Assembly (NCBI RefSeq): GCF_900111935.1
Contig: NZ_FOYN01000002.1
Location: 620,001-684,000, forward strand
Direction of reading: 5' to 3'
Length of the DNA: 64,000 nucleotides
DNA from: Halorubrum sodomense
Lineage (GTDB): Archaea > Halobacteriota > Halobacteria > Halobacteriales > Haloferacaceae
Positions within the stretch are counted from its first letter, which is position 1. Each line of letters begins with the position of its first letter. A program made the position numbers and the translations under genes. This document shows positions 1 through 64,000 of the stretch, piece after piece. The notes beneath the pieces are model-generated. The model worked only from the letters and a program-made list of their open reading frames with translations, was not told where the DNA came from and did no database searches.

Positions 1-556
1 CGTCGACCGCCTCGCCCATCGGCTGGCTCGTCCCCTCCAAGGCGACGCTGAACGGGTACGTCCGGCAGATGAGCGGGCGCGCGTCGTGGACGGTGCAGGC
101 GCCCTCCCCGTCCGACTCCTCGTAGAAGGCGCAGTCGCCGCAGTCGTCGGTCGCGAGCGCCCACTCGAACGTCTCCCCCGTCGGCTCTCCGTCTCCGTCC
201 GCGTCGAGGCCGAACGGCATCGGCCGGGCCACGTCGCGCCAGTCGTACGCCTCGTCGAACTCCGCCTCGGCGGCGTCGGCGACGCGCCGGACCTCGTCCG
301 GAAAGACCGTCGCGGTGTGGGGTTCGCGGTCGGCGTCGCCGTCCGCGCCGCCGTGGCACTCCGCGTCGGTCCCGGCGCTCTCCTCCCCGTCGTCCGCTCC
401 CGCTCCCGCCGGCGCCCCGCCCGGCTCGTCGGGGGCGTACCCGGTACAGCAGCCGCCGCAGCGCGTGCACTCGAAGCCGATGGACTCGATGGCGTCCGCG
501 AGGTCCGCGACGTCGAGGTCGCGGGCGGCGTCGAGTTCGGCTTCGAGCGATTCCAT
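1..556 (-). CDS. YkgJ-family cysteine-cluster protein, 3' part cut by the window edge
   Basis: The protein starts MESLEAELDAARDLDV. A dense cysteine motif CTRCGGCC (C30, C33, C36, C37) follows, and a later cluster reads DCGDCAFYE ... ACTVHDARPLICRTYPF. This arrangement is typical of the YkgJ (CxxCxxCC) family, thought to bind a metal or Fe-S centre; its reaction is not known. The C-terminus lies before base 1. A low-complexity Ala/Gly/Asp stretch separates the two cysteine clusters. The start was chosen at the only ATG before the conserved helix. The next gene reads the other way, so this one is transcribed alone or leads genes outside the window. Confidence 0.85.
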   Translation of the reverse strand, partial: MESLEAELDAARDLDVADLADAIESIGFECTRCGGCCTGYAPDEPGGAPAGAGADDGEESAGTDAECHGGADGDADREPHTATVFPDEVRRVADAAEAEFDEAYDWRDVARPMPFGLDADGDGEPTGETFEWALATDDCGDCAFYEESDGEGACTVHDARPLICRTYPFSVALEGTSQPMGEAVD

Positions 557-672
557 GCGACCCGGTTGCGGCGCGACGCGGTTAACGTCGTCTCTTCGAG
601 TGACGCCCGCTTCGTTCGGCTGGCGCCGCCCGGGCGAAGGAGCGAAGTGCGCCCGCCGCCTACCGACCCGGC

Positions 673-1119
673 GTGAAGGAGTACGAGCGGAAACAGCTCT
701 TAGAGCGGGTCAACCGAGAGTCCTCGACGGTCGGCGTCGACATCCCGGAGTCGATCGAGATCCAGGGCGAGGAGATAGATCTCCGGTCGTTCGTCTTCGA
801 GATCAAGCGGCGCGACTCGGTCCCGCCCGGCGAGCGCGACCGCGTCGAGCGCGCGAAGCGGAACCTCCGCCGCGAGCGGCTCGACCGGCTCGAACCCATC
901 GAGGAGAACGAGGTGAGCCGCGAGGAGGGCGAGGAGCTGGCGTCGTCGATCATCGGCATCGACCGCGCGCTGGAGGCACTGGAGGGGCTCGACGCGCCTG
1001 ACCCGGAGACCGAGGCGAAGCGACAGGAGGCCGCCGACCGGAAACGCTGGATGAACTTCCTGAAGAAGGCGCTCGGCCGCGACGACGCGAGCGGCGGCGG
1101 CGGGCGGACGCGATTCTGA
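673..1119 (+). CDS. Conserved haloarchaeal protein (DUF5788-like)
   Basis: This 148-residue, highly charged, helix-rich protein starts at a GTG (MKEYERKQLLERVNRES). From memory it resembles the haloarchaeal DUF5788 family, with the conserved stretches EIDLRSFVFEIKRRDSVPPGE and a C-terminal KRWMNFLKKAL helix. There is no membrane segment, signal peptide or recognisable catalytic motif, and no function can be given. The C-terminal tail is Gly/Ser rich. It is divergent from the cysteine-cluster gene, with about 115 bases between them that would hold both promoters. The family name is recalled, not searched. Confidence 0.8.
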   Translation: MKEYERKQLLERVNRESSTVGVDIPESIEIQGEEIDLRSFVFEIKRRDSVPPGERDRVERAKRNLRRERLDRLEPIEENEVSREEGEELASSIIGIDRALEALEGLDAPDPETEAKRQEAADRKRWMNFLKKALGRDDASGGGGRTRF

Positions 1120-1195
1120 CCGGTCGCGGTTCGGTCGCGGTCGCGGTTCGGTCGCGTTCGCGGCAGTCAGCCGCGTCCGGAGATGCCCGCGCGGC

Positions 1196-1666
1196 TCAGT
1201 TCCCGGTGAAGTCGATCCGCGAGCCGCCGCCGTCGTCCTTGTCGGCGGCGGGGCCGAGCCGGACGAACTCGTAGGCGTCGTCGTCGAGGTACACCGCGTC
1301 GCCCGTCACCGCGACGGCGACCGATTCGAGGACGGCGCCCTCACAGGGGCCGAAGTTGCAGTAGCCGCCGTCGGCCTCGAACGTCGCGCCGTGCTTCTGA
1401 CAGAACACCTCCCCGTCGCGCACGAACGCGCCGTCGTCCTTGTCGAGGCGGATGTCCGTCCAGTGCTGACAGTAGTTGCGGAACGCGCGGACCTCGCCGG
1501 CGGCCCGCGTGAGTATCGCCTCGACCTCCGGGGCACCGTCCTCGCTCGCCCCGATGTCGCCCTCGCCCTCGTCGACCGCGTCGGGATCGACCGGGCGCAG
1601 CGTCGCGAGCAGCGTGCTCTCTTCCGGAACCTCCTCGACGCCGGCGATCCGGCGGTGCTCGTCCAT
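1196..1666 (-). CDS. Rieske [2Fe-2S] domain protein
   Basis: A 156-residue soluble protein. The Rieske signature is visible as CQHW (C-x-H, first half) and CQKHGATFEADGGYCNFGPC (C-x2-H, second half), in the usual order and spacing for a ferredoxin-type Rieske domain. There is no transmembrane anchor or Tat leader, which argues against a cytochrome bc subunit. It is more likely an electron-transfer protein or oxygenase-type ferredoxin. An extra Glu/Asp-rich insertion lies near residues 28-48, as is common in halophile proteins. The downstream gene is separated by short tandem repeats, so it may have its own promoter. Confidence 0.85.
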   Translation of the reverse strand: MDEHRRIAGVEEVPEESTLLATLRPVDPDAVDEGEGDIGASEDGAPEVEAILTRAAGEVRAFRNYCQHWTDIRLDKDDGAFVRDGEVFCQKHGATFEADGGYCNFGPCEGAVLESVAVAVTGDAVYLDDDAYEFVRLGPAADKDDGGGSRIDFTGN

Positions 1667-1702
1667 GCCCGTCCGAGGCCGGCGACCGGCTTGAACGTTG
1701 TG

Positions 1703-1766
1703 CGTTCCGGGGTCGGGCGCCGTCCGTTCCGGGGTCGGGCGCCGTCTGTTCCGGAGTCGGGCCGTC
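1703..1766. repeat. Tandem 22-bp repeat, about three units
   Basis: Two identical 22-bp units (1703-1724 and 1725-1746, core GTTCCGGGGTCGGGCGCC) are followed by a degenerate third unit to about 1766. They lie between the start of the Rieske gene (1666) and the stop of the gene upstream of it (1802). They are outside any convincing coding frame. They would fall in the promoter region of the Rieske gene. Confidence 0.75.
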
Positions 1767-1801
1767 TCCGCGTCGGCGCGACGCCGAGTCGGGCGCCCGG
1801 C

Positions 1802-2401
1802 TCAGACCCCGAGCCACTCGTCGTCGCGGACCTCGTAGCCGTGCTCCCGACAGTGCTTCGCCGCCCGTCGGCGCACGTCCCGCGACCCGGGGACCGACTC
1901 CCCCTCCGCGATCCGGTCGACGACCCAGTCGGCGACCGCGCGGACGCCCTCCTCGTCGTCGAGTTCGTTGACGTCGCTCAGCGCTCTGAAGGTCCGTTCG
2001 AACGCCTCGTGTTGCGACCGACCGAAGTCGGCGTTCTCGAGCGCGGCCGCCGCCTCCACCACCCGCTTCATCGCGGCCGCGACCGCCGGTCGCCGCACCC
2101 GCTCGCGGACCGTGGCCGGCGTGTCGAACGCCTCCAGGTCCGCGTCGGGGACCAGGTCAGCGACGGTGTACACGCGGGAGTCCGTCTCGAGTTCCCGCTT
2201 CCCGACCGCGGCGACGATCTCGCGGCCCGTCGCCGGGAAAGTCAGCGGCTCGAGCGCCCCTTCGAGCGCCTCGGCCGCCGCGTCGTCGATCGGCGGCTCG
2301 GCCTCGTCGCCGCGTTCTAACTCGGCCTCGACGTCGCGCTCGCGCCGTCGTCGGTCGTCGTCCGCGGCCTGTCTCTCTCGTCCGCTCTCGTCGTCTGCCA
2401 T
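1802..2401 (-). CDS. Conserved haloarchaeal protein of unknown function
   Basis: A 199-residue acidic protein. A charged, low-complexity N-terminal 40 residues (MADDESGRERQAADDDRRRR) precede a globular part. The globular part holds TFPATGREIVAAVG near residue 55 and a helical C-terminus (VADWVVDRIAEGE, AAKHCREHGYEVRDDEWLGV). The TFPATGREIV region recalls small haloarchaeal DUF5789-like proteins, but I am not confident of that. No membrane span or metal site is visible. It reads in the same direction as the Rieske and pab genes, with 77 bases before the pabC stop. It may be cotranscribed with pabC upstream. Confidence 0.75.
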   Translation of the reverse strand: MADDESGRERQAADDDRRRRERDVEAELERGDEAEPPIDDAAAEALEGALEPLTFPATGREIVAAVGKRELETDSRVYTVADLVPDADLEAFDTPATVRERVRRPAVAAAMKRVVEAAAALENADFGRSQHEAFERTFRALSDVNELDDEEGVRAVADWVVDRIAEGESVPGSRDVRRRAAKHCREHGYEVRDDEWLGV

Positions 2402-2478
2402 CCGTCATCTACGGTCCCCGGCGGCATAACGGCGTGGTCGAAATGCGGCGCGGAACGCTTCTGCGGGCCGAAATTCGG

Positions 2479-3417
2479 TTACAGCCGCTCGCCGTCGTAG
2501 CCCGCCTCCTCGATCCGCCGGTCGAACAGCCGCGAGAGGAGGGTCGTGAGCGGCCCGGCGACTCCCTCGCCGTCGCCGTCGACCGCGATGCCGTCGACGG
2601 TCGCCACCGGTCGGACCTCCCACGTCGAGTTCGTGAGGAAGACCTCGTCGGCCTCGCGGACCGCGTCCGGCGCGTACGTCCCCTCCTCGACGGGGATCCC
2701 CTCCGACTCCGCGAGATCGATCACGGTCGCCCTGGTGACGCCGGGGAGGATCGGCCCGTCGAGCGAGGGGGTCTTGAGGGCGGTGCCGTCGACGAAGAAG
2801 AGGTTCGAGGTCGCCCCCTCGGCGACGTGGCCGTCCGGGTCGAGCAGCAGCGCCTCGTCGGCGCCGGTGACCCGGATCTCGAGCCGGGCGAGGATTCCGT
2901 TGAGGTAGTTGTGGGTCTTCGCCGCGGCCGGTATCGCTCGGTCCGCGACCTTGCGCGTCTTCGTCGTCTGGAGCGCGGCCGGGCCATCGTGGACCGGGTC
3001 GCTCCCGACGCCGCCGCGCGCGAGCGGCTTCGCGATCACGACCACGGTCGGGTCGACCTCGGGGTTCGGGTCGAGCGTGCCGGGCTGGACCCCCCGCGAG
3101 ATCGAGAGCTTGACGTACGCGTCCGCGAGGTCGTTCGCGGCCAGCGTCTCGTCGACACGCCGCTTCAGCTCCGCGTCGTCGATCCCGTGGTCGAGCGCGA
3201 GCGTCTCGCAGGTGTCCGCGAGCCGGTCGGCGTGCGCGTCCCACCGGAAGAGGTCCCCGCCGTACGCGCGCATCGTCTCGAAGGCGGCGTCGCCGTAGGC
3301 GAACCCGCGGTCCTCCACCGAGACGGTCGCCTCGGCGGCCGGGACGAGGTCGCCGTCGACGTGGTACAGGCGGTCCGCGTCGCCGCTCGCCTCGAACCGC
3401 TCGGTGGGATCACTCAC
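2479..3417 (-). CDS. pabC: Class IV aminotransferase, probable aminodeoxychorismate lyase
   Basis: A 312-residue fold-type IV PLP enzyme. The family motifs are present: VEDRGFAYGDAAFETMR near residue 35, the Schiff-base lysine region in KTHNYLNGILAR, then DEALLLDPDGHVAEGATSNLFFV and the phosphate-binding LPGVTRATVIDLA. Fold IV covers aminodeoxychorismate lyase, branched-chain and D-amino-acid aminotransferases. The direct overlap (8 nt) with the amidotransferase subunit and the chorismate enzyme points to aminodeoxychorismate lyase, which makes p-aminobenzoate for folate. A branched-chain or D-amino-acid role is the main alternative. Confidence 0.85.
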   Translation of the reverse strand: MSDPTERFEASGDADRLYHVDGDLVPAAEATVSVEDRGFAYGDAAFETMRAYGGDLFRWDAHADRLADTCETLALDHGIDDAELKRRVDETLAANDLADAYVKLSISRGVQPGTLDPNPEVDPTVVVIAKPLARGGVGSDPVHDGPAALQTTKTRKVADRAIPAAAKTHNYLNGILARLEIRVTGADEALLLDPDGHVAEGATSNLFFVDGTALKTPSLDGPILPGVTRATVIDLAESEGIPVEEGTYAPDAVREADEVFLTNSTWEVRPVATVDGIAVDGDGEGVAGPLTTLLSRLFDRRIEEAGYDGERL

Positions 3418-4057
3418 GGTCCTCGCACGCCTCCACGAAGTTCCGCACCATGCGCTTCCCGCGCGGCGTGAGGATGCTCTCTGGGTGGAACTGGACGCCG
3501 ACGTGCGGCTTCTCGCGGTGGCGCACGCCCATCACGACCTCGCGCTCCTCGTCCGTGCGCGCGGTCTCGACCAGCTCGTCCGGGAGGTCCTCGCGCTCGA
3601 CGCACAGCGAGTGGTAGCGCCCGACCCGGAGCCGGTCGGGGAGGCCGGCGAAGACGCCCTCGCCGTCGTGGGCGATCGTCGAGGGCTTCCCGTGGACGAC
3701 CTCGGGCGCGTGGCCGACGCGGCTCCCGCGGCTCGCGCACAGCGCCTGGTGGCCGAGACAGACGCCGAACACGGGCCGATCGAGTTCGAAGACCGCGGTC
3801 GATATCCCGGCGTCGGCCGGGGTGCCCGGCCCGGGCGAGACGACGACGCCGTCCGGGTCGAGCGCGCGGATCCCCGCGAGGTCGACCGCGTCGTTCCGCC
3901 GGACCGTCACCGCGCCGGCGACCTCGCCGACGTACTGGACGAGGTTGTACGCGAACGAGTCGTAGTTGTCGACGACGAGGACCCGCGCGTCGGACTCGCC
4001 CGCGCCGCGGCGCCAGTCGCCCTCCCCAGCCCCGGAGTCGGCACCGCCGCGCGTCAT
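3410..4057 (-). CDS. pabA: Glutamine amidotransferase subunit of aminodeoxychorismate/anthranilate synthase
   Basis: A 215-residue class I glutamine amidotransferase that supplies ammonia to the chorismate-binding subunit. The triad is visible: nucleophile Cys in GVCLGHQAL, and His and Glu in [24 protein letters not shown] and VVSPGPGTP are typical of the TrpG/PabA branch. The first 25 residues ([18 protein letters not shown]) are an extra disordered leader; the start was chosen because it forms an ATGA overlap with the upstream subunit. The tight overlaps on both sides show translational coupling in a three-gene pab operon. TrpG and PabA cannot be told apart by sequence alone. Confidence 0.9.
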
Positions 4058-5724
4058 CGCTCGACCGCCCCCTCGGTCGGCTCGTCGGCCCCCTCCTCGA
4101 CCGCCATCCCGCCGGCGGCGAGCGCCTCGTCGACCGCGCTCACCAGGGCTCGCGCCTTCGCGAGCGTCTCCTCGTACTCGGCGTCCGGGTCGGAGTCGTG
4201 GACGATCCCGGCCCCGACCCGGAGGTGGTACTCGGCGGCGTGACGGACGAGCGTCCGGATGACGATGTTCAGCGTCGCGCGCCCGTCGAACCCGGCGGCG
4301 AACATCGACCCGGTGTACGGCCCGCGGCGCGTCGGCTCCAGCTCGTCGATTATCTCCATCGTCCGCGGCTTGGGCGCGCCCGTGACGGTCCCCCCGGGGA
4401 AGCAGGCCGCGACCGCGTCCGCGAACCCGACGTCGGGCCGCGCCTCGCCCTCGATCAGGCTCACGAGGTGCATCACCTCGCTGTAGCGGTCGACGCGGCG
4501 GTACTCGCTCACGTCGACGGTGCCGAACCGCGACACCTTCCCGAGGTCGTTGCGCTCTAAGTCGACTAACATCGCGTGTTCGGCGCGCTCCTTCTCGTCG
4601 CCGGTCAGTTCGGTCTCCAGCGCCGCGTCGTCCGCCGCGGAGGCGCCCCGCGGCCGCGTCCCCGCGATGGGCTCCGTCACGAGACGCGCGCCGCGCTCGG
4701 GGTCGTCGGTCGGCTCGCGTTCCAAGAGGAGCTCCGGGCTCGCGCTCACGAGGTCGACGCCGCTCGGACGGTCCCCACCGTTCCCCTCGGTCCCGCCGAA
4801 CTCGATCAGCCCCGAGTACGGAGCGGGGTTCACCGCCCGGAGCGCGTCGTACGCCCCGACCGGGTGGACCGCGGCCGGCGCCGTCAGCCGCTGGGAGACG
4901 TTCGCCTGGAACGTGTCGCCCTCGCGAACGTGCCCTTTGACCCGCCGCACCGCGTCGGCGTACCCCCCTCGACCCACGTCGCTCTCGAAGGTCGCGCGCT
5001 CGGCGCCCGGGTCCGGCGCCGGCTCAGCGGCCGGATCGCCGGCCTCGATCCGGTCTATCAGCGCCCCCGCCCGATCCGTCCCCTCGTCGAACAGCGCGTC
5101 GAGCGCGTCGCGGTCGGCGTCCGGGTCGTCGAGCCCGCCCGGAACGCGGGGACAGGCGGTTACTCGAAGCGGAATCGTCCCACCGGCGCCGTCCGCGCGG
5201 ACGGGGCATTCCCAGGCCGCGATCCGGTCGAACAGGGCGGCCTGAAGCCGCGGGAGTCCACGGTCGTCGGTCGCCCCGGAACCCTCGGGGGCCGCGGGCG
5301 GGAAGTCCTCCAGCTCGCGGGCGGCGTCGTAGGAGAGCCAGCCGAACGCGCCGCACGGGTACGGCACGTCGCAGTCGCCGCGCGCCAGCGTCTCGCCGTC
5401 GAGGACCCCCTCCAGCGCCGACAGCGAGGGCGACGGGCGCCGGTAGTCGCCCGTCGGCTCGCCCGTCTCGCCCCGCGCGCCGGCGACGACCGCCTCGCCG
5501 GAGACGGTCAGCCGCTCGACCGGGTCGACGCCGAAGTACCCCCACCCGGACTGGCCGCCGGTCGTTTCGTAGAAGACGCCGCCCGGGCCGTCCCGCGCCC
5601 GGCGGTAGGCCGCGAAAGGGTCTTCGACGGCGACCCGGAGTTCGACCGGGACCCGCGCGCCGTCCGGCGCCGCGGCGGCGACCGCGCGGAACCGGTCCCG
5701 ATCGGTGTGTTCCGTTCGACTCAT
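4054..5724 (-). CDS. pabB: Chorismate-binding subunit of aminodeoxychorismate/anthranilate synthase
   Basis: A 556-residue chorismate-utilising enzyme. The C-terminal catalytic domain shows [67 protein letters not shown] and [10 protein letters not shown], all canonical. It aminates chorismate with ammonia from the partner at 3410-4057. First gene of the operon, overlapping the amidotransferase by ATGA. The key motif reads PIAGT, the anthranilate-synthase type, rather than PIKGT as in well-studied PabB enzymes. The reaction (anthranilate versus 4-amino-4-deoxychorismate) is therefore not settled by sequence; the pabC neighbour favours the folate branch. The TSP... tryptophan feedback site was not identified. 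Confidence 0.85.
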
Positions 5725-5782
5725 GGGACCCTGTTCGGCGGGGGCGGTGAAACAGTTGCGGTCGCCCGAACGCGGCCCGCCT

Positions 5783-6346
5783 TCAGAACTCGCTCGCGCG
5801 GTCGATCCACGTCGCGGCGCGCTTCTCGCCGACGCTCGTCCCCTCGGCGATCTCGCCGGCGTCCGCGCCGGCGAGCTCGTCTACCGTCTCGATCCCGATC
5901 GTCGCGAGCCGCTCCGCGTACGCCGGGCCGATGCCTTTGATCTCCGTGACGCTCGGGCCGCGGTCGTCGCCGTCGACCGCGACGTCGTCCTCCCGCCCGG
6001 CCGCGGCCTCCGCCGACTCGGCCGCCTCGTGGTCGTCGGTCGCGTCGGCCCCCTCGTCGACGAGCGACTCGGTCGAGGCGGCGGCCTCCGTCTCCGTGGC
6101 GACGGGCTCCTCGCTGGCTTCGGCGCCGCCGTCGGGTCCGTCGTCGTCGTCGATCTCGTCCTCGACCGATTCGTCCGCGACCGGCTCGCCGGTCCCGTCG
6201 TCGACGGGGCCGTCGTCGCTCTCCGCGGCCGCCTCGGCGGCGGGTTCCGACTCGCGCTCGACGGTCACTTCGGTCTCGCCGGACTCTCGCCCGCTCGAAC
6301 CGCTCCCGAACCCGAGTTTCTCTTTGAGCTTCTGGAGTAGGGCCAT
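5783..6346 (-). CDS. Helix-hairpin-helix protein with long acidic linker
   Basis: A 187-residue protein. A basic N-terminal segment ([17 protein letters not shown]) is followed by about 110 residues of very acidic low-complexity sequence. A C-terminal helix-hairpin-helix unit follows ([25 protein letters not shown] ... [13 protein letters not shown]). HhH units of this type usually bind DNA non-specifically through GIG loops; here only one unit is clear. It could be a DNA-associated accessory protein, but no reaction is implied. A TATA-like box on the minus strand (6371-6379) lies 25-33 nt before the ATG, fitting a leaderless transcript. Confidence 0.8.
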
Positions 6347-6370
6347 CGCCGGCGGCTACACGTGCGAGAT

Positions 6371-6379
6371 ATTTAAAAA
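6371..6379 (-). promoter_or_regulatory. TATA-like box for the helix-hairpin-helix gene
   Basis: On the minus strand this reads TTTTTAAAT, 25-33 nt before the ATG at 6346. That is the spacing expected for a leaderless haloarchaeal promoter. Confidence 0.5.
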
Positions 6380-6418
6380 CCCTCTCCGGCGCAACCGCTC
6401 GCCGCTCCGTCTCGCCTG

Positions 6419-6426
6419 TTTATAAG
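6419..6426 (+). promoter_or_regulatory. TATA-like box for the CopD-like gene
   Basis: TTTATAAG lies 24-31 nt before the ATG at 6450. This supports the shorter start chosen for that gene and a leaderless transcript. Confidence 0.55.
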
Positions 6427-6449
6427 TGGGGCCGGGGCGTTCCGGTCGT

Positions 6450-6908
6450 ATGAACGTCGTCAACCCGGTCATGTGGTCGGTCCACGTCGGCTTCGCCGTC
6501 CTCTGGGTCGGCAGCGTGCTGTTCGTCACCCTCGCGGTCCTCCCGCCCGCGCTCCGCGGCGATATCGGCGGCGACGCGCTGGGCTCGGTCGTCGGCCGCC
6601 TGCGCTGGATCACACGGATCAGCGCGGTCGCGTTCGTCCTCTCGGGCGGGCATATGGCCGGGACGCTGTACACGTTCGAGTCGCTGACGGGCACGCCCCG
6701 CGGTCACCTCGTGTTGACGATGCTGGGGCTGTGGTTCGTCGGCACCGGGCTCGTCGAGGTCGGGGGATCGAAGCTGGCCGACGGGCTCGACGTCGGGAAG
6801 CTCCGCGAGCCCGCCCGCGACGCCAAGCCGTTCCTCTACGGCGCGTCCGCCGTCTCCATCGGGCTCATCGTCACCGCGGGGCTGCTCGCGAGTCCGGGAC
6901 TGGTTTAA
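6450..6908 (+). CDS. CopD-like four-helix membrane protein
   Basis: A 152-residue integral membrane protein with four predicted helices: VMWSVHVGFAVLWVGSVLFVTLAVL, ISAVAFVLSGGHMAGTLY, HLVLTMLGLWFVGTGLVEVGG and FLYGASAVSIGLIVTAGLLA. Histidines in the first two helices (SVHVGF, GGHMAG) resemble the CopD/DUF2269-type membrane proteins linked to copper or haem. An in-frame TTG/GTG-type start 24 nt upstream is possible. The ATG at 6450 is preferred because a TATA box (6419-6426) sits 24-31 nt before it. Substrate unknown. The gene stands alone between the HhH gene and a long non-coding element. Confidence 0.8.
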   Translation: MNVVNPVMWSVHVGFAVLWVGSVLFVTLAVLPPALRGDIGGDALGSVVGRLRWITRISAVAFVLSGGHMAGTLYTFESLTGTPRGHLVLTMLGLWFVGTGLVEVGGSKLADGLDVGKLREPARDAKPFLYGASAVSIGLIVTAGLLASPGLV

Positions 6909-6949
6909 CAACGCTCGGCTCGGGTGATCGCTTTTTAAAACGCCGCTCA

Positions 6950-7470
6950 TTTATAAACAGCTAACAGCAGATCGATGACGAACGGCTCCAAAGCCCCCGT
7001 CGCTCGCCTATGAATAACTGACTGAATATCGGCGGCAAACACCTCCAAAGCCCCAGCTGTGAGGCGGGCGCACGCTCGCTGTCGTTCGAGACGCCGAAGG
7101 CGTCTCGTGATGACGAGAGAGCTTCGCTCTCTCGAACCACGCTCCTCGGTCGCTCACTCCGTTCGCTCCCTGCGGTGCTTACGTCGTCATCGGAACGCGG
7201 AGCGTTCTGATTGGCTCACGAGAGCTCCGCTCTCGTGAACGCCTGCGCCCGCCTCACGGCAGCGTGGCGCGTAGCGCCACGGGCAACCGGCGGCGGAGCC
7301 GCCGGTGACTGCCCCTTTGCGTCCCGCCCCGCACAGCACCGCACCTCACGCCTCCCCAGCCTCGTCGGCCGGCCTCCGCGTTGCTCCGGCCGACCGACTC
7401 CCTCGCGGTCGGTTCGCGGCCGCCGGTGGCGGCCGCTCACCGGCGCGCCACCGCGTCGTCCATTTATAAA
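6950..7470 (-). ncRNA. Structured repeat element, copy A (candidate non-coding RNA)
   Basis: No convincing gene lies between 6909 and 7486. Read on the minus strand, the region starts with TTTATAAA (7463-7470). A hairpin (7410-7442), a stem GTCGGCC/GGCCGAC (7364-7370 with 7388-7394) and a conserved block around GAGGCTGGGGAGGCGTGAGG follow. A 13-bp stem (7245-7257 with 7059-7071) encloses the conserved GACGTAAGCACCGCAGG segment. The end is GGGGCTTTGG followed by a second tail unit exactly 57 bp on, ending in TTTATAAA (6950-6957). Relative to the other copies it carries extra perfect hairpins (7087-7108, 7114-7134, 7216-7238, 7265-7281, 7287-7307). The same ordered blocks recur in three other places, so it is a repeat family. 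Transcription is inferred only. Confidence 0.6.
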
Positions 7471-7486
7471 CAGTCGCGCCGCCGAC

Positions 7487-8311
7487 TCACTCCAACTCCG
7501 CCCGCAGCGCCGCGTTCATCGCCTCGACCGGCGCGTCCTCGCCGGTCCAGATCTCGAACGCCTCGACGCCCTGGAACAGCAGCATCCACGCGCCGTCGAC
7601 CGTCGTCGCGCCCGCGGCGGCGGCCTCGCGCAGCAGCCGCGTCTCGATCGGCGCGTACACCGCGTCGAGGACCGCGAGGTCGCCGTGGAGGTGTTCGGCG
7701 GGGACGGGGGTCTCGTCGGGCGCCTCCATCCCCACGCTCGTCGCGTTGACGAGCAGGTCGGCGGCGGCGACGCGCTCGCCGAGGTCGTCGAGGCCGCCGC
7801 CGGTCGCGCCCGGCACCGCCTCGGCCAGCTCGACCGCGCGCTCCGCGGTTCGGTTCGCGACGCGGACCGCCGCGCCCGCGTCCGCCAGCGCGAACGCGGC
7901 CGCCCGCCCCGCGCCGCCCGCCCCCACCACGAGCGCGTCGCGACCGTCGACGGACACGTCGTGGTGCGCGAGCGCCCGCGTCACCCCCGCGGCGTCGGTG
8001 TTGTGGCCGCGCGGGCGGTCGGCCTCGCCCGCCCGGACCGGGGCGTAGTCCACCGTGTTGACCGCGCCGATGCGCTCGGCGAGCGGGGCGGCGTTGACCG
8101 CGCTCAGGGCGTCCCGCTTGAACGGGACCGTGACGTTGAGTCCCGCGACGCCGAGGTCGGCGGCGCCTCCGACGGCCGCGGCGGCCGCGTCGGCGTCCGG
8201 CTCGAAGGTCACGTACCGCGCGTCGAGCCCGAGCGCCTCGTACCCCGCCTCGTGCATCGGCGGCGACAGCGAGTGGCCGACCGGGTTCCCGATCAGTCCG
8301 TACACCTCCAT
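7487..8311 (-). CDS. aroE: Shikimate dehydrogenase
   Basis: A 274-residue enzyme that reduces 3-dehydroshikimate to shikimate with NADPH in aromatic amino-acid biosynthesis. Seen in the sequence: [20 protein letters not shown] at the N-terminus, GLNVTVPFK with the catalytic lysine, [14 protein letters not shown] with the catalytic Asp, the [13 protein letters not shown] Rossmann loop, VANRT (the Arg suits NADPH) and [10 protein letters not shown]. Length and motif order are normal. Its stop is next to repeat copy A. The other shikimate-pathway gene here is aroD at 51711. Confident. Confidence 0.95.
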
Positions 8312-8380
8312 GCCAGCTCACGCGGCCGCGACCGACAAAAGGCGGTCGGTCGCGGTTCCCCTCGTCGGTTCCGCCCGGTC

Positions 8381-9517
8381 TCACTCCCGCCGTCCCTCGG
8401 CGTCCCGCTCGGCGTCGATGACGTCTTCGAGGGTCTCGGTACCGATGTCGCTCGCGACCTTCACGCCGACGAGCGACACGACGATGCCGCCGGCGATGAA
8501 CGCCGCGAGCTGCTGGACCGGCGTCATCGTCATCCCGTAGAGGGACAGCGGACCCCGGACCGCCTCCTGCGCGAGGAAGTAGCCGGCGAACCCGCGGACG
8601 ACGAGTGCGACCGCGGCGATGACGAACGGGAGGTTGAGGTACGGCGTCCGGATCCCCTCGTCGCGGATCAGCTCGTCGAGTAACCGCCCCACGGCCGCGG
8701 TCACGCCGGCGACCGCGAACCACGGGACCGCGGCGTAGGCGAACTCCACGACCTCGACGAGGCGGGGCGACCCGGGGTTCAGGTCCGAGGCCGCGAGAAC
8801 GCCGAAGAATCCGCCGACGAGGGCGAGTCCCCCGGCGACCACGTACGTCACGACCGACACCTGCCCGGCGTACAGCGCCTCGCGGACGCGTTCGGGCATC
8901 CCCGCCACGAGGCGGTCGATAGCGAGCCCCTTGTACAGCAGCGCGGCGCCGAGCAGGCCGGCGACGCCCGCGACCGCCTCGCCGGCGGAGAACCAGTAGA
9001 ACAGCGCCGGCACTAAGAGCAGCGCGACGCCGAACGGCACGAGGACCGTCGACCGCAGCTGCTCGTCGGCGAGGAACTGCTTGAGCAGGTAGTAGGTGGA
9101 CTCGATGTCGCGGGCCTGCCGGACGACGACGCGGTCGACGGAGTCGACGGGGACCCGCGATTCGACGATCGGGAGGACGCGCTCGTCCTCGGCCGAGTCG
9201 ACGACGACGATCGCGGCGCGCGGCTCGTACCGGTCCACGAGGTCGTCGAGCTGGGCCGCGATCGAGCGGTCGGCGCCCACCGCGCTGTCGCTCTCGGCGG
9301 AGACGACCGCCACCACCGACTCCTCGCGCTCGTCCCTGAGGTCGCGCGCGACGCGCAGCGACTCCAGTAAGCAGTTCACGCTGGCGTCCTCGGGGTCGTC
9401 CAGCCCGGCGTCGGTGACCAGCGATCGGACGGCCTCCCAGCCGGCGACCGGCATCGGGACGTTGGTGGCGCGACCGATCGCCCCCGAGCGGTCGACGCAG
9501 ATGACCAGCGTCGTCAC
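8381..9517 (-). CDS. DUF373 family membrane protein
   Basis: A 378-residue protein. A soluble N-terminal domain (VTTLVICVDRSGAIGRATNVP; VVVDSAEDERVLPIVESRVPVDSVDRVVVRQARDIESTYYLLKQFL) is followed by about six hydrophobic helices from residue 180 on. This organisation and the opening TTLVICVDR are characteristic of the archaeal DUF373 family, whose role is unknown. A longer frame opens at 9544. The GTG at 9517 is preferred because it gives the conserved N-terminus. The next gene downstream is aroE, 69 bases away, in the same direction. Confidence 0.85.
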   Translation of the reverse strand: MTTLVICVDRSGAIGRATNVPMPVAGWEAVRSLVTDAGLDDPEDASVNCLLESLRVARDLRDEREESVVAVVSAESDSAVGADRSIAAQLDDLVDRYEPRAAIVVVDSAEDERVLPIVESRVPVDSVDRVVVRQARDIESTYYLLKQFLADEQLRSTVLVPFGVALLLVPALFYWFSAGEAVAGVAGLLGAALLYKGLAIDRLVAGMPERVREALYAGQVSVVTYVVAGGLALVGGFFGVLAASDLNPGSPRLVEVVEFAYAAVPWFAVAGVTAAVGRLLDELIRDEGIRTPYLNLPFVIAAVALVVRGFAGYFLAQEAVRGPLSLYGMTMTPVQQLAAFIAGGIVVSLVGVKVASDIGTETLEDVIDAERDAEGRRE

Positions 9518-9610
9518 GTGTCGACGCACGCCGCGACCGGACAAAAATCCTCCCCGTGGACCGCCGTGCGGGTCTCGGTTCCCGTCGGCTCGCGCCGGTC
9601 CCCCCGCTCG

Positions 9611-10546
9611 CTACCGGAACTCCACGTCGATGTCGCCGCCGTCGTCGGTGAAGGCGCCCGCGACGCCGCTCCCGGCGGCGAACGCCACCCGTTCGGCGCC
9701 GATGCCGAGCCGCTCCGCGAGCCCGCGATCCGGGGTGAACTCGCGGACCTCGGGCTCGGCGCCAAGCAGGTCTGCGAGCCGGTCCTCGACGTCGTCCTCG
9801 GTGCCCAGTTCGTCGACGAGCCCCATCTCCGCGGCGTCGTCACCGAGGTACACCCGGGCTTCGGTGTCCCGGATCTCGTCGGGGTCCATGTCGCGCCCCT
9901 CGCTCACGGTCTCGACGAACTGCTCGTAGTAGCCGTCGATGATCCCCTGGAGGTACTCGCGTTCGTCCTCCTCGATCTCCTTCAGCGGGACGCCGGCGTC
10001 CTTGTACTCGCCGGCGGTAAACTGCTCGTAGGTGATCCCGAGCTTGTCCGCGAGCCCCTTCGCGTTCGGCCGGGAGCCGACGACGCCGATGGAGCCGACG
10101 AGGCTCGCGTCGCGCGCCCACAGCTCGTCGCAGCCGCTCGCGATCCAGTAGCCGCCGGACGCGCAGGTGTCCGTCGCGTACGCCACCGTCGGCCCGTCGA
10201 AGTCGGCGGCGGCCCGCCGGATGTCGTCGCTCGGGACGACCTCGCCGCCGGGGGTGTTGAGCTCGACCAGCAGCGCCTCGACGTCCTCGTCCTCGTCGGC
10301 CGCCTCGATCTGCTCGACCACGTCGTCGGCGGTCGCGCCGCCCGGGCCCGACAGCGGCGACGGGCGCCCCTGGCTCCGCCGGATCGGTCCCGAAACGGTC
10401 ACCTTCGCGGTGTTGTACTCGTCGGCGTCACCGAACCGGCCGCCGGTGAGCCGCGCGAGGAGCGCGCGGCCCGCGACCGTCGTCGCCGCGCCCACCGCGG
10501 CGGCCGCGAGCAACCCCTTCCGTCCGTTCGCCGGCGCGTCGTCCAT
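9611..10546 (-). CDS. sppA: Signal peptide peptidase SppA (S49 family)
   Basis: A 311-residue membrane-anchored serine protease expected to degrade cleaved signal peptides. Near the N-terminus there is one hydrophobic segment (KGLLAAAAVGAATTVAGRALLA). The S49 core follows, with LVELNTPGGEVVPSDDI, the nucleophile region DTCASGGYWIASGCDELWA (Ser of ASGGY), GSIGVVGSRPNAKGLADKLG and FTAGEYKDAG with the general-base lysine. Length fits the short archaeal SppA, which has one protease domain rather than the tandem form of E. coli. It stands alone between a DUF373 gene and a coiled-coil gene. Confidence 0.92.
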   Translation of the reverse strand: MDDAPANGRKGLLAAAAVGAATTVAGRALLARLTGGRFGDADEYNTAKVTVSGPIRRSQGRPSPLSGPGGATADDVVEQIEAADEDEDVEALLVELNTPGGEVVPSDDIRRAAADFDGPTVAYATDTCASGGYWIASGCDELWARDASLVGSIGVVGSRPNAKGLADKLGITYEQFTAGEYKDAGVPLKEIEEDEREYLQGIIDGYYEQFVETVSEGRDMDPDEIRDTEARVYLGDDAAEMGLVDELGTEDDVEDRLADLLGAEPEVREFTPDRGLAERLGIGAERVAFAAGSGVAGAFTDDGGDIDVEFR

Positions 10547-10707
10547 ACCGACGGTTGGCGTCGCACGGGTTTATAAGTCGTGGACGGCGACGCCGACCGC
10601 GGCCGGGTCGGACCGACAGCTGCGGTCGGCATCCGGCGATCGACGGCAGCGACGCTGGCGGTCGAGAAAAGCCGCAGAAACCGCGTCGGAACCGAGGGTC
10701 GACCGGG

Positions 10708-11631
10708 TTAGAGAAGGCCGGTCTTCTGGAGCTTCATCAGGTCCTCGGTGTCGAGCGTCTCGCCCTCCTTGAACTTCTGGTAGATCTCCTCGGCCTCTTC
10801 CTTCTCCTCTTCGCGCTTCTCGGCGCGCTCGTCTTTCCGCTCTTCCTCCTCTTTCTTGTCGAGCTCGCGCAGGCGCTTCTGGACGCGGACGAAGTCCTCG
10901 TGGTGGCGGTCGGCCGCCTCCTGGGCCTCGACGAACAGCTCGTGCATCTCGTCGGCCTCGTCGCGGATGTCGTCGGCCTCGCGGTAGGCCTCGATCATCT
11001 GGTTGTGGTGCTCCTGGGCCTTGTCGGCGAGCTCCGTCACCTTCTGGTGGTGCTGGGACGCCTCGGAGCGGACCTCCTCGGCCTCCTCGACGAGCTCGTC
11101 GAGCTCGCTCGTGTCGTCGACCTTGTCCTTCTTCTCGGCGAGCTTCTCGCGTTTGTCGTCGATCTTCTCGATGAGCTCGCGCTCGTCCTCCGCGTCGAGC
11201 ACCTCCGTCTGCTGGCGGAACTCGAGGTCCTCGATCTCCTCTTCGAGCTCCTCGATGGACTTGCCGGAGCCGAGTTCGAGGTCCTGTTTGAGCTCCTCGA
11301 CCTCGTCGAACAGCTCGTTGGCCTCGGCGTTGAGCTCGTTGCGCTTGTCCTTGTGCTCTTGAACCTGCTCGTTGAGCTCGTCGCGCTTCTCGCGGTGTTC
11401 CTGGGCCTCGTCGACCTTCTCGCGCGTCTTCGCGTTGAGGTCGTCGCGCTTGGAGGCGCGCTCGGAGGCCATCTGGTTCAGCTCGTTGCGCCGGTCTCGC
11501 AGCTGCCCGGCGCGTTTGATGAGCTGCCCCTTCGACCCGTTGTCGAGGTCGTCTTCAGAAAGGTCCACGTTGTCCGCCTCGTCCATCGGTTCCACGTCGT
11601 ACTGCTCGATGACTTCTTCTTTCGTTACCAT
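10708..11631 (-). CDS. Long coiled-coil protein, haloarchaeal
   Basis: A 307-residue protein made almost wholly of heptad-like charged helix from about residue 35 to 285 (for example RDRRNELNQMASERASKRDD, EIEDLEFRQQTEVLDAEDERE). A short conserved N-terminus (MVTKEEVIEQYDVEPMDEAD) and C-terminus (GETLDTEDLMKLQKTGLL) flank it. Similar haloarchaeal proteins have been labelled coiled-coil protein or, loosely, phosphoserine phosphatase-related; nothing here supports a phosphatase. It has no membrane span. It may be a structural or chromosome-associated protein. That is a guess from shape only. It is transcribed alone. Confidence 0.85.
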   Translation of the reverse strand: MVTKEEVIEQYDVEPMDEADNVDLSEDDLDNGSKGQLIKRAGQLRDRRNELNQMASERASKRDDLNAKTREKVDEAQEHREKRDELNEQVQEHKDKRNELNAEANELFDEVEELKQDLELGSGKSIEELEEEIEDLEFRQQTEVLDAEDERELIEKIDDKREKLAEKKDKVDDTSELDELVEEAEEVRSEASQHHQKVTELADKAQEHHNQMIEAYREADDIRDEADEMHELFVEAQEAADRHHEDFVRVQKRLRELDKKEEEERKDERAEKREEEKEEAEEIYQKFKEGETLDTEDLMKLQKTGLL

Positions 11632-11864
11632 TTGTTATCTCTCCATCACCGCTCCGGCGATAGCGGGCGCTCGCTGTCGTGCGTCGGGCCGTCTGTAAGA
11701 ACTTCCGTTCATTTCAGCGTGCGATTCCACCAGCGCCAGAGGCGTTCTGGTACCAGCAACTACCCCCGGGCGATACATAAATACTTCGGTGATTTTCGTG
11801 TACACCGGTGGCATGGAGCGTGTACCCGGCGATTTCCGTGGTTACCGTTCACACGGTCGTCGTC

Positions 11865-11936
11865 ACGATCCGCCTCGCTCGCCGTCCGTCGTCACGATCC
11901 GCCTCGCTCGCCGTCCGTCGTCACGATCCGCTTCCC
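11865..11936. repeat. Tandem 29-bp repeat reaching into the end of the reductase gene
   Basis: Two near-identical 29-bp units beginning CGTCGTCACGATCCGCCTCG are followed by a partial third unit. The third unit overlaps the last codons and stop of the gene ending at 11921. The unit therefore looks like a duplication of the gene's 3' end into the spacer. The rest of the 11632-11864 spacer holds only an AT-rich stretch (around 11775-11790) that probably serves as promoter for the coiled-coil gene. Confidence 0.7.
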
Positions 11937-12598
11937 TCGTCGACCGCGTACGAGAGGACGATCCCGTCGTCGAGCCGCTCCGTGTCGGTCAGCGTCAGGT
12001 CGGGGAACCCCTCGGTGAAGCCCGCGCCGTCCGCCAGCGTGGGCGCGTCGCGGCCGCCGACCACGAGCGAGCCGACGTAGGCGTGGAGCTCGTCGACGAC
12101 GCCGGCCTCGAAACACGAGAAGATCACCTCGCCGCCCCCCTCGACCATCAGGCGGTCGACGCCGCGGTCGGCCAGGGCGTCGAGCCCCGCCGCCACGTCG
12201 ACGCGTTCCTCGCCGGCGACGATCACCTCGGCGCCCGCGTCGGCGAGTGTCGTCCGTCGATCCCGGTCCGTCGCGGCCGAGACGAGCAGGTACGTCGTCG
12301 CCGCGTCGTCGAGGATCCGGGCGTCGGTCGGCGTCCGGCCCGTGGAGTCCACCACGACGCGGGCGGGGTCGCCGGGTCGTCCGTTCCGAAGGCGTTCGAC
12401 GCGGCGGTCCTCCTCGTCGAGCGTGAGATGCGGGTCGTCCGCGAGGACGGTCCCGACCCCGACGAGTACCGCGTCGGCGGCCGCCCTGACGCGGTCGACC
12501 CGGTCGAAGTCCTCGGGCCCGGAGATCCGGAGCTGTTCCCGGCTGCGGGTGGCGAGCTTCCCGTCCACGCTCTGGGCCGCGTTGACGACCACGTGCAT
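11921..12598 (-). CDS. arfC: 2,5-diamino-6-(ribosylamino)pyrimidinone 5'-phosphate reductase
   Basis: A 225-residue RibD-C-domain reductase of the archaeal/fungal (RIB7) type. It acts early in riboflavin biosynthesis, reducing the ribosyl side chain with NADPH. Visible motifs: MHVVVNAAQSVDGKLATRS, GVGTVLADDPHLT, VVVDSTGRTP, LMVEGGGEVI and the C-terminal TLTDTERLDDGIVLSYAV. The frame stays open far upstream, but the ATG at 12598 gives the conserved start and normal family length. Its last bases form the third unit of a tandem repeat in the spacer. Divergent from the small membrane protein gene. Confidence 0.9.
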   Translation of the reverse strand: MHVVVNAAQSVDGKLATRSREQLRISGPEDFDRVDRVRAAADAVLVGVGTVLADDPHLTLDEEDRRVERLRNGRPGDPARVVVDSTGRTPTDARILDDAATTYLLVSAATDRDRRTTLADAGAEVIVAGEERVDVAAGLDALADRGVDRLMVEGGGEVIFSCFEAGVVDELHAYVGSLVVGGRDAPTLADGAGFTEGFPDLTLTDTERLDDGIVLSYAVDEGSGS

Positions 12599-12694
12599 AC
12601 GCGAGCGTCGACCGGACGCGGAATGGTCGTTTCGGTCGGGGCACCGGTCGGTCCCGTCCCAACGCATATCCGGCGGAGGACCGAACCGGTCCCT

Positions 12695-12820
12695 ATGAGA
12701 ACATCGACGATCATCATCCTCGTCGGCGCGGTCATCTTCGTCCTCCCGATCCCGGGCACGTTCATCCTCGGCGCGCTGGTCGTGCTCGCCGGGCTCGCCG
12801 CCCGCCTGTTCGGGCTCTGA
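12695..12820 (+). CDS. Very small two-helix membrane protein
   Basis: A 41-residue peptide, MRTSTIIILVGAVIFVLPIP followed by GTFILGALVVLAGLAARLFGL. It has two hydrophobic helices joined at a Pro-Gly-Thr turn. Comparable tiny proteins with the same LPIPGTFILGALV core are, from memory, widespread in haloarchaea, so the gene is likely real. An upstream in-frame start is possible but would lack the usual N-terminus. No function can be assigned. It sits between arfC (divergent) and the VOC protein, 39 nt before it and on the same strand. Confidence 0.7.
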   Translation: MRTSTIIILVGAVIFVLPIPGTFILGALVVLAGLAARLFGL

Positions 12821-12859
12821 CCCGTCACCGTTTAGCCCGGGCCGACCGAGCGGCCGTCT

Positions 12860-13294
12860 GTGACAGATCCAACCGCACACCACGTCGGGGTCACCGTCTC
12901 CGACCTCGACCGCGCCGTCGAGTTCTACGCCGAGACGTTCGACCTCGACGTCGTCGCAGAGTTCTCCGTCGGCGGCGACGCCTTCGCCGAGGCGGTCGCC
13001 GTCGAGGGCGCCGCGGCCGAGTTCGCCCACCTCGACGCGGGCGACGCGATCGTCGAACTCGTCGCGTACGACCCGGCGGCGGGGTCGAGCGGCGACGCCG
13101 CGACCGGCGACTCCGAGCTGAACCGGCCCGGAGCGACCCATCTCGGTCTGTCGGTCGACGATGTCGAGGCCTTCTACGAGGAACTCTCGGACGACGTGGC
13201 GACGCTGAGCCCGCCGCGGACGACCGAGAGCGGCACGACGGTCCTGTTCGTCAGGGACCCGGAGGGGAACCTGATCGAGGTGCTCGACGCCTGA
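12860..13294 (+). CDS. VOC (glyoxalase/dioxygenase superfamily) protein
   Basis: A 144-residue protein with the two beta-alpha-beta-beta-beta halves of the vicinal oxygen chelate fold. The first half is HHVGVTVSDLDRAVEFYAETF ... AIVELVAYDP; the second is ATHLGLSVDDVEAFYEELSDD ... VLFVRDPEGNLIEVLDA. Potential metal ligands are the His of HHVGV, Glu of IVELVAY, His of THLGL and Glu of LIEVLD. This fits a glyoxalase or methylmalonyl-CoA epimerase-like enzyme. The substrate cannot be named. Start codon is GTG. Confidence 0.85.
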   Translation: MTDPTAHHVGVTVSDLDRAVEFYAETFDLDVVAEFSVGGDAFAEAVAVEGAAAEFAHLDAGDAIVELVAYDPAAGSSGDAATGDSELNRPGATHLGLSVDDVEAFYEELSDDVATLSPPRTTESGTTVLFVRDPEGNLIEVLDA

Positions 13295-13324
13295 CGGTCG
13301 CGGGCCCGGCGCCCGCCGGTCCCC

Positions 13325-15463
13325 TCACTTCACCTTCGTGCCCGGCTCGGCGTCCCCGTACGTCGTGAGGAGGTCGGCCTCGTCGCCAGCGGCCAGCACC
13401 ATCCCGTTCGACTCGACGCCGAACAGCTCCGCCTTCTCCAAGTTCGCCACGACGACCACCTTCGTCCCGGGGAGGTCGTCGACGTCGTGGAGCTGCTTGA
13501 GCCCCGCGACGATCGTCCGGGTCTCCGCGCCGAGGTCGACGGTGAGCCGCAGGAGGTCGTCCGCGCCCTCGATCCCCTCCGCGTCCTCGATCCGTCCGAC
13601 GCGGACGTCGAGGTCTTGGAAGTCGTCGAAGCCGATGCGGTCGTCGCTGATGGGTTCGATGTCGGCCATGTCGGCGTCGGCGGCGTCGTCGGTGCCGTCG
13701 GTTTCGCTCTCCTCCTCGTCGTCCGATTCGTCTCCGTCCTCGACCGCGTCGTCGCTCTCCGACTCCGCGACGCGCGCTTCGAGCTTCTCGTTCAACGCGT
13801 CGACGCGCTCGTCTTCGACCTGTTCGAACAGCTCGGTCGGTTCGCGCAGGTCGCCGGCGGGGCCCTCGCGGGCCGCCTCGACCGTCGCGTCGTGGACGGA
13901 TCCGGGCTCGCCGAGCTGGTCCCAGAGCCGCTCGCTCTTCTCGGGGGCCAGCGGCTCGAAGAGGACGGCGATCGCCTTCGCGAGCGCGACGCAGTCGTCG
14001 ATGACCCGCTCCGCCTCTTCGGGCTCCTCGTCGACGAGCTTCCAGGGCTCGTTGCGCTGGATGTACTCGTTACCGTAGCGCGCGAGGTCGGTGACCGCGT
14101 CGCCGAGCGCGCGGACCGAGTAGTCGTTGACCGCGGCCGCGAACTCGTCGACCGCCTCGTCGATCCGCGCCGCGACCTCGTCGCTCGGGGCGTCGGCGTC
14201 GGGGCCGTCCTCGTAGTTCCGGCGGGCGAAGAGGAGGGAGCGGTAGAGGAAGTTACCGACGGTGCCCACCAGCTCGGTGTTGACGCGCTCGGCAAACTTC
14301 TCCCACGAGAAGTCCACGTCCTGCTGGAACCCGCCGTTGGTCGCGAGGTAGTAGCGCAGCGGGTCCGGGTGGAACCCCTCGTCGAGGTACTCGTCGGCCC
14401 AGACCGCGCGGTCGCGGCTCGTGGAGAACCCCTTGCCGTCGAGGGTGACGAACCCGCTCGCCATCACCGCGCGCGGCTCCGCGTGGTCGGTCGCCTCCAG
14501 CATCGCGGGCCAGAAGATCGTGTGGTGTTGGATGATGTCGCGGCCGATCACGTGGACGATCTCGCCGCCCTCCGGGTGCTCGTCGCTGACGCCCTCCTTC
14601 CAGGCGGCCTCCCAGTCGAACGCGTCGGCGCCGACGCGCTCGGAGTACTGCTTCGTCGAGGAGATGTACTCGATCGGCGCGTCGACCCAGACGTAGAGGA
14701 CCAAATCCTCCGGGTTCTCTCCGGGGTAGTCGACCCCCCAGTCCATGTCGCGGGTGATACACCAGTCCTGAAGCCCCTGTTCGATCCACTCGCGGGGCTG
14801 GTTGCTGGCGTTCGAGGTGCCTTCGAGGCGGTCGAGGAAGTCGGAGAGGTAGTCGGCGAACTCGGAGACCGCGAAGAACTTGTGGGTGCGCTCGCGGTAC
14901 TCCGCGGGGTTGCCGGTGATCGTCGACTCGGGGTCCTCCACTTCGCCGGGTTCGAGGTGGCGCTGGCACCCCTCGTCGCACTCGTCGCCGCGGGCGTGCG
15001 CCCCGCAGTACGGGCAGGTCCCCTCGACGTAGCGGTCGGGGAGGTACTGGTCGTCGACGGGGTCGTACGCGACCATGATCTCCTTCTCGTAGAGGTGGCC
15101 CGCCTCGTCGAGGTCGCGGACGAGTTCTCGGGTGATCTCGGTGTTCGTCTCGTCGTGAGTGTGGCCGTAGTTGTCGAACTCGACGTTGAACTTCGGGAAC
15201 GTCTCGGCGTAGCGCTCGTGCCAGTCGAGCGCGAACGCCTCGGGAGAGACGCCCTCCTGTTCGGCGTTGACCGCGACGGGCGTCCCGTGCATGTCGGAGC
15301 CGGAGACGAACGCGGTCTCCTGGCCGAGTCGTTCGAGCGCGCGGCTGTACACGTCGCCGCCGACGTAGGTGCGGAGGTGACCGATGTGGAGGTCGCCGTT
15401 CGCGTACGGCAGTCCACAGGTCACCACCGCGGGACGATCGGTGGGGAAGTCGTCGTGGCTCAT
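13325..15463 (-). CDS. metG: Methionine--tRNA ligase
   Basis: A 712-residue class I synthetase that charges tRNA-Met. The HIGH motif is at residues 26-29 (GDLHIGHLRTY), a zinc knuckle CPYCGAHARGDECDEGC is near residue 145, and the KMSKS-type loop appears as KGFSTSR. After the anticodon-binding helical domain comes an acidic low-complexity linker (about residues 565-600). A C-terminal EMAP/Trbp111-type tRNA-binding domain follows (FQDLDVRVGRIEDAEGIEGA ... GAETRTIVAGLKQ). This four-part layout is normal for archaeal MetRS. Transcribed alone. Confidence 0.96.
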   Translation of the reverse strand: MSHDDFPTDRPAVVTCGLPYANGDLHIGHLRTYVGGDVYSRALERLGQETAFVSGSDMHGTPVAVNAEQEGVSPEAFALDWHERYAETFPKFNVEFDNYGHTHDETNTEITRELVRDLDEAGHLYEKEIMVAYDPVDDQYLPDRYVEGTCPYCGAHARGDECDEGCQRHLEPGEVEDPESTITGNPAEYRERTHKFFAVSEFADYLSDFLDRLEGTSNASNQPREWIEQGLQDWCITRDMDWGVDYPGENPEDLVLYVWVDAPIEYISSTKQYSERVGADAFDWEAAWKEGVSDEHPEGGEIVHVIGRDIIQHHTIFWPAMLEATDHAEPRAVMASGFVTLDGKGFSTSRDRAVWADEYLDEGFHPDPLRYYLATNGGFQQDVDFSWEKFAERVNTELVGTVGNFLYRSLLFARRNYEDGPDADAPSDEVAARIDEAVDEFAAAVNDYSVRALGDAVTDLARYGNEYIQRNEPWKLVDEEPEEAERVIDDCVALAKAIAVLFEPLAPEKSERLWDQLGEPGSVHDATVEAAREGPAGDLREPTELFEQVEDERVDALNEKLEARVAESESDDAVEDGDESDDEEESETDGTDDAADADMADIEPISDDRIGFDDFQDLDVRVGRIEDAEGIEGADDLLRLTVDLGAETRTIVAGLKQLHDVDDLPGTKVVVVANLEKAELFGVESNGMVLAAGDEADLLTTYGDAEPGTKVK

Positions 15464-15789
15464 GTGGTGTGTATGTCGTGTATCGGTCGATCGGGTCTAA
15501 AGGCCGCTGGTTCGGGGCCGACGAGGATCGCGCAGGCCGCGAGGGTTTTTGCGCGGTCCGCGAGGGGTCGACGGCCCAGGCGCTGCGGAAGACGACGGAA
15601 TTCGCCGCCGCGCCGGCGTCGACCGCGCTACCGGTCGTCGCCGCCGCGACGGGTCCGCCCGCCGCTAAGAGGAGCGCGTCCGCATCCCGGGCCGCCGGAT
15701 GTCCGTCACGTCTTCCGCTTCGCGCGGTTCGGTCTAAAAAGCGTCGCCCGAGGGCGGCTCACAGCGGGTCGCGGGCGGCCCGCGTCGGC
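15464..15789. other. Spacer of 326 bases with no gene
   Basis: The region between the metG start and the thiamine-regulator stop holds no plausible coding frame, tRNA or repeat-family block that I can see. It would contain the metG promoter on its left side. No other signal is supported. Confidence 0.5.
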
Positions 15790-16704
15790 TCACAGCAGGC
15801 CGCGGACGATCCGCGCCGCCTCCGCGGCCGTCTGCGCGAGGACGTAGATTATCGGCTCGACGCCGACCGCGCCGGTCTGGTAGACCACGAGCGTCTCGGT
15901 CCCCTCGCCCGCCGGGAGGTCGGCGGCCGCGACCGCGGCGGCGACCGCCTTGCGGGTCGGTCGCTCTGCGTCGAACTCGACGGTCGGGCGGTCGGCGGCG
16001 AGCGCCTCGACGGTCTCCGGGTCGTATCGGAGGTTCACGGCGCCGCGAACGTCCGCGCCCGCCTCGCGGGCCGCGAGCAGCACCGTGGCGACGTGTTCGC
16101 TCACGCCGAACTCCGGTTCGCCCGGCACCATCGCCCGCCCCTTGACGTCGACGAGCCGGCCGGGGACCGCGGCGACGTCGTCGACGGTCGCGGCGTCGGC
16201 GGTACACTCCGCGACGTTCGCGCCGACGTTCGGGATGAGGCCGGCGAAGCCGGAGGCGTTCGTCAGGGTGCGGAGCCCGCGCCGGACCGACGTGAGGACG
16301 CGCTCGCGCTCGCGGAGGCCGCTGTCGGGGTCGTGGACCGAGAACTCCACGTCGGCGTCAGCGAGCGCGGGCATCGCCGCCTCGTGGAGGTCCGCGAGCA
16401 GGTCCCCCTCCTCCAGCTGGCGGATCAGCACCTCGATCTCGACGAGCGCGGCCACGGGCGTCAGGTCGCCGTTCGCGAGCCCCTCGCCCACGCGCTTGAC
16501 GAGGTCGCGCACGCGCTCGTCCGCGACGATGTCCTCGTGTCTGGCCACGTCGCCGGCTGCGTACTTCGAGACCGCGGACTGCGAGATGCCGAGCGCGTCG
16601 GCCACCTCCGACTGCGTGAACCCGCGGTCGCGGAGGTCCTCCGCGAGCATCGAGCGGACGGTGGGCAGGAACTCGTCGACGACGACCTCCTCGATGAACC
16701 TCAT
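15790..16704 (-). CDS. thiR: HTH plus ThiN-domain protein, likely thiamine regulator ThiR
   Basis: A 304-residue protein. An N-terminal helix-turn-helix ([25 protein letters not shown], residues about 29-53) precedes a helical linker. A C-terminal ThiN domain follows from about residue 130 ([56 protein letters not shown]). HTH-ThiN proteins without ThiD act in archaea as ThiR, a repressor sensing thiamine phosphate; ThiN can also be a thiamine-phosphate synthase. Without a fused kinase the regulator role is favoured. It overlaps dcd by ATGA. The thi4 gene 5.8 kb away has an operator-like repeat. Confidence 0.85.
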
Positions 16705-17342
16705 CCGCCGTCACCTCCCGAACGCGTCGCCCCTCCGCCGCCCTCGCCTCCGTCGTCCCCCTCGTCGTCGAACTCGGGGTCGTCGCCGATCCGCGACGCC
16801 TGCGGCCCGTCCTGCCCCTGGTACTTCGAGCCGCGTTCGGCGCCGTAGGGGCGCTCGGCGGGCCGCTTCAGCTCCGTGAAGGTGAGCTGCGAGACGCGCA
16901 TGCCGGGCGAGAGTGCGACGGGAGCGGTGCCGAGGTTCGAGAGTTCGAGCGTGATCTGGCCCTCGTAGCCGGGGTCACACAGACCGGCTGTTGCATGGAC
17001 CACGATCGCGAGCCGGCCGAGCGAGGAGCGCCCCTCGACGTGCGCGACGAGGTCGTCGGGGATCGCGACGCGCTCGGCGGTCGTCCCGAGGACGAAGTCG
17101 CCGGGGTGGAGGATGAACTCGTCCCCCTCGTCGACGGTCGTCTCGGTGACGTACTCGCTCACCTCGCCCGCGTCGGTCGGGTGGATACAGGGGATGTTGG
17201 TGCGCTGGAACTCCAGGAACCGCTCGCCGAGCCGGAGGTCCACGCTCGCGGGCTGGACCTGCTGGTCGACGTCGTCGAGCGGCTCGATCGCGAGGTCCCC
17301 CTCCGCGAGCCGGTCGAGGATGTCGGCGTCGGACAGGATCAT
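16701..17342 (-). CDS. dcd: dCTP deaminase
   Basis: A 213-residue trimeric deaminase that turns dCTP into dUTP (or dUMP in bifunctional forms). Motifs seen: [67 protein letters not shown] with the catalytic Glu in [19 protein letters not shown] and the nucleotide-binding C-terminal [15 protein letters not shown]. About 30 acidic, Gly-rich residues extend the C-terminus. Its last four bases overlap the start of the ThiN gene (ATGA), so the two are translated together although their functions are unrelated. Confidence 0.93.
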
Positions 17343-17467
17343 ACCGAGAGGGGGAGCGCCGGCGGCTTAAAAACTCCCGAATCCGCGGTCGCGAGCGCCC
17401 GGGCGGCGTCGGCGAGGCGCTCGGCGCCTCCGGTCGCGGCCAGTCTGGCGGGAGGCTCGGCGGGCGT

Positions 17468-18211
17468 TCAGACCGCCGCGAGGAGCAGGCTCGGAACGGC
17501 GAAGAACGTCGCCACCCCCGCCGCGGCCCCGCGGCCGAGGTCGTACTCGGCCTCCAGCCCGCCGACGACGATCACCCACTGGACCGCGATCGCGACCGCG
17601 GACGCGACGAGCAGCGGCCCGGTCGCGCCCGTGATCGCGGCGACGACGTCGCTCGCCACCGCCTCGCCGGTCGACCCGGATATCGCCGCGTTCGAGAGCG
17701 CGTACCAGATCCCGGCGAGCCCGGCGACGAGCCGGAGCAGTTCGGCGCCGATCGCCCAGCCGGCGATCACGAAGGAGTCGCCGACGGAGCCGGAGCCGCC
17801 CGCGACGCGCGCCCCGACGTGGAGCGCGACCGCGAACAGCGCCCACCAGAGCGGCACCCCGAGCAGCCCGTAGTGGATGAGTCCCGTCGCGGCGTCGCGG
17901 AGCTCCGTCCCCGCGTCGACCTCGATCCGCGCCGGCTCGCCGCACTCCTCGGCGAACATAGATCCGGGCTCGTCGCCGAACGTCTCGCAGGTCGACTCCG
18001 GGGGGCGGTCCGGGTTGTCGACGGTGATCCGCTGGTCGACGGTCGCGTCGAACACTCCGCCGAGCGCGACGATTCCGAGGCTGGTGCCGATCGTGACCAC
18101 GACTAACATCGCGACCGCGACGGTCCCGGCGCGAGGGGAGTCGAACCCGTCGCGAACGCGGTCGAGGACGCTACCGATCGGACTCGCGAGGACGGCGAAC
18201 GGGGAGGGCAT
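17468..18211 (-). CDS. Yip1-like multi-pass membrane protein
   Basis: A 247-residue membrane protein. A cytosolic start (PIGSVLDRVRDGFDSPRAG) leads into a first helix (TVAVAMLVVVTIGTSLGIVALG). An extracellular loop with three cysteines follows (STCETFGDEPG ... AEECGEPAR), then about four more helices. The layout resembles haloarchaeal Yip1-domain proteins; function unknown. A longer start at 18238 is possible, but the ATG at 18211 better precedes the conserved MPSPF region. It lies between dcd and an NfeD gene, all on the same strand. Confidence 0.75.
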   Translation of the reverse strand: MPSPFAVLASPIGSVLDRVRDGFDSPRAGTVAVAMLVVVTIGTSLGIVALGGVFDATVDQRITVDNPDRPPESTCETFGDEPGSMFAEECGEPARIEVDAGTELRDAATGLIHYGLLGVPLWWALFAVALHVGARVAGGSGSVGDSFVIAGWAIGAELLRLVAGLAGIWYALSNAAISGSTGEAVASDVVAAITGATGPLLVASAVAIAVQWVIVVGGLEAEYDLGRGAAAGVATFFAVPSLLLAAV

Positions 18212-18292
18212 CGTCGGGTGCTGTCCGCCGACGGACAAGTGCCTTTCCGCTCGCGGTTCGGGGCCGCGGATCGGCCTTCCGACCGAGCCGCG

Positions 18293-18895
18293 TCACTCCC
18301 GTTCGAGTTCCGTCTCCGGATCGGCCTCGTTCTTCTCGGCGTCCGCGGCCTTCCGCGCCCGGTCGGCCGCGAGTTCGCGGTCGATGTCGTCCTCGACGTA
18401 CCCCATCGACTCGACGGTGACGACGTTCCCGCCGCCGGGGTCGACGACGATCACCTCCTCGCCCTCGTCGATCTCGCCTTCCATCGAGCGGGCGGAGTAG
18501 TGGGGGTTGAACCCGCCGCCAGCGAGCTTCACCTCGCCGCCGGTGGGGGTCACTCGCTCCGTGACCGTTCCCGTCTTCCCCTTCAGCGAGTCGCTGTCGC
18601 TGGTCTGTCGCTGCCCCTTCCCGCCGTAGAGGTCGAACTCGTGGTAGCCGTAGAAGGCGGCGGCGCCGAAGGCGAGGGTCAGAAGCGCCATGAACAGCGT
18701 GAGGAGGGCGCCGGCGACGCCGAGCGAGCTCAACACGAGCCCGCCGAGGCCCGCGCCGATGAGCGCGATACCGACGACGATGAAGTTCGCCCCGGGCGCG
18801 AGCGCCTCGGCCATCGAGAGCAACAGCCCGGCCGTCAGAAGGAGCAGCGGGAGGGTGTCCGGCGAGAGGAGCCCGGACTGTGCGAGCGCGTCCAT
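18293..18895 (-). CDS. NfeD-family membrane protein
   Basis: A 200-residue protein. Three to four hydrophobic helices lie in residues 13-85 (LPLLLLTAGLLLSMAEALAPG, GVAGALLTLFMALLTLAFGAAAFYGY). A soluble OB-fold domain follows (LKGKTGTVTERVTPTGGEVKLAG ... GEEVIVVDPGGGNVVTVESM), the NfeD signature. NfeD proteins normally pair with SPFH/stomatin-type proteins in membrane quality control. The only SPFH gene in the window is far away at 56213. The C-terminal 35 residues are a charged helix. Confidence 0.88.
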   Translation of the reverse strand: MDALAQSGLLSPDTLPLLLLTAGLLLSMAEALAPGANFIVVGIALIGAGLGGLVLSSLGVAGALLTLFMALLTLAFGAAAFYGYHEFDLYGGKGQRQTSDSDSLKGKTGTVTERVTPTGGEVKLAGGGFNPHYSARSMEGEIDEGEEVIVVDPGGGNVVTVESMGYVEDDIDRELAADRARKAADAEKNEADPETELERE

Positions 18896-19003
18896 GTCCG
18901 GTCCTACGGCCGCGGCCTGATAAGTTGTGGTGCGCGGGTCGCGACGCCGTTCGCGTCGCCGGCGCTCCCCGGAGGGCGGCCCCGACGGATCGGCGCCGCG
19001 CGC

Positions 19004-19210
19004 TCAGAGACCGAGGACCAACACGCCGACCGTGGCCGCGACCCCGAGGACGACGAAGACGGCGTGTTCGAGGTCGACGTCGCCCGGTTCTATCGGGTCG
19101 CTCTCCGGCGTGCCGGTGTCCTCCGTGATGCCGTCAGGACCCACGTCGTCGACCGAGAACCGCCACTTGGTCTCGTCGTCCGGGGTCTCGTCGCCGGATT
19201 CGTCGCTCAT
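19004..19210 (-). CDS. Small acidic protein with one C-terminal membrane helix
   Basis: A 68-residue protein. An acidic N-terminal half (MSDESGDETPDDETKWRFSV followed by DDVGPDG) ends in one hydrophobic helix (HAVFVVLGVAATVGVLVLGL). WRFSVDDVG recalls a family of small haloarchaeal tail-anchored proteins (possibly DUF7312), but I could not check. The ATG at 19210 was chosen over a longer frame. It lies 76 nt downstream of the pyruvate-kinase stop in reverse orientation terms, and is separate from it. Function unknown. Confidence 0.65.
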   Translation of the reverse strand: MSDESGDETPDDETKWRFSVDDVGPDGITEDTGTPESDPIEPGDVDLEHAVFVVLGVAATVGVLVLGL

Positions 19211-19286
19211 GGACGCGTTACGCGGCTCCGCGATAAATGACTGGCGGGCGCGGTCTCGATCCGGCACGGTCTCGATCCGGCGCGGC

Positions 19287-21044
19287 CTACCGCTCTCGGG
19301 CGGCGCTGATCACGTCGCCGTCGTAGACGACGCCTCGTTCGCCGTCGATGGTCACCGTGGTCCCGTCCGCGACCGCCTCGGGCAGGCGGGCGCTGGAGAC
19401 CATCGGGACGCCGAGTTCGCGGGCGACGACGGCGGGGTAGCCGGTCATCCCCTCGCGGGCGTCGACGATGCCGGCGACCCGGTCGAGGTCGCCGGAGAAC
19501 TCCCCGTCGAAGTCGGCGCCGATCGCGACGACGCTCCCCTCGGGCAGCGCGTCGAGGTCGCCGTCCTCGGTCCGATGGACCGGGCCGGCGACGCGGCCGG
19601 CGACGACCGACTTCCCGGTCACGAGCGTCTCGGCGGCGACGTGGACCTTCAGGGTGTTCGTCGTGTTCGTCCCCTCGAACTCCGTGAGCATGCCCGAGAG
19701 GACGACGAGGGTGTCGCCCGACTCGGCGCCGCCGGTGTCGAGCGCGGCGTCGACCGCGTTGTCGAGGATCGCCTCCATGTCGTGGGCGTACTCCGTCAAC
19801 ACGGGACGGACACCCCACGAGAGCGCGAGCTGGCGGCGGACGCGGTCGTTCGGCGTCGTCGCGACGACCGGGACGCCCGGCCGGAACATGGCCGTCTTTC
19901 GCGCGGTGAATCCCGACTCGGAGACCGCGACCACCGTCGAGGCGCCGATGTCGCGCGCGAGGTAGCGCGCCGACCGCGCCAGCGCCTCGGTCCGCGACCC
20001 CTCGTCCGCGGTCGGGACGCGCTGCTCGCGCGTCTCCGCGTACTCGTCGCTCGACTCGATCTGCCGGACGATACGGTCCATCGTCTCGACGACGTTAACG
20101 GGGTCCTCGCCGACCGCGGTCTCGCCGGAGAGCATCACGGCGTCGGTGCCGTCGAGGACGGCGTTCGCCACGTCCGAGGCCTCCGCGCGGGTCGGCCGCC
20201 GCGAGGAGACCATCGAGTCGAGCATCTCCGTCGCGGTGATGACGGGGACGCCCTCGTTGACGCAGGTCCGGATGATCCGCTTTTGGATCACCGGTACGTC
20301 CTCCAGCGGGCACTCGACGCCGAGGTCGCCGCGGGCGACCATCACGCCGTCGGCGGCGTCGACGATCCCCGTCAGGTTCTCGACCGCGCCGGCGCGTTCG
20401 ATCTTCGCGACGATCGGGATGTCCTCCCCGCCGCGCGCCTCCAGCTCGTCTGCGATCCGGTAGACGTCGTCTGCGTTCCGGACGAACGAGGCCGCGACGA
20501 AGTCAGCGTCGGTTCGGGCCGCGAGGTCGAGTTCGGCCTCGTCTTCCGGCGTGATCAGGTCGACGTCGATGGCGACGCCGGGGAGGTTCACCCCCTTCCG
20601 GGACCCGAGCTTGCCGCCGGAGACGACGGTCGCGACGACGGACTCGCCGTCGACGCGCTCGACGCGGCACTCGATCCGGCCGTCCGCGAGGAGGACCGTG
20701 TCGCCCGGGCCGGCGGCCGCGATCGAGTGGGTGAGGCCGACGCGTTCCGGCGTCGCGTCGTCGCCTTCGAGGAAGGTGACCTCGGAGTCGGTCGCGAGCG
20801 AGATCGGCTCGTCGATCTCGGCGGTCCGGACCTCCGGGCCCTTCAGGTCGACCATCACCGCGAGCGGGTCGTCGATCTCCTCGTCGACGGCGCGGGCGCG
20901 CTCGATAACCGTCTCCCGGTGGTCGGTGGTCCCGTGGCTGGCGTTGAGCCGGACGACGGACATCCCCGCGTCGGCGAGGCCGCGGATCGTGTCCCGGTCG
21001 TCCGAGGCGGGACCGATCGTACAGACGATCTTGGCGTTTCGCAT
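19287..21044 (-). CDS. pyk: Pyruvate kinase with C-terminal PEP-utiliser domain
   Basis: A 585-residue enzyme that converts PEP and ADP to pyruvate and ATP. Visible motifs: MRNAKIVCTIGPASDDRDTI, VRLNASHGTTDHR, VMVDLKGPEVRT, the catalytic lysine in IPIVAKIERAGAVENL, VMVARGDLGVECP and MLDSMVSSRRPTRAEASDVANAVLDG. After the normal C domain there is an extra phosphohistidine-like swivelling domain (about residues 480-585: GSVVAIGADFDGEF ... GMTGYPAVVARELGVPMVSSA). It lacks the THAA-type histidine (MTGYPAV instead of MTSHAAI), so it is probably not phosphorylated. This extended form is common in Bacillus and haloarchaea. Confidence 0.95.
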   Translation of the reverse strand: MRNAKIVCTIGPASDDRDTIRGLADAGMSVVRLNASHGTTDHRETVIERARAVDEEIDDPLAVMVDLKGPEVRTAEIDEPISLATDSEVTFLEGDDATPERVGLTHSIAAAGPGDTVLLADGRIECRVERVDGESVVATVVSGGKLGSRKGVNLPGVAIDVDLITPEDEAELDLAARTDADFVAASFVRNADDVYRIADELEARGGEDIPIVAKIERAGAVENLTGIVDAADGVMVARGDLGVECPLEDVPVIQKRIIRTCVNEGVPVITATEMLDSMVSSRRPTRAEASDVANAVLDGTDAVMLSGETAVGEDPVNVVETMDRIVRQIESSDEYAETREQRVPTADEGSRTEALARSARYLARDIGASTVVAVSESGFTARKTAMFRPGVPVVATTPNDRVRRQLALSWGVRPVLTEYAHDMEAILDNAVDAALDTGGAESGDTLVVLSGMLTEFEGTNTTNTLKVHVAAETLVTGKSVVAGRVAGPVHRTEDGDLDALPEGSVVAIGADFDGEFSGDLDRVAGIVDAREGMTGYPAVVARELGVPMVSSARLPEAVADGTTVTIDGERGVVYDGDVISAARER

Positions 21045-21156
21045 ACCGGCGGGTTCGACGTAGCGCCGGAAAAAGGCACCCGGTTGCGTCGCTCCCGAGT
21101 AAACGTTCGTGAAGAACGGTCGTGTCGCGGGTTCAGGCTCCGGAGCGCGGCGTCCG

Positions 21157-21545
21157 TTTATAAATCAACACGCGGTCGGCGCGTGCCTGCGAGCGGCCGG
21201 AGCGAAGCGGAGGCCGCGAGACAGCACGCGCGAGGGACGCGGCGAACGCGAGCGGCGCAGCCGCGAAGCGTGAGCCGCGAGGCTGGGGAGGCGTGAGGCT
21301 GCGGCGCTGTGCGGGGCGGGGCGGGGACTCAAAGGGGCAGTCGCGAGGACGTCGCAGACGACGTAAGCACCGCAACGAGGGAGCGAACGAAGTGAGTGAC
21401 CGAGTGAGGAGCGCAGCGAGTGTGCGGCGTCCTCGCGGCTGGGGCTTTGGAGGGGTTCGCCGTCGATTCGTCGGCAGCCGTTTATAAACGAGCAGTTAGG
21501 TATGTGGAGGGGTTCGCCGTCGCTTCGCCAGCAGCCACTTATAAA
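21157..21545 (+). ncRNA. Structured repeat element, copy B (candidate non-coding RNA)
   Basis: The 553 bases between pyk and thi4 hold this element and no gene. TTTATAAA (21157-21164) precedes a hairpin (21179-21231) by about 15-20 nt. A stem CGCGGC/GCCGCG follows (21238-21243 with 21274-21279). Next come the conserved block GAGGCTGGGGAGGCGTGAGG and CAAAGGGGCAG. A 14-bp stem (21338-21351 with 21428-21441, one G-U pair) encloses GACGTAAGCACCGCAACGAGG. A GGGGCTTTGGAGG tail ends in TTTATAAA (21481-21488). A second tail begins exactly 57 bp after the first and ends near 21545. Reading frames through it are low quality and not shared between copies. Confidence 0.6.
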
Positions 21546-21597
21546 AGAACGGCCGAGTACGGGGGGAGTCCGCAACCGGAACGTCAGCGGTGGGTTT

Positions 21598-22533
21598 TCA
21601 GTCGTCGGCGGGCGCGGGCGCGCCGCCGACCGACAGCTCGACCTCGGGCGCGTCGACCCCCAGCTCGTCGAGGGCGGCCTGCGCGGCGCGCTTGCCGGAG
21701 ACGAGCATCGCGCCGAACGTCGGCCCCATCCGCGGGAGGCCGTGGGCGGTCGCGACCGCCATCCCGGAGGCGATCAGGCCGTCGTGGACGACGCCGGTGT
21801 GCTCGACGACGGCGTCCTCGCTCTCGCCGACCCACATCGAGTCGTGGCCGGGCGAGTCGTGGCCGGGGGCGCCGTACTCGCCGTCGCCCGTCTGGTCCAT
21901 CCCGGTGTTGTGCTCCTTCGCGTGCTCGATGCCGGGCGCCGAGAGGACGCCGCGCTCGTCGAGCTTGCTGATCGCGACGGCGTCGTGGCCGGTCGCGTCG
22001 ATCACGAGGTCTGACTCGACCGCGATGGGGTCGACGCAGGTGATCTCGCGGGGGAGCGCGTGGACCGGCGTCCAGTTCATGACGATGCCGCCGACCTCGT
22101 GGTCCTCGCGGACGACGAGGTCGGTGAACTCTGTCATGTTCTGAACGCGCGCGCCGGCGTCGCAGGCCGCCTTGATCAGCCCGGAGCAGGCCTCCGGCCC
22201 CGCCGCGGTGTAGAGGCCGTCGACGTCTTCGACCGGTTCGTACTCCACGTCGAGGTCGTCGAGGATCTCCTGGGCAGGGTCTCTGACCGTCACCGTGTTC
22301 ATCAGGAACCCGCCGAGCCAGAAGCCGCCGCCGAGGTAGTTGTTCTTCTCGACGATCATCACCTTCACGCCGCGCTCGGCCAGCTCCTTCGCGGCCATCA
22401 GGCCGGAGGGGCCGCCCCCGAGGACGATGACCTCGGAGTCGGTGAAGTCGAGGAACCCGTCCGTCCACTCGTTCCCGATGGCCCTCGTTACGTCCGTCTC
22501 GCTCACGTCCGCGAAGCCGTCGAAGTCTTTCAT
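21598..22533 (-). CDS. thi4: Thiamine thiazole synthase (Thi4 type)
   Basis: A 311-residue NAD-dependent enzyme that makes the ADP-thiazole moiety of thiamine. The FAD/NAD-like Rossmann motif [21 protein letters not shown] is near residue 35, with [29 protein letters not shown] and [13 protein letters not shown] after it. Cys166 (in REITCVDPI) aligns, by recall, with the cysteine that yeast-type Thi4 sacrifices as sulfur donor; methanogen enzymes have His and use free sulfide. This copy is therefore predicted to be the single-turnover cysteine type. An operator-like direct repeat touches the start codon. ThiR is encoded 5 kb away. Confidence 0.93.
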
Positions 22534-22536
22534 ACA

Positions 22537-22556
22537 ACTTGGTAGTATTACTTGGT
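22537..22556 (-). promoter_or_regulatory. Operator-like direct repeat at the thi4 start
   Basis: ACTTGGT occurs at 22537-22543 and again at 22550-22556, a 13-bp spacing. The first copy lies 4 bases from the thi4 ATG (22531-22533). A TATA-like CGTATTTC on the minus strand follows at about 22560-22567, some 28-35 nt before the ATG. A protein bound here would cover the transcription start. It is a reasonable ThiR site but unproven. Confidence 0.5.
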
Positions 22557-22560
22557 TGTG

Positions 22561-22671
22561 AAATACGTTGCGGTCGATACTCGGTCGACCCTTTCGTATC
22601 CTGCCGTGTCAACGCCGCCAGCGACTCGGCTGCTCGATTACACGTAGCCGCCGCCGGCCAACGGAATATAT
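22561..22671. other. Spacer between the thi4 promoter and repeat copy C
   Basis: No gene or conserved block is visible here beyond the thi4 TATA-like sequence at its left edge. The local AT-rich run GGAATATATCATC (22664-22676) may be part of the decayed tail of repeat copy C. Confidence 0.4.
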
Positions 22672-22984
22672 CATCAGAGCCTCAGCCGCTCGGCGATACG
22701 GGAATGCTCTCGTAGGGAACACCACCAAAGCCCCAGCCGCGAGGGCTCGGTGCGCTCGCTGCGCTCCTCGTCGCTCGTTTCACTCGCTCCTGCGGTGCTT
22801 GCGTCGCGCGCCGTCGCCCTCTCGTCTGCCCCTCTGCGTCCCGCCCCGCTCCGCACAGCACCGCAGCCTCACGCCTCCCCAGCCTCGCGGTTCGCTCGGG
22901 CCTCCCTCCGGTCGCCCCTCGCTCACCGCTCCCTCGCGCGTGCTGTCTCGCGGCCGCCGAGGGCGGCCGCTCGCAGGCACGCGC
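22672..22984 (-). ncRNA. Structured repeat element, copy C (candidate non-coding RNA)
   Basis: On the minus strand it begins with a long hairpin (22936-22984). A stem GCGGT/ACCGC follows (22925-22929 with 22887-22891), then GAGGCTGGGGAGGCGTGAGG. The distal stem is reduced to GAGGGC/GCCCTC (22816-22821 with 22741-22746) around GACGCAAGCACCGCAGG. The element ends with the GGGGCTTTGG tail (CCAAAG on plus at 22725). A second tail is recognisable but degenerate, starting near 22674 (51 rather than 57 bp away). No TATAAA box precedes the first hairpin, so this copy may be silent. Confidence 0.55.
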
Positions 22985-23083
22985 CGCCGCCGCGTCCGGT
23001 CGTCTTCCGCCCTAGCTGCTGACCGTCTTGTCCGCCCCCAACTCGCAGCCTTTTTACCTACGCTGGCGATAGAAGTGCCTACT

Positions 23084-23350
23084 ATGGCTGAGGACAAGGC
23101 TCGAAGCACCGGCAGCGCGGGCCGATTCGGCGCTCGCTACGGCCGGGTCGCTCGCAAGCGGGTCCAGGACATCGAAGCGGAGATGCGCAACGCGACCGTC
23201 GACGGCGACGACGTCACGCGCAAAGGCACCGGCATCTGGGTCAACGAGGAGACCGGCGAGACGTTCACGGGCGGCGCGTACCGCCCCGAGACGCCCGGCG
23301 GCCGCACCGTCCGCCGCTCCATCCGCGCCGCGCTCGCCGACGAGGAATAG
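23084..23350 (+). CDS. rpl37ae: Large-subunit ribosomal protein eL43 (L37Ae) without zinc cysteines
   Basis: An 88-residue protein. The opening [22 protein letters not shown], the GTGIW strand and the end [21 protein letters not shown] match archaeal L37Ae. The four cysteines that normally form a C2-C2 zinc ribbon are absent: where CP-C and C--C pairs are expected there is ATVDGDDV and WVNEETGE. The fold would have to hold without metal. The start follows a T-rich promoter (23051-23056). It leads an operon with rpoP (4 nt away), pcc1 and prefoldin beta. Confidence 0.9.
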
Positions 23351-23354
23351 GACG

Positions 23355-23489
23355 ATGAGCTACAAGTGCTCCCGCTGTAAGCGCGACGTCACCCTCGACG
23401 AGTACGGCGGCGTGCGCTGCCCGTACTGCGGCCACCGCGTCCTCCTGAAGGAGCGCGGCGGCGGTATTCAGGAAGTCGACGTCGAGTAA
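23355..23489 (+). CDS. rpoP: RNA polymerase subunit Rpo12 (RpoP)
   Basis: A 44-residue zinc-ribbon subunit of archaeal RNA polymerase. The metal site is C5-x2-C8 ([10 protein letters not shown]) and C22-x2-C25 ([18 protein letters not shown]); numbers are from the ATG. Length and the C-terminal basic stretch agree with the family. The gene starts 4 nt after the L37Ae stop, so the pair is coupled; the order L37Ae-RpoP-Pcc1-prefoldin is a conserved archaeal gene string. Confident despite its size. Confidence 0.93.
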
Positions 23490-23516
23490 CGCCGTCTCCC
23501 CCTCTCACCCCGGACC

Positions 23517-23774
23517 GTGACGGCGACGCGCGCACACGAGACGGTCCTCTCTTTCACCTACCCCTCCGAGCGGCGCGCTCGCGTCGTGGCCGACGCGCTC
23601 GCCCCCGAAGTCGGTGATATCGACGACGCCCGTTCGACCGCGACCGTCGACCGCGAGGACGACGCGGTCCGCGTCCGCGTGCTCGCCGACGACCTCGTGG
23701 CGCTGCGCGCCGGCGTCAACAGCTGGTCGCGGCTGGTCGCGGTCGCCGAGGGCGTCGGCGCGGGACCCGATTGA
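23517..23774 (+). CDS. pcc1: KEOPS complex subunit Pcc1
   Basis: An 85-residue protein with the Pcc1/CTAG fold pattern: [23 protein letters not shown], then [30 protein letters not shown]. Pcc1 dimerises and binds Kae1 in the KEOPS complex, which adds the threonylcarbamoyl group to A37 of ANN-decoding tRNAs. Starts at GTG. It lies 27 nt after rpoP in the same operon, the common archaeal order. Confidence 0.88.
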
Positions 23775-23881
23775 GATTCACCGAATACGCCGATACCGCG
23801 ACTCTTCGGGCCGCTGCGAGCCCATATGCCCCTCGTCGGAGAAGTCGGGGGTTTTTCCGTCCGGGCCGCCTCGGTCCGCCC

Positions 23882-24283
23882 ATGCAAGGGAACATGCCGC
23901 CCGAGGCACAGGAGAAGATCGAGGAACTGCAGGAGCTTCAGGAGACCGCACAGCAGGTCTCCGAGCAGAAAGAGCAGGCGCAGTCCGCGCTCAACGAGTC
24001 GAAGACCGCCCTCGACGCCCTCGAAGACGTCGACGAGGACGCGGGGATGTACCGCGAGATCGGCGAGGTCCTCGTCGAGACGGACTACGAGTCCGCCTAC
24101 GACGACCTCGAAGACAAGGTCGACTCGCTCGAGGTCCGCGTCGAGCAGCTCGAGAAGCAGGAGGAGCGCGTCGAGGAGCAGTTCGACGAGCTTCAGAGCG
24201 AGCTCCAGCAGATGCTCCAGGGCGGCGCGGGCGGCGGCGGCGGTCCGATGGGACCGGGCGGCCCCGGCGCCGGCGGCGCGTAA
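23882..24283 (+). CDS. pfdB: Prefoldin beta subunit
   Basis: A 133-residue chaperone subunit. Two long coiled-coil helices (about residues 8-48 and 75-115, for example [20 protein letters not shown] and [20 protein letters not shown]) flank the beta-hairpin region ([20 protein letters not shown]). The C-terminus ends in a Gly/Pro-rich tail ([16 protein letters not shown]). Beta subunits form the jellyfish-shaped hexamer that hands unfolded proteins to the thermosome. The frame opens earlier at 23771; the ATG at 23882 gives the family start [16 protein letters not shown]. Confidence 0.93.
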
Positions 24284-24287
24284 GGCC

Positions 24288-24554
24288 GTGAGCAACGAGT
24301 CCGACGCCGCCTCGGAGCCGAGCGACGACGAGGTCGTTCGCACCGCGGCCGAGGCGGCAGAGGGGATCGTGTTCAAACACTACGACCAGTCGACGGTCAC
24401 GGATCTGGACGTCACCGTCACGTTCGAGGAGGGGGTCCTCGACGTCGACGTCTACCTCAACGCGCCCGCGGACGCCGATCCGGACCGGGAGGCGGTCGCA
24501 CAGGAGGCGGTCGAGACCGCCGGCGAGGCGGTCGACGAGCTGTTCGAGGAGTAG
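24288..24554 (+). CDS. DUF3194 family protein
   Basis: An 88-residue acidic protein starting at GTG, 4 nt after prefoldin beta. Its core, VVRTAAEAAEGIVFKHYDQS followed by TVTDLDVTVTFEEGVLDVDVYLNAP, matches DUF3194. That archaeal family is routinely found right after prefoldin beta, so it is likely linked to protein folding or the ribosomal operon. No catalytic motif is visible. Last gene of the rpl37ae operon. Confidence 0.82.
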   Translation: MSNESDAASEPSDDEVVRTAAEAAEGIVFKHYDQSTVTDLDVTVTFEEGVLDVDVYLNAPADADPDREAVAQEAVETAGEAVDELFEE

Positions 24555-24632
24555 CCGGTCGCCGCTTTCGACGCCCCGCTTGTCGCACCGATGACCGGCA
24601 GGTCTTCTCTTTCTCCGTGTGTTTGACCCGCC

Positions 24633-25187
24633 TTACGCCGACTCGCAGACCGCCACGAAGTTCTCGAAGACCTCCTCGCCGCGCTCCGTGTGAGCCACCT
24701 CCGGGTGCCACTGGACGCCGTACAGGTCCGCGTTGGGGTCGGACATCGCCTCGATGCCGCAGACGTCGGAGGTGGCGGTGCGGGCGAATCCGTCGGGCAG
24801 TGCCGTCACCTCGTCGGCGTGGGAGGCCCAGACGCGTGTCTCGGGCGCGAGCGACCCGACGAGCGGGTCGTCGTCGTCGACGATCTCGACGTCCACGTCG
24901 GCGTAGCCGCCGTAGTCGCCCGCCCCCACCGCGCCGTCGAGTTCGCTCGCGATCAGCTGCATCCCCAGACAGATACCGAGAACGGGAACGTCCAGTTCGA
25001 GGTAGTCGGGGGCGTTACCGACGCGGTCCATGTCCGGGCCGCCGGAGAGGACGATCCCGTCGGCGTCGAGCTCCTCGGCCGGCGCGTCCGCCGAGACGAT
25101 CTCGGTGTCGACGCCGAGGTCGCGGAGCGCCCGCCGCTCGAGGTGCGTGAACTGCCCGTGGAGGTCGATGACGACGATCCGAGTCAT
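24633..25187 (-). CDS. guaA: GMP synthase, glutamine amidotransferase subunit
   Basis: A 184-residue class I amidotransferase that supplies ammonia to the separate archaeal GMP synthase ATP-pyrophosphatase subunit (not in this window). Seen: MTRIVVIDLHGQFTHLERRA, LSGGPDMDRVG, nucleophile Cys in LGICLGMQLIA, WASHADEVTALPDGF, and catalytic His/Glu in GVQWHPEVAHTERGEE. The opening IVVIDLHGQF and the absence of a fused second domain identify the archaeal GuaAa type. An upstream in-frame start (25211) would add eight unusual residues and is rejected. Confidence 0.93.
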   Translation of the reverse strand: MTRIVVIDLHGQFTHLERRALRDLGVDTEIVSADAPAEELDADGIVLSGGPDMDRVGNAPDYLELDVPVLGICLGMQLIASELDGAVGAGDYGGYADVDVEIVDDDDPLVGSLAPETRVWASHADEVTALPDGFARTATSDVCGIEAMSDPNADLYGVQWHPEVAHTERGEEVFENFVAVCESA

Positions 25188-25308
25188 GGCCCCGATTGGC
25201 GGCTCTCGCACAAAAGCGGCTCGGAACTGGACGCAGTATCGTGGTGGTTTCGGCTATCGATCGGTGTTGATAATACACGAACACGGATCGATTCGGGGCA
25301 CAGGCCGC

Positions 25309-26781
25309 TCACAGGTCGAGCGGGCCGCGCTTCGTGAACTCCCGGAGCAGCACGGTCGCGTACGAGCCGCTCGGGAGCGCGAACGCGAACCGGGGGTCCC
25401 CGTCCGCGAACGACGCCTCGAGGTCGGTGCGGAGGAGGATCGCCCGCCGGGTTCCCTTGGAGTCGAACTCGCCGGGGAGCGAGAAGTCGCTCGGTTCGAT
25501 TCCGGCCTCGGAGAGGACCGCACGCTCTATCTCGCCGGGTTCGCCCTCGCCGAGCCGCGTCTCGGTGCCGACGAGCGGCGCGGTGACGAACGCCCGCCCG
25601 CGCTCGCAGTGCCGCGAGACCACGTCGACCCGGTCGGCGTCGACCCGCTGGAGCCGGTCGGCGTCCGGCGCGTACAGCTCGTCGGGGGCGTCGCCGTCCG
25701 CGAAACAGACCACGTCGCCGGCGACGGGGCGGTCGAACGGGAGCCCGCGCCGCAGCCGTTCGCTCGCGATCCGATTGAAGAGGGACGACTGGGCGGCGTT
25801 GACGAACAGTCGCTGGAGGTTCGAGGGGACGGCCTCCAGCGCGTGCCACCAGTCGTCGCCGTCGGGCGGCACGTCGGGGTCGACGTCGCGGTCGGCGAGC
25901 CGGTGGACCATCGAGCGCTCGAACCGGAGCTTGCCGGGGATCGCGTCGAGACAGGCGGCCCAGTCGCCGTCGCCCGTGCCGTCGGCGGCGCGGTCGGCGT
26001 CGTCGGAGTCGGAGTCTCCACCGACCCCGAACGCCGCGTCGACGCGGTCGCGCGCGGCCCGGGTGTCGTCCGGCTCCGTCTCCGCGGGGTTGCCCGCGTA
26101 CAGCCGGACCGCCTCGCGGGGGTCGCGCCGGGCGATCGCGAGCCCCACGAGGTGGGTGACCGGGCGCCGGCTGCCGAAGCGCTGCTGGCCGAAGTAGTTC
26201 GGGACGCCGACGGTCGCGTCGATCGGGAACTCGCCGGCGTCGGCTTCCGGAGGTCCCGCGTCGCCCGCGAACGCCCGCAGGTCCCGGACCGCGTCGACGA
26301 CGCGGTCGGGGGCCTCGTCGACAGCGTCCGCGACCCGGATGTCGAAGGCGTTGCCGGCGAGGTCACCGAAGGCGAGTCCGCGCCCCGCTCGTCCCAGCGC
26401 CTCGATTTCGGCCCCGCGGATCTCGGGGAGGTCGTCGGCGTCGACGCCGCGGACCGTGAACAGCTGGGTGGTGACGGCGCGCTTGTCCTTCGTCCCCGCC
26501 CACGAGACGCGCTCGCGGCTGATCTGAAGCGCGTCGGAGAGCCGACGCGCGAAGTCGTTCGTGTCCCAGTCGCGCAGCGTCGCCCGGACCACCAGTTCGG
26601 GGTAGCTCCCGGTCTCGGCGTCCAGCGGCGCCGCGTCGAACGCCTCCAGCTCTCGGACCCGGAAGTCCTCGGGCGACTCGCGCAGACGCCCGCCGATCCC
26701 GTCGGCGCCGCTGACGTAGTAGTCGATGCCGACGGCTCGCTCCGTCGGGTGCGCCTCCCGGAGGGTGTACTCGGGGGGCAT
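25309..26781 (-). CDS. truD: tRNA pseudouridine(13) synthase TruD
   Basis: A 490-residue enzyme that makes pseudouridine at position 13 of certain tRNAs. The family motif [16 protein letters not shown] holds the catalytic Asp99. Others visible are [46 protein letters not shown] and [12 protein letters not shown] at the C-terminus. The insertion domain around residues 250-290 is enlarged with acidic repeats ([18 protein letters not shown]). The ATG directly abuts the pth2 stop codon with no spacer, so the two are cotranscribed. Confidence 0.94.
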
Positions 26782-27120
26782 CTAATACAGCGAGAGGTCG
26801 CCAGTCACGCGGTCGACGCTCTCGTCGCGGGCCGGGCCGACCGCGAGCGCGGTGACGGTGCCCGGCTCCAGCTGGGTGTGGCCGGCGTCGCGGACGATCG
26901 CGTACGGGAGCCCCTCCGTGTCGGCCTTGTCTGCCAGCTCGAACAGCTGGCTCTCGGAGCTCCCCTTCAGCACGACCTTCTTCTGCCCCTCGCCCTGCCA
27001 CTTCTTCCGCGCTCGCTCGCCCGCGTCCTGGTACGCCGACAGCGACGCGTGCGCGACCTGCGCGGCGAGCTTCCCCTCGCCCATGCCGACGTCCGTCCGG
27101 GCGACGATGGCCTGTTTCAT
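26782..27120 (-). CDS. pth2: Peptidyl-tRNA hydrolase (archaeal Pth2 type)
   Basis: A 112-residue enzyme that releases peptides from peptidyl-tRNA dropped by ribosomes. The Pth2 signature is present: [48 protein letters not shown], and [27 protein letters not shown]. The long upstream open frame is rejected because this ATG gives the exact family start. It is immediately followed (0 nt) by truD, giving a two-gene operon for tRNA maintenance. Confidence 0.95.
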
Positions 27121-27248
27121 GTCCCGACTCACCGCCGCCGCGGATTTAGCGCTTTGCTCTCGCCCGGCGCGTCGGCGGGTGTGCGGGTCGGCTGGTCGGC
27201 GCGTCGGCGGGGCGGCGGGACCGCCTCGGGCGAAACGCGGGTCCGCGA

Positions 27249-27279
27249 AGAGCGACCGCGACCGAGCGACGGTCGCTCT
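27249..27279 (-). terminator. Hairpin just after the halorhodopsin stop
   Basis: AGAGCGACCG (27249-27258) pairs perfectly with CGGTCGCTCT (27270-27279) around an 11-nt loop, touching the stop codon. No T-run follows in the transcript direction. It may stabilise the mRNA 3' end rather than act as a classical terminator. Confidence 0.35.
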
Positions 27280-28133
27280 CAGTCGTCGGCGGGCGCCGCA
27301 CCGCCGCGAGAGGCGGCGCCGAGCCCGGCGGCCATGCCCGCGACCGTCCGCTCGTTGTCGACGACCCAGCGCAGCAGGAGGAACGCGAAGAGGTACTTGG
27401 CGACGATGTCCATCCCGCTGTACGCCCACGAGGTGACCGCGACGTCGAGCACGGCGAGCCCCTCGGCGCCGAGCGCCCAGAAGATCGGGTAGCCCAGCCA
27501 CAGGACCACGGTGAGCAGCTTCAGCGTGTTGAATATCTCGGCGGTGCCGGCGACCTCGGCGTCCTCGGCCCACTCGGCCAGCAGGACGTAGAGGACGACG
27601 ACGAAGAACGCGCAGCTGATGACGTACCAGACCCAGCGCAGCAGGTACGAGGACGTGGTGAGCGCGGCCGCGAGCCCCGTGACGCACATCCCGATGTCGG
27701 CGGTCACGGCGGTGAACAGCTTCGTGGCGTTCGACCCGGCCAGCAGGCCGAGCGCGACGAGGATCATCGGCGTCGACAGCGCCCACGTGAGGTACCGCCC
27801 CCACGGGGTGAGAACCTCTTGACCGGCCAGCGCGTGGCCCGCCGGCATCTCGAGGAAGCTCACCGTGAGCCCGGAGACGAGCCCGGTGTAGCTGGAGATG
27901 GACACCAGCGGGACCATCAGCGTCGCGACGAAGATCAGCTGGGCCCGGGGGTCCTCCAGGTTTCGCCCCATATAGACGAAGAGGAGTATCGAGAGGCCCG
28001 CGAGCGCGATGTTGATCCAGAGCGACGAGGCCAGGAGCGTGTCGCCCTGGATGGCCTCGAAGATCTGCGTCTGCGTCATTTCGAGCGGGACCGTACCGCT
28101 TGCGAGCGCGTCAGCGGCTGCTGTTTCCATCAT
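27279..28133 (-). CDS. hop: Halorhodopsin, light-driven chloride pump
   Basis: A seven-helix retinal protein of 284 residues. Helix C reads [14 protein letters not shown]: Thr replaces the proton-acceptor Asp of bacteriorhodopsin, followed by the TSA-type Ser that marks chloride pumps. Schiff-base lysine is in [56 protein letters not shown] and [10 protein letters not shown] are halorhodopsin-specific. The start is either of two adjacent ATGs (28133 or 28130); the first 25 residues are variable and may be trimmed. The upstream spacer holds an inverted repeat AACCT-N8-AGGTT. The carotenoid desaturase lies 148 nt upstream. Confidence 0.96.
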
Positions 28134-28173
28134 GCGACGCCCGTCGCTACGCGTCGGCTTCAGTAAACACAAT

Positions 28174-28191
28174 AACCTGACTGGTAAGGTT
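28174..28191 (-). promoter_or_regulatory. Inverted repeat upstream of halorhodopsin, candidate Bat-type activating site
   Basis: AACCT (28174-28178) and AGGTT (28187-28191) form a perfect inverted repeat with an 8-bp core, 41-58 nt before the ATG. The embedded ACCTGACTGG (28175-28184) is exactly shared, as CCAGTCAGGT, with the archaerhodopsin upstream region. Position just upstream of the core promoter fits an activator site. Binding by an HTH_10 protein is inferred. Confidence 0.5.
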
Positions 28192-28281
28192 TTTCTGACT
28201 ATTTTTGGTATCAGCTCAGATTATTCGAAATCGTCTCGTTATTCCGAACAGGAATGGACGATCGTTTTCCGTAGCCTGGAC

Positions 28282-29814
28282 TCAGCGTCCGACCAGGGGA
28301 AGCCGATCGAGGGGTCCGCTCGCGACGTCCGCCTCGACCGCGGCCGCGCAGTGTTCGCCGCCGAGCAGGCACATCGGCACGCCGATTCCGGGGTTACTGC
28401 TCCCCCCGACGTAGTAGAGTCGGTCGGTCCCACGGACGCGCGGCCCGGGTCGGAGCGGCCCCGTCTGTCGCATCGTGTGCGCGAGCCCGAGCGCGCTCCC
28501 GCCCGGCTGGTCGAACCGCGCCGCGAACTCGGAGACGCACGCCGACTCCTCGGCGACGATCCGGTCGCGGAGGTCGACGCCGGTCCGCGACGCCACCGCG
28601 TCGAGGACCCGGTCCCGCAGCGCCGCCCGCCGGTCCGGCGTGTCGTCGAGCCCCGGGGCGAGCGGCACGAGCGTCACGACCGCCTCGTGGCCGTCGGGGG
28701 CGACCGACGGGTCGGTCCGGGACGGGACGTTCACGTACACGACCGGCTCCGTCTCGCCCGTCGGCCACGCGGGGTCGTCGAATATCGCGTCGAAGTGCGG
28801 GTCCCAGTCCGTCGGGAGCGCGAGCGTGTGGTGTTCGAGCTCCGGCAGCCCTCCCTCGACACCGAGGTACAACAGGTGCGCGGCGGGTCCGTACGTCCGC
28901 CGGTCCCAGTAGCCGTCGAGTCGGGGAACCGTCCCGTCGGGGAGGAGCTCGCGCTCGACGTGGGCGGGCGGCGCGTTACAGACGACCCGGTCGTGGACGT
29001 AGCGGTCGCCGCCGAGTTCGACCGCGACGCCGCCGTCGATCGGCTCCAGGCCCGTCACCTCGACGCCGGTGTGGACGTCGGCGCCGGCGTCGCGGGCGAC
29101 GGTCTCGACCGCCGCGACCACCTCGTACATCCCGCCCAGCGGGTAGTAGACGCCGAGCCCGTAGTCGACGTGGCTCATCAGCTGGTACAGCGCCGGCGTG
29201 TTGTGCGGCGATCCGCCGAGGAAGACGAGCGTGTACTCCAAAAGCTGCCTGAGCTTCGGATGGTCGACGTACGATCGGACTCGGTCGTCGAGACTAGAGA
29301 GCAGGTCGAGCTCCCGGCCCCCGGCGAGGACGTCGAGCGAGAGGTAGTCGCGGAACCGCGACCGCCCGGGGAGCACGAACCGCTCCATCCCGGCGTCGTA
29401 CGCCCGCTCGGCGTCCGCGAGGTACTCGCGGAACGCCGCCCCCGCGCCCGGCTCGTACGACTCGAACAGGTCGGCGGCCGCGTCCGGGTCGGCCGGCACG
29501 TCGGCGCTGTCGCCGTCGTTCCAGCACACGCGGTAGTGCGGGTCGAGCCGCGTCAGGTCGTAGAACTCCGCGGGCGACCGGTCGAAATCCCCGAAGAACC
29601 GCTCGAACAGGTCCGGCAGCAGGTACCACGACGGGCCGGTGTCGAACCGGAACCCGTCGAGTTCGAGCCGACCGGCGACCCCTCCGACGCGCTCGGCGCG
29701 CTCGTACACCGTCACCTCCGCGCCGGCGGCGGCGAGGTAGGCGGCCGCCGAGAGCCCGCCGACGCCGGCCCCCACCACCCCCACCGACCGCCCGCGGAGC
29801 GTCTCGTCGCTCAT
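28282..29814 (-). CDS. crtI: Phytoene desaturase-type carotenoid oxidoreductase
   Basis: A 510-residue FAD enzyme of the CrtI family. The dinucleotide motif VGVVGAGVGGLSAAAYLAAAG is at residue 11, then ERAERVGGVAGRL, FDTGPSWYLLPDLFERFFGDF, and near the C-terminus GPRVRGTDRLYYVGGSSNPG followed by GIGVPMCLLGGEHCAAAV. Archaeal carotenoid synthesis desaturates phytoene on the way to lycopene, bacterioruberin and retinal. Its location beside halorhodopsin fits pigment supply. Several CrtI paralogues exist in haloarchaea (desaturases and CrtD-like), so the exact step is not certain. ATG at 29814 was preferred over a long upstream extension. Confidence 0.88.
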   Translation of the reverse strand: MSDETLRGRSVGVVGAGVGGLSAAAYLAAAGAEVTVYERAERVGGVAGRLELDGFRFDTGPSWYLLPDLFERFFGDFDRSPAEFYDLTRLDPHYRVCWNDGDSADVPADPDAAADLFESYEPGAGAAFREYLADAERAYDAGMERFVLPGRSRFRDYLSLDVLAGGRELDLLSSLDDRVRSYVDHPKLRQLLEYTLVFLGGSPHNTPALYQLMSHVDYGLGVYYPLGGMYEVVAAVETVARDAGADVHTGVEVTGLEPIDGGVAVELGGDRYVHDRVVCNAPPAHVERELLPDGTVPRLDGYWDRRTYGPAAHLLYLGVEGGLPELEHHTLALPTDWDPHFDAIFDDPAWPTGETEPVVYVNVPSRTDPSVAPDGHEAVVTLVPLAPGLDDTPDRRAALRDRVLDAVASRTGVDLRDRIVAEESACVSEFAARFDQPGGSALGLAHTMRQTGPLRPGPRVRGTDRLYYVGGSSNPGIGVPMCLLGGEHCAAAVEADVASGPLDRLPLVGR

Positions 29815-29948
29815 GGGTTCGGTACGGGCTCGCACGGTCTGAGTCGTTGCCAACTCTCGACGGGCCTTTATCAGGGGGTCCACCGAGCCGTCGAGACGCG
29901 TACTCGTTCGGCTTCCTTTTTTTCCGGCTTCGACCACACAATCGACAT

Positions 29949-30725
29949 ATGGGACGGCGGTCGCGGTCGTCTGACTCAGGTTCGACCGATAGCCTCGGCT
30001 CCGGCTCGGCCGGCTCCGACGGCGTCGCTCGTTCCGGCGCTGCGCGGAACGATTCGGACGCGGCCGGAGACCCCGAGCGGCCCCGTGGCGGCGACCGCTC
30101 GGGCGACGCCGGCGTCCGAGTCGAGGTCGTCGTCCGCGACCCGACGCCCGCGCCGGTGGCGGCGGCGCTGCCGCCGGGCGCGGTCGCGGAGGACGTTGAC
30201 CGCGTCCGTGTCGGCGACGCGGTCGTCTCGCAGTTCCGCGCCGACCGCGCGGTCGACGCCGAACTCGTCTTCGACGGCGGCGACGAACTCGTGTACCGCT
30301 GTCGGAATCAGCCGACGGGACAGTTCCCGTCCGCCGCCGTCGAGTCCCTCGGCTACCCCGTCTCGACGGTCACCGTCCGGACGGCGCCCGACCGGGTCCG
30401 GCTCGCGCTGTCGCTGCCCGCAGCCGATCCGCTCGGCGACGTGATCGACGCGCTGGAGTCGACCGGCGCGTCGGTGCGGCTCGAACGGCTCACGAGCTCC
30501 GGCGGGGCCGACACCCGGTCGGATCCGGTCGTCGTCGACCGGGGGCGGCTCACGGACCGGCAGCGCGAGGCGGTCCGGACCGCACAGCGGCTCGGGTACT
30601 TCGAACACCCTCGCGGAGCGAGCGCGACCGAGGTGGCCGACGCGATCGGTATCGCTCGCACCACCTTCTCGGAGCACCTCGCGGCGGCGCAGCGGCGCGT
30701 CTTCGAGGACCTCGTCGGCGGGTGA
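29949..30725 (+). CDS. HTH_10 (Bat-type) transcriptional regulator without sensor domains
   Basis: A 258-residue protein. Residues 1-50 are Ser/Gly/Asp-rich and disordered. A middle domain (VRVEVVVRDPTPAPVAAALPPG ... LVYRCRNQPTGQFPSAAVESLG) resembles the ligand or dimerisation part of bacterio-opsin activator-like proteins. The C-terminus is a clear HTH_10 domain (LTDRQREAVRTAQRLGYFEHP, SATEVADAIGIARTTFSEHLAAAQRRV). No PAS or GAF module is present, unlike Bat itself. It is divergent from crtI with a 134-bp shared spacer. A T-rich box (29915-29925) lies 24-34 nt before the ATG. A role in controlling crtI/hop is likely from context but unproven. Confidence 0.87.
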   Translation: MGRRSRSSDSGSTDSLGSGSAGSDGVARSGAARNDSDAAGDPERPRGGDRSGDAGVRVEVVVRDPTPAPVAAALPPGAVAEDVDRVRVGDAVVSQFRADRAVDAELVFDGGDELVYRCRNQPTGQFPSAAVESLGYPVSTVTVRTAPDRVRLALSLPAADPLGDVIDALESTGASVRLERLTSSGGADTRSDPVVVDRGRLTDRQREAVRTAQRLGYFEHPRGASATEVADAIGIARTTFSEHLAAAQRRVFEDLVGG

Positions 30726-30847
30726 GACCGGTCGGGGTCTCCCCGGCGCGCCGGAGGTCCGATCGCGCTCGGACCGCGGCGCGAGGTCCGTTCCCACTCG
30801 GCGGGGTCGACCGCGGTATTGAAACCCCTCAGGCACCCAGATGGGGT

Positions 30848-31273
30848 ATGTATCGGAGACGGTTCCTTCGGCGGGCCGGCGCCGCCGGGAGCGCGGCCGC
30901 GACCGTCGGCCTCGCCGGGTGTGCGAGCGTCGGCGGCGAACCGGATTACGACGTGGGGATGGTCGCCACCGCGTACCGACCGCGCGAGGTCACGGTCTCT
31001 GTCGGTGACACCGTCGTCTGGGAGAACACCAGCGCGCGAGCGCACACCGTCACCGCGACCGAGGGCGGGATCCCGGACGCCGCAGAGTTCTTCGCATCGG
31101 GCGGCTTCGACGACTACGCGTCCGCGGAGTCGGCGTGGTGGTCCGACTTCGGCGGGAGACTGGAGAACGGCGACCGCTTCGACCACACCTTCACCGTCCC
31201 CGGCACCTACGAGTACGTCTGTATCCCCCATCGCAAGGCCGGGATGTTCGGCACTGTCGTCGTGGAGGAGTGA
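30848..31273 (+). CDS. Halocyanin-type blue copper lipoprotein
   Basis: A 141-residue exported electron carrier. The N-terminus MYRRRFLRRAGAAGSAAATV has a twin-arginine pattern, followed by a lipobox LAGC, so it should be a Tat-exported lipoprotein. The cupredoxin fold follows (EVTVSVGDTVVWENTSARAHTVTA), with copper ligands His (AHTVTA), Cys and His (YVCIPHRK) and Met (AGMFGTVVVEE). It probably shuttles electrons on the outer face of the membrane. It precedes the SafE-CopA pair on the same strand, 114 nt away, suggesting a shared copper theme. Confidence 0.92.
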   Translation: MYRRRFLRRAGAAGSAAATVGLAGCASVGGEPDYDVGMVATAYRPREVTVSVGDTVVWENTSARAHTVTATEGGIPDAAEFFASGGFDDYASAESAWWSDFGGRLENGDRFDHTFTVPGTYEYVCIPHRKAGMFGTVVVEE

Positions 31274-31387
31274 GTCGCCCGTGAGCCCATTCGACGGGTC
31301 CGCCCGACGGACCGCCCCCCGCTCCGCGGTCGTCGCCCGACGAAACCCATTCCCGCGCGGGCCCCGAACGGGAGGTGACTGATCCAC

Positions 31388-32221
31388 ATGGCCCTCCCGT
31401 CGCTCCTCGGGACTGACGTCCTGCTGTTCCTCGCCATCGGACTGCTCGGCGGCGCCCACTGTATCGGGATGTGCGGCCCGCTCGTCACCGTCTACGCCAG
31501 CCGGATGGACGCGGACGCCGGCCGGACCGACGGCGGCGAAGCGGGGGCCGCGCGCGCACCGAGCGCCGCGACCGACCGAGAGGGACACCTGACCACCTAC
31601 GAGGTCCGCCAGCACGCGCTGTTCAACCTCGGCCGCGCGGCGAGCTACGCGACCATCGGAACCCTCCTGGGCGCGATCGGCGGCGCGGTCCTCGTCACCA
31701 CGGCCACCGTGACCGGCGCCGCGGCGACCGTCCGCGGGGGGGTCGGGATCCTCGCTGGCGCGGTCGTCGTCGTCGTCGGTGCCCGGTACCTCCTCGGCGG
31801 CGCGACAGGCGGAGTCCATCTCCCCGGGCTCGAACGCGTCACCGAGTGGCTCACCGGCCACGTCGACCGCCTCGCGAACGGGCCCGGCATCGTCGCGCTC
31901 GGCGCGGTCCACGGCCTCCTCCCCTGTCCGATCCTCTACCCGGCGTACCTGTACGCGTTCGCGAGCGGCTCCGCGGTCGCGGGCGGCGTCGCGCTCGGCG
32001 CGCTCGGACTCGGCACGATCCCCGCCGTCTTCGCCTACGGGACGCTGATAGAGAGCGTCGAGCCCGTCCACCGCCGCCGGATCCACCGGCTGCTGGGCGT
32101 CGCGTTCGTCGCGCTCGGCTACGTGCTGTTCGCGCACGGGCTGATGTCCGTCGGGATCCGCGTGCCGCACCCGCGGCTCCCGTTCTGGAACCCGCTCGAC
32201 GCCGGCATGGGGGGAATGTGA
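31388..32221 (+). CDS. SafE/CcoH-like membrane protein
   Basis: A 277-residue protein with about six membrane helices. The opening LLFLAIGLLGGAHCIGMCGPLVTVYASR is the mark of the UreH/SafE-like group. GLLPCPILYPAYLYAFASGS repeats the Pro-Cys-Pro feature of the second half. A polar insertion (residues 40-75) lies between helices 1 and 2. In bacteria such proteins pair with the FixI/CcoI copper ATPase in assembly of haem-copper oxidase. Here it ends 1 nt before the copA start, so the same role is plausible. Sulfite export, the label such proteins often get, has no support. Confidence 0.85.
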   Translation: MALPSLLGTDVLLFLAIGLLGGAHCIGMCGPLVTVYASRMDADAGRTDGGEAGAARAPSAATDREGHLTTYEVRQHALFNLGRAASYATIGTLLGAIGGAVLVTTATVTGAAATVRGGVGILAGAVVVVVGARYLLGGATGGVHLPGLERVTEWLTGHVDRLANGPGIVALGAVHGLLPCPILYPAYLYAFASGSAVAGGVALGALGLGTIPAVFAYGTLIESVEPVHRRRIHRLLGVAFVALGYVLFAHGLMSVGIRVPHPRLPFWNPLDAGMGGM

Positions 32222-32222
32222 G

Positions 32223-34826
32223 ATGAGCGGAGGCACCGACGCGTCTCCGGGCGGCGGCGGCGACGCGTCCGGAGACCCCGGCGACGACCCCGCCGTCTGT
32301 ACCCTCTGTGAGCTCTCGACCGCCGGCGTCGACGTCACCGACGACGACGGTAATCGGTTCTGCTGTACCGGCTGCCGCGACGTGTACGGCGCGCTCGGCG
32401 ACGTCGACGTCGACGCGGACGCGGTCCGCGAGCGCCGGCAGGCGGGCGAGGACGCCGCGGCCGACGCCGCCGGAGCGGACGCTTCCGCCGACGGCGACCG
32501 CGACGTTCCGGACGGCCACGAGGCGACGTTCCTCGAGGTCGACGGGATGCACTGTGCGACCTGCGAGGCGTTCATCGAGACGGTGGCGACCGACGCCGAC
32601 GGGGTCAGCGGCGCGAGCGCGAGCTACGTCACAGACACGGTGCGGATCGACCGCGACCCCGACGCCGTCACCGTCGACGACCTCACGGAGACGGTGAGCG
32701 GGCTGGGGTACAGCGCCTACGCCCGCGACGACGCCTTCTCGCGTCGACAGGCGGACAACATGGCGACGGCGCGGCTCGCGGCGGGCGTCCTCGTCGGGAT
32801 GGCCGTCATGTTACAGTACATCGTCCTCATCTACCCGACGTACTTCGCGTTCCCGTTCTACAACGAACGGACCCTCGAGTACCTCAACGCGGCGATGGCC
32901 TCGACCTCGGGGACGTACTTCTTCATCGTCATCGCCGTCCTCACCACCATCGTCCTCTTTTTCACCGGGAAGCCGATCCTTCGCGGCGCGTACGTCAGCG
33001 CGCGGACGCGCTCGCCGAACATGGACCTCCTCGTCGCGATCGCGGCGGTGAGCGCCTACCTCTACAGCACGCTCGCGGTGATCTTCGTCGAGTCGCCCTC
33101 CATATACTACGACGTGACCGTCGCGATCGTCGTCATCGTCACGGTCGGGAACCACTACGAGGACTCGGTGAAGGACCGCGCGACGGAGCTCCTCTCCGAG
33201 GTCACGGCGGTCCAGGTCGACGACGCGCGGCGGCTGACCGCCGACGGGGAGACCGAATCGGTCGCGGTCGAGGCGCTCGAACCGGGCGACCGCCTCCTCG
33301 TGCGCGCCGGCGAGCGGGTCCCGGTCGACGGCGAGGCGGTCGACGGCGACGCCGCGGTCGACGAGTCGGTCGTCACCGGCGAGTCGCTCCCGGTCCGGAA
33401 GGTCGCCGGCGACGCGGTCGTCGGCGGCTCCGTCGTCACCGACGGCTCGCTCACGGTCGCGGTCGGCCCGGACGCGACCTCCAGCCTCGACCGCGTCGCG
33501 GAGCTCGTCTACGACCTCCAGAGCGGGAACCACGGCGTTCAGAAGCTCGCGGACCGACTCGCGACCGTCTTCGTCCCGGCGGTCCTCGTCATCGCGGTCG
33601 TCGCGGCCGGCGCGTCGCTCGCGCTCGGCTCCGCGCCCACCGACGCGATGCTCGTCGGACTGACGGTGCTGATCGTCTCGTGTCCGTGCGCGCTCGGGCT
33701 CGCGACCCCGCTCGCGGTCGCCGCGGGGATCCGCGACGCCCTCGAACGCAACATCGTCGTCTTCGACGACACCGTCTTCGAGCGGATCCGCGACGCGGAC
33801 ACCGTCGTCTTCGACAAGACGGGGACCCTGACGACCGGCGAGATGCGGCTGATCGACCGCGCGGTCGACGACGACCTGCTCCGGCTCGCGGCCGCCCTCG
33901 AATCGCGGTCCGCGCACCCGGTGGGACAGGCGATCGCCGCGGCGCGGTCCGCGGCGGACGCGGCCGACGCCGGTCCCGGTGACGCGGCCGACGACGGCGC
34001 GACGCCCGCCGTTGCCGACGGCGGGACAGAGGCGGCGGACGGCCCCGGTCCCGCCGACGCCGCGGGCGACGGCGACCCCGAGACCGCGGTCGAGTCGTTC
34101 GAGAGCCACGCGCGCGGGGTCTCCGGCGTCGTCGACGGCGTCGAGGTCGTCGTCGGCCACCCGGACCTCTTCGACGAGCGCGGCTGGACCGTTCCCGACG
34201 AGATCCGCGAGGCGGTCGCGGACGCGCGCGACGTGGGCCGCGTCCCGGTCGCGGTCGGCCGCGACGGCGCCGCCGAGGGGTTCGTCGTCGTCGGGGACGA
34301 ACTGCGCGAGGGCTGGGAGGCGACGGTGACCGCGCTCGACCGCTCGGGCGTCGAGGTGATCGTCCTCACCGGCGACGACGAGCGCGCCGCGACGGTCTTC
34401 GCGGAGCACGACGCGATCTCGTCGGTGTTCGCCGGCGTCCCGCCGGAGGGGAAGGCCGAGGCAGTCGGCCGGCTGAAGGAGCGCGGCGTCACCGTGATGG
34501 TCGGCGACGGGACGAACGACGCGCCGGCGCTCGCGGCGGCCGACCTCGGGATCGCGCTCGGCGGCGGGACTGCGATGGCGGCCGACGCCGCCGACGTGGC
34601 GATCGTCGACGACGAGCTCGGCTCCGTGGCGACCGTCTTCGAGCTCGCGCGGGCGGCGGGCCGGCGCGTGAAGGGGAACATCGGCTGGGCGTTCTGCTAC
34701 AACGCGGTCGCCATCCCGCTCGCGGCGACCGGACTCCTGAACCCGCTGTTCGCGGCCGTCGCGATGGGCGCGTCGAGCCTGCTCGTGGTGACGAACTCCT
34801 CGCGGGCGCTGCTGTCGGACGACTGA
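32223..34826 (+). CDS. copA: Copper-transporting P1B-type ATPase
   Basis: An 867-residue pump. N-terminal cysteines CTLCE (C26, C29) and CCTGC (C47, C48, C51) form an extra metal domain like that of FixI/CcoI. An HMA domain follows with GMHCATCEAF (C111, C114). In the membrane part CPCALGLATP marks a Cu+ pump. The cytosolic domains show TGES, DKTGTLTTGEM with the phosphorylated Asp, SAHPVGQAI (the HP motif) and VMVGDGTNDAPALAAADLG. A Gly/Ala/Asp-rich loop of about 40 residues is inserted in the nucleotide-binding domain. The extra N-terminal domain and the SafE partner suggest copper delivery to an oxidase rather than detoxification. Confidence 0.94.
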   Translation: MSGGTDASPGGGGDASGDPGDDPAVCTLCELSTAGVDVTDDDGNRFCCTGCRDVYGALGDVDVDADAVRERRQAGEDAAADAAGADASADGDRDVPDGHEATFLEVDGMHCATCEAFIETVATDADGVSGASASYVTDTVRIDRDPDAVTVDDLTETVSGLGYSAYARDDAFSRRQADNMATARLAAGVLVGMAVMLQYIVLIYPTYFAFPFYNERTLEYLNAAMASTSGTYFFIVIAVLTTIVLFFTGKPILRGAYVSARTRSPNMDLLVAIAAVSAYLYSTLAVIFVESPSIYYDVTVAIVVIVTVGNHYEDSVKDRATELLSEVTAVQVDDARRLTADGETESVAVEALEPGDRLLVRAGERVPVDGEAVDGDAAVDESVVTGESLPVRKVAGDAVVGGSVVTDGSLTVAVGPDATSSLDRVAELVYDLQSGNHGVQKLADRLATVFVPAVLVIAVVAAGASLALGSAPTDAMLVGLTVLIVSCPCALGLATPLAVAAGIRDALERNIVVFDDTVFERIRDADTVVFDKTGTLTTGEMRLIDRAVDDDLLRLAAALESRSAHPVGQAIAAARSAADAADAGPGDAADDGATPAVADGGTEAADGPGPADAAGDGDPETAVESFESHARGVSGVVDGVEVVVGHPDLFDERGWTVPDEIREAVADARDVGRVPVAVGRDGAAEGFVVVGDELREGWEATVTALDRSGVEVIVLTGDDERAATVFAEHDAISSVFAGVPPEGKAEAVGRLKERGVTVMVGDGTNDAPALAAADLGIALGGGTAMAADAADVAIVDDELGSVATVFELARAAGRRVKGNIGWAFCYNAVAIPLAATGLLNPLFAAVAMGASSLLVVTNSSRALLSDD

Positions 34827-34924
34827 GGCGGCGTTGGAACGACCCACGGAGGCCCTCCGCCGCGACCCGGCCGCGCTCGCCCCGACCGCAAGCGACTTTC
34901 GGCTCACGCGAGTAGGCGGACGCG

Positions 34925-35755
34925 ATGACGGACCAACAGCAGCAGCCCGCGGTACCGACCCGCAACGGGATGCCCGTTCTCGGGCTCGGCACGTGGGAGA
35001 ACGACGACCCGGCACAGTGTACCGAGTCGGTCGCGAACGCGCTCGACGCCGGCTACCGCCACGTCGACACCGCGCAGATCTACGGCAACGAGGCGGCCGT
35101 CGGCGAGGGGATCGCGAGAAGCGACGTCGACCGCGGCGATATCTTCCTCGCGACGAAGGTGTGGATCGACGAGCTCTCGCCCGCGGACGTGGCCTCCTCG
35201 ACCCGCGAGAGCTTAGAGAAGCTCGGCGTCAACGCGGTCGACCTGCTCTACGTCCACTGGCCGGCCGGGGAGTACGAGCCCGGGGAGACGCTGCCGGCGT
35301 TCGCCGAGCTGCGCGACGACGGCCTGATCGACCGGATCGGCGTCTCCAACTTCGAGCCGGAACACCTCGACGCGGCGACGGACGCGCTCGGGGAGGCGCC
35401 GTTCGCGAACCAGGTCGAGATGCACCCGCTGCTCCGGCAGGAGGAACTCCGCGAGTACGCCGACGCCAACGGCGTCGAGCTCGTCGCCTACTCGCCGCTC
35501 GCGCGCGGCGAGATTCTCGACGACCCGGCCATCGTCGACATCGCGGAGAAACACGGCGTCAGCGCCGCGCAGGTGAGCCTCGCGTGGCTCCGCGAGACGG
35601 GCGTCACCGCCATCCCGAAGGCGACCGGGATCGACCACATCCGCGACAACCTCGCGAGCGTCGACCTCGACCTCGACGACGAGGACGTCGAGGCGATCGA
35701 CGCGCTCGGCCGGACGGACCGCCAGCTCAACCCCGACTTCGGCCCGGACTGGTAA
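34925..35755 (+). CDS. Aldo/keto reductase
   Basis: A 276-residue TIM-barrel NADPH oxidoreductase. Catalytic residues are all visible: Asp and Tyr in YRHVDTAQIYGNEAAVGEGI, Lys in IFLATKVW and His in LLYVHWPAGE. GVSNFEPEHLD, NQVEMHPLLRQ and IPKATGIDHIRDNL complete the family pattern. It resembles 2,5-diketo-gluconate reductase-type enzymes. Substrate unknown. It stands alone between copA and a convergent histidine kinase. Confidence 0.92.
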   Translation: MTDQQQQPAVPTRNGMPVLGLGTWENDDPAQCTESVANALDAGYRHVDTAQIYGNEAAVGEGIARSDVDRGDIFLATKVWIDELSPADVASSTRESLEKLGVNAVDLLYVHWPAGEYEPGETLPAFAELRDDGLIDRIGVSNFEPEHLDAATDALGEAPFANQVEMHPLLRQEELREYADANGVELVAYSPLARGEILDDPAIVDIAEKHGVSAAQVSLAWLRETGVTAIPKATGIDHIRDNLASVDLDLDDEDVEAIDALGRTDRQLNPDFGPDW

Positions 35756-35771
35756 GCGCCCGACGCGCCGC

Positions 35772-37193
35772 TCACTCGGACGCGAGCGGCAGCGACACCG
35801 TGATCCGGTTCCCGCGCCCGCCGCCGCCCCGGCCGCGCGCGTCCTCGCCCGTGCCGACGTCGACCGACACGTTCCCGTTCGACAGCTCCACGCTCCAGTA
35901 GACGAGCCAGAATCCGAGCCCGCTGCTGTGGTACACCTGGCTCATGTCGTGGTCGCCGGTGAGCACGTCGACCTCGACGGCCGGAATGGGCGGCAGGTCG
36001 TCCTCGACGACGAGCTCGGCGCCCGCCTCGGTGCGGCGGAGGCCGACCGTCACCGTCGGCGCCCCGTCGCTGTGCTGGAACGGGTTCTCCAGGAGCTCGA
36101 TCACCGCCGACCGGAGCTCGCAGCGCCCGTCGACGACGACCGCGTCGAGGTCGCCGACCGCGATCGACCCCTCCGGGTACCGCCCGCGGACGGTCTCGAC
36201 GGCCTCCTCGATCACGCCCCGGAGGTCGATCGCGTCGGTCTCCCGCTGGTCGGTGATGAGCTCGATGACCTCCCGCTCCTTCTGGGCGGTGTCGAGGAGG
36301 CTCTCGCCGACCCGTCGGATCACCGCCGTGTGCTCCGCCGACTCGGGCACTTCGGCCTCCAGCTCCTCGACCGTCCCGAGGACGATGTTGAGGTCGTTCC
36401 GGAGGTTGTGACGCAGGAGGTTGTCCATCACGACGAGCTGGCGCTCGCGCCGCCGCCGGTCCGTGACGTCCTTCGTGAACCCCGTGATCCGGACGACCTC
36501 GCCGTCCTCGGTGATCGGCTCCCCCTGGACCCAGACCCACCGCTTGTAGTTCTCCGCGGCGTTCACCCGGTACTCCATATCGACCGACGAGCCCGCCGAG
36601 AGTGCCTCCATCGCCTCTTTGACCGCGTCGCGATCGTCCGGGTGGACCGCGTCGAGGAACGTCGAGGGATCGCCTCGGACCTCGTCGAGCGAGGCCCCGT
36701 ATATGTCCTCGTACGCCGGGTTGGCGAAGAGCAGCTCCGACCAGTCGGCGTCGAACATCCAGAGGACGTCGCTGGAGACGGCGGCGATCTCCCGGAGGTG
36801 TGCGGTCGCCGCCTCGCGTTCGCGCTCGGCCTCTACGCGGTCGGTGATGTCCCGCGAGCTGACGACGAACCCGTCGAGCTCGCCGTCGGTGAGGTTCGAC
36901 ATGCGGCTCTCCAGCCACACCCACGACCCGTCGCGGGTCCGGTGTCGGTACTCCGTCGTGACCTCGGTGAACTCGTCGGTCCGGATGGCCTCCTCGAAGG
37001 TGCGCCGCACGGCCTCCCGCTCGTCGGGATGGACGTACTCGAAGGCGTTCGTCCCGACGAGCTCGTCCGGCTCGAATCCGAGGATCCCCTCCGCGGCCGC
37101 GTTGACGTACGTGTAGGTCCCCTCGTCGTCCAGCAGGGCGACCTTGTCCTGGGCCTGGTCGAGGAGCAGCCCGTGCGGGTCTGACCGACTCAT
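35772..37193 (-). CDS. Sensor histidine kinase with two PAS domains
   Basis: A 473-residue soluble kinase. PAS 1 spans about residues 12-128 (VALLDDEGTYTYVNAAAEGI, then SRDITDRVEAERER). PAS 2 is at 140-255 (LLFANPAYEDIYGASLDEV ... TKDVTDRRRRERQ). The phosphoacceptor His is in NLLRHNLRNDLNIVLG. The ATPase lobe is at about 335-470 (AVIELLENPFQHSDGAPTV, SSGLGFWLVYWSVELSNG), with Gly loops shortened as in many haloarchaeal kinases. No membrane span, so it senses an internal signal. No response regulator is adjacent. A Gly/Arg-rich insert sits before the last strand. Confidence 0.92.
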   Translation of the reverse strand: MSRSDPHGLLLDQAQDKVALLDDEGTYTYVNAAAEGILGFEPDELVGTNAFEYVHPDEREAVRRTFEEAIRTDEFTEVTTEYRHRTRDGSWVWLESRMSNLTDGELDGFVVSSRDITDRVEAEREREAATAHLREIAAVSSDVLWMFDADWSELLFANPAYEDIYGASLDEVRGDPSTFLDAVHPDDRDAVKEAMEALSAGSSVDMEYRVNAAENYKRWVWVQGEPITEDGEVVRITGFTKDVTDRRRRERQLVVMDNLLRHNLRNDLNIVLGTVEELEAEVPESAEHTAVIRRVGESLLDTAQKEREVIELITDQRETDAIDLRGVIEEAVETVRGRYPEGSIAVGDLDAVVVDGRCELRSAVIELLENPFQHSDGAPTVTVGLRRTEAGAELVVEDDLPPIPAVEVDVLTGDHDMSQVYHSSGLGFWLVYWSVELSNGNVSVDVGTGEDARGRGGGGRGNRITVSLPLASE

Positions 37194-37268
37194 CCCGTCA
37201 TCCTCTCTCGCGTACCAGTATAACCGTCACGGCCGTTCGGAGCGGCGTGAAACGACGGCCGGAACCGA

Positions 37269-39074
37269 TCAGACGTGTTCCGCGAGGAAGTCGACGATCT
37301 CGCGGTACGCCTCGATCCGGTTGTCGAGCTTCGCGAACCCGTGCCCCTCGTCGTCGAAGATCAGCTTCCGGACCGGGACGCCCTGTTCGCGCGCCTCCTC
37401 GACGATCTGCTCGGCCTCCCCGACGGGCACCCGCGGGTCGTTCTCGCCGTGGAGGACGAAGAGGGGGGCCTCGATCCGCTCGATGTTGTTGATCGGGGAG
37501 ACGGACTCGAGGAACTCGCGGTCCTCGTCGAGCGAGCCGTACTCGGCCTCGCGCAGCGACCGGCGCCAGTCGCCGGTGTTCTCTAAGAACGTGACGAAGT
37601 TCGCGATGCCGACGATGTCGACGCCGGCGGCCCACAGCTCCGGGAACTCCGTCAGCGACGCCAGCACCATGAAGCCGCCGTAGGAGCCGCCCATCGCGAC
37701 GACGCGGTCCGGGTCGACCTCGGGGTGGTCGTGGAGCCACTCGACGCCCTCGCGGACGTCCGTCACCGAGTCCATCCGATTCTCCACGTCGTCGAGCCCG
37801 GAGTAGGCCTTCCCGTACCCGGAGGAGCCGCGGACGTTGGGCTCGAACACCGCGTACCCGTTGTTCAGCAGGTACTGCGTGACGGAGGCGAAGGAGGGGC
37901 GCCGCTGCGACTCCGGCCCGCCGTGGATGTCGACGACGACCGGGTAGCCCGACTCGGGCGGCTCCGTCTCGGGCACGGAGAAGAACGCGGGGATCTCCCT
38001 ACCGTCGAAGGTGGGGTAATGGACCAGCTCGCGCTCGACGAACGTGTCCGGAGGGATCCCCGCGGTCGAGGCGCGGGTCCACCGCTCCGCCTCGCCGGTG
38101 GTCGCCTCGACGACGTACACGTTCGCGTTGTGCGTGCTCCCCGTCGCCGTCACCGCGAACCGCTCGCCGTCGGGGCCGAAGCTCACGCCGCCAGCGACGC
38201 CGTCCGGGAGGTCCGGCGTCGGGAACGCGTCGACCCGGGCGGGCGCGACGAGCTCGCCGGCGGTGAGCTCGGTGTAGCCGTCGACGTTCCGGGAGTAGAC
38301 GATCCGCCGCGAGTCCTCGTCTATCGCCACGCCGTCGACGTTCCACTCGCCGCCGTCCGCGACGACGGCGAACTCGCCGGTCTCCAGATCCAGCCGCTCC
38401 AGCCGGAGGGTGTCGGTGTCGCGGTCGGTGACGAGGTAGACCCCCTCGCCGTCGGGCCCCCACTCCGGGCCGGAGTACCGCACGTCCCCCTCGTGGGGCG
38501 TGTGGTGGGTCAGGTCGCCGGTCGCCAGGTCGAGGGTGTACACGTCGTGGTCGAACGAGGAGTGGGCCTCGTGGACGATCAACCGGTCGTCGCTCGGCGA
38601 CCAGCCGGCGACCGAGAGCCAGCCGTCGCCCTCGTACACGAGTTCGGCGTCGTCGCCCGTCTCGTCGCGGCCCTGGACGTACACGTCGAAGACGGCCTCG
38701 TCGCGCCGGTTCGACGCGAACGCGAACCGGTCGCCGGAGGAGTCCCAGCCGCCCCACCGGTGCTTCGCATCGGGCATGTCGGTGAGGTCCGTGATCGCGC
38801 CGGACTCGTAGTCGAGCCGGTACAGCTGCGCGCGCTCGTTGCCGCCCTCGTCCATGCCGAAGACGGCCTCGGCGCGCTCCGGCGAGGAGTCGACGAAGGA
38901 GACGGACTCCTCGAAGAACGTGTGCTGTTCGGGCCACGACTCGGGCTCGCGGACCGACCACACCTGACCCGTGCCGGTCGTGTTGAGCAGGAACGAGAGT
39001 CGGCCGTCGGGACCGAGGTCTGCGCCGCCCGCGTTCCGCACGTTGAGGTAGCGTTCGATGTCGTACTGTCGCAT
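37269..39074 (-). CDS. S9-family serine peptidase (acylaminoacyl/prolyl oligopeptidase type)
   Basis: A 601-residue enzyme. An N-terminal beta-propeller (repeated strands such as GWDSSGDRFAFASNRRDEAV and GWSPSDDRLIVHEA) caps a C-terminal alpha/beta hydrolase. The hydrolase has Ser in VVAMGGSYGGFMVLAS, Asp in LHGENDPRVPVGEAE and His in DDEGHGFAKLDNR. Such enzymes cut short peptides or remove N-acyl amino acids in the cytosol. The frame is open to 39950, but the ATG at 39074 gives the conserved N-terminus MRQYDIERYLNVR. Divergent from the glycosyltransferase. Confidence 0.93.
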   Translation of the reverse strand: MRQYDIERYLNVRNAGGADLGPDGRLSFLLNTTGTGQVWSVREPESWPEQHTFFEESVSFVDSSPERAEAVFGMDEGGNERAQLYRLDYESGAITDLTDMPDAKHRWGGWDSSGDRFAFASNRRDEAVFDVYVQGRDETGDDAELVYEGDGWLSVAGWSPSDDRLIVHEAHSSFDHDVYTLDLATGDLTHHTPHEGDVRYSGPEWGPDGEGVYLVTDRDTDTLRLERLDLETGEFAVVADGGEWNVDGVAIDEDSRRIVYSRNVDGYTELTAGELVAPARVDAFPTPDLPDGVAGGVSFGPDGERFAVTATGSTHNANVYVVEATTGEAERWTRASTAGIPPDTFVERELVHYPTFDGREIPAFFSVPETEPPESGYPVVVDIHGGPESQRRPSFASVTQYLLNNGYAVFEPNVRGSSGYGKAYSGLDDVENRMDSVTDVREGVEWLHDHPEVDPDRVVAMGGSYGGFMVLASLTEFPELWAAGVDIVGIANFVTFLENTGDWRRSLREAEYGSLDEDREFLESVSPINNIERIEAPLFVLHGENDPRVPVGEAEQIVEEAREQGVPVRKLIFDDEGHGFAKLDNRIEAYREIVDFLAEHV

Positions 39075-39160
39075 GGGAGCCCGTTCCGGGCGCGCCGTGA
39101 AACAGCTTCGGGTGACGGAACCCGCGGTGCGGGTCCGGCGTCCCCTCGAGATGCCGTGTC

Positions 39161-39167
39161 TTTTTAT
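39161..39167 (+). promoter_or_regulatory. TATA-like box for the glycosyltransferase gene
   Basis: TTTTTAT lies 25-31 nt before the ATG at 39192. This is the spacing of a leaderless haloarchaeal promoter. Confidence 0.5.
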
Positions 39168-39191
39168 CGGCGCCCCCCGTGCGGTCGCCGT

Positions 39192-40241
39192 ATGCGCGTC
39201 GCGTTCGTCTCGCTTTTCGCCCCCGGACACGGGGAGACCCCGGCGCGAACGCGGACGCTCCGGACCGCCCGCGGCCTCGCCGCCAGCGGCCACGAAGTCG
39301 TCTGGCTCTGCGCCCGGTGGTGGGGCGGGGACCACGACGCCTTCGACGAGGACGGGATCGAGTACCGGTCGGTCACCGCCGAGCCCGCGCCCGCGGCGTT
39401 CGCCGCGCGGCTCCCGCTCGCACTCCGCCGCGTCGGGCCCGACGTCGTCCACGCGGTCAACAGCCCGCCGACGCCCGCCCTCGCCGCGACGGTCGCCGGG
39501 TCGCTCTCGCGGGCCCCGGTCGTCGTCGACTGGTGGCGCGACCACCCGGCCGACGCCCGCCGCTGGTACCGGCCGCTCGCGCGGCGCGCGGACGCGGTGA
39601 CGGCCCCGTCGCGGACCACCAAGACGCGCGTCCGCGAACACGGCGCCGACGGCGACGACGTGCGGGTGCTCCCCGAGAGCATCGACTTCGGCGCCGTCGA
39701 ATCCGCGGGCGTCGACGACCGGTTCGACGCGGTGTACTCGCGGCGGCTCGACCGCCACGCCAACGTCGAGACGTTCCTCCTCGGGCTGGCCGAGCTTCGC
39801 GGCCGCGACTGGACCGCGGCGGTGATCGGCGACGGCCCCGAGCGCGGCCGGATCGAGGCGACCGCGGGCGACCTCCGGATCGGCGACCGGGTCGAGTTCC
39901 TCGGCGACCTGCCGGCCGAGGAACGGATTCCGATACTTAAAGGAACGCACGTCGCGGTGGCGACCGCGACGTGGGAGACGTTCGCGACCGACCTGCTGTG
40001 GGCGGTCGCGTGCGGCTGCGTCGCCTTAGTCGAGTACCAGGCCGACTCCAGCGCCCACGAGCTCGTCGAGGGGCGCGAACGCGGCCGGCTCGTGACGAGC
40101 CCGGCGGAGCTGGCCGACGAGTTCGTCGCGGTCGGCGACCTCGAACGCCGCGCGGTCGACCGCGAGTTCGCCTCGTTCGACCACGACGCGGTGATCGACC
40201 GCTACACGGCGCTGTACGAGGAGCTCGTCGACGGGGAGTGA
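39192..40241 (+). CDS. Glycosyltransferase, GT4-like
   Basis: A 349-residue GT-B fold protein. The N-terminal half begins MRVAFVSLFAPGHGETPART with RGLAASGHEVVWLCARWW. The C-terminal donor-binding half shows AAVIGDGPERGRIEATAG, VEFLGDLPAEERIPILKGTHVAV and ETFATDLLWAVACGCVALVEYQ, where the usual E-x7-E is partly recognisable. It likely transfers a sugar to a lipid, glycan or small molecule; the acceptor cannot be told. No neighbouring glycan genes. A TATA box sits at 39161-39167. Confidence 0.88.
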   Translation: MRVAFVSLFAPGHGETPARTRTLRTARGLAASGHEVVWLCARWWGGDHDAFDEDGIEYRSVTAEPAPAAFAARLPLALRRVGPDVVHAVNSPPTPALAATVAGSLSRAPVVVDWWRDHPADARRWYRPLARRADAVTAPSRTTKTRVREHGADGDDVRVLPESIDFGAVESAGVDDRFDAVYSRRLDRHANVETFLLGLAELRGRDWTAAVIGDGPERGRIEATAGDLRIGDRVEFLGDLPAEERIPILKGTHVAVATATWETFATDLLWAVACGCVALVEYQADSSAHELVEGRERGRLVTSPAELADEFVAVGDLERRAVDREFASFDHDAVIDRYTALYEELVDGE

Positions 40242-40276
40242 GAGCGGACACGGCGAAAGAAATCGGTCGCGGTCCG

Positions 40277-40909
40277 CTACGCCTGGTCCTGCCCGGTGAT
40301 CGTGCCGCCGTACTTCATGAAGACGAACGCCAGTCCCAGCGTGCTCACCATCGCGATGAACGTCGCGATACCGAGCGCCCGGGCGGCGTCCGGGACGAAC
40401 ACCGCGTTCGAGCTCCCGCCGCCGCCGACCTCGACGGTGGCGACGTCGCCGCCGACGGCGAGGCCGCCGTGCATGCCGACCGCGGTGTGGGGCACGCAGT
40501 GGTAGTGGGTGATACCGGCGTCCTCGCTCGAGGTCTCGTACTCGTAGGTGTACCCCTCCTCACCGACCGGGGCGCCGCTGTCGAGGCCGGCCGGGCCCTC
40601 GACCGTTTGGACGTTGTGAGACCCCCCAGCGCCCGTCCACTCCCAGGTGACCGTCGTCCCCTCGTCCACCCAGACGAGCGTCGGGTCGAACGCGAGTCCC
40701 TGGTCGCCGGCGCCGACCGAGACGGTCACCGAGTCCTGGCCGCGGGCGTCGGTGTACGACCCGACGTTCCCGACGGCGGCGCTCGGCCAGTCGGGTTCCA
40801 CTTCCTGTGCAGCCGCCGTCCCCGCCGTCGCCGTCGCCGCGCCGGCGGCGGCCGTCGCACCCGCGGCCGTCCGCATGAACGCGCGCCGAGAGACGTCGTC
40901 CGAACTCAT
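40277..40909 (-). CDS. Membrane-anchored halocyanin
   Basis: A 210-residue protein. A Tat leader (MSSDDVSRRAFMRTAAGATA ... TAAAQE) precedes one cupredoxin domain. The copper ligands are His (GSHNVQTVEG), Cys and His (THYHCVPHTAV) and Met (GMHGGLAVG). After a Gly/Ser linker there is a C-terminal membrane helix (ALGIATFIAMVSTLGLAFVFM) that would anchor it on the outside of the cell. It differs from the lipoprotein halocyanin at 30848 in having the C-terminal anchor, so it may be a subunit-like partner of an oxidase. Transcribed alone. Confidence 0.92.
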   Translation of the reverse strand: MSSDDVSRRAFMRTAAGATAAAGAATATAGTAAAQEVEPDWPSAAVGNVGSYTDARGQDSVTVSVGAGDQGLAFDPTLVWVDEGTTVTWEWTGAGGSHNVQTVEGPAGLDSGAPVGEEGYTYEYETSSEDAGITHYHCVPHTAVGMHGGLAVGGDVATVEVGGGGSSNAVFVPDAARALGIATFIAMVSTLGLAFVFMKYGGTITGQDQA

Positions 40910-40954
40910 ACGCTCCGGTTCGTGGCGCCCCGTAGTGAATATGTTGATCCGAAC

Positions 40955-41008
40955 GCGGCCTCACGCCTCTCCGACCTCGTCGGCACGCGCCACCGCATCG
41001 TCCATTCA
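40955..41008 (-). repeat. Remnant of the structured repeat family (copy E)
   Basis: On the minus strand it reads ATGAATGGACGATGCGGTGG, CGCGTGCC, then GACGAGGTCGGAGAGGCGTGAGG. It matches the two ends of a region in copies A and D but lacks everything between the first hairpin arm and the central block. The TATA box is altered to ATGAAT. It is an internally deleted, presumably dead copy in the mfnA-halocyanin spacer. Confidence 0.65.
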
Positions 41009-41048
41009 TGATACGCGTCGCCGCGGCGGTCGCGCATCTCGGTGCGAC

Positions 41049-42143
41049 TCACCGCCGGATCCCGTCGAGATCGTCGAGGAACGCCCGCAGCGTCGCCCGC
41101 GTCACGTGCGGCATACACACCACGCGGAGCGCTCCGGTCCCGGTCCGCGACGCCTTCCAGCCGGCGTCGCGGAGCGCCGCGAACTCGGACTCGGGGACCG
41201 CCGCGACGACGAGCGGGAGTTCCGGATCGACGACGTCGTACCCGCGGTCCGCGAGTTCCGCCGCGAGCCAGTCGGCGTTGTCGGCCGCTCGTTCCGCGGC
41301 CTCGCGGTAGCCGTCGGGCCACAGCGCGTCCATCGCCGCGACGGCGCCGGCGACGCCAGCACCGCTTCGGGTCCCGGTCAGCGTCGCCTGCGACCGGGAC
41401 TCCAAGTACGGCGTGTCGACCGCGAGCGCGTCGAGCGCGGCGTCCTCGCGGGCCAGCAGGCCGCCCGCCGGCACCGGCGCCTGCCCGAACTTGTGGGGGT
41501 CGATCGTCACCGTGTCGACCGGCGCGTCCGCGAACGACCAGTCGCGGTCGGTAAAGGGGAGAACGAACCCGCCCCACGCGGCGTCGACGTGGACCCGCGC
41601 TCCGGCCTCGTCGGCTATCGCCGCCAGCTCCGGGATCGGGTCGACTCGGCCGTGCTCGGTGCTGCCGGCGACGGCGACGACGAGCGCGGTCCCGTCGTCG
41701 ACCGCGGCCGCGACGGCGTCGGGATCGGCCCGGTACTCGTCGTCGACGGGGACCGTCCGGAGTTCCACGTCGAGCAGCGCCGCCGCCTTCGTGAACGAGA
41801 AGTGCGCGCTGGCGGGGGCGACGACGTTGACGTCGCGCTCGCCGGACGTGTCGTCGCTCTCGCCGTGTCGGTTCCGCGCCGACCGCACCGCCTGGATATT
41901 GGCCTCCGTGCCGCCCGAGGTGACGTACCCGGTCGCGTCGGCGGGGGTCGGATGCTCCGCGAGCGTCGCGAGCCCCTCGACCGCCCGTGCCTCCAGCTCC
42001 GCCACCGCCTCGTAGGTGGCGGGGTCGCCGGGGTTCGTCGCGAGGAACCGCTCGGCGGCCGCGCGGGCGGCCGGGTGCGGTTCGGTACACATCGAGGAGA
42101 GCACCCGGTCGAACGACTGCGGCTCCGGTTCCGGCTGTCGCAT
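41049..42143 (-). CDS. mfnA: MfnA-type PLP decarboxylase (probable L-aspartate decarboxylase)
   Basis: A 364-residue group II PLP decarboxylase. Visible are [54 protein letters not shown] and the Schiff-base lysine in [37 protein letters not shown] is also typical. Methanogen homologues decarboxylate tyrosine (methanofuran) or aspartate. Haloarchaea have no methanofuran, so aspartate to beta-alanine for coenzyme A is the likelier reaction. Transcribed alone, next to ppsA on the same strand with a 77-nt gap. Confidence 0.9.
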
Positions 42144-42220
42144 CTGCCCCCCAGTTGCCGCGGACGGCTCTTACCGGTTCCGTTCTCGGCTCCGGGAGAC
42201 AAAAGTCGGCTCAGAGGACC

Positions 42221-44617
42221 TTAGCGGACCGAATCGAGCAGGAGACGCTGCTCGGTCCGCTTCACCTCGTGCTGGACGTCGCGGACCGCGTCGATGTTCG
42301 CGGAGATGGAGGAGACGCCCTTCTCGACGAGGAACTCGACCATCTCGGGCTTCGAGCCGGCCTGTCCGCAGATGCTGGTGTCGACGTCGAGCTCGCGACA
42401 CGTTTCGATGGTGTCGCCGATCAGCCGCAACACCGCGGGATGAAGCTCGTCGAACCGGTCAGCCACGTGCCCGTTGTTGCGGTCGACCGCGAGCGTGTAC
42501 TGCGTGAGGTCGTTGGTGCCGAAGGAGGCGAAGTCGATGCCGGCCTCCGCTAGGTCCTCGATCTGGAGCGCGCTGGCGGGCGTCTCGACCATCACGCCCC
42601 AGCGACGCGCCTCGGGGTCGATCCCGGCCTCGCGCATGTGGCCCGTGATCGCCTCCACGTCGGCCGCGTCGTTGACGAGCGGGAACATCACCTCTAGGTT
42701 GTCGTACCCCATGTCGTAGAGGCGCGCGAACGCGGCCAGCTCCTGCCGGAACGGCTCGGGCTTGTCGAGGCTCCGCCGGATCCCGCGCCAGCCGAGCATC
42801 GGGTTGGGCTCGACCGGTTCGTCGTCGCCGCCCTCCAGCTCGCGGAACTCGTCGGTCGGCGCGTCGATGGTCCGCACCCGCACCGGTCGCGGGTAGAACT
42901 CGTCGGCGACGCGCCGGACGCCCTCGATGAGCTCGTCCTGATAGGCGCGGGCGCCGTGGTCCGCGATGTACTTCTCGGGCGTCTTCCCGAGCGACAGCAC
43001 CATGTGTTCGATCCGGAGCAGGCCGACGCCGTCGGCGCCGGTCGCCGCGGCGCGCTCGGCCGCCTCCGGGATGGAGACGTTCACCTTCACCTCCGTCGCC
43101 GTCATCGGCTTGACGGGGGTCTCCGGGCGCGCGGCCTCCACCGGCTCGAACTCCTCGCCGGGCTCGGCCGACTCGGACTCACCCGCCCGGACCGTCCCCT
43201 TGTCGCCGTCGAGAGTGACGTGTTGCCCGTCTTCGAGGACCCGCGTTCCGTTGCCGGTCCCGACGACCGCGGGGACGCCGAGCTCCCGGGAGATGATCGC
43301 GGCGTGGCTCGTCATCCCGCCCTCGTCGGTGACGATGCCGGCGGCGCGTTTCATCGCGGGCACCATGTCGGGCATCGTCATCTCCGTCACCATCACGTCG
43401 CCCTCCTGGACCTGGTCGAGGTGATCGAGCTTGTGGACGATCCGAACGGTGCCGGAGACGGCGCCCGGACTGGCGCCGAGCCCGTCGACGAGGCCGTCCG
43501 CGTCGTCGTCCGCACCGGTCCCGCCGCTCGCGGTCGTCCCGCCGTTCGGCCCCGTCCCCGTCACCCCGCCGTCGCCGTCGGCGGCCGCCGCCTCGGCTTC
43601 CTCGCCCGCGCCGGCCCCGTTTGCCCGCGACTCGCCCCCGCTCGCGCCAGCCTCGTCGCCGGCGTCCTCGCGGATCGTGGTGATCGGGCGCGACTGGAGC
43701 ATGTATATCTCGCCGTCGTAGATCGCCCACTCGACGTCTTGGGGGGCGCCGTAGTGCCCCTCGACGCGCTCACCGAGTTCGACGAGGTCGCCGATCTCCG
43801 CGTCGGAGAGGACCCGCTCGTTCCGCCGGTCCTGGTCGACGTCGAGCTGGACCGTCTCGCCGGTCTCCGCGTCTTTCACCATCTCCACCTTCTTGTCCGC
43901 GACGGTCACCTGGTCGACCGCGCCGCGCTCGCGGTCGTACACGTAGTTGTCGGGCGAAACGGTGCCGGAGACGACCGCCTCGCCGAGCCCCCACGCGGCC
44001 TCGATGGTGACCTGCGGCTCGCCGGTCGAGGGGTGGCTGGTGAACATCACGCCGGACTTCTCCGCGTCGACCATCCGCTGGACGACGACCGCGATGTCGA
44101 CCTCGGAGTGCGGGAACCCGCGCTGCTGTCGGTAGTAGATCGCCCGCTGGGTGAAAAGCGAGGCCCAGCACTCCTTCACGCGCCGGAGGAGGTCGTCCTC
44201 GCGGACGTTGAGGAACGTCTCCTGCTGGCCGGCGAACGACGAGTCGGGCAGGTCCTCGGCCGTGGCGGACGAGCGGACCGCGACGAACGCCTCCTCGCCG
44301 TCCTCGCCCATCTCTCGGTACCGGTCGAGGATCTCCTCGCGAACCGTCTCGGGGAACGGGGTGTCGAGGATCAGGCGCTCAGCGGTCGCCTCGGCCTCGC
44401 GGAGCGCGGCGGAGTCCTCGGGGTCGACGTCGACCGCGTCGAACAGCTCCTCGTCGATCCCGGCCTCCTCGATGAACGTCCGATACGTGCCCGCGGTGAC
44501 GGCGAACCCCGGCGGCACCGGGAGCCCAGCACCGATGAGTTCGCCGAGCGACGCGGCCTTTCCGCCGACGGTCCCGACGTCGTCGGCATCGACATCCTCC
44601 AGCAAGAGTACTGCCAT
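42221..44617 (-). CDS. ppsA: Phosphoenolpyruvate synthase
   Basis: A 798-residue enzyme that makes PEP, AMP and phosphate from pyruvate and ATP for gluconeogenesis. The N-terminal ATP-grasp part starts MAVLLLEDVDADDVGTVGGK and shows FVAVRSSATAEDLPDSSFAGQQETFLNV. The phosphohistidine domain has GGMTSHAAIISRELGVPAVV. The C-terminal barrel has LLRIEHMVLSLGKTPEKYI, FGTNDLTQYTLAVDRNN and the proton donor Cys in DTSICGQAGS. Unusually, a linker of about 65 Gly/Ala/Asp/Thr residues (EDAGDEAGASGGES ...) lies between the ATP-grasp and swivelling domains. The ATG at 44617 is the family start. The 406-bp upstream spacer carries an 18-bp direct repeat. Confidence 0.95.
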   Translation of the reverse strand: MAVLLLEDVDADDVGTVGGKAASLGELIGAGLPVPPGFAVTAGTYRTFIEEAGIDEELFDAVDVDPEDSAALREAEATAERLILDTPFPETVREEILDRYREMGEDGEEAFVAVRSSATAEDLPDSSFAGQQETFLNVREDDLLRRVKECWASLFTQRAIYYRQQRGFPHSEVDIAVVVQRMVDAEKSGVMFTSHPSTGEPQVTIEAAWGLGEAVVSGTVSPDNYVYDRERGAVDQVTVADKKVEMVKDAETGETVQLDVDQDRRNERVLSDAEIGDLVELGERVEGHYGAPQDVEWAIYDGEIYMLQSRPITTIREDAGDEAGASGGESRANGAGAGEEAEAAAADGDGGVTGTGPNGGTTASGGTGADDDADGLVDGLGASPGAVSGTVRIVHKLDHLDQVQEGDVMVTEMTMPDMVPAMKRAAGIVTDEGGMTSHAAIISRELGVPAVVGTGNGTRVLEDGQHVTLDGDKGTVRAGESESAEPGEEFEPVEAARPETPVKPMTATEVKVNVSIPEAAERAAATGADGVGLLRIEHMVLSLGKTPEKYIADHGARAYQDELIEGVRRVADEFYPRPVRVRTIDAPTDEFRELEGGDDEPVEPNPMLGWRGIRRSLDKPEPFRQELAAFARLYDMGYDNLEVMFPLVNDAADVEAITGHMREAGIDPEARRWGVMVETPASALQIEDLAEAGIDFASFGTNDLTQYTLAVDRNNGHVADRFDELHPAVLRLIGDTIETCRELDVDTSICGQAGSKPEMVEFLVEKGVSSISANIDAVRDVQHEVKRTEQRLLLDSVR

Positions 44618-45024
44618 TCGTGTACCCGGAGGATCCGCGAGACGACGTATGAAGCTTCCGACCGACGAAATACTGAATAAAAGATTACTCGCCGCCGAGT
44701 TGTGTCCGACGAACGAGTACGACCGAGCGGCTCGAACGGGACCGGCGCAGGCGACGGTCGCGTCGGCCGGACTCGATCGAGATTGCGTCGGCCGGACCCG
44801 ATGAAGAGAGAGTTCGCCCGGGCCGGGACGCGTGCGGGCGGCCGACGAAACGAGGGCCGAAGCGTCGGGGACAGCGAACCGAACCGCGGTTCGTACCCAT
44901 CGGTACGGGCCGTTCCCGTCTATACTTACCTCTCGTTTCACGATCGGAATCCGTAACTCGTTACCGGGTCTGTAACACTTTTTTCCAGAATTTTGAGAGA
45001 GAAACGTCTCGTGTGGCCGTCCTC
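44618..45024. other. Long spacer upstream of ppsA with an 18-bp direct repeat
   Basis: No convincing gene; a 51-codon frame starting at 44800 looks random. Direct repeats GCGTCGGCCGGACTCGAT (44760-44777) and the same with one change (44785-44802) are spaced 25 bp apart, about 145-185 nt before the ppsA ATG. They could be a regulator site for this gluconeogenic gene. AT-rich runs (44665-44690, 44935-45000) are candidate promoter regions. Nothing else is supported. Confidence 0.45.
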
Positions 45025-45822
45025 TCAGTCCCTGCCGAGCCGCCGCCGTTCGTCGCGCAGCAGTCGCTCCCAGAGTCCGAACAGCCGGCTGTCGAGACCG
45101 TACGCCTCGTCGACGCGCCGGACCCAGCGGTCGTCGCCGAACAGGTGGCGCTGGAACCGACGCACGTCGGGTGAGAGCCGGTCGCGGTCGCCGCCGTAGT
45201 GCGACAGCGACTCCTCGCGGGTCCGCGCGAGGAGGTCGGCGGGCACTTCGATGCCGTCGGCGGCGGCGACGTGGTCGAACCACTCCAGATGGAGCAGCGA
45301 GTCCGCGAGGAGGAAGCGCTCGCGGAACCCGGAGACCCGCGACAGCGCCGGTGCGCCGTCGATGCGGACGTCGGTCGGACGAGAGAATCGCGGCGCGGTC
45401 GCGGACACGGACGCGTTCTCGGCGACCGCGCCGGCGACGCGTCGAAGCCGCCAGTCGCCGTACCGGACGGGCGCGATCAGCGCGAGCTCGTACCACGTCG
45501 GTAACCACTCGCAGTACGGCTCCGAGAACGCGCCGTCCGCGAGCAGCGTCGCCGCGACCGAGCGCGCCTCGTCCGGAGTCAACGCTTCCGGGGCCGTCCG
45601 GAGGCGACGGACTGTCCGGTCGGAATCGAGCGAGTCGACGCCGCCGAATCCCATCCCCTCGGCGACGGCGGTCGTGTACGCGCGGCCGGCGGCGTACCAG
45701 GCGGCGAAGTCGGCGGGCGCCGTCAGCCGCAGGAGTCGGAGGACGGAGATACCGATCCGAGGGGCCGAGCCGAGATAACCGTTCGGTCGATCAGTCGTCG
45801 ACTCCGCCTGCCCCGCCGGCAT
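45025..45822 (-). CDS. Conserved haloarchaeal protein of unknown function in the MinD operon
   Basis: A protein of about 265 residues, third in an operon with a MinD-type ATPase. It is mostly helical. Notable stretches are LRLLRLTAPADFAAWYAAGRAY, FSEPYCEWLPTWYELALIAP, RLRRVAGAVAENASVSATAPRF and a C-terminal DDRWVRRVDEAYGLDSRLFG followed by LWERLLRDERRRLGRD. No membrane segment, nucleotide site or metal site is seen. The start is uncertain: the ATG at 45822 overlaps the upstream gene by 32 nt, and the frame is open further up. I do not recognise the family. Confidence 0.72.
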   Translation of the reverse strand: MPAGQAESTTDRPNGYLGSAPRIGISVLRLLRLTAPADFAAWYAAGRAYTTAVAEGMGFGGVDSLDSDRTVRRLRTAPEALTPDEARSVAATLLADGAFSEPYCEWLPTWYELALIAPVRYGDWRLRRVAGAVAENASVSATAPRFSRPTDVRIDGAPALSRVSGFRERFLLADSLLHLEWFDHVAAADGIEVPADLLARTREESLSHYGGDRDRLSPDVRRFQRHLFGDDRWVRRVDEAYGLDSRLFGLWERLLRDERRRLGRD

Positions 45823-46468
45823 CGCTCCCGTCGGTACCGTCGATTCCGGCCGGAGTGCCGTCACCGCCTCCGTCGACTCCGGTCGACCCGTCGAGCGCGT
45901 CGTCCAGTCCCCACTCGGCGGCGCGGTCGCGGGCCTCCGACCGCGCCTGCTCGCGGATCGCGTCGATCCGGTCGTCGTCGTCGAGGAACGCCGCGACGGC
46001 GTCGTCCTCGTCGCCGGAGTCGCGCAGGCGCCCCTCGGGCGCCGCCCCGCGCGTCCGCTCGGCGAGGGCGGCGTCGTCGGCCAGTTCGGTCGCGGCCGCG
46101 GCGGGCCCCACCCGGAGCGCGTCCTCCTCGTGGGCCGCCGCCAGCCCGCTCGGATCGACGGCGTACAGCTCGACGCGATAGGGGCCGGGGACCGCGAGCT
46201 CCGCGAGCGCGTCCGGACCACCGTTGTCCGTCACCGTGTTGTACGCCAGCACGGGCACGCCGTCGTCAAACGTGAGGACGCCGCGGGCTTCGCCGGACAG
46301 TAAGAGGGTCTCCTGCGGGACGAGCGTCGCGTAACCGGTGAGTTCGCGGTCGAGCGCGCGCGACAGCGTCGTCGCCACGTCCGAGACGACGCGCGAGCGC
46401 AGGAGGGTTCCCCGCGGAATCGTGAGGCCGGCCGGCTCCGAGGAGCCGGTATCGGGCTCCCCGCTCAT
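45791..46468 (-). CDS. Unknown protein coupled to the MinD-type ATPase
   Basis: A 225-residue protein. Residues 15-110 form a compact domain (LTIPRGTLLRSRVVSDVATT, TGYATLVPQETLLLSGEARG, VLTFDDGVPVLAYNTVTDNG, PYRVELYAVD). An acidic C-terminal half with Gly/Asp repeats follows (TGVDGGGDGTPAGIDGTDGSD). It overlaps the ATPase gene by ATGA, so the two are made together. The N-terminal domain looks like a small regulatory or partner domain, perhaps DUF4388-like in pattern, but this is not secure. It may be a cargo or adaptor for the ATPase. Confidence 0.75.
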   Translation of the reverse strand: MSGEPDTGSSEPAGLTIPRGTLLRSRVVSDVATTLSRALDRELTGYATLVPQETLLLSGEARGVLTFDDGVPVLAYNTVTDNGGPDALAELAVPGPYRVELYAVDPSGLAAAHEEDALRVGPAAAATELADDAALAERTRGAAPEGRLRDSGDEDDAVAAFLDDDDRIDAIREQARSEARDRAAEWGLDDALDGSTGVDGGGDGTPAGIDGTDGSDAGGAGGVDD

Positions 46469-47232
46469 GGCGTGTCGGGGACGACCGCGCTGCGGAACCG
46501 GTCGGCGACCGCGTCGCCGTCGCCGTCGCGCACGTCGAGTCGGTCGGCGGCCCGGCGGTAGCGCGCGGCGGCCTCGCTCTCCGGCGCGTGTGCGAGCAGG
46601 GGCTCTCCGGCCCGCCGTGCCGCCCGGACGGCGTCGCTCTCGGGGACGTTCGCGAGGACGGGGCCGCCGAAGTGGCGCTCCGCCTTGGCGGCGACGTCGT
46701 CGGCCTCGTTCCGGACCTTGTTGAACAGGACGCCGGCGGTCTCCGTGCCGTACGAGCGCGCGTACTCCTGGACCTTCAGCCCGTCCGAGAGCGCGGGGAT
46801 CGTCGGCTCGACGACGACCACGACGCGGTCCGCGAGCACGACGGGCAGGACGGCCGACTTCGACCCCAGCGCGGCCGGCGAGTCGAGCAGCAGCACGTCA
46901 GTGTCGCGTGCGAGTTCCGCCACCACGTCGCGGAGCCGCTCCGGCTCCGCGGCCTCGAAGCCGGCGAGCGAGGTGCCGCAGGGGACGACCGAGAGCCCGA
47001 ACCGCTCGTAGGTCGCCTCGCTCACGTCCGTCGCGGTCCCCTCGACGAGGAGGTCGTGGAGGGTGGCCGTCGCGTCGTCGAGCCCGGCGTGAAAGAGGAG
47101 GTTCGCCATCCCGGTGTCGGCGTCCACGACCGTCACGTCGTGGTCGGCCGCGAGCGCCATCCCGAGCGCGAGCGTGCTCGTCGTCTTCCCGGTGCCGCCC
47201 TTTCCGCTGGCGACCGCGAACGCCTCGACCAT
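46465..47232 (-). CDS. minD: MinD/ParA-type ATPase
   Basis: A 255-residue deviant-Walker ATPase. Its P-loop is ASGKGGTGKTTSTLALG (residues 8-24, with the signature Lys11 and Lys16). VTVVDADTGMANL is switch I, LLLDSPAALGSKSAVL is switch II, and GVLFNKVRNEADDVAA is the base-specific region. MinD/ParA proteins cycle between dimer states to place membrane, chromosome or appendage complexes. A C-terminal membrane-targeting helix is not evident, so surface attachment is uncertain. First of a three-gene operon whose other members are unknown. Repeat copy D lies just upstream. Confidence 0.9.
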   Translation of the reverse strand: MVEAFAVASGKGGTGKTTSTLALGMALAADHDVTVVDADTGMANLLFHAGLDDATATLHDLLVEGTATDVSEATYERFGLSVVPCGTSLAGFEAAEPERLRDVVAELARDTDVLLLDSPAALGSKSAVLPVVLADRVVVVVEPTIPALSDGLKVQEYARSYGTETAGVLFNKVRNEADDVAAKAERHFGGPVLANVPESDAVRAARRAGEPLLAHAPESEAAARYRRAADRLDVRDGDGDAVADRFRSAVVPDTP

Positions 47233-47310
47233 GTCTCCCGCTCGCCCGCCGTTCCGAATAAAACCTCTTCATCGTCGGTCGCGGTGATGCTCACCTGCTG
47301 CGGATCGGGG

Positions 47311-47655
47311 TGGCGCGTGCCTGCGAGCGGCCCTCGGCCGCGAGCAGCACGCGCGAGGGAGTCGGCCGACCGGAGCGAAGCGGAGGGAGGCCGACGAGGC
47401 TGGGGAGGCGTGAGGTGCGGTTGCTGTGCGGTGCGGGGTGGGACTCAAAGGGGCAGCCGCGAGGACGAAGCACCGCGACGTAAGCACCGCAGGAACGAGC
47501 GAAGTGAGTGACGAGGAGCGCAGCGAGCCGCGCGAGTCCTCGCGGCTGGGGCTTTGGCGGTGTTCGCGGTCGATCTGTCGTTTGCTATTTATAAGTGAGC
47601 GGCTGGGGCTTTGGCGGTGCTCACCGCGGCGTCGTTGTTCATTTATCAGTGAGCC
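47311..47655 (+). ncRNA. Structured repeat element, copy D (candidate non-coding RNA)
   Basis: The 519-base gap between minD and the rhodanese/MBL gene holds this element. A hairpin (47313-47354) is followed by stem GTCGGCC/GGCCGAC (47361-47367 with 47389-47395). The central block GAGGCTGGGGAGGCGTGAGG and CAAAGGGGCAG come next. A perfect 13-bp stem (47454-47466 with 47536-47548) encloses GACGTAAGCACCGCAGGAAC. Two tail units GGCTGGGGCTTTGG start 57 bp apart (47544 and 47601), ending ATTTATAAG and ATTTATCAG. No clear TATA box precedes the first hairpin. It could still be read from elsewhere. Confidence 0.6.
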
Positions 47656-47751
47656 GTTGGAGAGTACCAGCACGCAGCGCTATCTCGCCGCCGCTGATCC
47701 ACCCCTACTTCTCGTCCGAGCGCTTTTGATCACGCGGAACAAGACTCCGGT

Positions 47752-49080
47752 ATGGCCGAAACGATCTCCGCCGACGAGTTCCGGGACAGGATCGACGCGC
47801 GGCGGCGCGGCGAGCGGGAGTTCACCGTCGTCGACACCCGCCCCGAAGAGAGCTTCGCGGGCTGGCGCGTGGCGGACGCCGTCCACTACTTCTACAAGCC
47901 CTTCCACGAGTTCGACGTCGACGACTTTGAGCGCGAGACCGGCCTCTCTCCGGACGACACCGTCGTCACGATCTGCGCGAAGGGGAAGGCCTCCGACGAC
48001 TTCGCCGCCGAACTCGACGCGGCCGGGTACGATGACGTGGTCGTCGTCGAAGACGGCATGCGCGGCTGGTCGGCCGTCTATGACCGAACCCCTGTGCCGC
48101 TCCCCGCAACGCCCCACTCAGCCCCGCCGCTCGATATCGTCCAGGTCCAGCGCCGGGCGAAGGGGTGTCTGGGGTACCTCGTAGTCGGGGGGCGCGAGGC
48201 GGGCGCGGCGGACAACGCGGATCACGTCCTCGCTAACTCCTCCGACTCCGACCGCGTCGCCGTCGCTAATTCCGACGGCTCACCCCGTATCGCCGTCGCT
48301 ATCGACGTCTCCAGACACGGCGACGAGTGGGTCGCGGCGGCCGCTGAGCGCGACGCGTCGATCGCGGCCGTCCTCGACACGCACGTCCACGCCGACCACC
48401 TCTCGGGCGGCCGCGCGCTCGCGGACGAGCTCGGCGTTCCGTACTTTCTCCCGGCCGCGGCCGCCGAGCGCGACGTGGCGTACCAGTTCGAGCCGATCGG
48501 GCGCAACGAGACGCTCGACGTCGGCGGGGTCGACCTGAAAGCGCTCGCGACGCCCGGCCACACCGACGACGGCGCGAGCTACCTCGTCGGCGACGCGGCG
48601 GTCCTCACCGGCGACACGCTGTTCACCGACAGCGTCGGGCGGACGGAACTCCAGTTCTCAGCGAGCGGCGACGACGATGAAGGCGGAGACGCCGCCGAGG
48701 GCGCCGCGGGCGCCGCCCGCCGCCTGTACGACTCGCTCCACGGGACCCTGCTCGCCGAGCCGGACGGCGTCGTCGTCTGCCCGGGTCACTTCGCGGTCGC
48801 GAACGACGGAACGACCGGTGAGGTCGAGCCGGGCGAACCCGTCTTCACGACGGTCGGGGACGCGCGCCGCGGGATCGGGATCCTCGACCTCGACCGGGAG
48901 GACTTCTTCGAGCGGATCACGCGGACGCTCCCGGAGAAGCCGCCGAACTACGAGTCGGTGATCGCGGCCAACCGCGGCGTCGAGTCGCCGCCGGACGAGA
49001 CCGCGGCGATCGAACTCGAACTCGGCCCGAACCGCTGCGCGGCGGAGCCGGACGCCGGGTCCGCGGCGGACGACGACTGA
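47752..49080 (+). CDS. Rhodanese and metallo-beta-lactamase fusion (persulfide dioxygenase-like)
   Basis: A 442-residue protein. A rhodanese domain comes first (residues 1-105), with active-site Cys in VVTICAKGKASDDFAAEL. An MBL hydrolase domain follows at about 140-400, with metal motif LDTHVHADHLSGGRALADE, GHTDDGASYLVGDAAVLTGD and VCPGHFAVANDG. Rhodanese plus this ETHE1/glyoxalase II-type MBL usually oxidises or transfers persulfide sulfur. The Fe site of persulfide dioxygenase needs fewer ligands than a di-zinc site, and the motif here is compatible with it. The order, rhodanese first, is the reverse of some bacterial fusions. A short spacer (residues 106-135) of variable sequence links them. 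Confidence 0.88.
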   Translation: MAETISADEFRDRIDARRRGEREFTVVDTRPEESFAGWRVADAVHYFYKPFHEFDVDDFERETGLSPDDTVVTICAKGKASDDFAAELDAAGYDDVVVVEDGMRGWSAVYDRTPVPLPATPHSAPPLDIVQVQRRAKGCLGYLVVGGREAGAADNADHVLANSSDSDRVAVANSDGSPRIAVAIDVSRHGDEWVAAAAERDASIAAVLDTHVHADHLSGGRALADELGVPYFLPAAAAERDVAYQFEPIGRNETLDVGGVDLKALATPGHTDDGASYLVGDAAVLTGDTLFTDSVGRTELQFSASGDDDEGGDAAEGAAGAARRLYDSLHGTLLAEPDGVVVCPGHFAVANDGTTGEVEPGEPVFTTVGDARRGIGILDLDREDFFERITRTLPEKPPNYESVIAANRGVESPPDETAAIELELGPNRCAAEPDAGSAADDD

Positions 49081-49110
49081 TCGGCGGTGCCGCCGTCGCC
49101 GCGGACCGAC

Positions 49111-49383
49111 CTACTCGTCGTGGATGAAGACGAGCCGCTTCGACTCCGTGTTAACTAAACAGAGGTCGATCCCGTCGCGGGTCGCGCCGATCTGCTGCCA
49201 GCCGTGGTCGCTGACGAACAGCGTCTGGAAGACGCCGCGGTCGCAGTCGGGGTTCGGACAGCCGACGCCCGCCGCGTTCTTGTAGACCGTCGTCCCCCCG
49301 CCTGAACTCTGTCGCACCAGCCCGTCGGTCAGCGACCGGAACTCCTCCGCGGACATCGGACTCTCTCTGTCGTCGTCTCCCAT
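49111..49383 (-). CDS. Small CxxxxC-containing haloarchaeal protein (DUF7385-like)
   Basis: A 90-residue protein. It contains GVGCPNPDCDRGVFQTLFVSD, a pair of cysteines like half a zinc site, and a C-terminal IDLCLVNTESKRLVFIHDE. This recalls a haloarchaeal family sometimes labelled flagella cluster protein (DUF7385) by recall. Here it is not near archaellum genes, so that label carries no functional weight. The N-terminal part (SAEEFRSLTDGLVRQSSG) is helical. Function unknown. It is convergent with the rhodanese gene. Confidence 0.72.
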   Translation of the reverse strand: MGDDDRESPMSAEEFRSLTDGLVRQSSGGGTTVYKNAAGVGCPNPDCDRGVFQTLFVSDHGWQQIGATRDGIDLCLVNTESKRLVFIHDE

Positions 49384-49475
49384 GCCTCCGGGTTCGGAGG
49401 CGACCGTCTAAAAACCGCCTGCCTGTGGCAACTACTGGCACGGCACCTGAGGAAGCGACCGCCGGGAGCGCCCCC

Positions 49476-50357
49476 TCACTCCGCGTCGTGCTTCGCCCGC
49501 TCCGCGTGGGCGTCCGCGAGCCGCGTCGGCTCCGGGAGCTTGTACCCCGCACAGAGCGCCGCGACGAGGTCGACCGCCGTCTCCGCCGACACCCGGTGGC
49601 CGGGGCTCACGTAGAGGGGGTTCACCCGCCTGCTGTTCGGGTACTGGCGCGACTGGAACGCGTGCCCGATGACGGTCCCCGGCTCGGCGGTCGTCACCGC
49701 GTCGTCGGCGCGGACCGGCGTCCGCCAGCCCGCGGGGCGCTCGCTCGTCGACTCGTCGGGTTCGCCACAGAGGAGGCTCTTCGCGACGCCGACGCTCGGA
49801 ACGTCGTGTAGGACGCCGACGTGGGTCGCGAGCCCCGCCTCCCGGAAGTGGATCCGACCGGAGCCGTCACAGACCAGCAGGTCGGGGTCGGCGTCGAGCG
49901 CGTCGAGCGCGGCCAGTATCGGTTCGCCCTCCCGGAACGCGAGCAGCCCGGGAACGTACGGGATCGACAGCGGCGTCGTCGCGCTCGCGTACTCGATCAC
50001 GCGCCCGCCGCAGAGCGCGACCGCGGCGGAGACGGCGGCGTCGGGGCGGCCCTCGCCGCGGTCGGTGAGGAACGCTTGATCGACGCCGACGACGGTGGGC
50101 GCGTCGGGGTCGCCCGTCGAACCGCTCGCATCCGCCGATTCCGCGCCCGCACCGGCCCCCAACCGCTCCTGCGCGCCGTCGCGCGCCGGGGGCAGGCCGT
50201 CCGCGAGCGAGGCGGCCTCGTCGACCGCGACGGCGGCCGGGTCGAGCGCGTGGTCGTCCTCGAACGTCGCGGCCGCCGCGATGTCGCGCTGGAGGGCCTC
50301 CATCTCCGCGCGCGACAGCGACGGGTCCGGGCGGAGGGCGGGCCGCGCGAGGCCCAT
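49476..50357 (-). CDS. nfi: Endonuclease V
   Basis: A 293-residue deaminated-base repair enzyme. It cuts one strand near hypoxanthine or uracil. After a variable N-terminal 100 residues, the core shows VVGVDQAFLTD (catalytic Asp), SIPYVPGLLAFREGEPILAAL, DLLVCDGSGRIHFREAGLATH, SVGVAKSLLCG, and NPLYVSPGHRVSAETAVDLV. The N-terminal insertion between the start and the first strand is longer than in bacterial EndoV and is Gly/Ala-rich. The ATG overlaps the rhomboid stop by one base (TGATG), so the two are coupled. Confidence 0.92.
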   Translation of the reverse strand: MGLARPALRPDPSLSRAEMEALQRDIAAAATFEDDHALDPAAVAVDEAASLADGLPPARDGAQERLGAGAGAESADASGSTGDPDAPTVVGVDQAFLTDRGEGRPDAAVSAAVALCGGRVIEYASATTPLSIPYVPGLLAFREGEPILAALDALDADPDLLVCDGSGRIHFREAGLATHVGVLHDVPSVGVAKSLLCGEPDESTSERPAGWRTPVRADDAVTTAEPGTVIGHAFQSRQYPNSRRVNPLYVSPGHRVSAETAVDLVAALCAGYKLPEPTRLADAHAERAKHDAE

Positions 50358-51334
50358 CAGAACCGCCCGCCGGGACCGCCGGGGCCGCCGGGACCGCCCG
50401 GACCGCGTGCGCCGCCCATCGAGACCCCGCCCATGCCGCCAGCGGAGCGCGCGAGCCCCTCGTTGCGCTTCCCGAACGCGAGGCCGATGGCGAAGCCGAT
50501 CAGGTGCGCGAGGTGCGCGATGCCGCCGACGCCGCCGGTGCCGCTCGCGACCACGAGCGCCGCGGAGACGGCCGCGATCCCCCACGTGAGGTACTTGATC
50601 TTCATCGGGATCACGAAGAAGAGGAGGACCTGCATGTTCGGCCGCCAGACGGTGAGGACGCCTAATATCGCGAATCCGGCGCCGCTGGCGCCGAGGACGC
50701 CCGTCGGCGGGGCGTTCGTCGCGACCGCGAAGAGGACGTGGCCGAGTCCCGCGGCGATCCCCGCGCCGAAGAAGAACCCGACGAACTTCTTCGATCCGAC
50801 GGCGCGCTCGACGAGCGGGCCGAAGAACAGGATCACGATGCTGTTGCCGATGATGTGGAACAGCTGTCCGGGCGCGTGCGAGAACACGGACGTCACCCAC
50901 GTCCAGACGTTCGCGATCGCCTCCGACCGGAGTACGAACAGCGTGTTGTGGAGCGCCTCCCCGCCGACGAACAGCGTGACCCACTGCGCGATAAACGTCA
51001 CCCACATCGCCAGCAGGATGGCGTACGTCGCGTTGTTGCGGAAGTAGCTCACCAGCCCGCCGGTGCCGGTTTCGCGGTCGATCCGGCGTTTGAAGCGGTC
51101 GACGATCCCCGCGGAGGTGCGCCCGCCGGTCCGACCGCCGGTGTCGGCCGCCGACTCGCCCTCGACGCTCTCGTCGAAGCCGCTGTCGAAGACGCCGCCG
51201 GGGTCGTCCCACCCGGCGAGGCCCGGACAGTCGTGGTTCTCCGGCAGTCGGTGGTCGGCGCAGAACGTCTGGCCGCACCGCTTACACTGGTACGGGAGGT
51301 TCTCGTACTCCCCGCACTCGTCGCACGTCGCCAT
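50357..51334 (-). CDS. Rhomboid intramembrane protease with N-terminal AN1-type zinc finger
   Basis: A 325-residue protein. An AN1-like zinc finger leads (MATCDECGEYENLPYQCKRCGQTFCADHR ending NHDC). A linker follows, then six membrane helices. The rhomboid dyad is visible: Ser in VLGASGAGFAILG and His in IAHLAHLIGFAIG. HNTLFVLRSEAIANVWTWV and SHAPGQLFHIIGNSIVILFF, which includes the conserved HxxxN-like region, fit the family. The C-terminal 30 residues are a Gly/Pro tandem tail (GPGGPGGPGGPGGRF). An AN1 finger fused to rhomboid is characteristic of haloarchaea. Substrates unknown. Confidence 0.93.
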   Translation of the reverse strand: MATCDECGEYENLPYQCKRCGQTFCADHRLPENHDCPGLAGWDDPGGVFDSGFDESVEGESAADTGGRTGGRTSAGIVDRFKRRIDRETGTGGLVSYFRNNATYAILLAMWVTFIAQWVTLFVGGEALHNTLFVLRSEAIANVWTWVTSVFSHAPGQLFHIIGNSIVILFFGPLVERAVGSKKFVGFFFGAGIAAGLGHVLFAVATNAPPTGVLGASGAGFAILGVLTVWRPNMQVLLFFVIPMKIKYLTWGIAAVSAALVVASGTGGVGGIAHLAHLIGFAIGLAFGKRNEGLARSAGGMGGVSMGGARGPGGPGGPGGPGGRF

Positions 51335-51456
51335 TGCCGGCACTTACGGGGGCGGTCGTAAAGCGGTTTGGCTCCGCGACGAACGCGACGGGGAGCCGCC
51401 GGCGCGACGAGCCGACGGCTGGCGAGCGGCTCAAACCGGTCGGCGGTCGGTCGCGT

Positions 51457-51645
51457 TCAGCGCAGGACCCGCGTGGCCACTATCGCGACGGCGACCCCGG
51501 CGACGGCGACCCCGACGAGGGTCGGGACGAGTCGACCGGACCCCCACTCCCAGCCGAGGACGCGGGTTCCGACGACCGCGACGAGGGCGACCAGGAGGCC
51601 GAACGCGGAGACCAGCGGCGACTGATCCGATTCGAGGAGGGCCAT
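51457..51645 (-). CDS. Small two-helix membrane protein
   Basis: A 62-residue peptide, MALLESDQSPLVSAFGLLVA with two hydrophobic helices (VALVAVVGTRVLG and VPTLVGVAVAGVAVAIVATRVL). Codon use looks normal for the region, and the spacing to its neighbours (66 nt after aroD) suggests a real gene, but it matches nothing I recognise. A start three codons upstream is possible. Confidence 0.5.
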   Translation of the reverse strand: MALLESDQSPLVSAFGLLVALVAVVGTRVLGWEWGSGRLVPTLVGVAVAGVAVAIVATRVLR

Positions 51646-51710
51646 CTCACCCACAGTATTCGACGGCGACCGTCAAAAGTATTCATCCCGTTCGACCGAA
51701 CTGCGACCGC

Positions 51711-52418
51711 CTACGCGTCCGCTCCGCCCTCTCTCAGCCCGTCGATCAGCTCTCTAAGCGTCGCGAGCGGGTACTGCCCGGGCGCGGTCGCGTTCGCGGG
51801 GTCGACTGGCGCGTAGCCGATCCTCGAGCCGTAGAGGGGCGTGACGGCGCGGGTGTGCCGGCCCGGCTCGCCCATGCACATCGTCGCGACGCGGTGGCCC
51901 GCCGCGGTCGCCTCGTGGGTCGCCTCGATCATCGCGAGCGCGTCGGCCGGCGCGGTCGCGGTCGTCGCCAGTTTCCCCACGTCGCCCTCGCTCGCGGCGT
52001 CTGCGAGCAGGTCCACGAGCGCGGCGGGCTCGGGCGTCGACTCGAAGTCGTGGACGGACGCGACCACCGCGACGCCCGCCTCGCGGGCCGCGTCGCGCAG
52101 CGCGGTCGCGTGCGACGCCTCGGCCGGCTCCGGGTGCGTCCCCCGCAGCGCGGCGAGCTCGACGTCGACCGCGGCGACCGACTCGCGACCGATCGCGTCC
52201 GAGAGCGCGTCGTACCGGCCGAGCCCCTCGGCCTCGCCGCCCTCCCACGACGCCCGGTTCGTGACGACGAGCGGAAGCTCGCCGTCATAGCTCGCCAGCT
52301 GGTCGAGCGGGTCGCTCGCGAGGTCCATCCGGAACTCCACCGCGTCGGCGTGCTCGCGGGCCGCCGACTCCTCCGAGAGGTCGGCCGTGCTCGCGGTCAG
52401 GACGAACTCCTCGAACAT
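51711..52418 (-). CDS. aroD: 3-dehydroquinate dehydratase, type I
   Basis: A 235-residue class I dehydratase of the shikimate pathway. It removes water through a Schiff base with lysine (SEGDVGKLATTATAPADA) assisted by histidine (AVVASVHDFESTPE). HADAVEFRMDLASDP at the start and TMCMGEPGRHTRAVTPLYGSRIGYAP at the end are typical. AroE in the same pathway is 44 kb away on the same strand. Length fits the archaeal form. Confidence 0.94.
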   Translation of the reverse strand: MFEEFVLTASTADLSEESAAREHADAVEFRMDLASDPLDQLASYDGELPLVVTNRASWEGGEAEGLGRYDALSDAIGRESVAAVDVELAALRGTHPEPAEASHATALRDAAREAGVAVVASVHDFESTPEPAALVDLLADAASEGDVGKLATTATAPADALAMIEATHEATAAGHRVATMCMGEPGRHTRAVTPLYGSRIGYAPVDPANATAPGQYPLATLRELIDGLREGGADA

Positions 52419-52511
52419 ACGCGGGCGTTCCGCGGGCGGGGACTTATGCCTGTGCGTCCGGCTCGCGACGGACCGCGGAAGCGGCGAAGAGGCGGCGGAA
52501 AAAGCGGCGGC

Positions 52512-53486
52512 TTACGCGACGAGGCCGTCCTCGGCCTCCAACAGCTCGTGGTAGCGGTTCCGGATGGTGACCTCGGAGATGTCCGCGACCTCCGAGACCG
52601 CGGCCTGCGTCGTCTTCTCGTTGGTGAGGAGCGCGGCGGCGTAGACCGCGGCCGCGGCGAGGCCCACGGGCGACTTGCCCGAGTGGACGCCCTTCTCCTT
52701 GGCGTTGCGCAGGAGGCTCTTGGCGCGCATCTCGGACTCCTCGGAGAGTTCGAGGTCCGAGGCGAACCGCGGGACGTACTGCTCGGGGTCGGCCGGCTTC
52801 ACTTCGAGCTTCAGCTCGCGGACGACGTAGCGGTACGTCCGGGCGATCTCGGCCTTCTCGACGCGCGACACGTCGGCGATCTCGTCGAGGCTGCGCGGGA
52901 CGCCGGCCATCCGGGCGGCGGCGTACACGCAGGAGGTGGAGACGCCCTCGATGGAGCGGCCGGGAAGGAGGTCCTCGTCGAGCGCGCGGCGGTAGATGAC
53001 GGAGGCGGTCTCGCGGACGTTGTCCGGGAGGCCCTGCGCGGAGGCCATGCGGTCGATCTCGCCGAGCGCCTGCTTCAGGTTGCGCTCCTTGGAGTCGCGG
53101 GTGCGGAACCGCTCGTTCCACTTGCGGAGCCGCTGCATCTTCTGGCGCTGGCGCGCGCCAAGCGACCGGCCGTACGCGTCCTTGTCGCGCCAGTCGATGT
53201 TCGTCGAGAGCCCCTTGTCGTGCATCGTGTTGGTGGTCGGGGCGCCGACGCGGCTCTTCTCGTCCTTCTCGCGGGAGTCGAACGCGCGCCACTCCGGCCC
53301 GCGGTCGACCGAGTCCGCCTCGACGACGAGCCCGCAGTCGCTACAGACCGTCTCGCCGTGCTCCTCGTCGTTGATTACGTGGCCGCCGCACTCCGGGCAG
53401 CTGAGCGTCTCGTCGGTGCTCTCCGATTCCTCCTCGTTCGTCTCCGTTCGGGAGCGACTCCCCCGTTTGTGTAGTCGTTCACTCAT
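52512..53486 (-). CDS. tfb: Transcription initiation factor B
   Basis: A 324-residue TFIIB homologue that bridges TBP-bound promoters to RNA polymerase. The zinc ribbon is C30-x2-C33 and C48-x2-C51 (SCPECGGHVINDEEHGETVC), then the B-reader and linker region (GPEWRAFDSREKDEKSRVGAP). Two cyclin-like repeats follow (about residues 125-215 and 220-310; for example KQALGEIDRMASAQGLPDNV and RYVPRFASDLELS-type). The final helix-turn-helix recognises the BRE (AAVSEVADISEVTIRNRYHELLEA). Haloarchaea encode several TFBs, so a regulon-specific role is possible. The upstream frame to 53630 is rejected. Confidence 0.95.
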   Translation of the reverse strand: MSERLHKRGSRSRTETNEEESESTDETLSCPECGGHVINDEEHGETVCSDCGLVVEADSVDRGPEWRAFDSREKDEKSRVGAPTTNTMHDKGLSTNIDWRDKDAYGRSLGARQRQKMQRLRKWNERFRTRDSKERNLKQALGEIDRMASAQGLPDNVRETASVIYRRALDEDLLPGRSIEGVSTSCVYAAARMAGVPRSLDEIADVSRVEKAEIARTYRYVVRELKLEVKPADPEQYVPRFASDLELSEESEMRAKSLLRNAKEKGVHSGKSPVGLAAAAVYAAALLTNEKTTQAAVSEVADISEVTIRNRYHELLEAEDGLVA

Positions 53487-53677
53487 AGCTCGGTTGCCCC
53501 CGGAAACTGAAACTGCCCGAGAGCGATCTTGGTTTACCGTCGGCGGAACACAACTTAAAACGACCGGAACGTGTCGCTCGAATCCCGACGAAAGGACACG
53601 ATCTATCACGTGTTTTCGGCGATCGCACAACCGCCCGGACCGAAACCGTTGACACGCTCGCGTCCGGACCGGGTCGC

Positions 53678-54475
53678 ATGGCCGCTTCCCGCGTCGTCTC
53701 CCTCGCGCCGAGCGCGACCGCGACGGTCGCCGCGCTCGGCGCGGCCGACCGCCTCGTCGGCGTCACCGCCCACTGCGAACTCTCGGACGACCCGGACGCC
53801 GGGTCCGCGCACGGCGAGGGCTCCCCGACCGTCGTCGGCGGCTGGCTGAATCCCGACCTCGACCGCGTCGTCGACCTCGACCCCGACGTCGTCCTCACGA
53901 GCGACGCCCTCCAAGCCGACCTCGCGGACGACTGCCGCGACCGCGGCCTCGACGTCGCGCACCGGGAGCCCGCGACGCTCGACGACGCGGTCGAGGGGTT
54001 CGCCGCCCGCGGCGCCGACGTCGAGCGCCCCGAAGCCGGCGAGCGACTCGCGGCCGACGCCCGGGACCGACTCGACCGGATCGCCGACGCCGTTGCCGAC
54101 CGCCCGCGCCCGACCGCGTACTGCGAGGAGTGGTCGGACCCGCCGATGGCGGCCGGCAACTGGGTCCCCGACGCCGTCCGCGCCGCGGGCGGTCGCTACC
54201 CGTTCGTCGACCCCGGCGAGCGCTCCCGAGAGGTCGACCCCGCCGCGGTCGCGCGGGCCGACCCCGACCACGTCGTCGTCCACGTCTGCGGGCACGGCGA
54301 CCGCGTCGACCCCGCGACCGTCGCCGAGCGCGACTGGGTCGACGCCCCCGTCCACGTCGTCGACGACTCCCTCCTCAACCAGCCGAGCCCCGCGCTCATC
54401 GACGGGGTCGAGCGGCTGGCGCACTTGCTCCATCCCGAGGCGTTTTCGGCCGCGGGCGACGACCCGGAGGCATGA
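53678..54475 (+). CDS. btuF: BtuF-like cobalamin-binding protein without export signal
   Basis: A 265-residue helical-backbone binding protein: RVVSLAPSATATVAALGAADRLVGVTAHCEL, VVGGWLNPDLDRVVDLDPDVVLTSDAL, CEEWSDPPMAAGNWVPDAVRAAG, HVVVHVCGHGDRVDP. This is the class III periplasmic-binding fold of BtuF. There is no signal peptide, lipobox or Tat motif, so this version stays in the cell and may serve cobamide salvage or sensing rather than uptake. It overlaps the DUF84 gene by ATGA. Confidence 0.85.
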   Translation: MAASRVVSLAPSATATVAALGAADRLVGVTAHCELSDDPDAGSAHGEGSPTVVGGWLNPDLDRVVDLDPDVVLTSDALQADLADDCRDRGLDVAHREPATLDDAVEGFAARGADVERPEAGERLAADARDRLDRIADAVADRPRPTAYCEEWSDPPMAAGNWVPDAVRAAGGRYPFVDPGERSREVDPAAVARADPDHVVVHVCGHGDRVDPATVAERDWVDAPVHVVDDSLLNQPSPALIDGVERLAHLLHPEAFSAAGDDPEA

Positions 54476-55059
54476 CGACCCTGCGAGTCGGCGTCGGCAG
54501 CGGCAACCCGGTGAAGCGACGCGCGGTCGAACTGGCGCTCGGATCGGCGGCGGACGCCGACCTCCCCGGCGGTCCGACGGGCGTCGCGATCGAGTCGGTC
54601 CCCGTCGACTCCGGCGTGAGCGAACAGCCCACGGGCCACGCGGAGACGATCGCGGGCGCCGAGAACCGCGCCGCTGCGGTCCTCGACGCGGAACCGAGGG
54701 ACCGCGACGCCGCCCCGGACGACGGCGCGACGTACGACCTCGGCGTCGGGATCGAGGGCGGCGTCGCGGGGTTCGACGGGGCCGACGGCCGCTACCTGAT
54801 CATGTGGGCGGCGGTGACGGACGGCGATCGGGCCGGCCGCGCCGCCGGGCCGAGCCTCGCGCTTCCGGGAGACGTCGCCGCCCGCATCGACGACGGGGAA
54901 GAGCTGGGGCCGGTGATGGACGGCCTGCTCGGCACCGACGGCGTCGCGACGCGCGGCGGCGCGGCCGGCGCGCTCACGAACGGCCGCGTCGACCGGGCGG
55001 AGGCGCTCGCGGCCGGGGTGAGCGGCGCGCTCGGTCCGTTCGTCTCCGAGCTGTACTGA
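54472..55059 (+). CDS. DUF84 (YjjX-like) inosine/xanthosine triphosphatase
   Basis: A 195-residue protein. It opens TTLRVGVGSGNPVKRRAVEL, with PVDSGVSEQPTGHAETIAGAENRA and DLGVGIEGGVAGF, followed by GPVMDGLLGTDGVATRGGAAGALTNGRVDR. This matches the DUF84 family, which hydrolyses ITP/XTP and so cleans the nucleotide pool. ATGA overlap with the BtuF-like gene shows coupling although the functions seem unrelated. Fold resembles HAM1/Maf. The exact preferred nucleotide is not predictable from the sequence. Confidence 0.88.
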   Translation: MTTLRVGVGSGNPVKRRAVELALGSAADADLPGGPTGVAIESVPVDSGVSEQPTGHAETIAGAENRAAAVLDAEPRDRDAAPDDGATYDLGVGIEGGVAGFDGADGRYLIMWAAVTDGDRAGRAAGPSLALPGDVAARIDDGEELGPVMDGLLGTDGVATRGGAAGALTNGRVDRAEALAAGVSGALGPFVSELY

Positions 55060-55224
55060 CCTCTCGCCGCCGCCGCCCTGCGTCGCCGTCGCCGTTCGAA
55101 GACCGTACCCAAACGGGGTCGTGGAGCGCCGCTCTCGCCCCCGTCGCGGCGCGAAACCGCACGACGGCAGCGTGTTAACTCGGTCTACCAACCGCCTTAT
55201 GCGCGGTGACGCCCTGATCCCTGT

Positions 55225-55479
55225 ATGAGCACTGCCCACCCGGACGCGGTCGCGGCCGAATCGACGGGCCTCTCCGCGAAACAGGCGCGCATCCTGCGGT
55301 ACCTCCGCGAGAACGCGGCCGACCGGACGTACTTCAAGTCGCGACTGATCGCCGACGACCTCGACCTCTCCGCGAAGGAGGTCGGCGCGAACATGGGCGC
55401 CGTCGCCGACGCGGCCACCGACGTCGACGTCGAGAAGTGGGGCTACTCGTCGGGCACGACGTGGATGGTCACGGACTGA
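55225..55479 (+). CDS. Small winged-helix-like protein (DUF7123-like)
   Basis: An 84-residue protein. It has a helix-turn-helix-like core LSAKQARILRYLRENAADRTYFKSRLIADDLDLSAKEVGANMGAV and ends DVDVEKWGYSSGTTWMVTD. It resembles, by recall, a haloarchaeal family (DUF7123) with a winged-helix pattern. No effector domain. It could be a DNA-binding protein. It stands alone between the DUF84 gene and a convergent regulator. Confidence 0.75.
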   Translation: MSTAHPDAVAAESTGLSAKQARILRYLRENAADRTYFKSRLIADDLDLSAKEVGANMGAVADAATDVDVEKWGYSSGTTWMVTD

Positions 55480-55512
55480 CCGGGGCGTCCGGCGTCGCGC
55501 GGTCGCCCGAAC

Positions 55513-56124
55513 TCAGGGGTCGTACGCGACCAGCGACGCGGCGTCGTCTGCGAACGCGACCGCCTGGGCGTCGAAGGAGTCCGCGTACCGGACGACGAGC
55601 GTGAGCAGCCGCTCCGGTTCGGTCAGCGCGTAGCCGCCGGTCCGGTCGAGCAGACCGGCGCCCTCGAGGTCCGCGGCCGCGGCGCTTATCGTCGGCCGGG
55701 AGACGTCGAGGGCGCTCGCGAGGTCGGCGCCCGTCGCGTCGGGGTCGCGCAACAGCGCGAGGATCATCCCGCGGGGCGTCTCTCGGCGGAGGTAGCCGAG
55801 CGCGCGCTTGTCGGTCTCGTCGAACCGGCCGGCGGGGAAAAAGCGCCGGTAGTCGGCGTCCTTCACCGACTCGATCGCTCCCTCTTCCTCGAGTTTCCGG
55901 AGGTGGTACTGCGCCTCGCCGGTCCCGAGCCGGAGGTCGTCGCGGAGCTTCGAGAAGTGCGCGCCGGGGGTCGTCGGCACGTAGCCGCGGATCGCTTTCC
56001 GCGTCTCGTTGGCGTCTTCGGCCCCGTCGTCGGCGCTCGCGACCCCGACGAACGGCGCGGCGGCTCCGACCGCGGCGAACCGCCGGAGCGTTTCGCGTTT
56101 CTGCCCGTCGAACCCCTCTGTCAC
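55513..56124 (-). CDS. Regulator with two winged-helix domains and a Tat-like leader
   Basis: A 203-residue protein. Two winged-helix domains are visible. The first (about residues 43-97: RKAIRGYVPTTPGAHFSKLRDDLRLGTGEAQYHLRKLEEEGAIESV) is of ArsR/TrmB type. The second (about 110-165: RGMILALLRDPDATGADLASALDVSRPTISAAAADLEGAGLL) is MarR-like. Oddly, residues 8-32 read QKRETLRRFAAVGAAAPFVGVASADD, which looks like a Tat export leader. A DNA-binding protein should not be exported, so this may be a true membrane anchor, a relic or a coincidence. The tail (LVVRYADSFDAQAVAFADDAAS) may bind a ligand. Confidence 0.8.
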   Translation of the reverse strand: MTEGFDGQKRETLRRFAAVGAAAPFVGVASADDGAEDANETRKAIRGYVPTTPGAHFSKLRDDLRLGTGEAQYHLRKLEEEGAIESVKDADYRRFFPAGRFDETDKRALGYLRRETPRGMILALLRDPDATGADLASALDVSRPTISAAAADLEGAGLLDRTGGYALTEPERLLTLVVRYADSFDAQAVAFADDAASLVAYDP

Positions 56125-56212
56125 GGCCGTACTAGTCTGCGGCTCGACAAAAACACTTCGCTCGGGGATCGACCCGCTGAGAAAGGCCGCTGCTTCGATG
56201 GCGTCGCGCGCC

Positions 56213-57349
56213 CTACTTCTCCGTCTCCACTTCCGCGGGCGCCTCCTCGTCGTCCATCTCCTGGATGACCTCGTCGGCGGACCTGATGCTCGCGCCGGCG
56301 TCGCCCGCCTTCACGGCCTCGGCCTCCTTCTCGAGCTCCTCGACGTCCATCTCCGCGGACTCCTCGATCTGTCCGAGGATCTCGTCGATGTCGTCGAGCC
56401 CGAGCATCTTCCGGGTGTCGGCGTCGAACTCCTTGCCGTCGAGCCCCTCCATCTGCTGGACGTCGGAGCCGGAGAGCGCCTTGCCGTAGCGGCCGACGAG
56501 GCTGGTGAGCTCCTGCGGGAGGACGAAGGTGGTGGACTCGCCTTTCCCGATCTCTTCGAGGGTTTCCATGCCGCGCTCGATGATGGCGCGCTCGCCCATC
56601 GACTCGGCGGAGCGCGCGCGCAGCACGGTCGAGATCGCGTCCCCCTGCGCCTCGAGGATCTGGGACTGCTTCTCGCCCTGCGCGCGGATGATGTTCGACT
56701 GCTTGTCCCCCTCCGCCTGCTCGACCGCGGAGCGGCGTTCCCCCTGCGCCTCGAGGATCATCGCGCGGCGGCGGCGCTCGGCGGAGGTCTGCTGCTCCAT
56801 CGCCTGCTGGACGTCCTTCGAGGGGTTGACCTCGCGGACCTCGACGCTCTCGACGCGGATCCCCCACTCGTCGGTGGGCTCGTCCAGTTCCTTCCGGATC
56901 TTCGCGTTGATCTCCTGGCGCTTGTTCAGCGTGTCGTCGAGTTCCATGTCGCCGAGGACGGCGCGGAGGGTGGTCTGCGCGAGGTTCGAGACGGCCTTCT
57001 TGTAGTCGTCGACCTCGAGGAACGCCTTCTTGGCGTCCATCACCTTGATGTAGACGACCGCGTCGGCGGTCACGGGCGAGTTGTCCCGCGTGATCGCCTC
57101 CTGACGGGGCACGTCCAGCGTCTGGGTCCGCATGTCGAACGCGTACGTCCGCGAGACGAACGGCGGGATGAGGTTGATCCCCGGTTCGAGCAGCTTCCGG
57201 TACTCGCCGAACACCGTGAGCGTCTTCTTCTCGTAGGCGTCGACGATCTCGAACGACTGCCAGAGCGTGACGACCACGAGCAGGAGCGCGAGCAGGCCGA
57301 CGCCCACGAGCCCGAACCCGAGGCCGGATTGGAGGGTGACCGGATCCAT
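56213..57349 (-). CDS. SPFH/band 7 (stomatin-like) protein
   Basis: A 378-residue protein. One N-terminal membrane helix (LGFGLVGVGLLALLLVVVTLW) leads into the SPFH domain (residues about 30-200, VDAYEKKTLTVFGEYRKLLEPGINLIPP ... DTLNKRQEINAKIRKELDEP). A long coiled coil follows (AMEQQTSAERRRRAMILEAQGERRSAVEQAEGDKQS). The C-terminus is acidic and helical. Such proteins form membrane-edge rings with NfeD-type partners and proteases. The NfeD gene here is at 18293, not adjacent, which differs from the usual operon. Confidence 0.92.
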   Translation of the reverse strand: MDPVTLQSGLGFGLVGVGLLALLLVVVTLWQSFEIVDAYEKKTLTVFGEYRKLLEPGINLIPPFVSRTYAFDMRTQTLDVPRQEAITRDNSPVTADAVVYIKVMDAKKAFLEVDDYKKAVSNLAQTTLRAVLGDMELDDTLNKRQEINAKIRKELDEPTDEWGIRVESVEVREVNPSKDVQQAMEQQTSAERRRRAMILEAQGERRSAVEQAEGDKQSNIIRAQGEKQSQILEAQGDAISTVLRARSAESMGERAIIERGMETLEEIGKGESTTFVLPQELTSLVGRYGKALSGSDVQQMEGLDGKEFDADTRKMLGLDDIDEILGQIEESAEMDVEELEKEAEAVKAGDAGASIRSADEVIQEMDDEEAPAEVETEK

Positions 57350-57492
57350 GCCTCCCGTTTAGGCTATCGCACGCTTAATAGTTCGCCCGCCGGGACTCGA
57401 ATCGGCTCGCCGTCCCTCGGTCGGCGCACGGCGGACCCGAACCGCTCTCCGACGCCGCGCCAGCCGACGCGCTTCGCCGTCTTCGGACGCGT

Positions 57493-57990
57493 CTACTCCC
57501 CGTCGAACGCCGCCGCGACGTTCTCCAGCGCCGCCCGGAGCTGTCGCTCGTTGAACCGGCGAATCACCGGCGCACCGACCTTCGTGAGCGCGTTCTCCGG
57601 CAGGTCGTACGTCGCGGCGTACGTCAGCTCCGTCCCCCCGTCGACGGGGGCGAGCCGGAGGTCGATGGTGCCGGTGAGCCGGCCGCGGAGTTCGAAGGCG
57701 TGGCGCTCGGGCGGGTCGTGGACGGTCTGGACGATCTCGCCGTCGATCCCGATCCCCGCCATCCGGTAGGTGTACGAGAGGCGCTTCCCGCCGTTCTCCA
57801 GCGGTTCGACGTCTCTCACGTCCGTGAGTCCGGGCGTGATCGCCGCGTGGTTCGCGGGGTCGTCGAGGAACGCGAACACGGTCTCCGCGTCGGCCGCGAC
57901 GACGACGGCGTCGCTCGCGGCGAACGGGTCGTCCCTCCGGTCGTTCGAGCCGTCGGCCGCGCCGTCCGGGTCCGACCGATCGTCGCTCAT
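57493..57990 (-). CDS. SRPBCC (START-like/CoxG) domain protein
   Basis: A 165-residue protein. After an acidic leader, a helix-grip fold can be traced: AVVVAADAETVFAFLDDPANHAAITPGLTDVRDVEPLENGG, then LSYTYRMAGIGIDGEIVQTVHDPPERHAF, TIDLRLAPVDGGTELTYAATYDLPE, and a C-terminal helix NERQLRAALENVAAAF. Members bind small hydrophobic ligands or act in carbon-monoxide-dehydrogenase maturation; no CO genes are near, so the role is unknown. Thirty nucleotides separate it from the Bat-type regulator stop-to-start, same strand. Confidence 0.88.
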   Translation of the reverse strand: MSDDRSDPDGAADGSNDRRDDPFAASDAVVVAADAETVFAFLDDPANHAAITPGLTDVRDVEPLENGGKRLSYTYRMAGIGIDGEIVQTVHDPPERHAFELRGRLTGTIDLRLAPVDGGTELTYAATYDLPENALTKVGAPVIRRFNERQLRAALENVAAAFDGE

Positions 57991-58021
57991 GCGCCACCGC
58001 GTTCGACGGTCGACGCCCGGC

Positions 58022-60025
58022 TCATTCGCTCGACCGGGGATCGACGTACGCCTCGACCAGCTTCCGCTCGGCCGCGCGGAGGTGCTGGTGGAACGTCTGT
58101 CGGGTGATCCCCATCCGCTCGGCGATCTCCGACCCGTCGACCGGTCGGGGCCACTCGAAATAGCCGTTCAGCTCGGCGGTCTTCAGCGCGGCGCGCTGCC
58201 GCTCGGTGAGCCGCTCGTCGACCGCGGCCGCGAACTCCGCGACGGTGCGGTCGCGGCTCTCGCGCTCGACCCGCGACCGGAGTTCGACGCCCTCGTACTC
58301 GTCGCGGAACACGTCGAGGATCGACCGCACGTCCCCTTCCGGCGGCGCCTCGGTCGTCATGGTCGCCCCGTCCGCCGTGGCCGTCGCATCGGTGACGACG
58401 ACGCCGTGGTCGGCCAGCTGCGTGAACGGCGGCGACTCGGTGACCGTCACGGCGAAGCTGACGCCGTCGTTCGTCTCCGAGACCGTCCGCATCGAGTCCA
58501 CCAGCGAAAGCTCCGCGAGGTCGTCGAGATTCACGTCGTCGCCGTCGGCGCGGAAGTACAGATCGCAGGCGTCGCCGTCGAGCCGCGTCGTCCCGAGGTG
58601 CGTAACCGTTCCGTCGACCGCGTCGGCGATCCGCGCGAGCGACGCGGTCGGGTCGTTGATCTCCACGACGATCTCGGAGACCCGATCGGTGGTGAGGATC
58701 CGAGTCGTCTCGATCGAGTGGAGCCCGTTGGCGATCATCTTGCCGACCGACTCGCACACCTTGCGCTCCCGCCGATCGAGGACGTCCGCGCCGTTGCCGT
58801 AGATCCCCAACAGCCCGTACCGACGGTCTCCGTACGTGAGCGGCACGACGAGCAGGCGCCTCCCGCCCGCGGTTTTCGGTTCGAGCGGCCCGTCGGACGC
58901 GTGCTCTATCGACCCGCCGCGGAGCTCCTCGCTCTCGATCGCCTCCTGGACCTCGGTCGGCGTCTCGTCGACGTCGAACGTCGATCCCGGCTCGACCGAC
59001 ACGCCGCTCGCGGCGCGGATCTCCAGCCGCCCCGTCGCCGACGAGACCTCGCCGATCCAGCCGCCGGCGTACCCCGGTTCGCCGGCGATAACCTCGCAGA
59101 CGCGCTCCGGGATGACGTTCGGGTCCCGGTTCTCGACGAGTATCCGGCTTATCTCGCTGAGAAGACCGTTCACACGCCCGAGAACCCTGTCGAGCGCCCG
59201 GCGCTCCGTCGCGAGCTTCTCGGCCCGCTCCTGGGCCAGTCGCTCCGCCTCCTTCCGCTCGCTGACGTCGTTCTGGAACCCGACGTAGTGGGCCAGGTCG
59301 CCCGCCTCGTCGTAGACGGGTGCGACCGTCAGCTCGTTCCAGAACGGCGTTCCGTCGCGTCGGTAGTTGCGGATCTCGACGGTCACCTGCTCTTCGTTCC
59401 CGATCGCCTCCGCGATCTCCTCGACCGTCTCCGGGTCGGTCTCCGGGCCCTGGAGGAACCGGGGGTTGCGTCCGAGCACCTCCTCGACCGGGTAGCCGGT
59501 GTGAGCCTCCCAGGCGTCGTTGACGTACACGAGCGGGTAGTCCGGCAGGTCCGGGTCGCTGATGCTGATCCCGATCGGCGCGTCCTCGACGGCCCGCGTC
59601 ACCTCCGCGGCGGACGGCTCGTGGTCGGAGACGTCCCGTCGCGGCTCCGCGGCCGGGGCCCCGGAGGAGACCGCGGAGACGTCGGCGACGAGCCGATCGA
59701 TCGACGCCGACCCGTTCTTCTGAAGGAACCTGTCGACGCCGTTCTCGAAGGCGGCCTCCGGGACGCCATCCTCGTCGGTCTCGGTGAACATCACGACCGG
59801 TACGCTGGCGTCGGACTCCTCGATCGCGGTCGCGAGGGCGACGCCGTCGTCGCCGGCGAGCGCGTACTCGCTGACGACGCAGTCGTACTCGCCGCTCGTC
59901 GCCTTCGCTACCGCCGACGCCGCGGTGTTCGTACGCGTCACCTCGAACCCCGCGGCGTCGAGCGCCGTTTCGATTCGGTCGCTCCCCTCCTCCGGATGGA
60001 CGAGGAGAGCCCGAGCGTTCGCCAT
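58022..60025 (-). CDS. bat: Bat-type regulator: receiver-like, LOV-like PAS, GAF and HTH_10 domains
   Basis: A 667-residue protein. Residues 1-120 are a receiver-like domain with Glu53 (VVSEYALAG) where the phosphorylated Asp is expected. Residues 145-258 are PAS of LOV type (GISISDPDLPDYPLVYVNDA, GRNPRFLQGPETDPETV, RNYRRDGTPFWNELTVAPVY, YVGFQNDVSERKEA). A GAF domain follows at about 290-440 (IAGEPGYAGGWIGEVSS, LRGGSIEHASDGPLEPKTAGG, PLTYGDRRYGLLGIYG). Next is the Bat-family C-terminal part, and HTH_10 at 610-660 (LTERQRAALKTAELNGYFEWP, SEIAERMGITRQTFHQHL). This matches the layout of bacterio-opsin activator with an added receiver-like domain. It lies 2.7 kb from archaerhodopsin. Confidence 0.92.
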   Translation of the reverse strand: MANARALLVHPEEGSDRIETALDAAGFEVTRTNTAASAVAKATSGEYDCVVSEYALAGDDGVALATAIEESDASVPVVMFTETDEDGVPEAAFENGVDRFLQKNGSASIDRLVADVSAVSSGAPAAEPRRDVSDHEPSAAEVTRAVEDAPIGISISDPDLPDYPLVYVNDAWEAHTGYPVEEVLGRNPRFLQGPETDPETVEEIAEAIGNEEQVTVEIRNYRRDGTPFWNELTVAPVYDEAGDLAHYVGFQNDVSERKEAERLAQERAEKLATERRALDRVLGRVNGLLSEISRILVENRDPNVIPERVCEVIAGEPGYAGGWIGEVSSATGRLEIRAASGVSVEPGSTFDVDETPTEVQEAIESEELRGGSIEHASDGPLEPKTAGGRRLLVVPLTYGDRRYGLLGIYGNGADVLDRRERKVCESVGKMIANGLHSIETTRILTTDRVSEIVVEINDPTASLARIADAVDGTVTHLGTTRLDGDACDLYFRADGDDVNLDDLAELSLVDSMRTVSETNDGVSFAVTVTESPPFTQLADHGVVVTDATATADGATMTTEAPPEGDVRSILDVFRDEYEGVELRSRVERESRDRTVAEFAAAVDERLTERQRAALKTAELNGYFEWPRPVDGSEIAERMGITRQTFHQHLRAAERKLVEAYVDPRSSE

Positions 60026-60190
60026 GACCGACCGTTTGTACCGATACGAGTTAATGGTTGCCAGTCTTCCTGCGGTTCGGATCGAGGCCCGGATCGCGTC
60101 GCAGTCGGCCGTTTCTCGGCCGATGCGGGCGGTTGCGACCGATCCGACCCGTCGCGGCCGACTCGATCGATTGCGGCCGCAGGCCGCGGC

Positions 60191-60210
60191 CCGCGGCCCG
60201 CGGGCCGCGG
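60191..60210. repeat. Perfect 20-bp GC-only palindrome in the bat-cdc48 spacer
   Basis: CCGCGGCCCG followed by CGGGCCGCGG is its own reverse complement. It is flanked by further GCGGCC-rich units (60172-60216). It sits between the bat start (60025) and the ATPase start (60313). It could fold as a cruciform or bind a dimeric protein; no gene is present in the spacer. Confidence 0.7.
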
Positions 60211-60216
60211 CCGTGT

Positions 60217-60225
60217 CCAGTCAGG
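60217..60225. promoter_or_regulatory. CCAGTCAGG element in the bat-cdc48 spacer
   Basis: The nonamer CCAGTCAGG also occurs upstream of both opsins (63513-63521 on plus; on the opposite strand at 28176-28184). Here it lies about 190 nt before bat and about 90 nt before the ATPase gene. It may be a Bat-family site, including self-regulation, but one match of this length could be chance. Confidence 0.35.
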
Positions 60226-60312
60226 CCGTGGGTACTTTTTCGTCGCTGGGCGTACCGATCGACGTATGCTGTCGACCACCGCCGGGACGTTCCGCGATCG
60301 GGACAGAGAACG

Positions 60313-62376
60313 ATGAGCGTGCGCATCCCCGTCCGAGAGCCGCCCACGTCGGTCCCCGGAGACCGCGTCGGCCTCCCCGAGTCCGTCCTCGCCGACCTCG
60401 GCGTCGGCCTCGGCGATCGGGTCGTCGTCGAGGGCGCACACCGAATCGTCGCCCCGGTCGTCGCTGTCGACGACGGGAAACGGGCCGTCTTCCTGGCCGA
60501 GCGACTCCGCCGGACCGCCGGGCTGGAGCCGGGCGACACCGCGACCGTCGCGGCGTCGGACCTCCCGGTCGCGTCGTCGGTCACGCTCCGGCTCCGCCAG
60601 TCGGTCGACCTGGAGCGGAGCGAGGACGCGATCCGCCGACGGCTCGACCGGCGCGTCGTCGCCGTCGGCGACGAGGTCGAGGTGACCCGCCTCGGCGGGG
60701 CCCTCACGCTCAGGTTCGACGTCCGGGGCGTGACCCCCTCGTCGCCCGCGGTCGTCGGCGCCGAGACCGAGATCACCGTTGCCGCCGACGGGGGGCCGGA
60801 CGTCGTCGCGGAGTCTCCCGGCGACGGCGCCGGCGACGCGTTCGTCCCGACGGCGACGTTCGGGCGCCTCCGGGACGCGGTCGCGACCCGGTTCGACGCC
60901 GCCGAGACCTTCGACTCGGCCGGGTCCCCGACGCTGGGGCTCCTTCTCAGCGGCCCGCGCGGGTCGGGGAAGACGACGCTCGTCGAGGCCGTCGCGTCCG
61001 CGACCGACGCGACGCTGGTCCGCGTCTCCGCGGCGCGACTTCGGGGCGAACGAGCCGGCGACCAGACGGACCGCCTCGACCGGGTGGTCGAGGCCGTTCC
61101 CGAGGGGGAACCGACGGTGGTCCTCCTCGACGACCTCGAGGCGCTCGGGGCCGACGACGGCGCCGGATCCGCGCTGGCCGACCGCCTCCGGTCGACGGTC
61201 GACGAACTCCGCGCGGGAGACCGGACGGTCGTGATCGGCGCGACGACGGACCCGAGCGGCGTGCCGTCGGCGCTGCGCCGGGGCGGCCGGTTCGACCGCG
61301 AACTGGACGTCGAGCCGCTGACCACAGCGGAGCGCGCGACCGCGCTGGAATCCCTCTGCGAGGGTGCGCCGCTCGCGATGGACGTCGACTTCGAGGCCGT
61401 CGCCGCGCGGCTCAACGGCTACGTGTTCGCCGACCTGGCGGTCCTCGCGGACGCGGCGCTGGAGCGGGCGGTCCGCCGCGAGGGGCGGACCGCGATCCGG
61501 ATGGCCGACTTCGACGCCGCGCTCGACGACGTCGAGCCGAGCGGACTCCGGGAGGTCACGGTCGAGTTCCCCGCCGTCGGCTGGGACGAGGTCGGCGGGC
61601 TCGACGCGGCCAAGCGCGAACTGGTGCGCGCGGTGTACTGGCCCCTGGAGTACGCCGACCGCTTCGCGGAGATGGGGATCGAACCCCCGTCCGGCGTGCT
61701 GTTGTACGGACCGCCCGGGACCGGGAAAACGCTGCTCGCGCGCGCGGCAGCGAGCCTCAGCGACGCGAACTTCATCCCCGTGAACGGGCCCGAACTGCTC
61801 GATAAGTACGTCGGCGCGAGCGAGCAGGCGGTCCGCGACCTCTTCGCCACCGCGCGCGAGAACGCGCCGGCGGTGATCTTCTTCGACGAGGTCGACGCCA
61901 TCTCCCCGAAGCGCCGCGGCGACGACACGGGCGCCGGCGAGCGCGTCGTCTCCCAGCTCCTGACCGAACTCGACGGGTTGGAGCCGCTGACAGACGTCGC
62001 GGTGATCGCCGCGACCAACCGGCCGGACACGATCGACGAGGCGCTGCTCCGACCGGGTCGGATCGAGAAGGCGGTCGAGACGCCGCTTCCGGGGCGGGAC
62101 GCGCGCCGCGAGGTCCTCGAGATCCACGCGCGGGAGATGCCGATCGCGGCCGGGGTCGACCTCGACCCCCTCGCAGACCGCACGGCCGGGTACAGCGGCG
62201 GCGACATCGCGGCGCTGGTCCGCGAGGCCGGGCTGCTCGCGATCGAGGACGCGATCGTCGACGACGGCCCGGCGGTCGAGGCGACCGTCGGACGCGACCA
62301 CTTCGAGCGCGCCCTCGACGAGACGTCGCCGTCGACCCGCGACGGGCGCGGCGCCGCCGACCAGCCGGGCGAGTAA
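60313..62376 (+). CDS. Cdc48-like AAA+ ATPase with divergent first ATPase domain
   Basis: A 687-residue protein. An N-terminal double-psi barrel (VGLPESVLADLGVGLGDRVVVEGA) precedes D1 (about residues 180-410). D1 has Walker A GPRGSGKT (214-221) and Walker B VVLLDD, where the usual final Glu is Asp274. D2 (about 420-670) is canonical: VGWDEVGGLDAAKRELVRAV, GPPGTGKT (466-473), VIFFDEVDAI (521-530), ATNRPDTIDEALLRPGRIEK. It would unfold or extract proteins with D2 as motor. It is shorter and more divergent than the main haloarchaeal Cdc48 proteins, so it is probably a specialised paralogue. The ATG at 60313 is preferred over a long upstream frame. Confidence 0.92.
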   Translation: MSVRIPVREPPTSVPGDRVGLPESVLADLGVGLGDRVVVEGAHRIVAPVVAVDDGKRAVFLAERLRRTAGLEPGDTATVAASDLPVASSVTLRLRQSVDLERSEDAIRRRLDRRVVAVGDEVEVTRLGGALTLRFDVRGVTPSSPAVVGAETEITVAADGGPDVVAESPGDGAGDAFVPTATFGRLRDAVATRFDAAETFDSAGSPTLGLLLSGPRGSGKTTLVEAVASATDATLVRVSAARLRGERAGDQTDRLDRVVEAVPEGEPTVVLLDDLEALGADDGAGSALADRLRSTVDELRAGDRTVVIGATTDPSGVPSALRRGGRFDRELDVEPLTTAERATALESLCEGAPLAMDVDFEAVAARLNGYVFADLAVLADAALERAVRREGRTAIRMADFDAALDDVEPSGLREVTVEFPAVGWDEVGGLDAAKRELVRAVYWPLEYADRFAEMGIEPPSGVLLYGPPGTGKTLLARAAASLSDANFIPVNGPELLDKYVGASEQAVRDLFATARENAPAVIFFDEVDAISPKRRGDDTGAGERVVSQLLTELDGLEPLTDVAVIAATNRPDTIDEALLRPGRIEKAVETPLPGRDARREVLEIHAREMPIAAGVDLDPLADRTAGYSGGDIAALVREAGLLAIEDAIVDDGPAVEATVGRDHFERALDETSPSTRDGRGAADQPGE

Positions 62377-62401
62377 GCCGTCCGCCGGCCCTCGCCCGCC
62401 G

Positions 62402-62626
62402 TTAGCTCGGTTCCTCGTGGAGGTTGAGGACGAAGTAGACGACGCCGACCATGGCGAGCAACTCCAGCGCCGCCATCGTCCAGAACAGGGTGTTGAACCC
62501 CCCGGCCGGCTCTCGGAGCGTCGGGATCACGAAGATCCCGACGAGAGCGATCACGGCGCAGACGGCCAGCCCGACGACGGACCGCGTATTCAGCACTGCC
62601 GGCTGTTCGGTGTTCGTAGCGCTCAT
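62402..62626 (-). CDS. Small two-helix membrane protein next to archaerhodopsin
   Basis: A 74-residue protein with two membrane helices (VVGLAVCAVIALVGIFVIPTL and TLFWTMAALELLAMVGVVYFVLNL). It ends in a short acidic tail (HEEPS). It lies 63 nt downstream of the opsin stop in the same direction, so it may be cotranscribed with it. I recall a haloarchaeal family of this shape (DUF5822) but cannot verify. A role linked to the opsin is possible only from position. Confidence 0.7.
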   Translation of the reverse strand: MSATNTEQPAVLNTRSVVGLAVCAVIALVGIFVIPTLREPAGGFNTLFWTMAALELLAMVGVVYFVLNLHEEPS

Positions 62627-62689
62627 GTGAAGAATGGGTTGTGAAAGTCGTTCGGCGCGCTGTTCAGTTTCGCTGGGTCCGCTAGCCGA

Positions 62690-63466
62690 TCAGTCCGCGG
62701 CGGAGACGTCGGCGCCCGCGGAGGGCTCCGGCGCCTCGGTGTCGCCGAGGATGGCGCGGCTGCGGAGCAGGATGAAGCCGAAGCCGACCTTGGCCGTCAC
62801 GTCGAGAACCATGAACAGGAGGGTCTCGATGCCGAGGCCGACGACGCCGGCGCCCTCGGTTCCGATGATCCACAGGATCGGGTAGGCCGTCCAGAGCACC
62901 AGGACCAGCGCGGTCAACGTGTTGAAGGTGCTCGCGACTTCAGGTCCGCGCTCCTTCGCCGCGCTCCGGAGGCTCGTGGCGAGGAAGTACAGCACGACGA
63001 TCATGCAAATCGTGCTGAACAGCCACCAGGAGTACCGCGCGATCGCCGTGTGCGAGAGCGCGCCGATGAGGCCGGTGACGATCATCAGCGCGTCGACGCC
63101 GACGAGCGTCCCGATGGTGACGCGGTCGACCTTTGCGAGCAGCGCGAGGTCGAGCAGCAGCAGCGGCGTGGTGAACAGCCAGTCCGCGTACCGCGCGTAG
63201 TAGATGTCGAGCATTTCGCCACCGACCGTGACTTCCGTCAGGCCGATGCCGAAGAACATCGACAGGTACGCCGCCGACGCGATCCCCGGCACGAGGATCG
63301 TGACCGCGTAGTACTCGCGGGCGTCCTTGTCGGTGACCCCCCACCCTCTGACGAGGAAGTAGAAGGTCCCGATGAGCATTAGTAACGTTCCGATACCCAA
63401 CCACAACGTCTCGGGGCGACCGTCCCCGAGTAGGTCGTATCCCGCCTGTAGTGCTATCGGGTCCAT
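62690..63466 (-). CDS. bop: Archaerhodopsin-3-type proton pump (bacterio-opsin)
   Basis: A 258-residue seven-helix retinal protein that pumps protons out of the cell in light. The proton acceptor Asp95 and donor Asp106 are in [20 protein letters not shown]. The Schiff-base lysine is in [12 protein letters not shown], and the release-group Glu is in IIGTEGAG. The N-terminus [20 protein letters not shown] and the overall sequence agree, as I recall it, with archaerhodopsin-3 of Halorubrum sodomense. The first six residues are expected to be removed in the mature protein. A TATA sequence (63484-63491) and a CCAGTCAGGT element (63513-63522) lie upstream. Confidence 0.97.
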
Positions 63467-63483
63467 ACCCACATCCTGATACA

Positions 63484-63491
63484 GTATATAC
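63484..63491 (-). promoter_or_regulatory. TATA-like box of the archaerhodopsin gene
   Basis: The symmetric GTATATAC is centred about 22 nt before the ATG at 63466. This fits a leaderless or near-leaderless transcript. Confidence 0.5.
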
Positions 63492-63512
63492 TCTATTGAG
63501 ACCGATGCCAAC

Positions 63513-63522
63513 CCAGTCAGGT
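63513..63522 (-). promoter_or_regulatory. CCAGTCAGGT element upstream of archaerhodopsin
   Basis: On the gene's strand it reads ACCTGACTGG followed by GTTGG, 47-56 nt before the ATG and upstream of the TATA box. The same decamer is at 28175-28184 before halorhodopsin, embedded in a perfect inverted repeat. Position fits an upstream activating site for a Bat-family protein. That it is one is inference. Confidence 0.5.
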
Positions 63523-63644
63523 ATCGGCGTCGGCGGGCGGCCGATCGCGGTGGGGCGTCGACGGTCGCTCTCCGCGTCGCATCGGCCCTCGAGGGAAACG
63601 TAGTCGCCCCGAAAGTAATGACCCTGGGGCTCCAGAGGTGTCGT

Positions 63645-64000
63645 ATGGCTGACGACGACACCGAGGCGGAAGCGGAATCGACCACCGAGACCACCGCGGA
63701 ACGGGAAACCGAAGCGACGGCGACCGACGACGTCACCATCGACGTCGAGGCGATCGACGAGTACGAACAGCGCATCGAGGAGCTGTCCACCGCGGTCGAG
63801 GAGCGCGACGAGACCATCGAGGAGCTCCGGTCGGTCGTCGAGGAGCAGTCCGAGCAGATCGACAAGCTGGAGAACCAGTTCCTCGACCTGTCCGCGCGCG
63901 TGGCCGACGGCCGGAACCTCGGCGTCTGCCCCGAGTGTAACGGGCCGACCGAAAAGAAAGAGCGGCTGTTCCGGTCGGACACGATCGAGTGCACGCGCTG
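63645..64000 (+). CDS. Coiled-coil zinc-ribbon protein, 3' part cut by the window edge
   Basis: The first 118 residues are visible. An acidic, Glu/Thr-rich N-terminus ([20 protein letters not shown]) is followed by a coiled coil ([41 protein letters not shown]). Then [17 protein letters not shown] begins a zinc ribbon, its second pair starting CTRC at the edge. It is divergent from archaerhodopsin with 178 bases between, so the spacer may serve both. It is much larger than Brz, the small zinc-finger regulator of bacterio-opsin, and cannot be equated with it. Function unknown. Confidence 0.8.

Follow-up and report, generated by a model that had tools for sequence, protein, structure and literature searches.

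Four copies of an intergenic repeat, A to D, lie in the 64,000-nucleotide stretch of Halorubrum sodomense DNA analysed here (the window; G000:C8:620001-684000, in a genome of 3.03 Mb), and their stems differ on both sides of the helix beside a block that hardly changes. The question raised by this locus is whether such variation marks a folded RNA with a conserved core, which was the original prediction, or has another origin. Direct reading of the sequence reproduced the stem 2 arms of copy B, CGCGGC (21238-21243) and GCCGCG (21274-21279), those of copy C on the minus strand, GCGGT (22925-22929) and ACCGC (22887-22891), and the inner 5' hairpin, CTGC/GCAG in copy D versus CGGT/ACCG in copy A. 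GTCGGCC/GGCCGAC had been ascribed to both A and D; it is found in copy D, but stem 2 of copy A is GTCGGTCGGCC/GGCCGGCCGAC.

Anatomy of the element

The copies of the window (Table 1) are members of one high-copy family, an intergenic element of about 250 bases with an RNA-like fold, whose core of about 245 nt contains three stem systems, P1, P2 and P3. The alignment of 28 copies from the same genome, read 5' to 3' on the element strand, gives the order P1, GAGGGA, P2, GAGGCTGGGGAGGYGTGAGG, a variable G-rich linker and P3, with the consensus start GCGGTGGCGCGTGCC. P1 consists of GCGCGTGC/GCACGCGC, a 3-bp helix, a CGAG/CGAG tandem G-A joint and an apical hairpin. P2, the stem of the original prediction, stands between the joint GAGGGA and the unpaired block GAGGCTGGGGAGGYGTGAGG, and P3 encloses a nested arm of about 100 nt between an opening CAAAG-GGG-CAG and a closing CTG-GGG-CTTTG. 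As drawn, the fold leaves GAGGGA and GAGGCTGGGGAGG unpaired in the model, and the block described originally as almost unchanged is indeed nearly invariant in alignments of the genome's own copies. No G-quadruplex was predicted in the core of 40 copies by the ViennaRNA quadruplex option.

One to several units of about 58 bp follow P3, many of them with a TTTATAA end. The tail unit (CTGGGGCTTTGG...TTTATAA or ...TATCGCCGAGCG) is present in some species in at least four near-identical tandem copies (tails of L097 and L076). The 58-bp promoter repeats of halovirus HF2 were considered as relatives of this unit and rejected, the motifs being unrelated. Halovirus promoter repeats have shown activity in a bgaH reporter in Haloferax volcanii (PMC8707807). 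A TTTATAAA-like box (at most one mismatch) is located 16-22 nt 5' of 42 of the 107 copies examined (about 40%).

P3 of copy A (7045-7319, minus strand) is enlarged at three helix joints by three extra pairs of hairpins such as TGGTTCGAGAGAGCGAAGCTCTCTCGTCATCACGAGACGCCTTCGGCGTCTCGAACGAC. L030, L065 and L097 have similar doublets at the same P3 joints, and further ones were detected between P1 and P2 in L008, L078, L086 and the copy at C8:714443 of the window genome. Hairpin doublets of the copy A type look like small nested hairpin elements.

Table 1. Coordinates of element copies A to D and of their parts, numbered within the window
Feature	Position	Strand	Remarks
TTTATAAA box, ~20 nt 5' of copy B	21157..21164	+	sequence reading
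Copy B stem 1 (P1), GCGCGTGC/GCACGCGC	21178..21231	+	inner hairpin; tandem CGAG/CGAG (G-A, A-G) joint
Copy B joint GAGGGA	21232..21237	+	invariant; separates stems 1 and 2
Copy B stem 2 (P2), CGCGGC...GCCGCG	21238..21279	+	stem of the original prediction
Copy B core GAGGCTGGGGAGGCGTGAGG	21279..21298	+	conserved, unpaired
Copy B stem 3 (P3), CAAAG GGG CAG...CTG GGG CTTTG	21324..21450	+	long nested arm
Copy B tail	21451..21560	+	2 units of ~58 bp; ends are TTTATAA-like boxes
Copy C complete core	22725..22985	-	R1 22867-22985, R2 22725-22842
Copy C stem 2 arms	22925-22929 with 22887-22891	-	
Copy D complete core	47312..47557	+	R1 47312-47415, R2 47440-47557
Copy D tail units	47558..47655	+	
Copy A 5' domain (stems 1 and 2, core)	7344..7451	-	
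Copy A stem 3	7045..7319	-	enlarged; three inserted hairpin pairs

Pairing is kept beyond the controls

The structure was assigned by hand on sequence-only alignments of 32 copies for the 5' domain (stems 1 and 2) and 29 copies for the 3' domain. Both-sided changes were detected in 39 of the 67 modelled pairs (16/28 in the 5' domain and 23/39 in the 3' domain). In the 5' domain 89.5% of the cells pair, versus 81.1% in shuffles and 25-48% when slid, and covariation is 0.233 versus 0.093 shuffled (sd 0.009, reached by 0/500 shuffles); the 3' domain gave 93.2% pairing versus 80.8%, and covariation of 0.351 versus 0.140 (0/500). Slid controls stayed at or below 0.075 in both domains, a comparison biased toward the structure because the structure was derived from the same copies; the shuffle control and the independent hits are free of that bias. 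Pattern and model searches gave 178 distinct Halorubrum hits, in which 6.1 of 7 P2 positions pair, versus 4.93 when arms are dealt among copies (maximum 5.06), and 52 hits in other genera gave 5.63 versus 4.52 (maximum 4.77).

The both-sided changes might be an alignment effect of unrelated GC-rich hairpins without a common fold, since chance pairing is frequent at about 78% GC and shuffled arms still pair at about 81%. All controls were exceeded, however, and joints at defined positions stay invariant from genus to genus; the comparison of P2 arms with dealt arms and the P3 segment correlations given below refute this reading, to which we attach almost no probability. Independent variation of the arms in a larger alignment had been named as the outcome that would refute the original prediction; the arms did not vary independently, whether judged by shuffles, dealt arms or P3 segments.

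RNAalifold alone returned 57 pairs, 28 of them with both-sided change, and, like some single-sequence folds, predicted that the core pairs with CTTTGG instead. We prefer the CAAAG/CTTTG helix because it changes jointly from A-U to G-C in 14 of 69 sequences; the core-CTTTGG pairing may be an alternative state. The outermost P1 pairs hardly vary. Single-sequence fold z-scores were -5.45, -3.35 and -2.05 for copies B, C and D, and -1.48 for the antisense of D.

The element strand and the origin of paired changes

G-U pairs outnumber A-C on the element strand (114 versus 28, with 32 columns leaning to G-U and 9 to A-C, p 4e-4), also in the sequence-only alignments (50 versus 14; columns 26 versus 8, p 0.003); columns known to be misaligned were omitted from these counts, whose cells are not independent events. 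The tandem G-A joints are nearly always retained (31/32, 26/29 and 26/29 copies), the GGG/GGG joint without exception (29/29). In P3 the two basal arms, about 100 nt apart, covary across copies (r 0.73), as do those of the middle segment (r 0.77), versus r 0.08-0.14 for non-partners, basal against middle, and r -0.01 to 0.20 for the apex between them. A single conversion tract or shared descent is disfavoured for P3, because the middle would have been carried along.

The element could instead work at the DNA level, its double-stranded palindromes or cruciforms being the target of a chromosome or recombination protein and quasi-palindrome repair copying keeping the two arms alike. The inverted repeats are strong and very GC-rich, stems are swapped as units, and the P3 apex is inverted in one of the genome's own copies (C9:684530), all of which this explanation would accommodate. 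It does not account for the asymmetry of G-U over A-C or for the conservation of unpaired joints, and copying of one arm from the other is disfavoured because it would have erased the near-invariant tandem G-A and GGG/GGG mismatches; we consider it improbable. The G-U excess, the kept non-canonical joints and the tracking of P3 arms together favour selection of pairing in an RNA of the element strand, and a folded RNA rather than a DNA palindrome. The original suggestion of a folded RNA with a conserved core thereby gains support, and evolution appears to preserve the fold while the stem sequences change.

Stems at fixed sites

The thi4 locus, beside which copies B and C lie, was compared in 30 Halorubrum genomes. 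Most have an element in the gap upstream of thi4; this gap is empty in L081, L089, L090, L093, L098 and L099, and holds a copy of opposite orientation in L100. The downstream gap contains the element with a common 5' flank in several species, and the P1, P2 and P3 stems differ among them. Shortened copies without P3, or without P2 and P3, were observed at this locus in L084, L075, L094 and L095, apparently produced by deletion between two GGCTGGGG repeats of one element.

Among 56 elements of other Halorubrum records, 20 have both flanks matching an element-bearing gap of the window genome, and all 20 have the same orientation, none the opposite (6/10 in an earlier set). P2 differs in sequence in 20/20 of these pairs and both versions fold in 20/20. 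Such sites offer a natural experiment of complete helix turnover at a fixed position with the fold kept, in which real selection on pairs and hairpin replacement can be separated. In one shared-site pair (L253) the relative has an atypical P2, perhaps with an inverted segment. At the window genome's copy with the inverted P3 apex (L034, G000:C9:684530), the 3' model matches both strands.

Pairs of copies within the genome show uncorrelated identities of P1, P2 and P3 (r 0.07, 0.02 and 0.03), and copies with identical P2 have a P3 identity of 0.593, versus 0.584 in random pairs. Because the identities are uncorrelated, the hairpins reassort on the same joints, probably through recombination between copies, and both-sided variation is therefore partly cassette replacement. 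The claim of compensatory change on both sides stands in that pairing is kept beyond the controls; it needs correction in that whole hairpins are partly replaced, so that both-sided counts across paralogues overstate the number of separate compensatory mutations.

We tentatively suggest, as a possibility that we would not yet favour, a class-wide haloarchaeal RNA family whose hairpins are exchangeable cassettes: each of the roughly 100 or more copies per genome has its own mix of stems on invariant joints, stems are swapped at fixed sites between sister species, and selection would act only on pairing and joints. If so, the cell would hold a combinatorial repertoire of RNAs with a common core and one common binding factor. 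At five loci of G016 (L226 and L241-L244) the module GCACCGCAG...GAGGAGCGCAG, the P3 cap in Halorubrum, forms stem 2 in the genus of G016, which suggests that modules move between stems.

Copy number, placement and distribution

The 5' model has 112 matches at E<=0.001 in the window genome, 107 of which were examined with their flanks, using gene calls from a codon-usage script and disregarding weak calls within the element itself. None of the 107 copies lies inside a called gene; 38 occupy convergent, 16 divergent and 52 co-directed gaps (++ 22, -- 30). The element starts at a median of 56 nt past a same-strand stop codon versus 114 nt from a divergent start codon. Association with tRNA loci (7/107) is unremarkable.

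All 30 sampled genomes of the genus have many copies. In other genera the P1 and P2 sequences are unrelated, with both hairpins, GCGAGGGA and GAGGYTGGGGAGG retained, and a P3-like domain containing CTGAAAGGGGC and GGGGCTTTC is found as well in G014, G006 and G016. Of the 292 genomes and 77 genera sampled from the class, 66 and 17, respectively, have the pattern GCGAGGGA-N(20-50)-GAGGYTGGGGAGG, with up to 191 occurrences per genome; its reversed control gave no hits in the 292 genomes. Named matches among those listed are all haloarchaeal (Halorubrum, Halorussus, Haladaptatus, Haloparvum, Halobellus, Halosimplex and a Natrinema plasmid). The element motif is present in only 2 of 2.9 million viral contigs and in 7 plasmid records, and phage records matched neither the core nor the tail.

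These data also bear on a selfish or formerly mobile repeat of PATE or SINE type, whose folded RNA or single-stranded DNA served self-copying and whose present copies are old and have no host role. Such an origin would fit the many intergenic copies on both strands, patchy by genus, the empty sites and the opposite-orientation copy at thi4, the tails of repeated 58-bp units and the comparable abundance of PATEs in Haloquadratum (PMC3119063). Yet near-identical recent dispersed copies are absent: the nearest other copy in the genome has a median identity of 85%, with no recent burst, and only tandem neighbours or short truncated fragments match exactly. The longest flank matches equal those of shuffled pairs and give no sign of the target-site duplication expected of a DDE-type MITE. 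End profiles revealed no shared inverted ends, the 3' boundary being blurred by the tail units. No IS605/TnpB/Y1 parent was found: the window genome has no match to the Y1/RAYT transposase (PF01797), its 8 TnpB loci show no element ends, and 1 of 10 Y1 loci of relatives has an element copy, merely nearby at about 1 kb. Sites shared across species keep pairing despite rapid stem change, unlike dead repeats. We regard this origin as rather unlikely.

Comparison with known repeats

The element resembles REP/BIME repeats (PMC3733652) in high copy number, strictly extragenic position, palindromic nature, pair-preserving stem variation and, by the placement counts above, a location near gene 3' ends and off promoters. 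REPs differ as hairpins of 20-40 bp that are tagged with GTAG or CGTC and associated with a Y1 (RAYT) transposase, whereas the element has its longer core, another start and neither tag. It shares with the PATEs of Haloquadratum (PMC3119063) haloarchaeal hosts, non-coding palindromic sequence, lack of target duplication, a range of about 50-190 copies and invasion by small hairpin inserts; in contrast to PATEs and IS605 ends, its stems covary, its joints are invariant and its sites are common to several species.

Covarying helices around an unpaired conserved core recall the structured RNA families of Rfam. The window and 12 related loci had no Rfam match at gathering thresholds, and copy D had none of relevance at E values up to 5. 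The bcr1-type repeats of the Bacillus cereus group are interspersed on the chromosome and have a conserved predicted RNA fold. Like the element they are structured chromosomal repeats, unrelated to it in sequence and host, and to our knowledge reassorting stems have not been reported for them. Mobilome context for that group is given in PMC6542083. No description of the element was found in the limited set of literature searched, and it is apparently an undescribed structured repeat without an Rfam entry. It is present in about 100 copies per Halorubrum genome, occurs in several families of a well-studied class and, if transcribed, would be among the most numerous structured RNAs of archaea.

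A putative RNA domain between genes

The fold, the strand bias, the intergenic placement, the inheritance at fixed sites with pairing kept and the recurrence across the class were observed. We propose, with a probability of roughly 55%, that this haloarchaeal intergenic family provides a folded RNA domain that works at transcript ends or in convergent gaps and binds through its invariant joints. The element would act, or would once have acted, as folded RNA of the element strand, its stems being interchangeable scaffolds; a single trans-acting factor common to the copies would probably make contact with the tandem G-A motifs and the G-rich joints, which are nearly invariant. As a structured 3' or intergenic domain between neighbouring, mostly convergent, genes it might block read-through or serve transcript-end protection or processing. 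Since gene 3' ends are occupied and promoters avoided, a use like that of REP/BIME in E. coli is most likely; transcription, the factor and the transcript-end role are what we infer.

Several findings count against an RNA domain: the TTTATAAA box in about 40% of the copies only, the hardly varying outermost P1 pairs, an orientation to neighbouring genes without the bias expected of a lone 5' or 3' UTR role, the patchy presence among genera, as in a former mobile element, and the alternative core-CTTTGG pairing. The TTTATAAA box is a doubtful candidate for the element's own promoter, as its spacing would put a normal start inside stem 1, which does not suit a transcript with full P1.

A separate observation concerns a 15-kb contig (C14 of G322, locus L239) with nine two-hairpin elements in 11 kb, located mostly 50-72 nt past the stop codons of successive genes and lying on the strand opposite to them. 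The surroundings include small zinc-ribbon genes, and the region looks like a mobile or viral segment.
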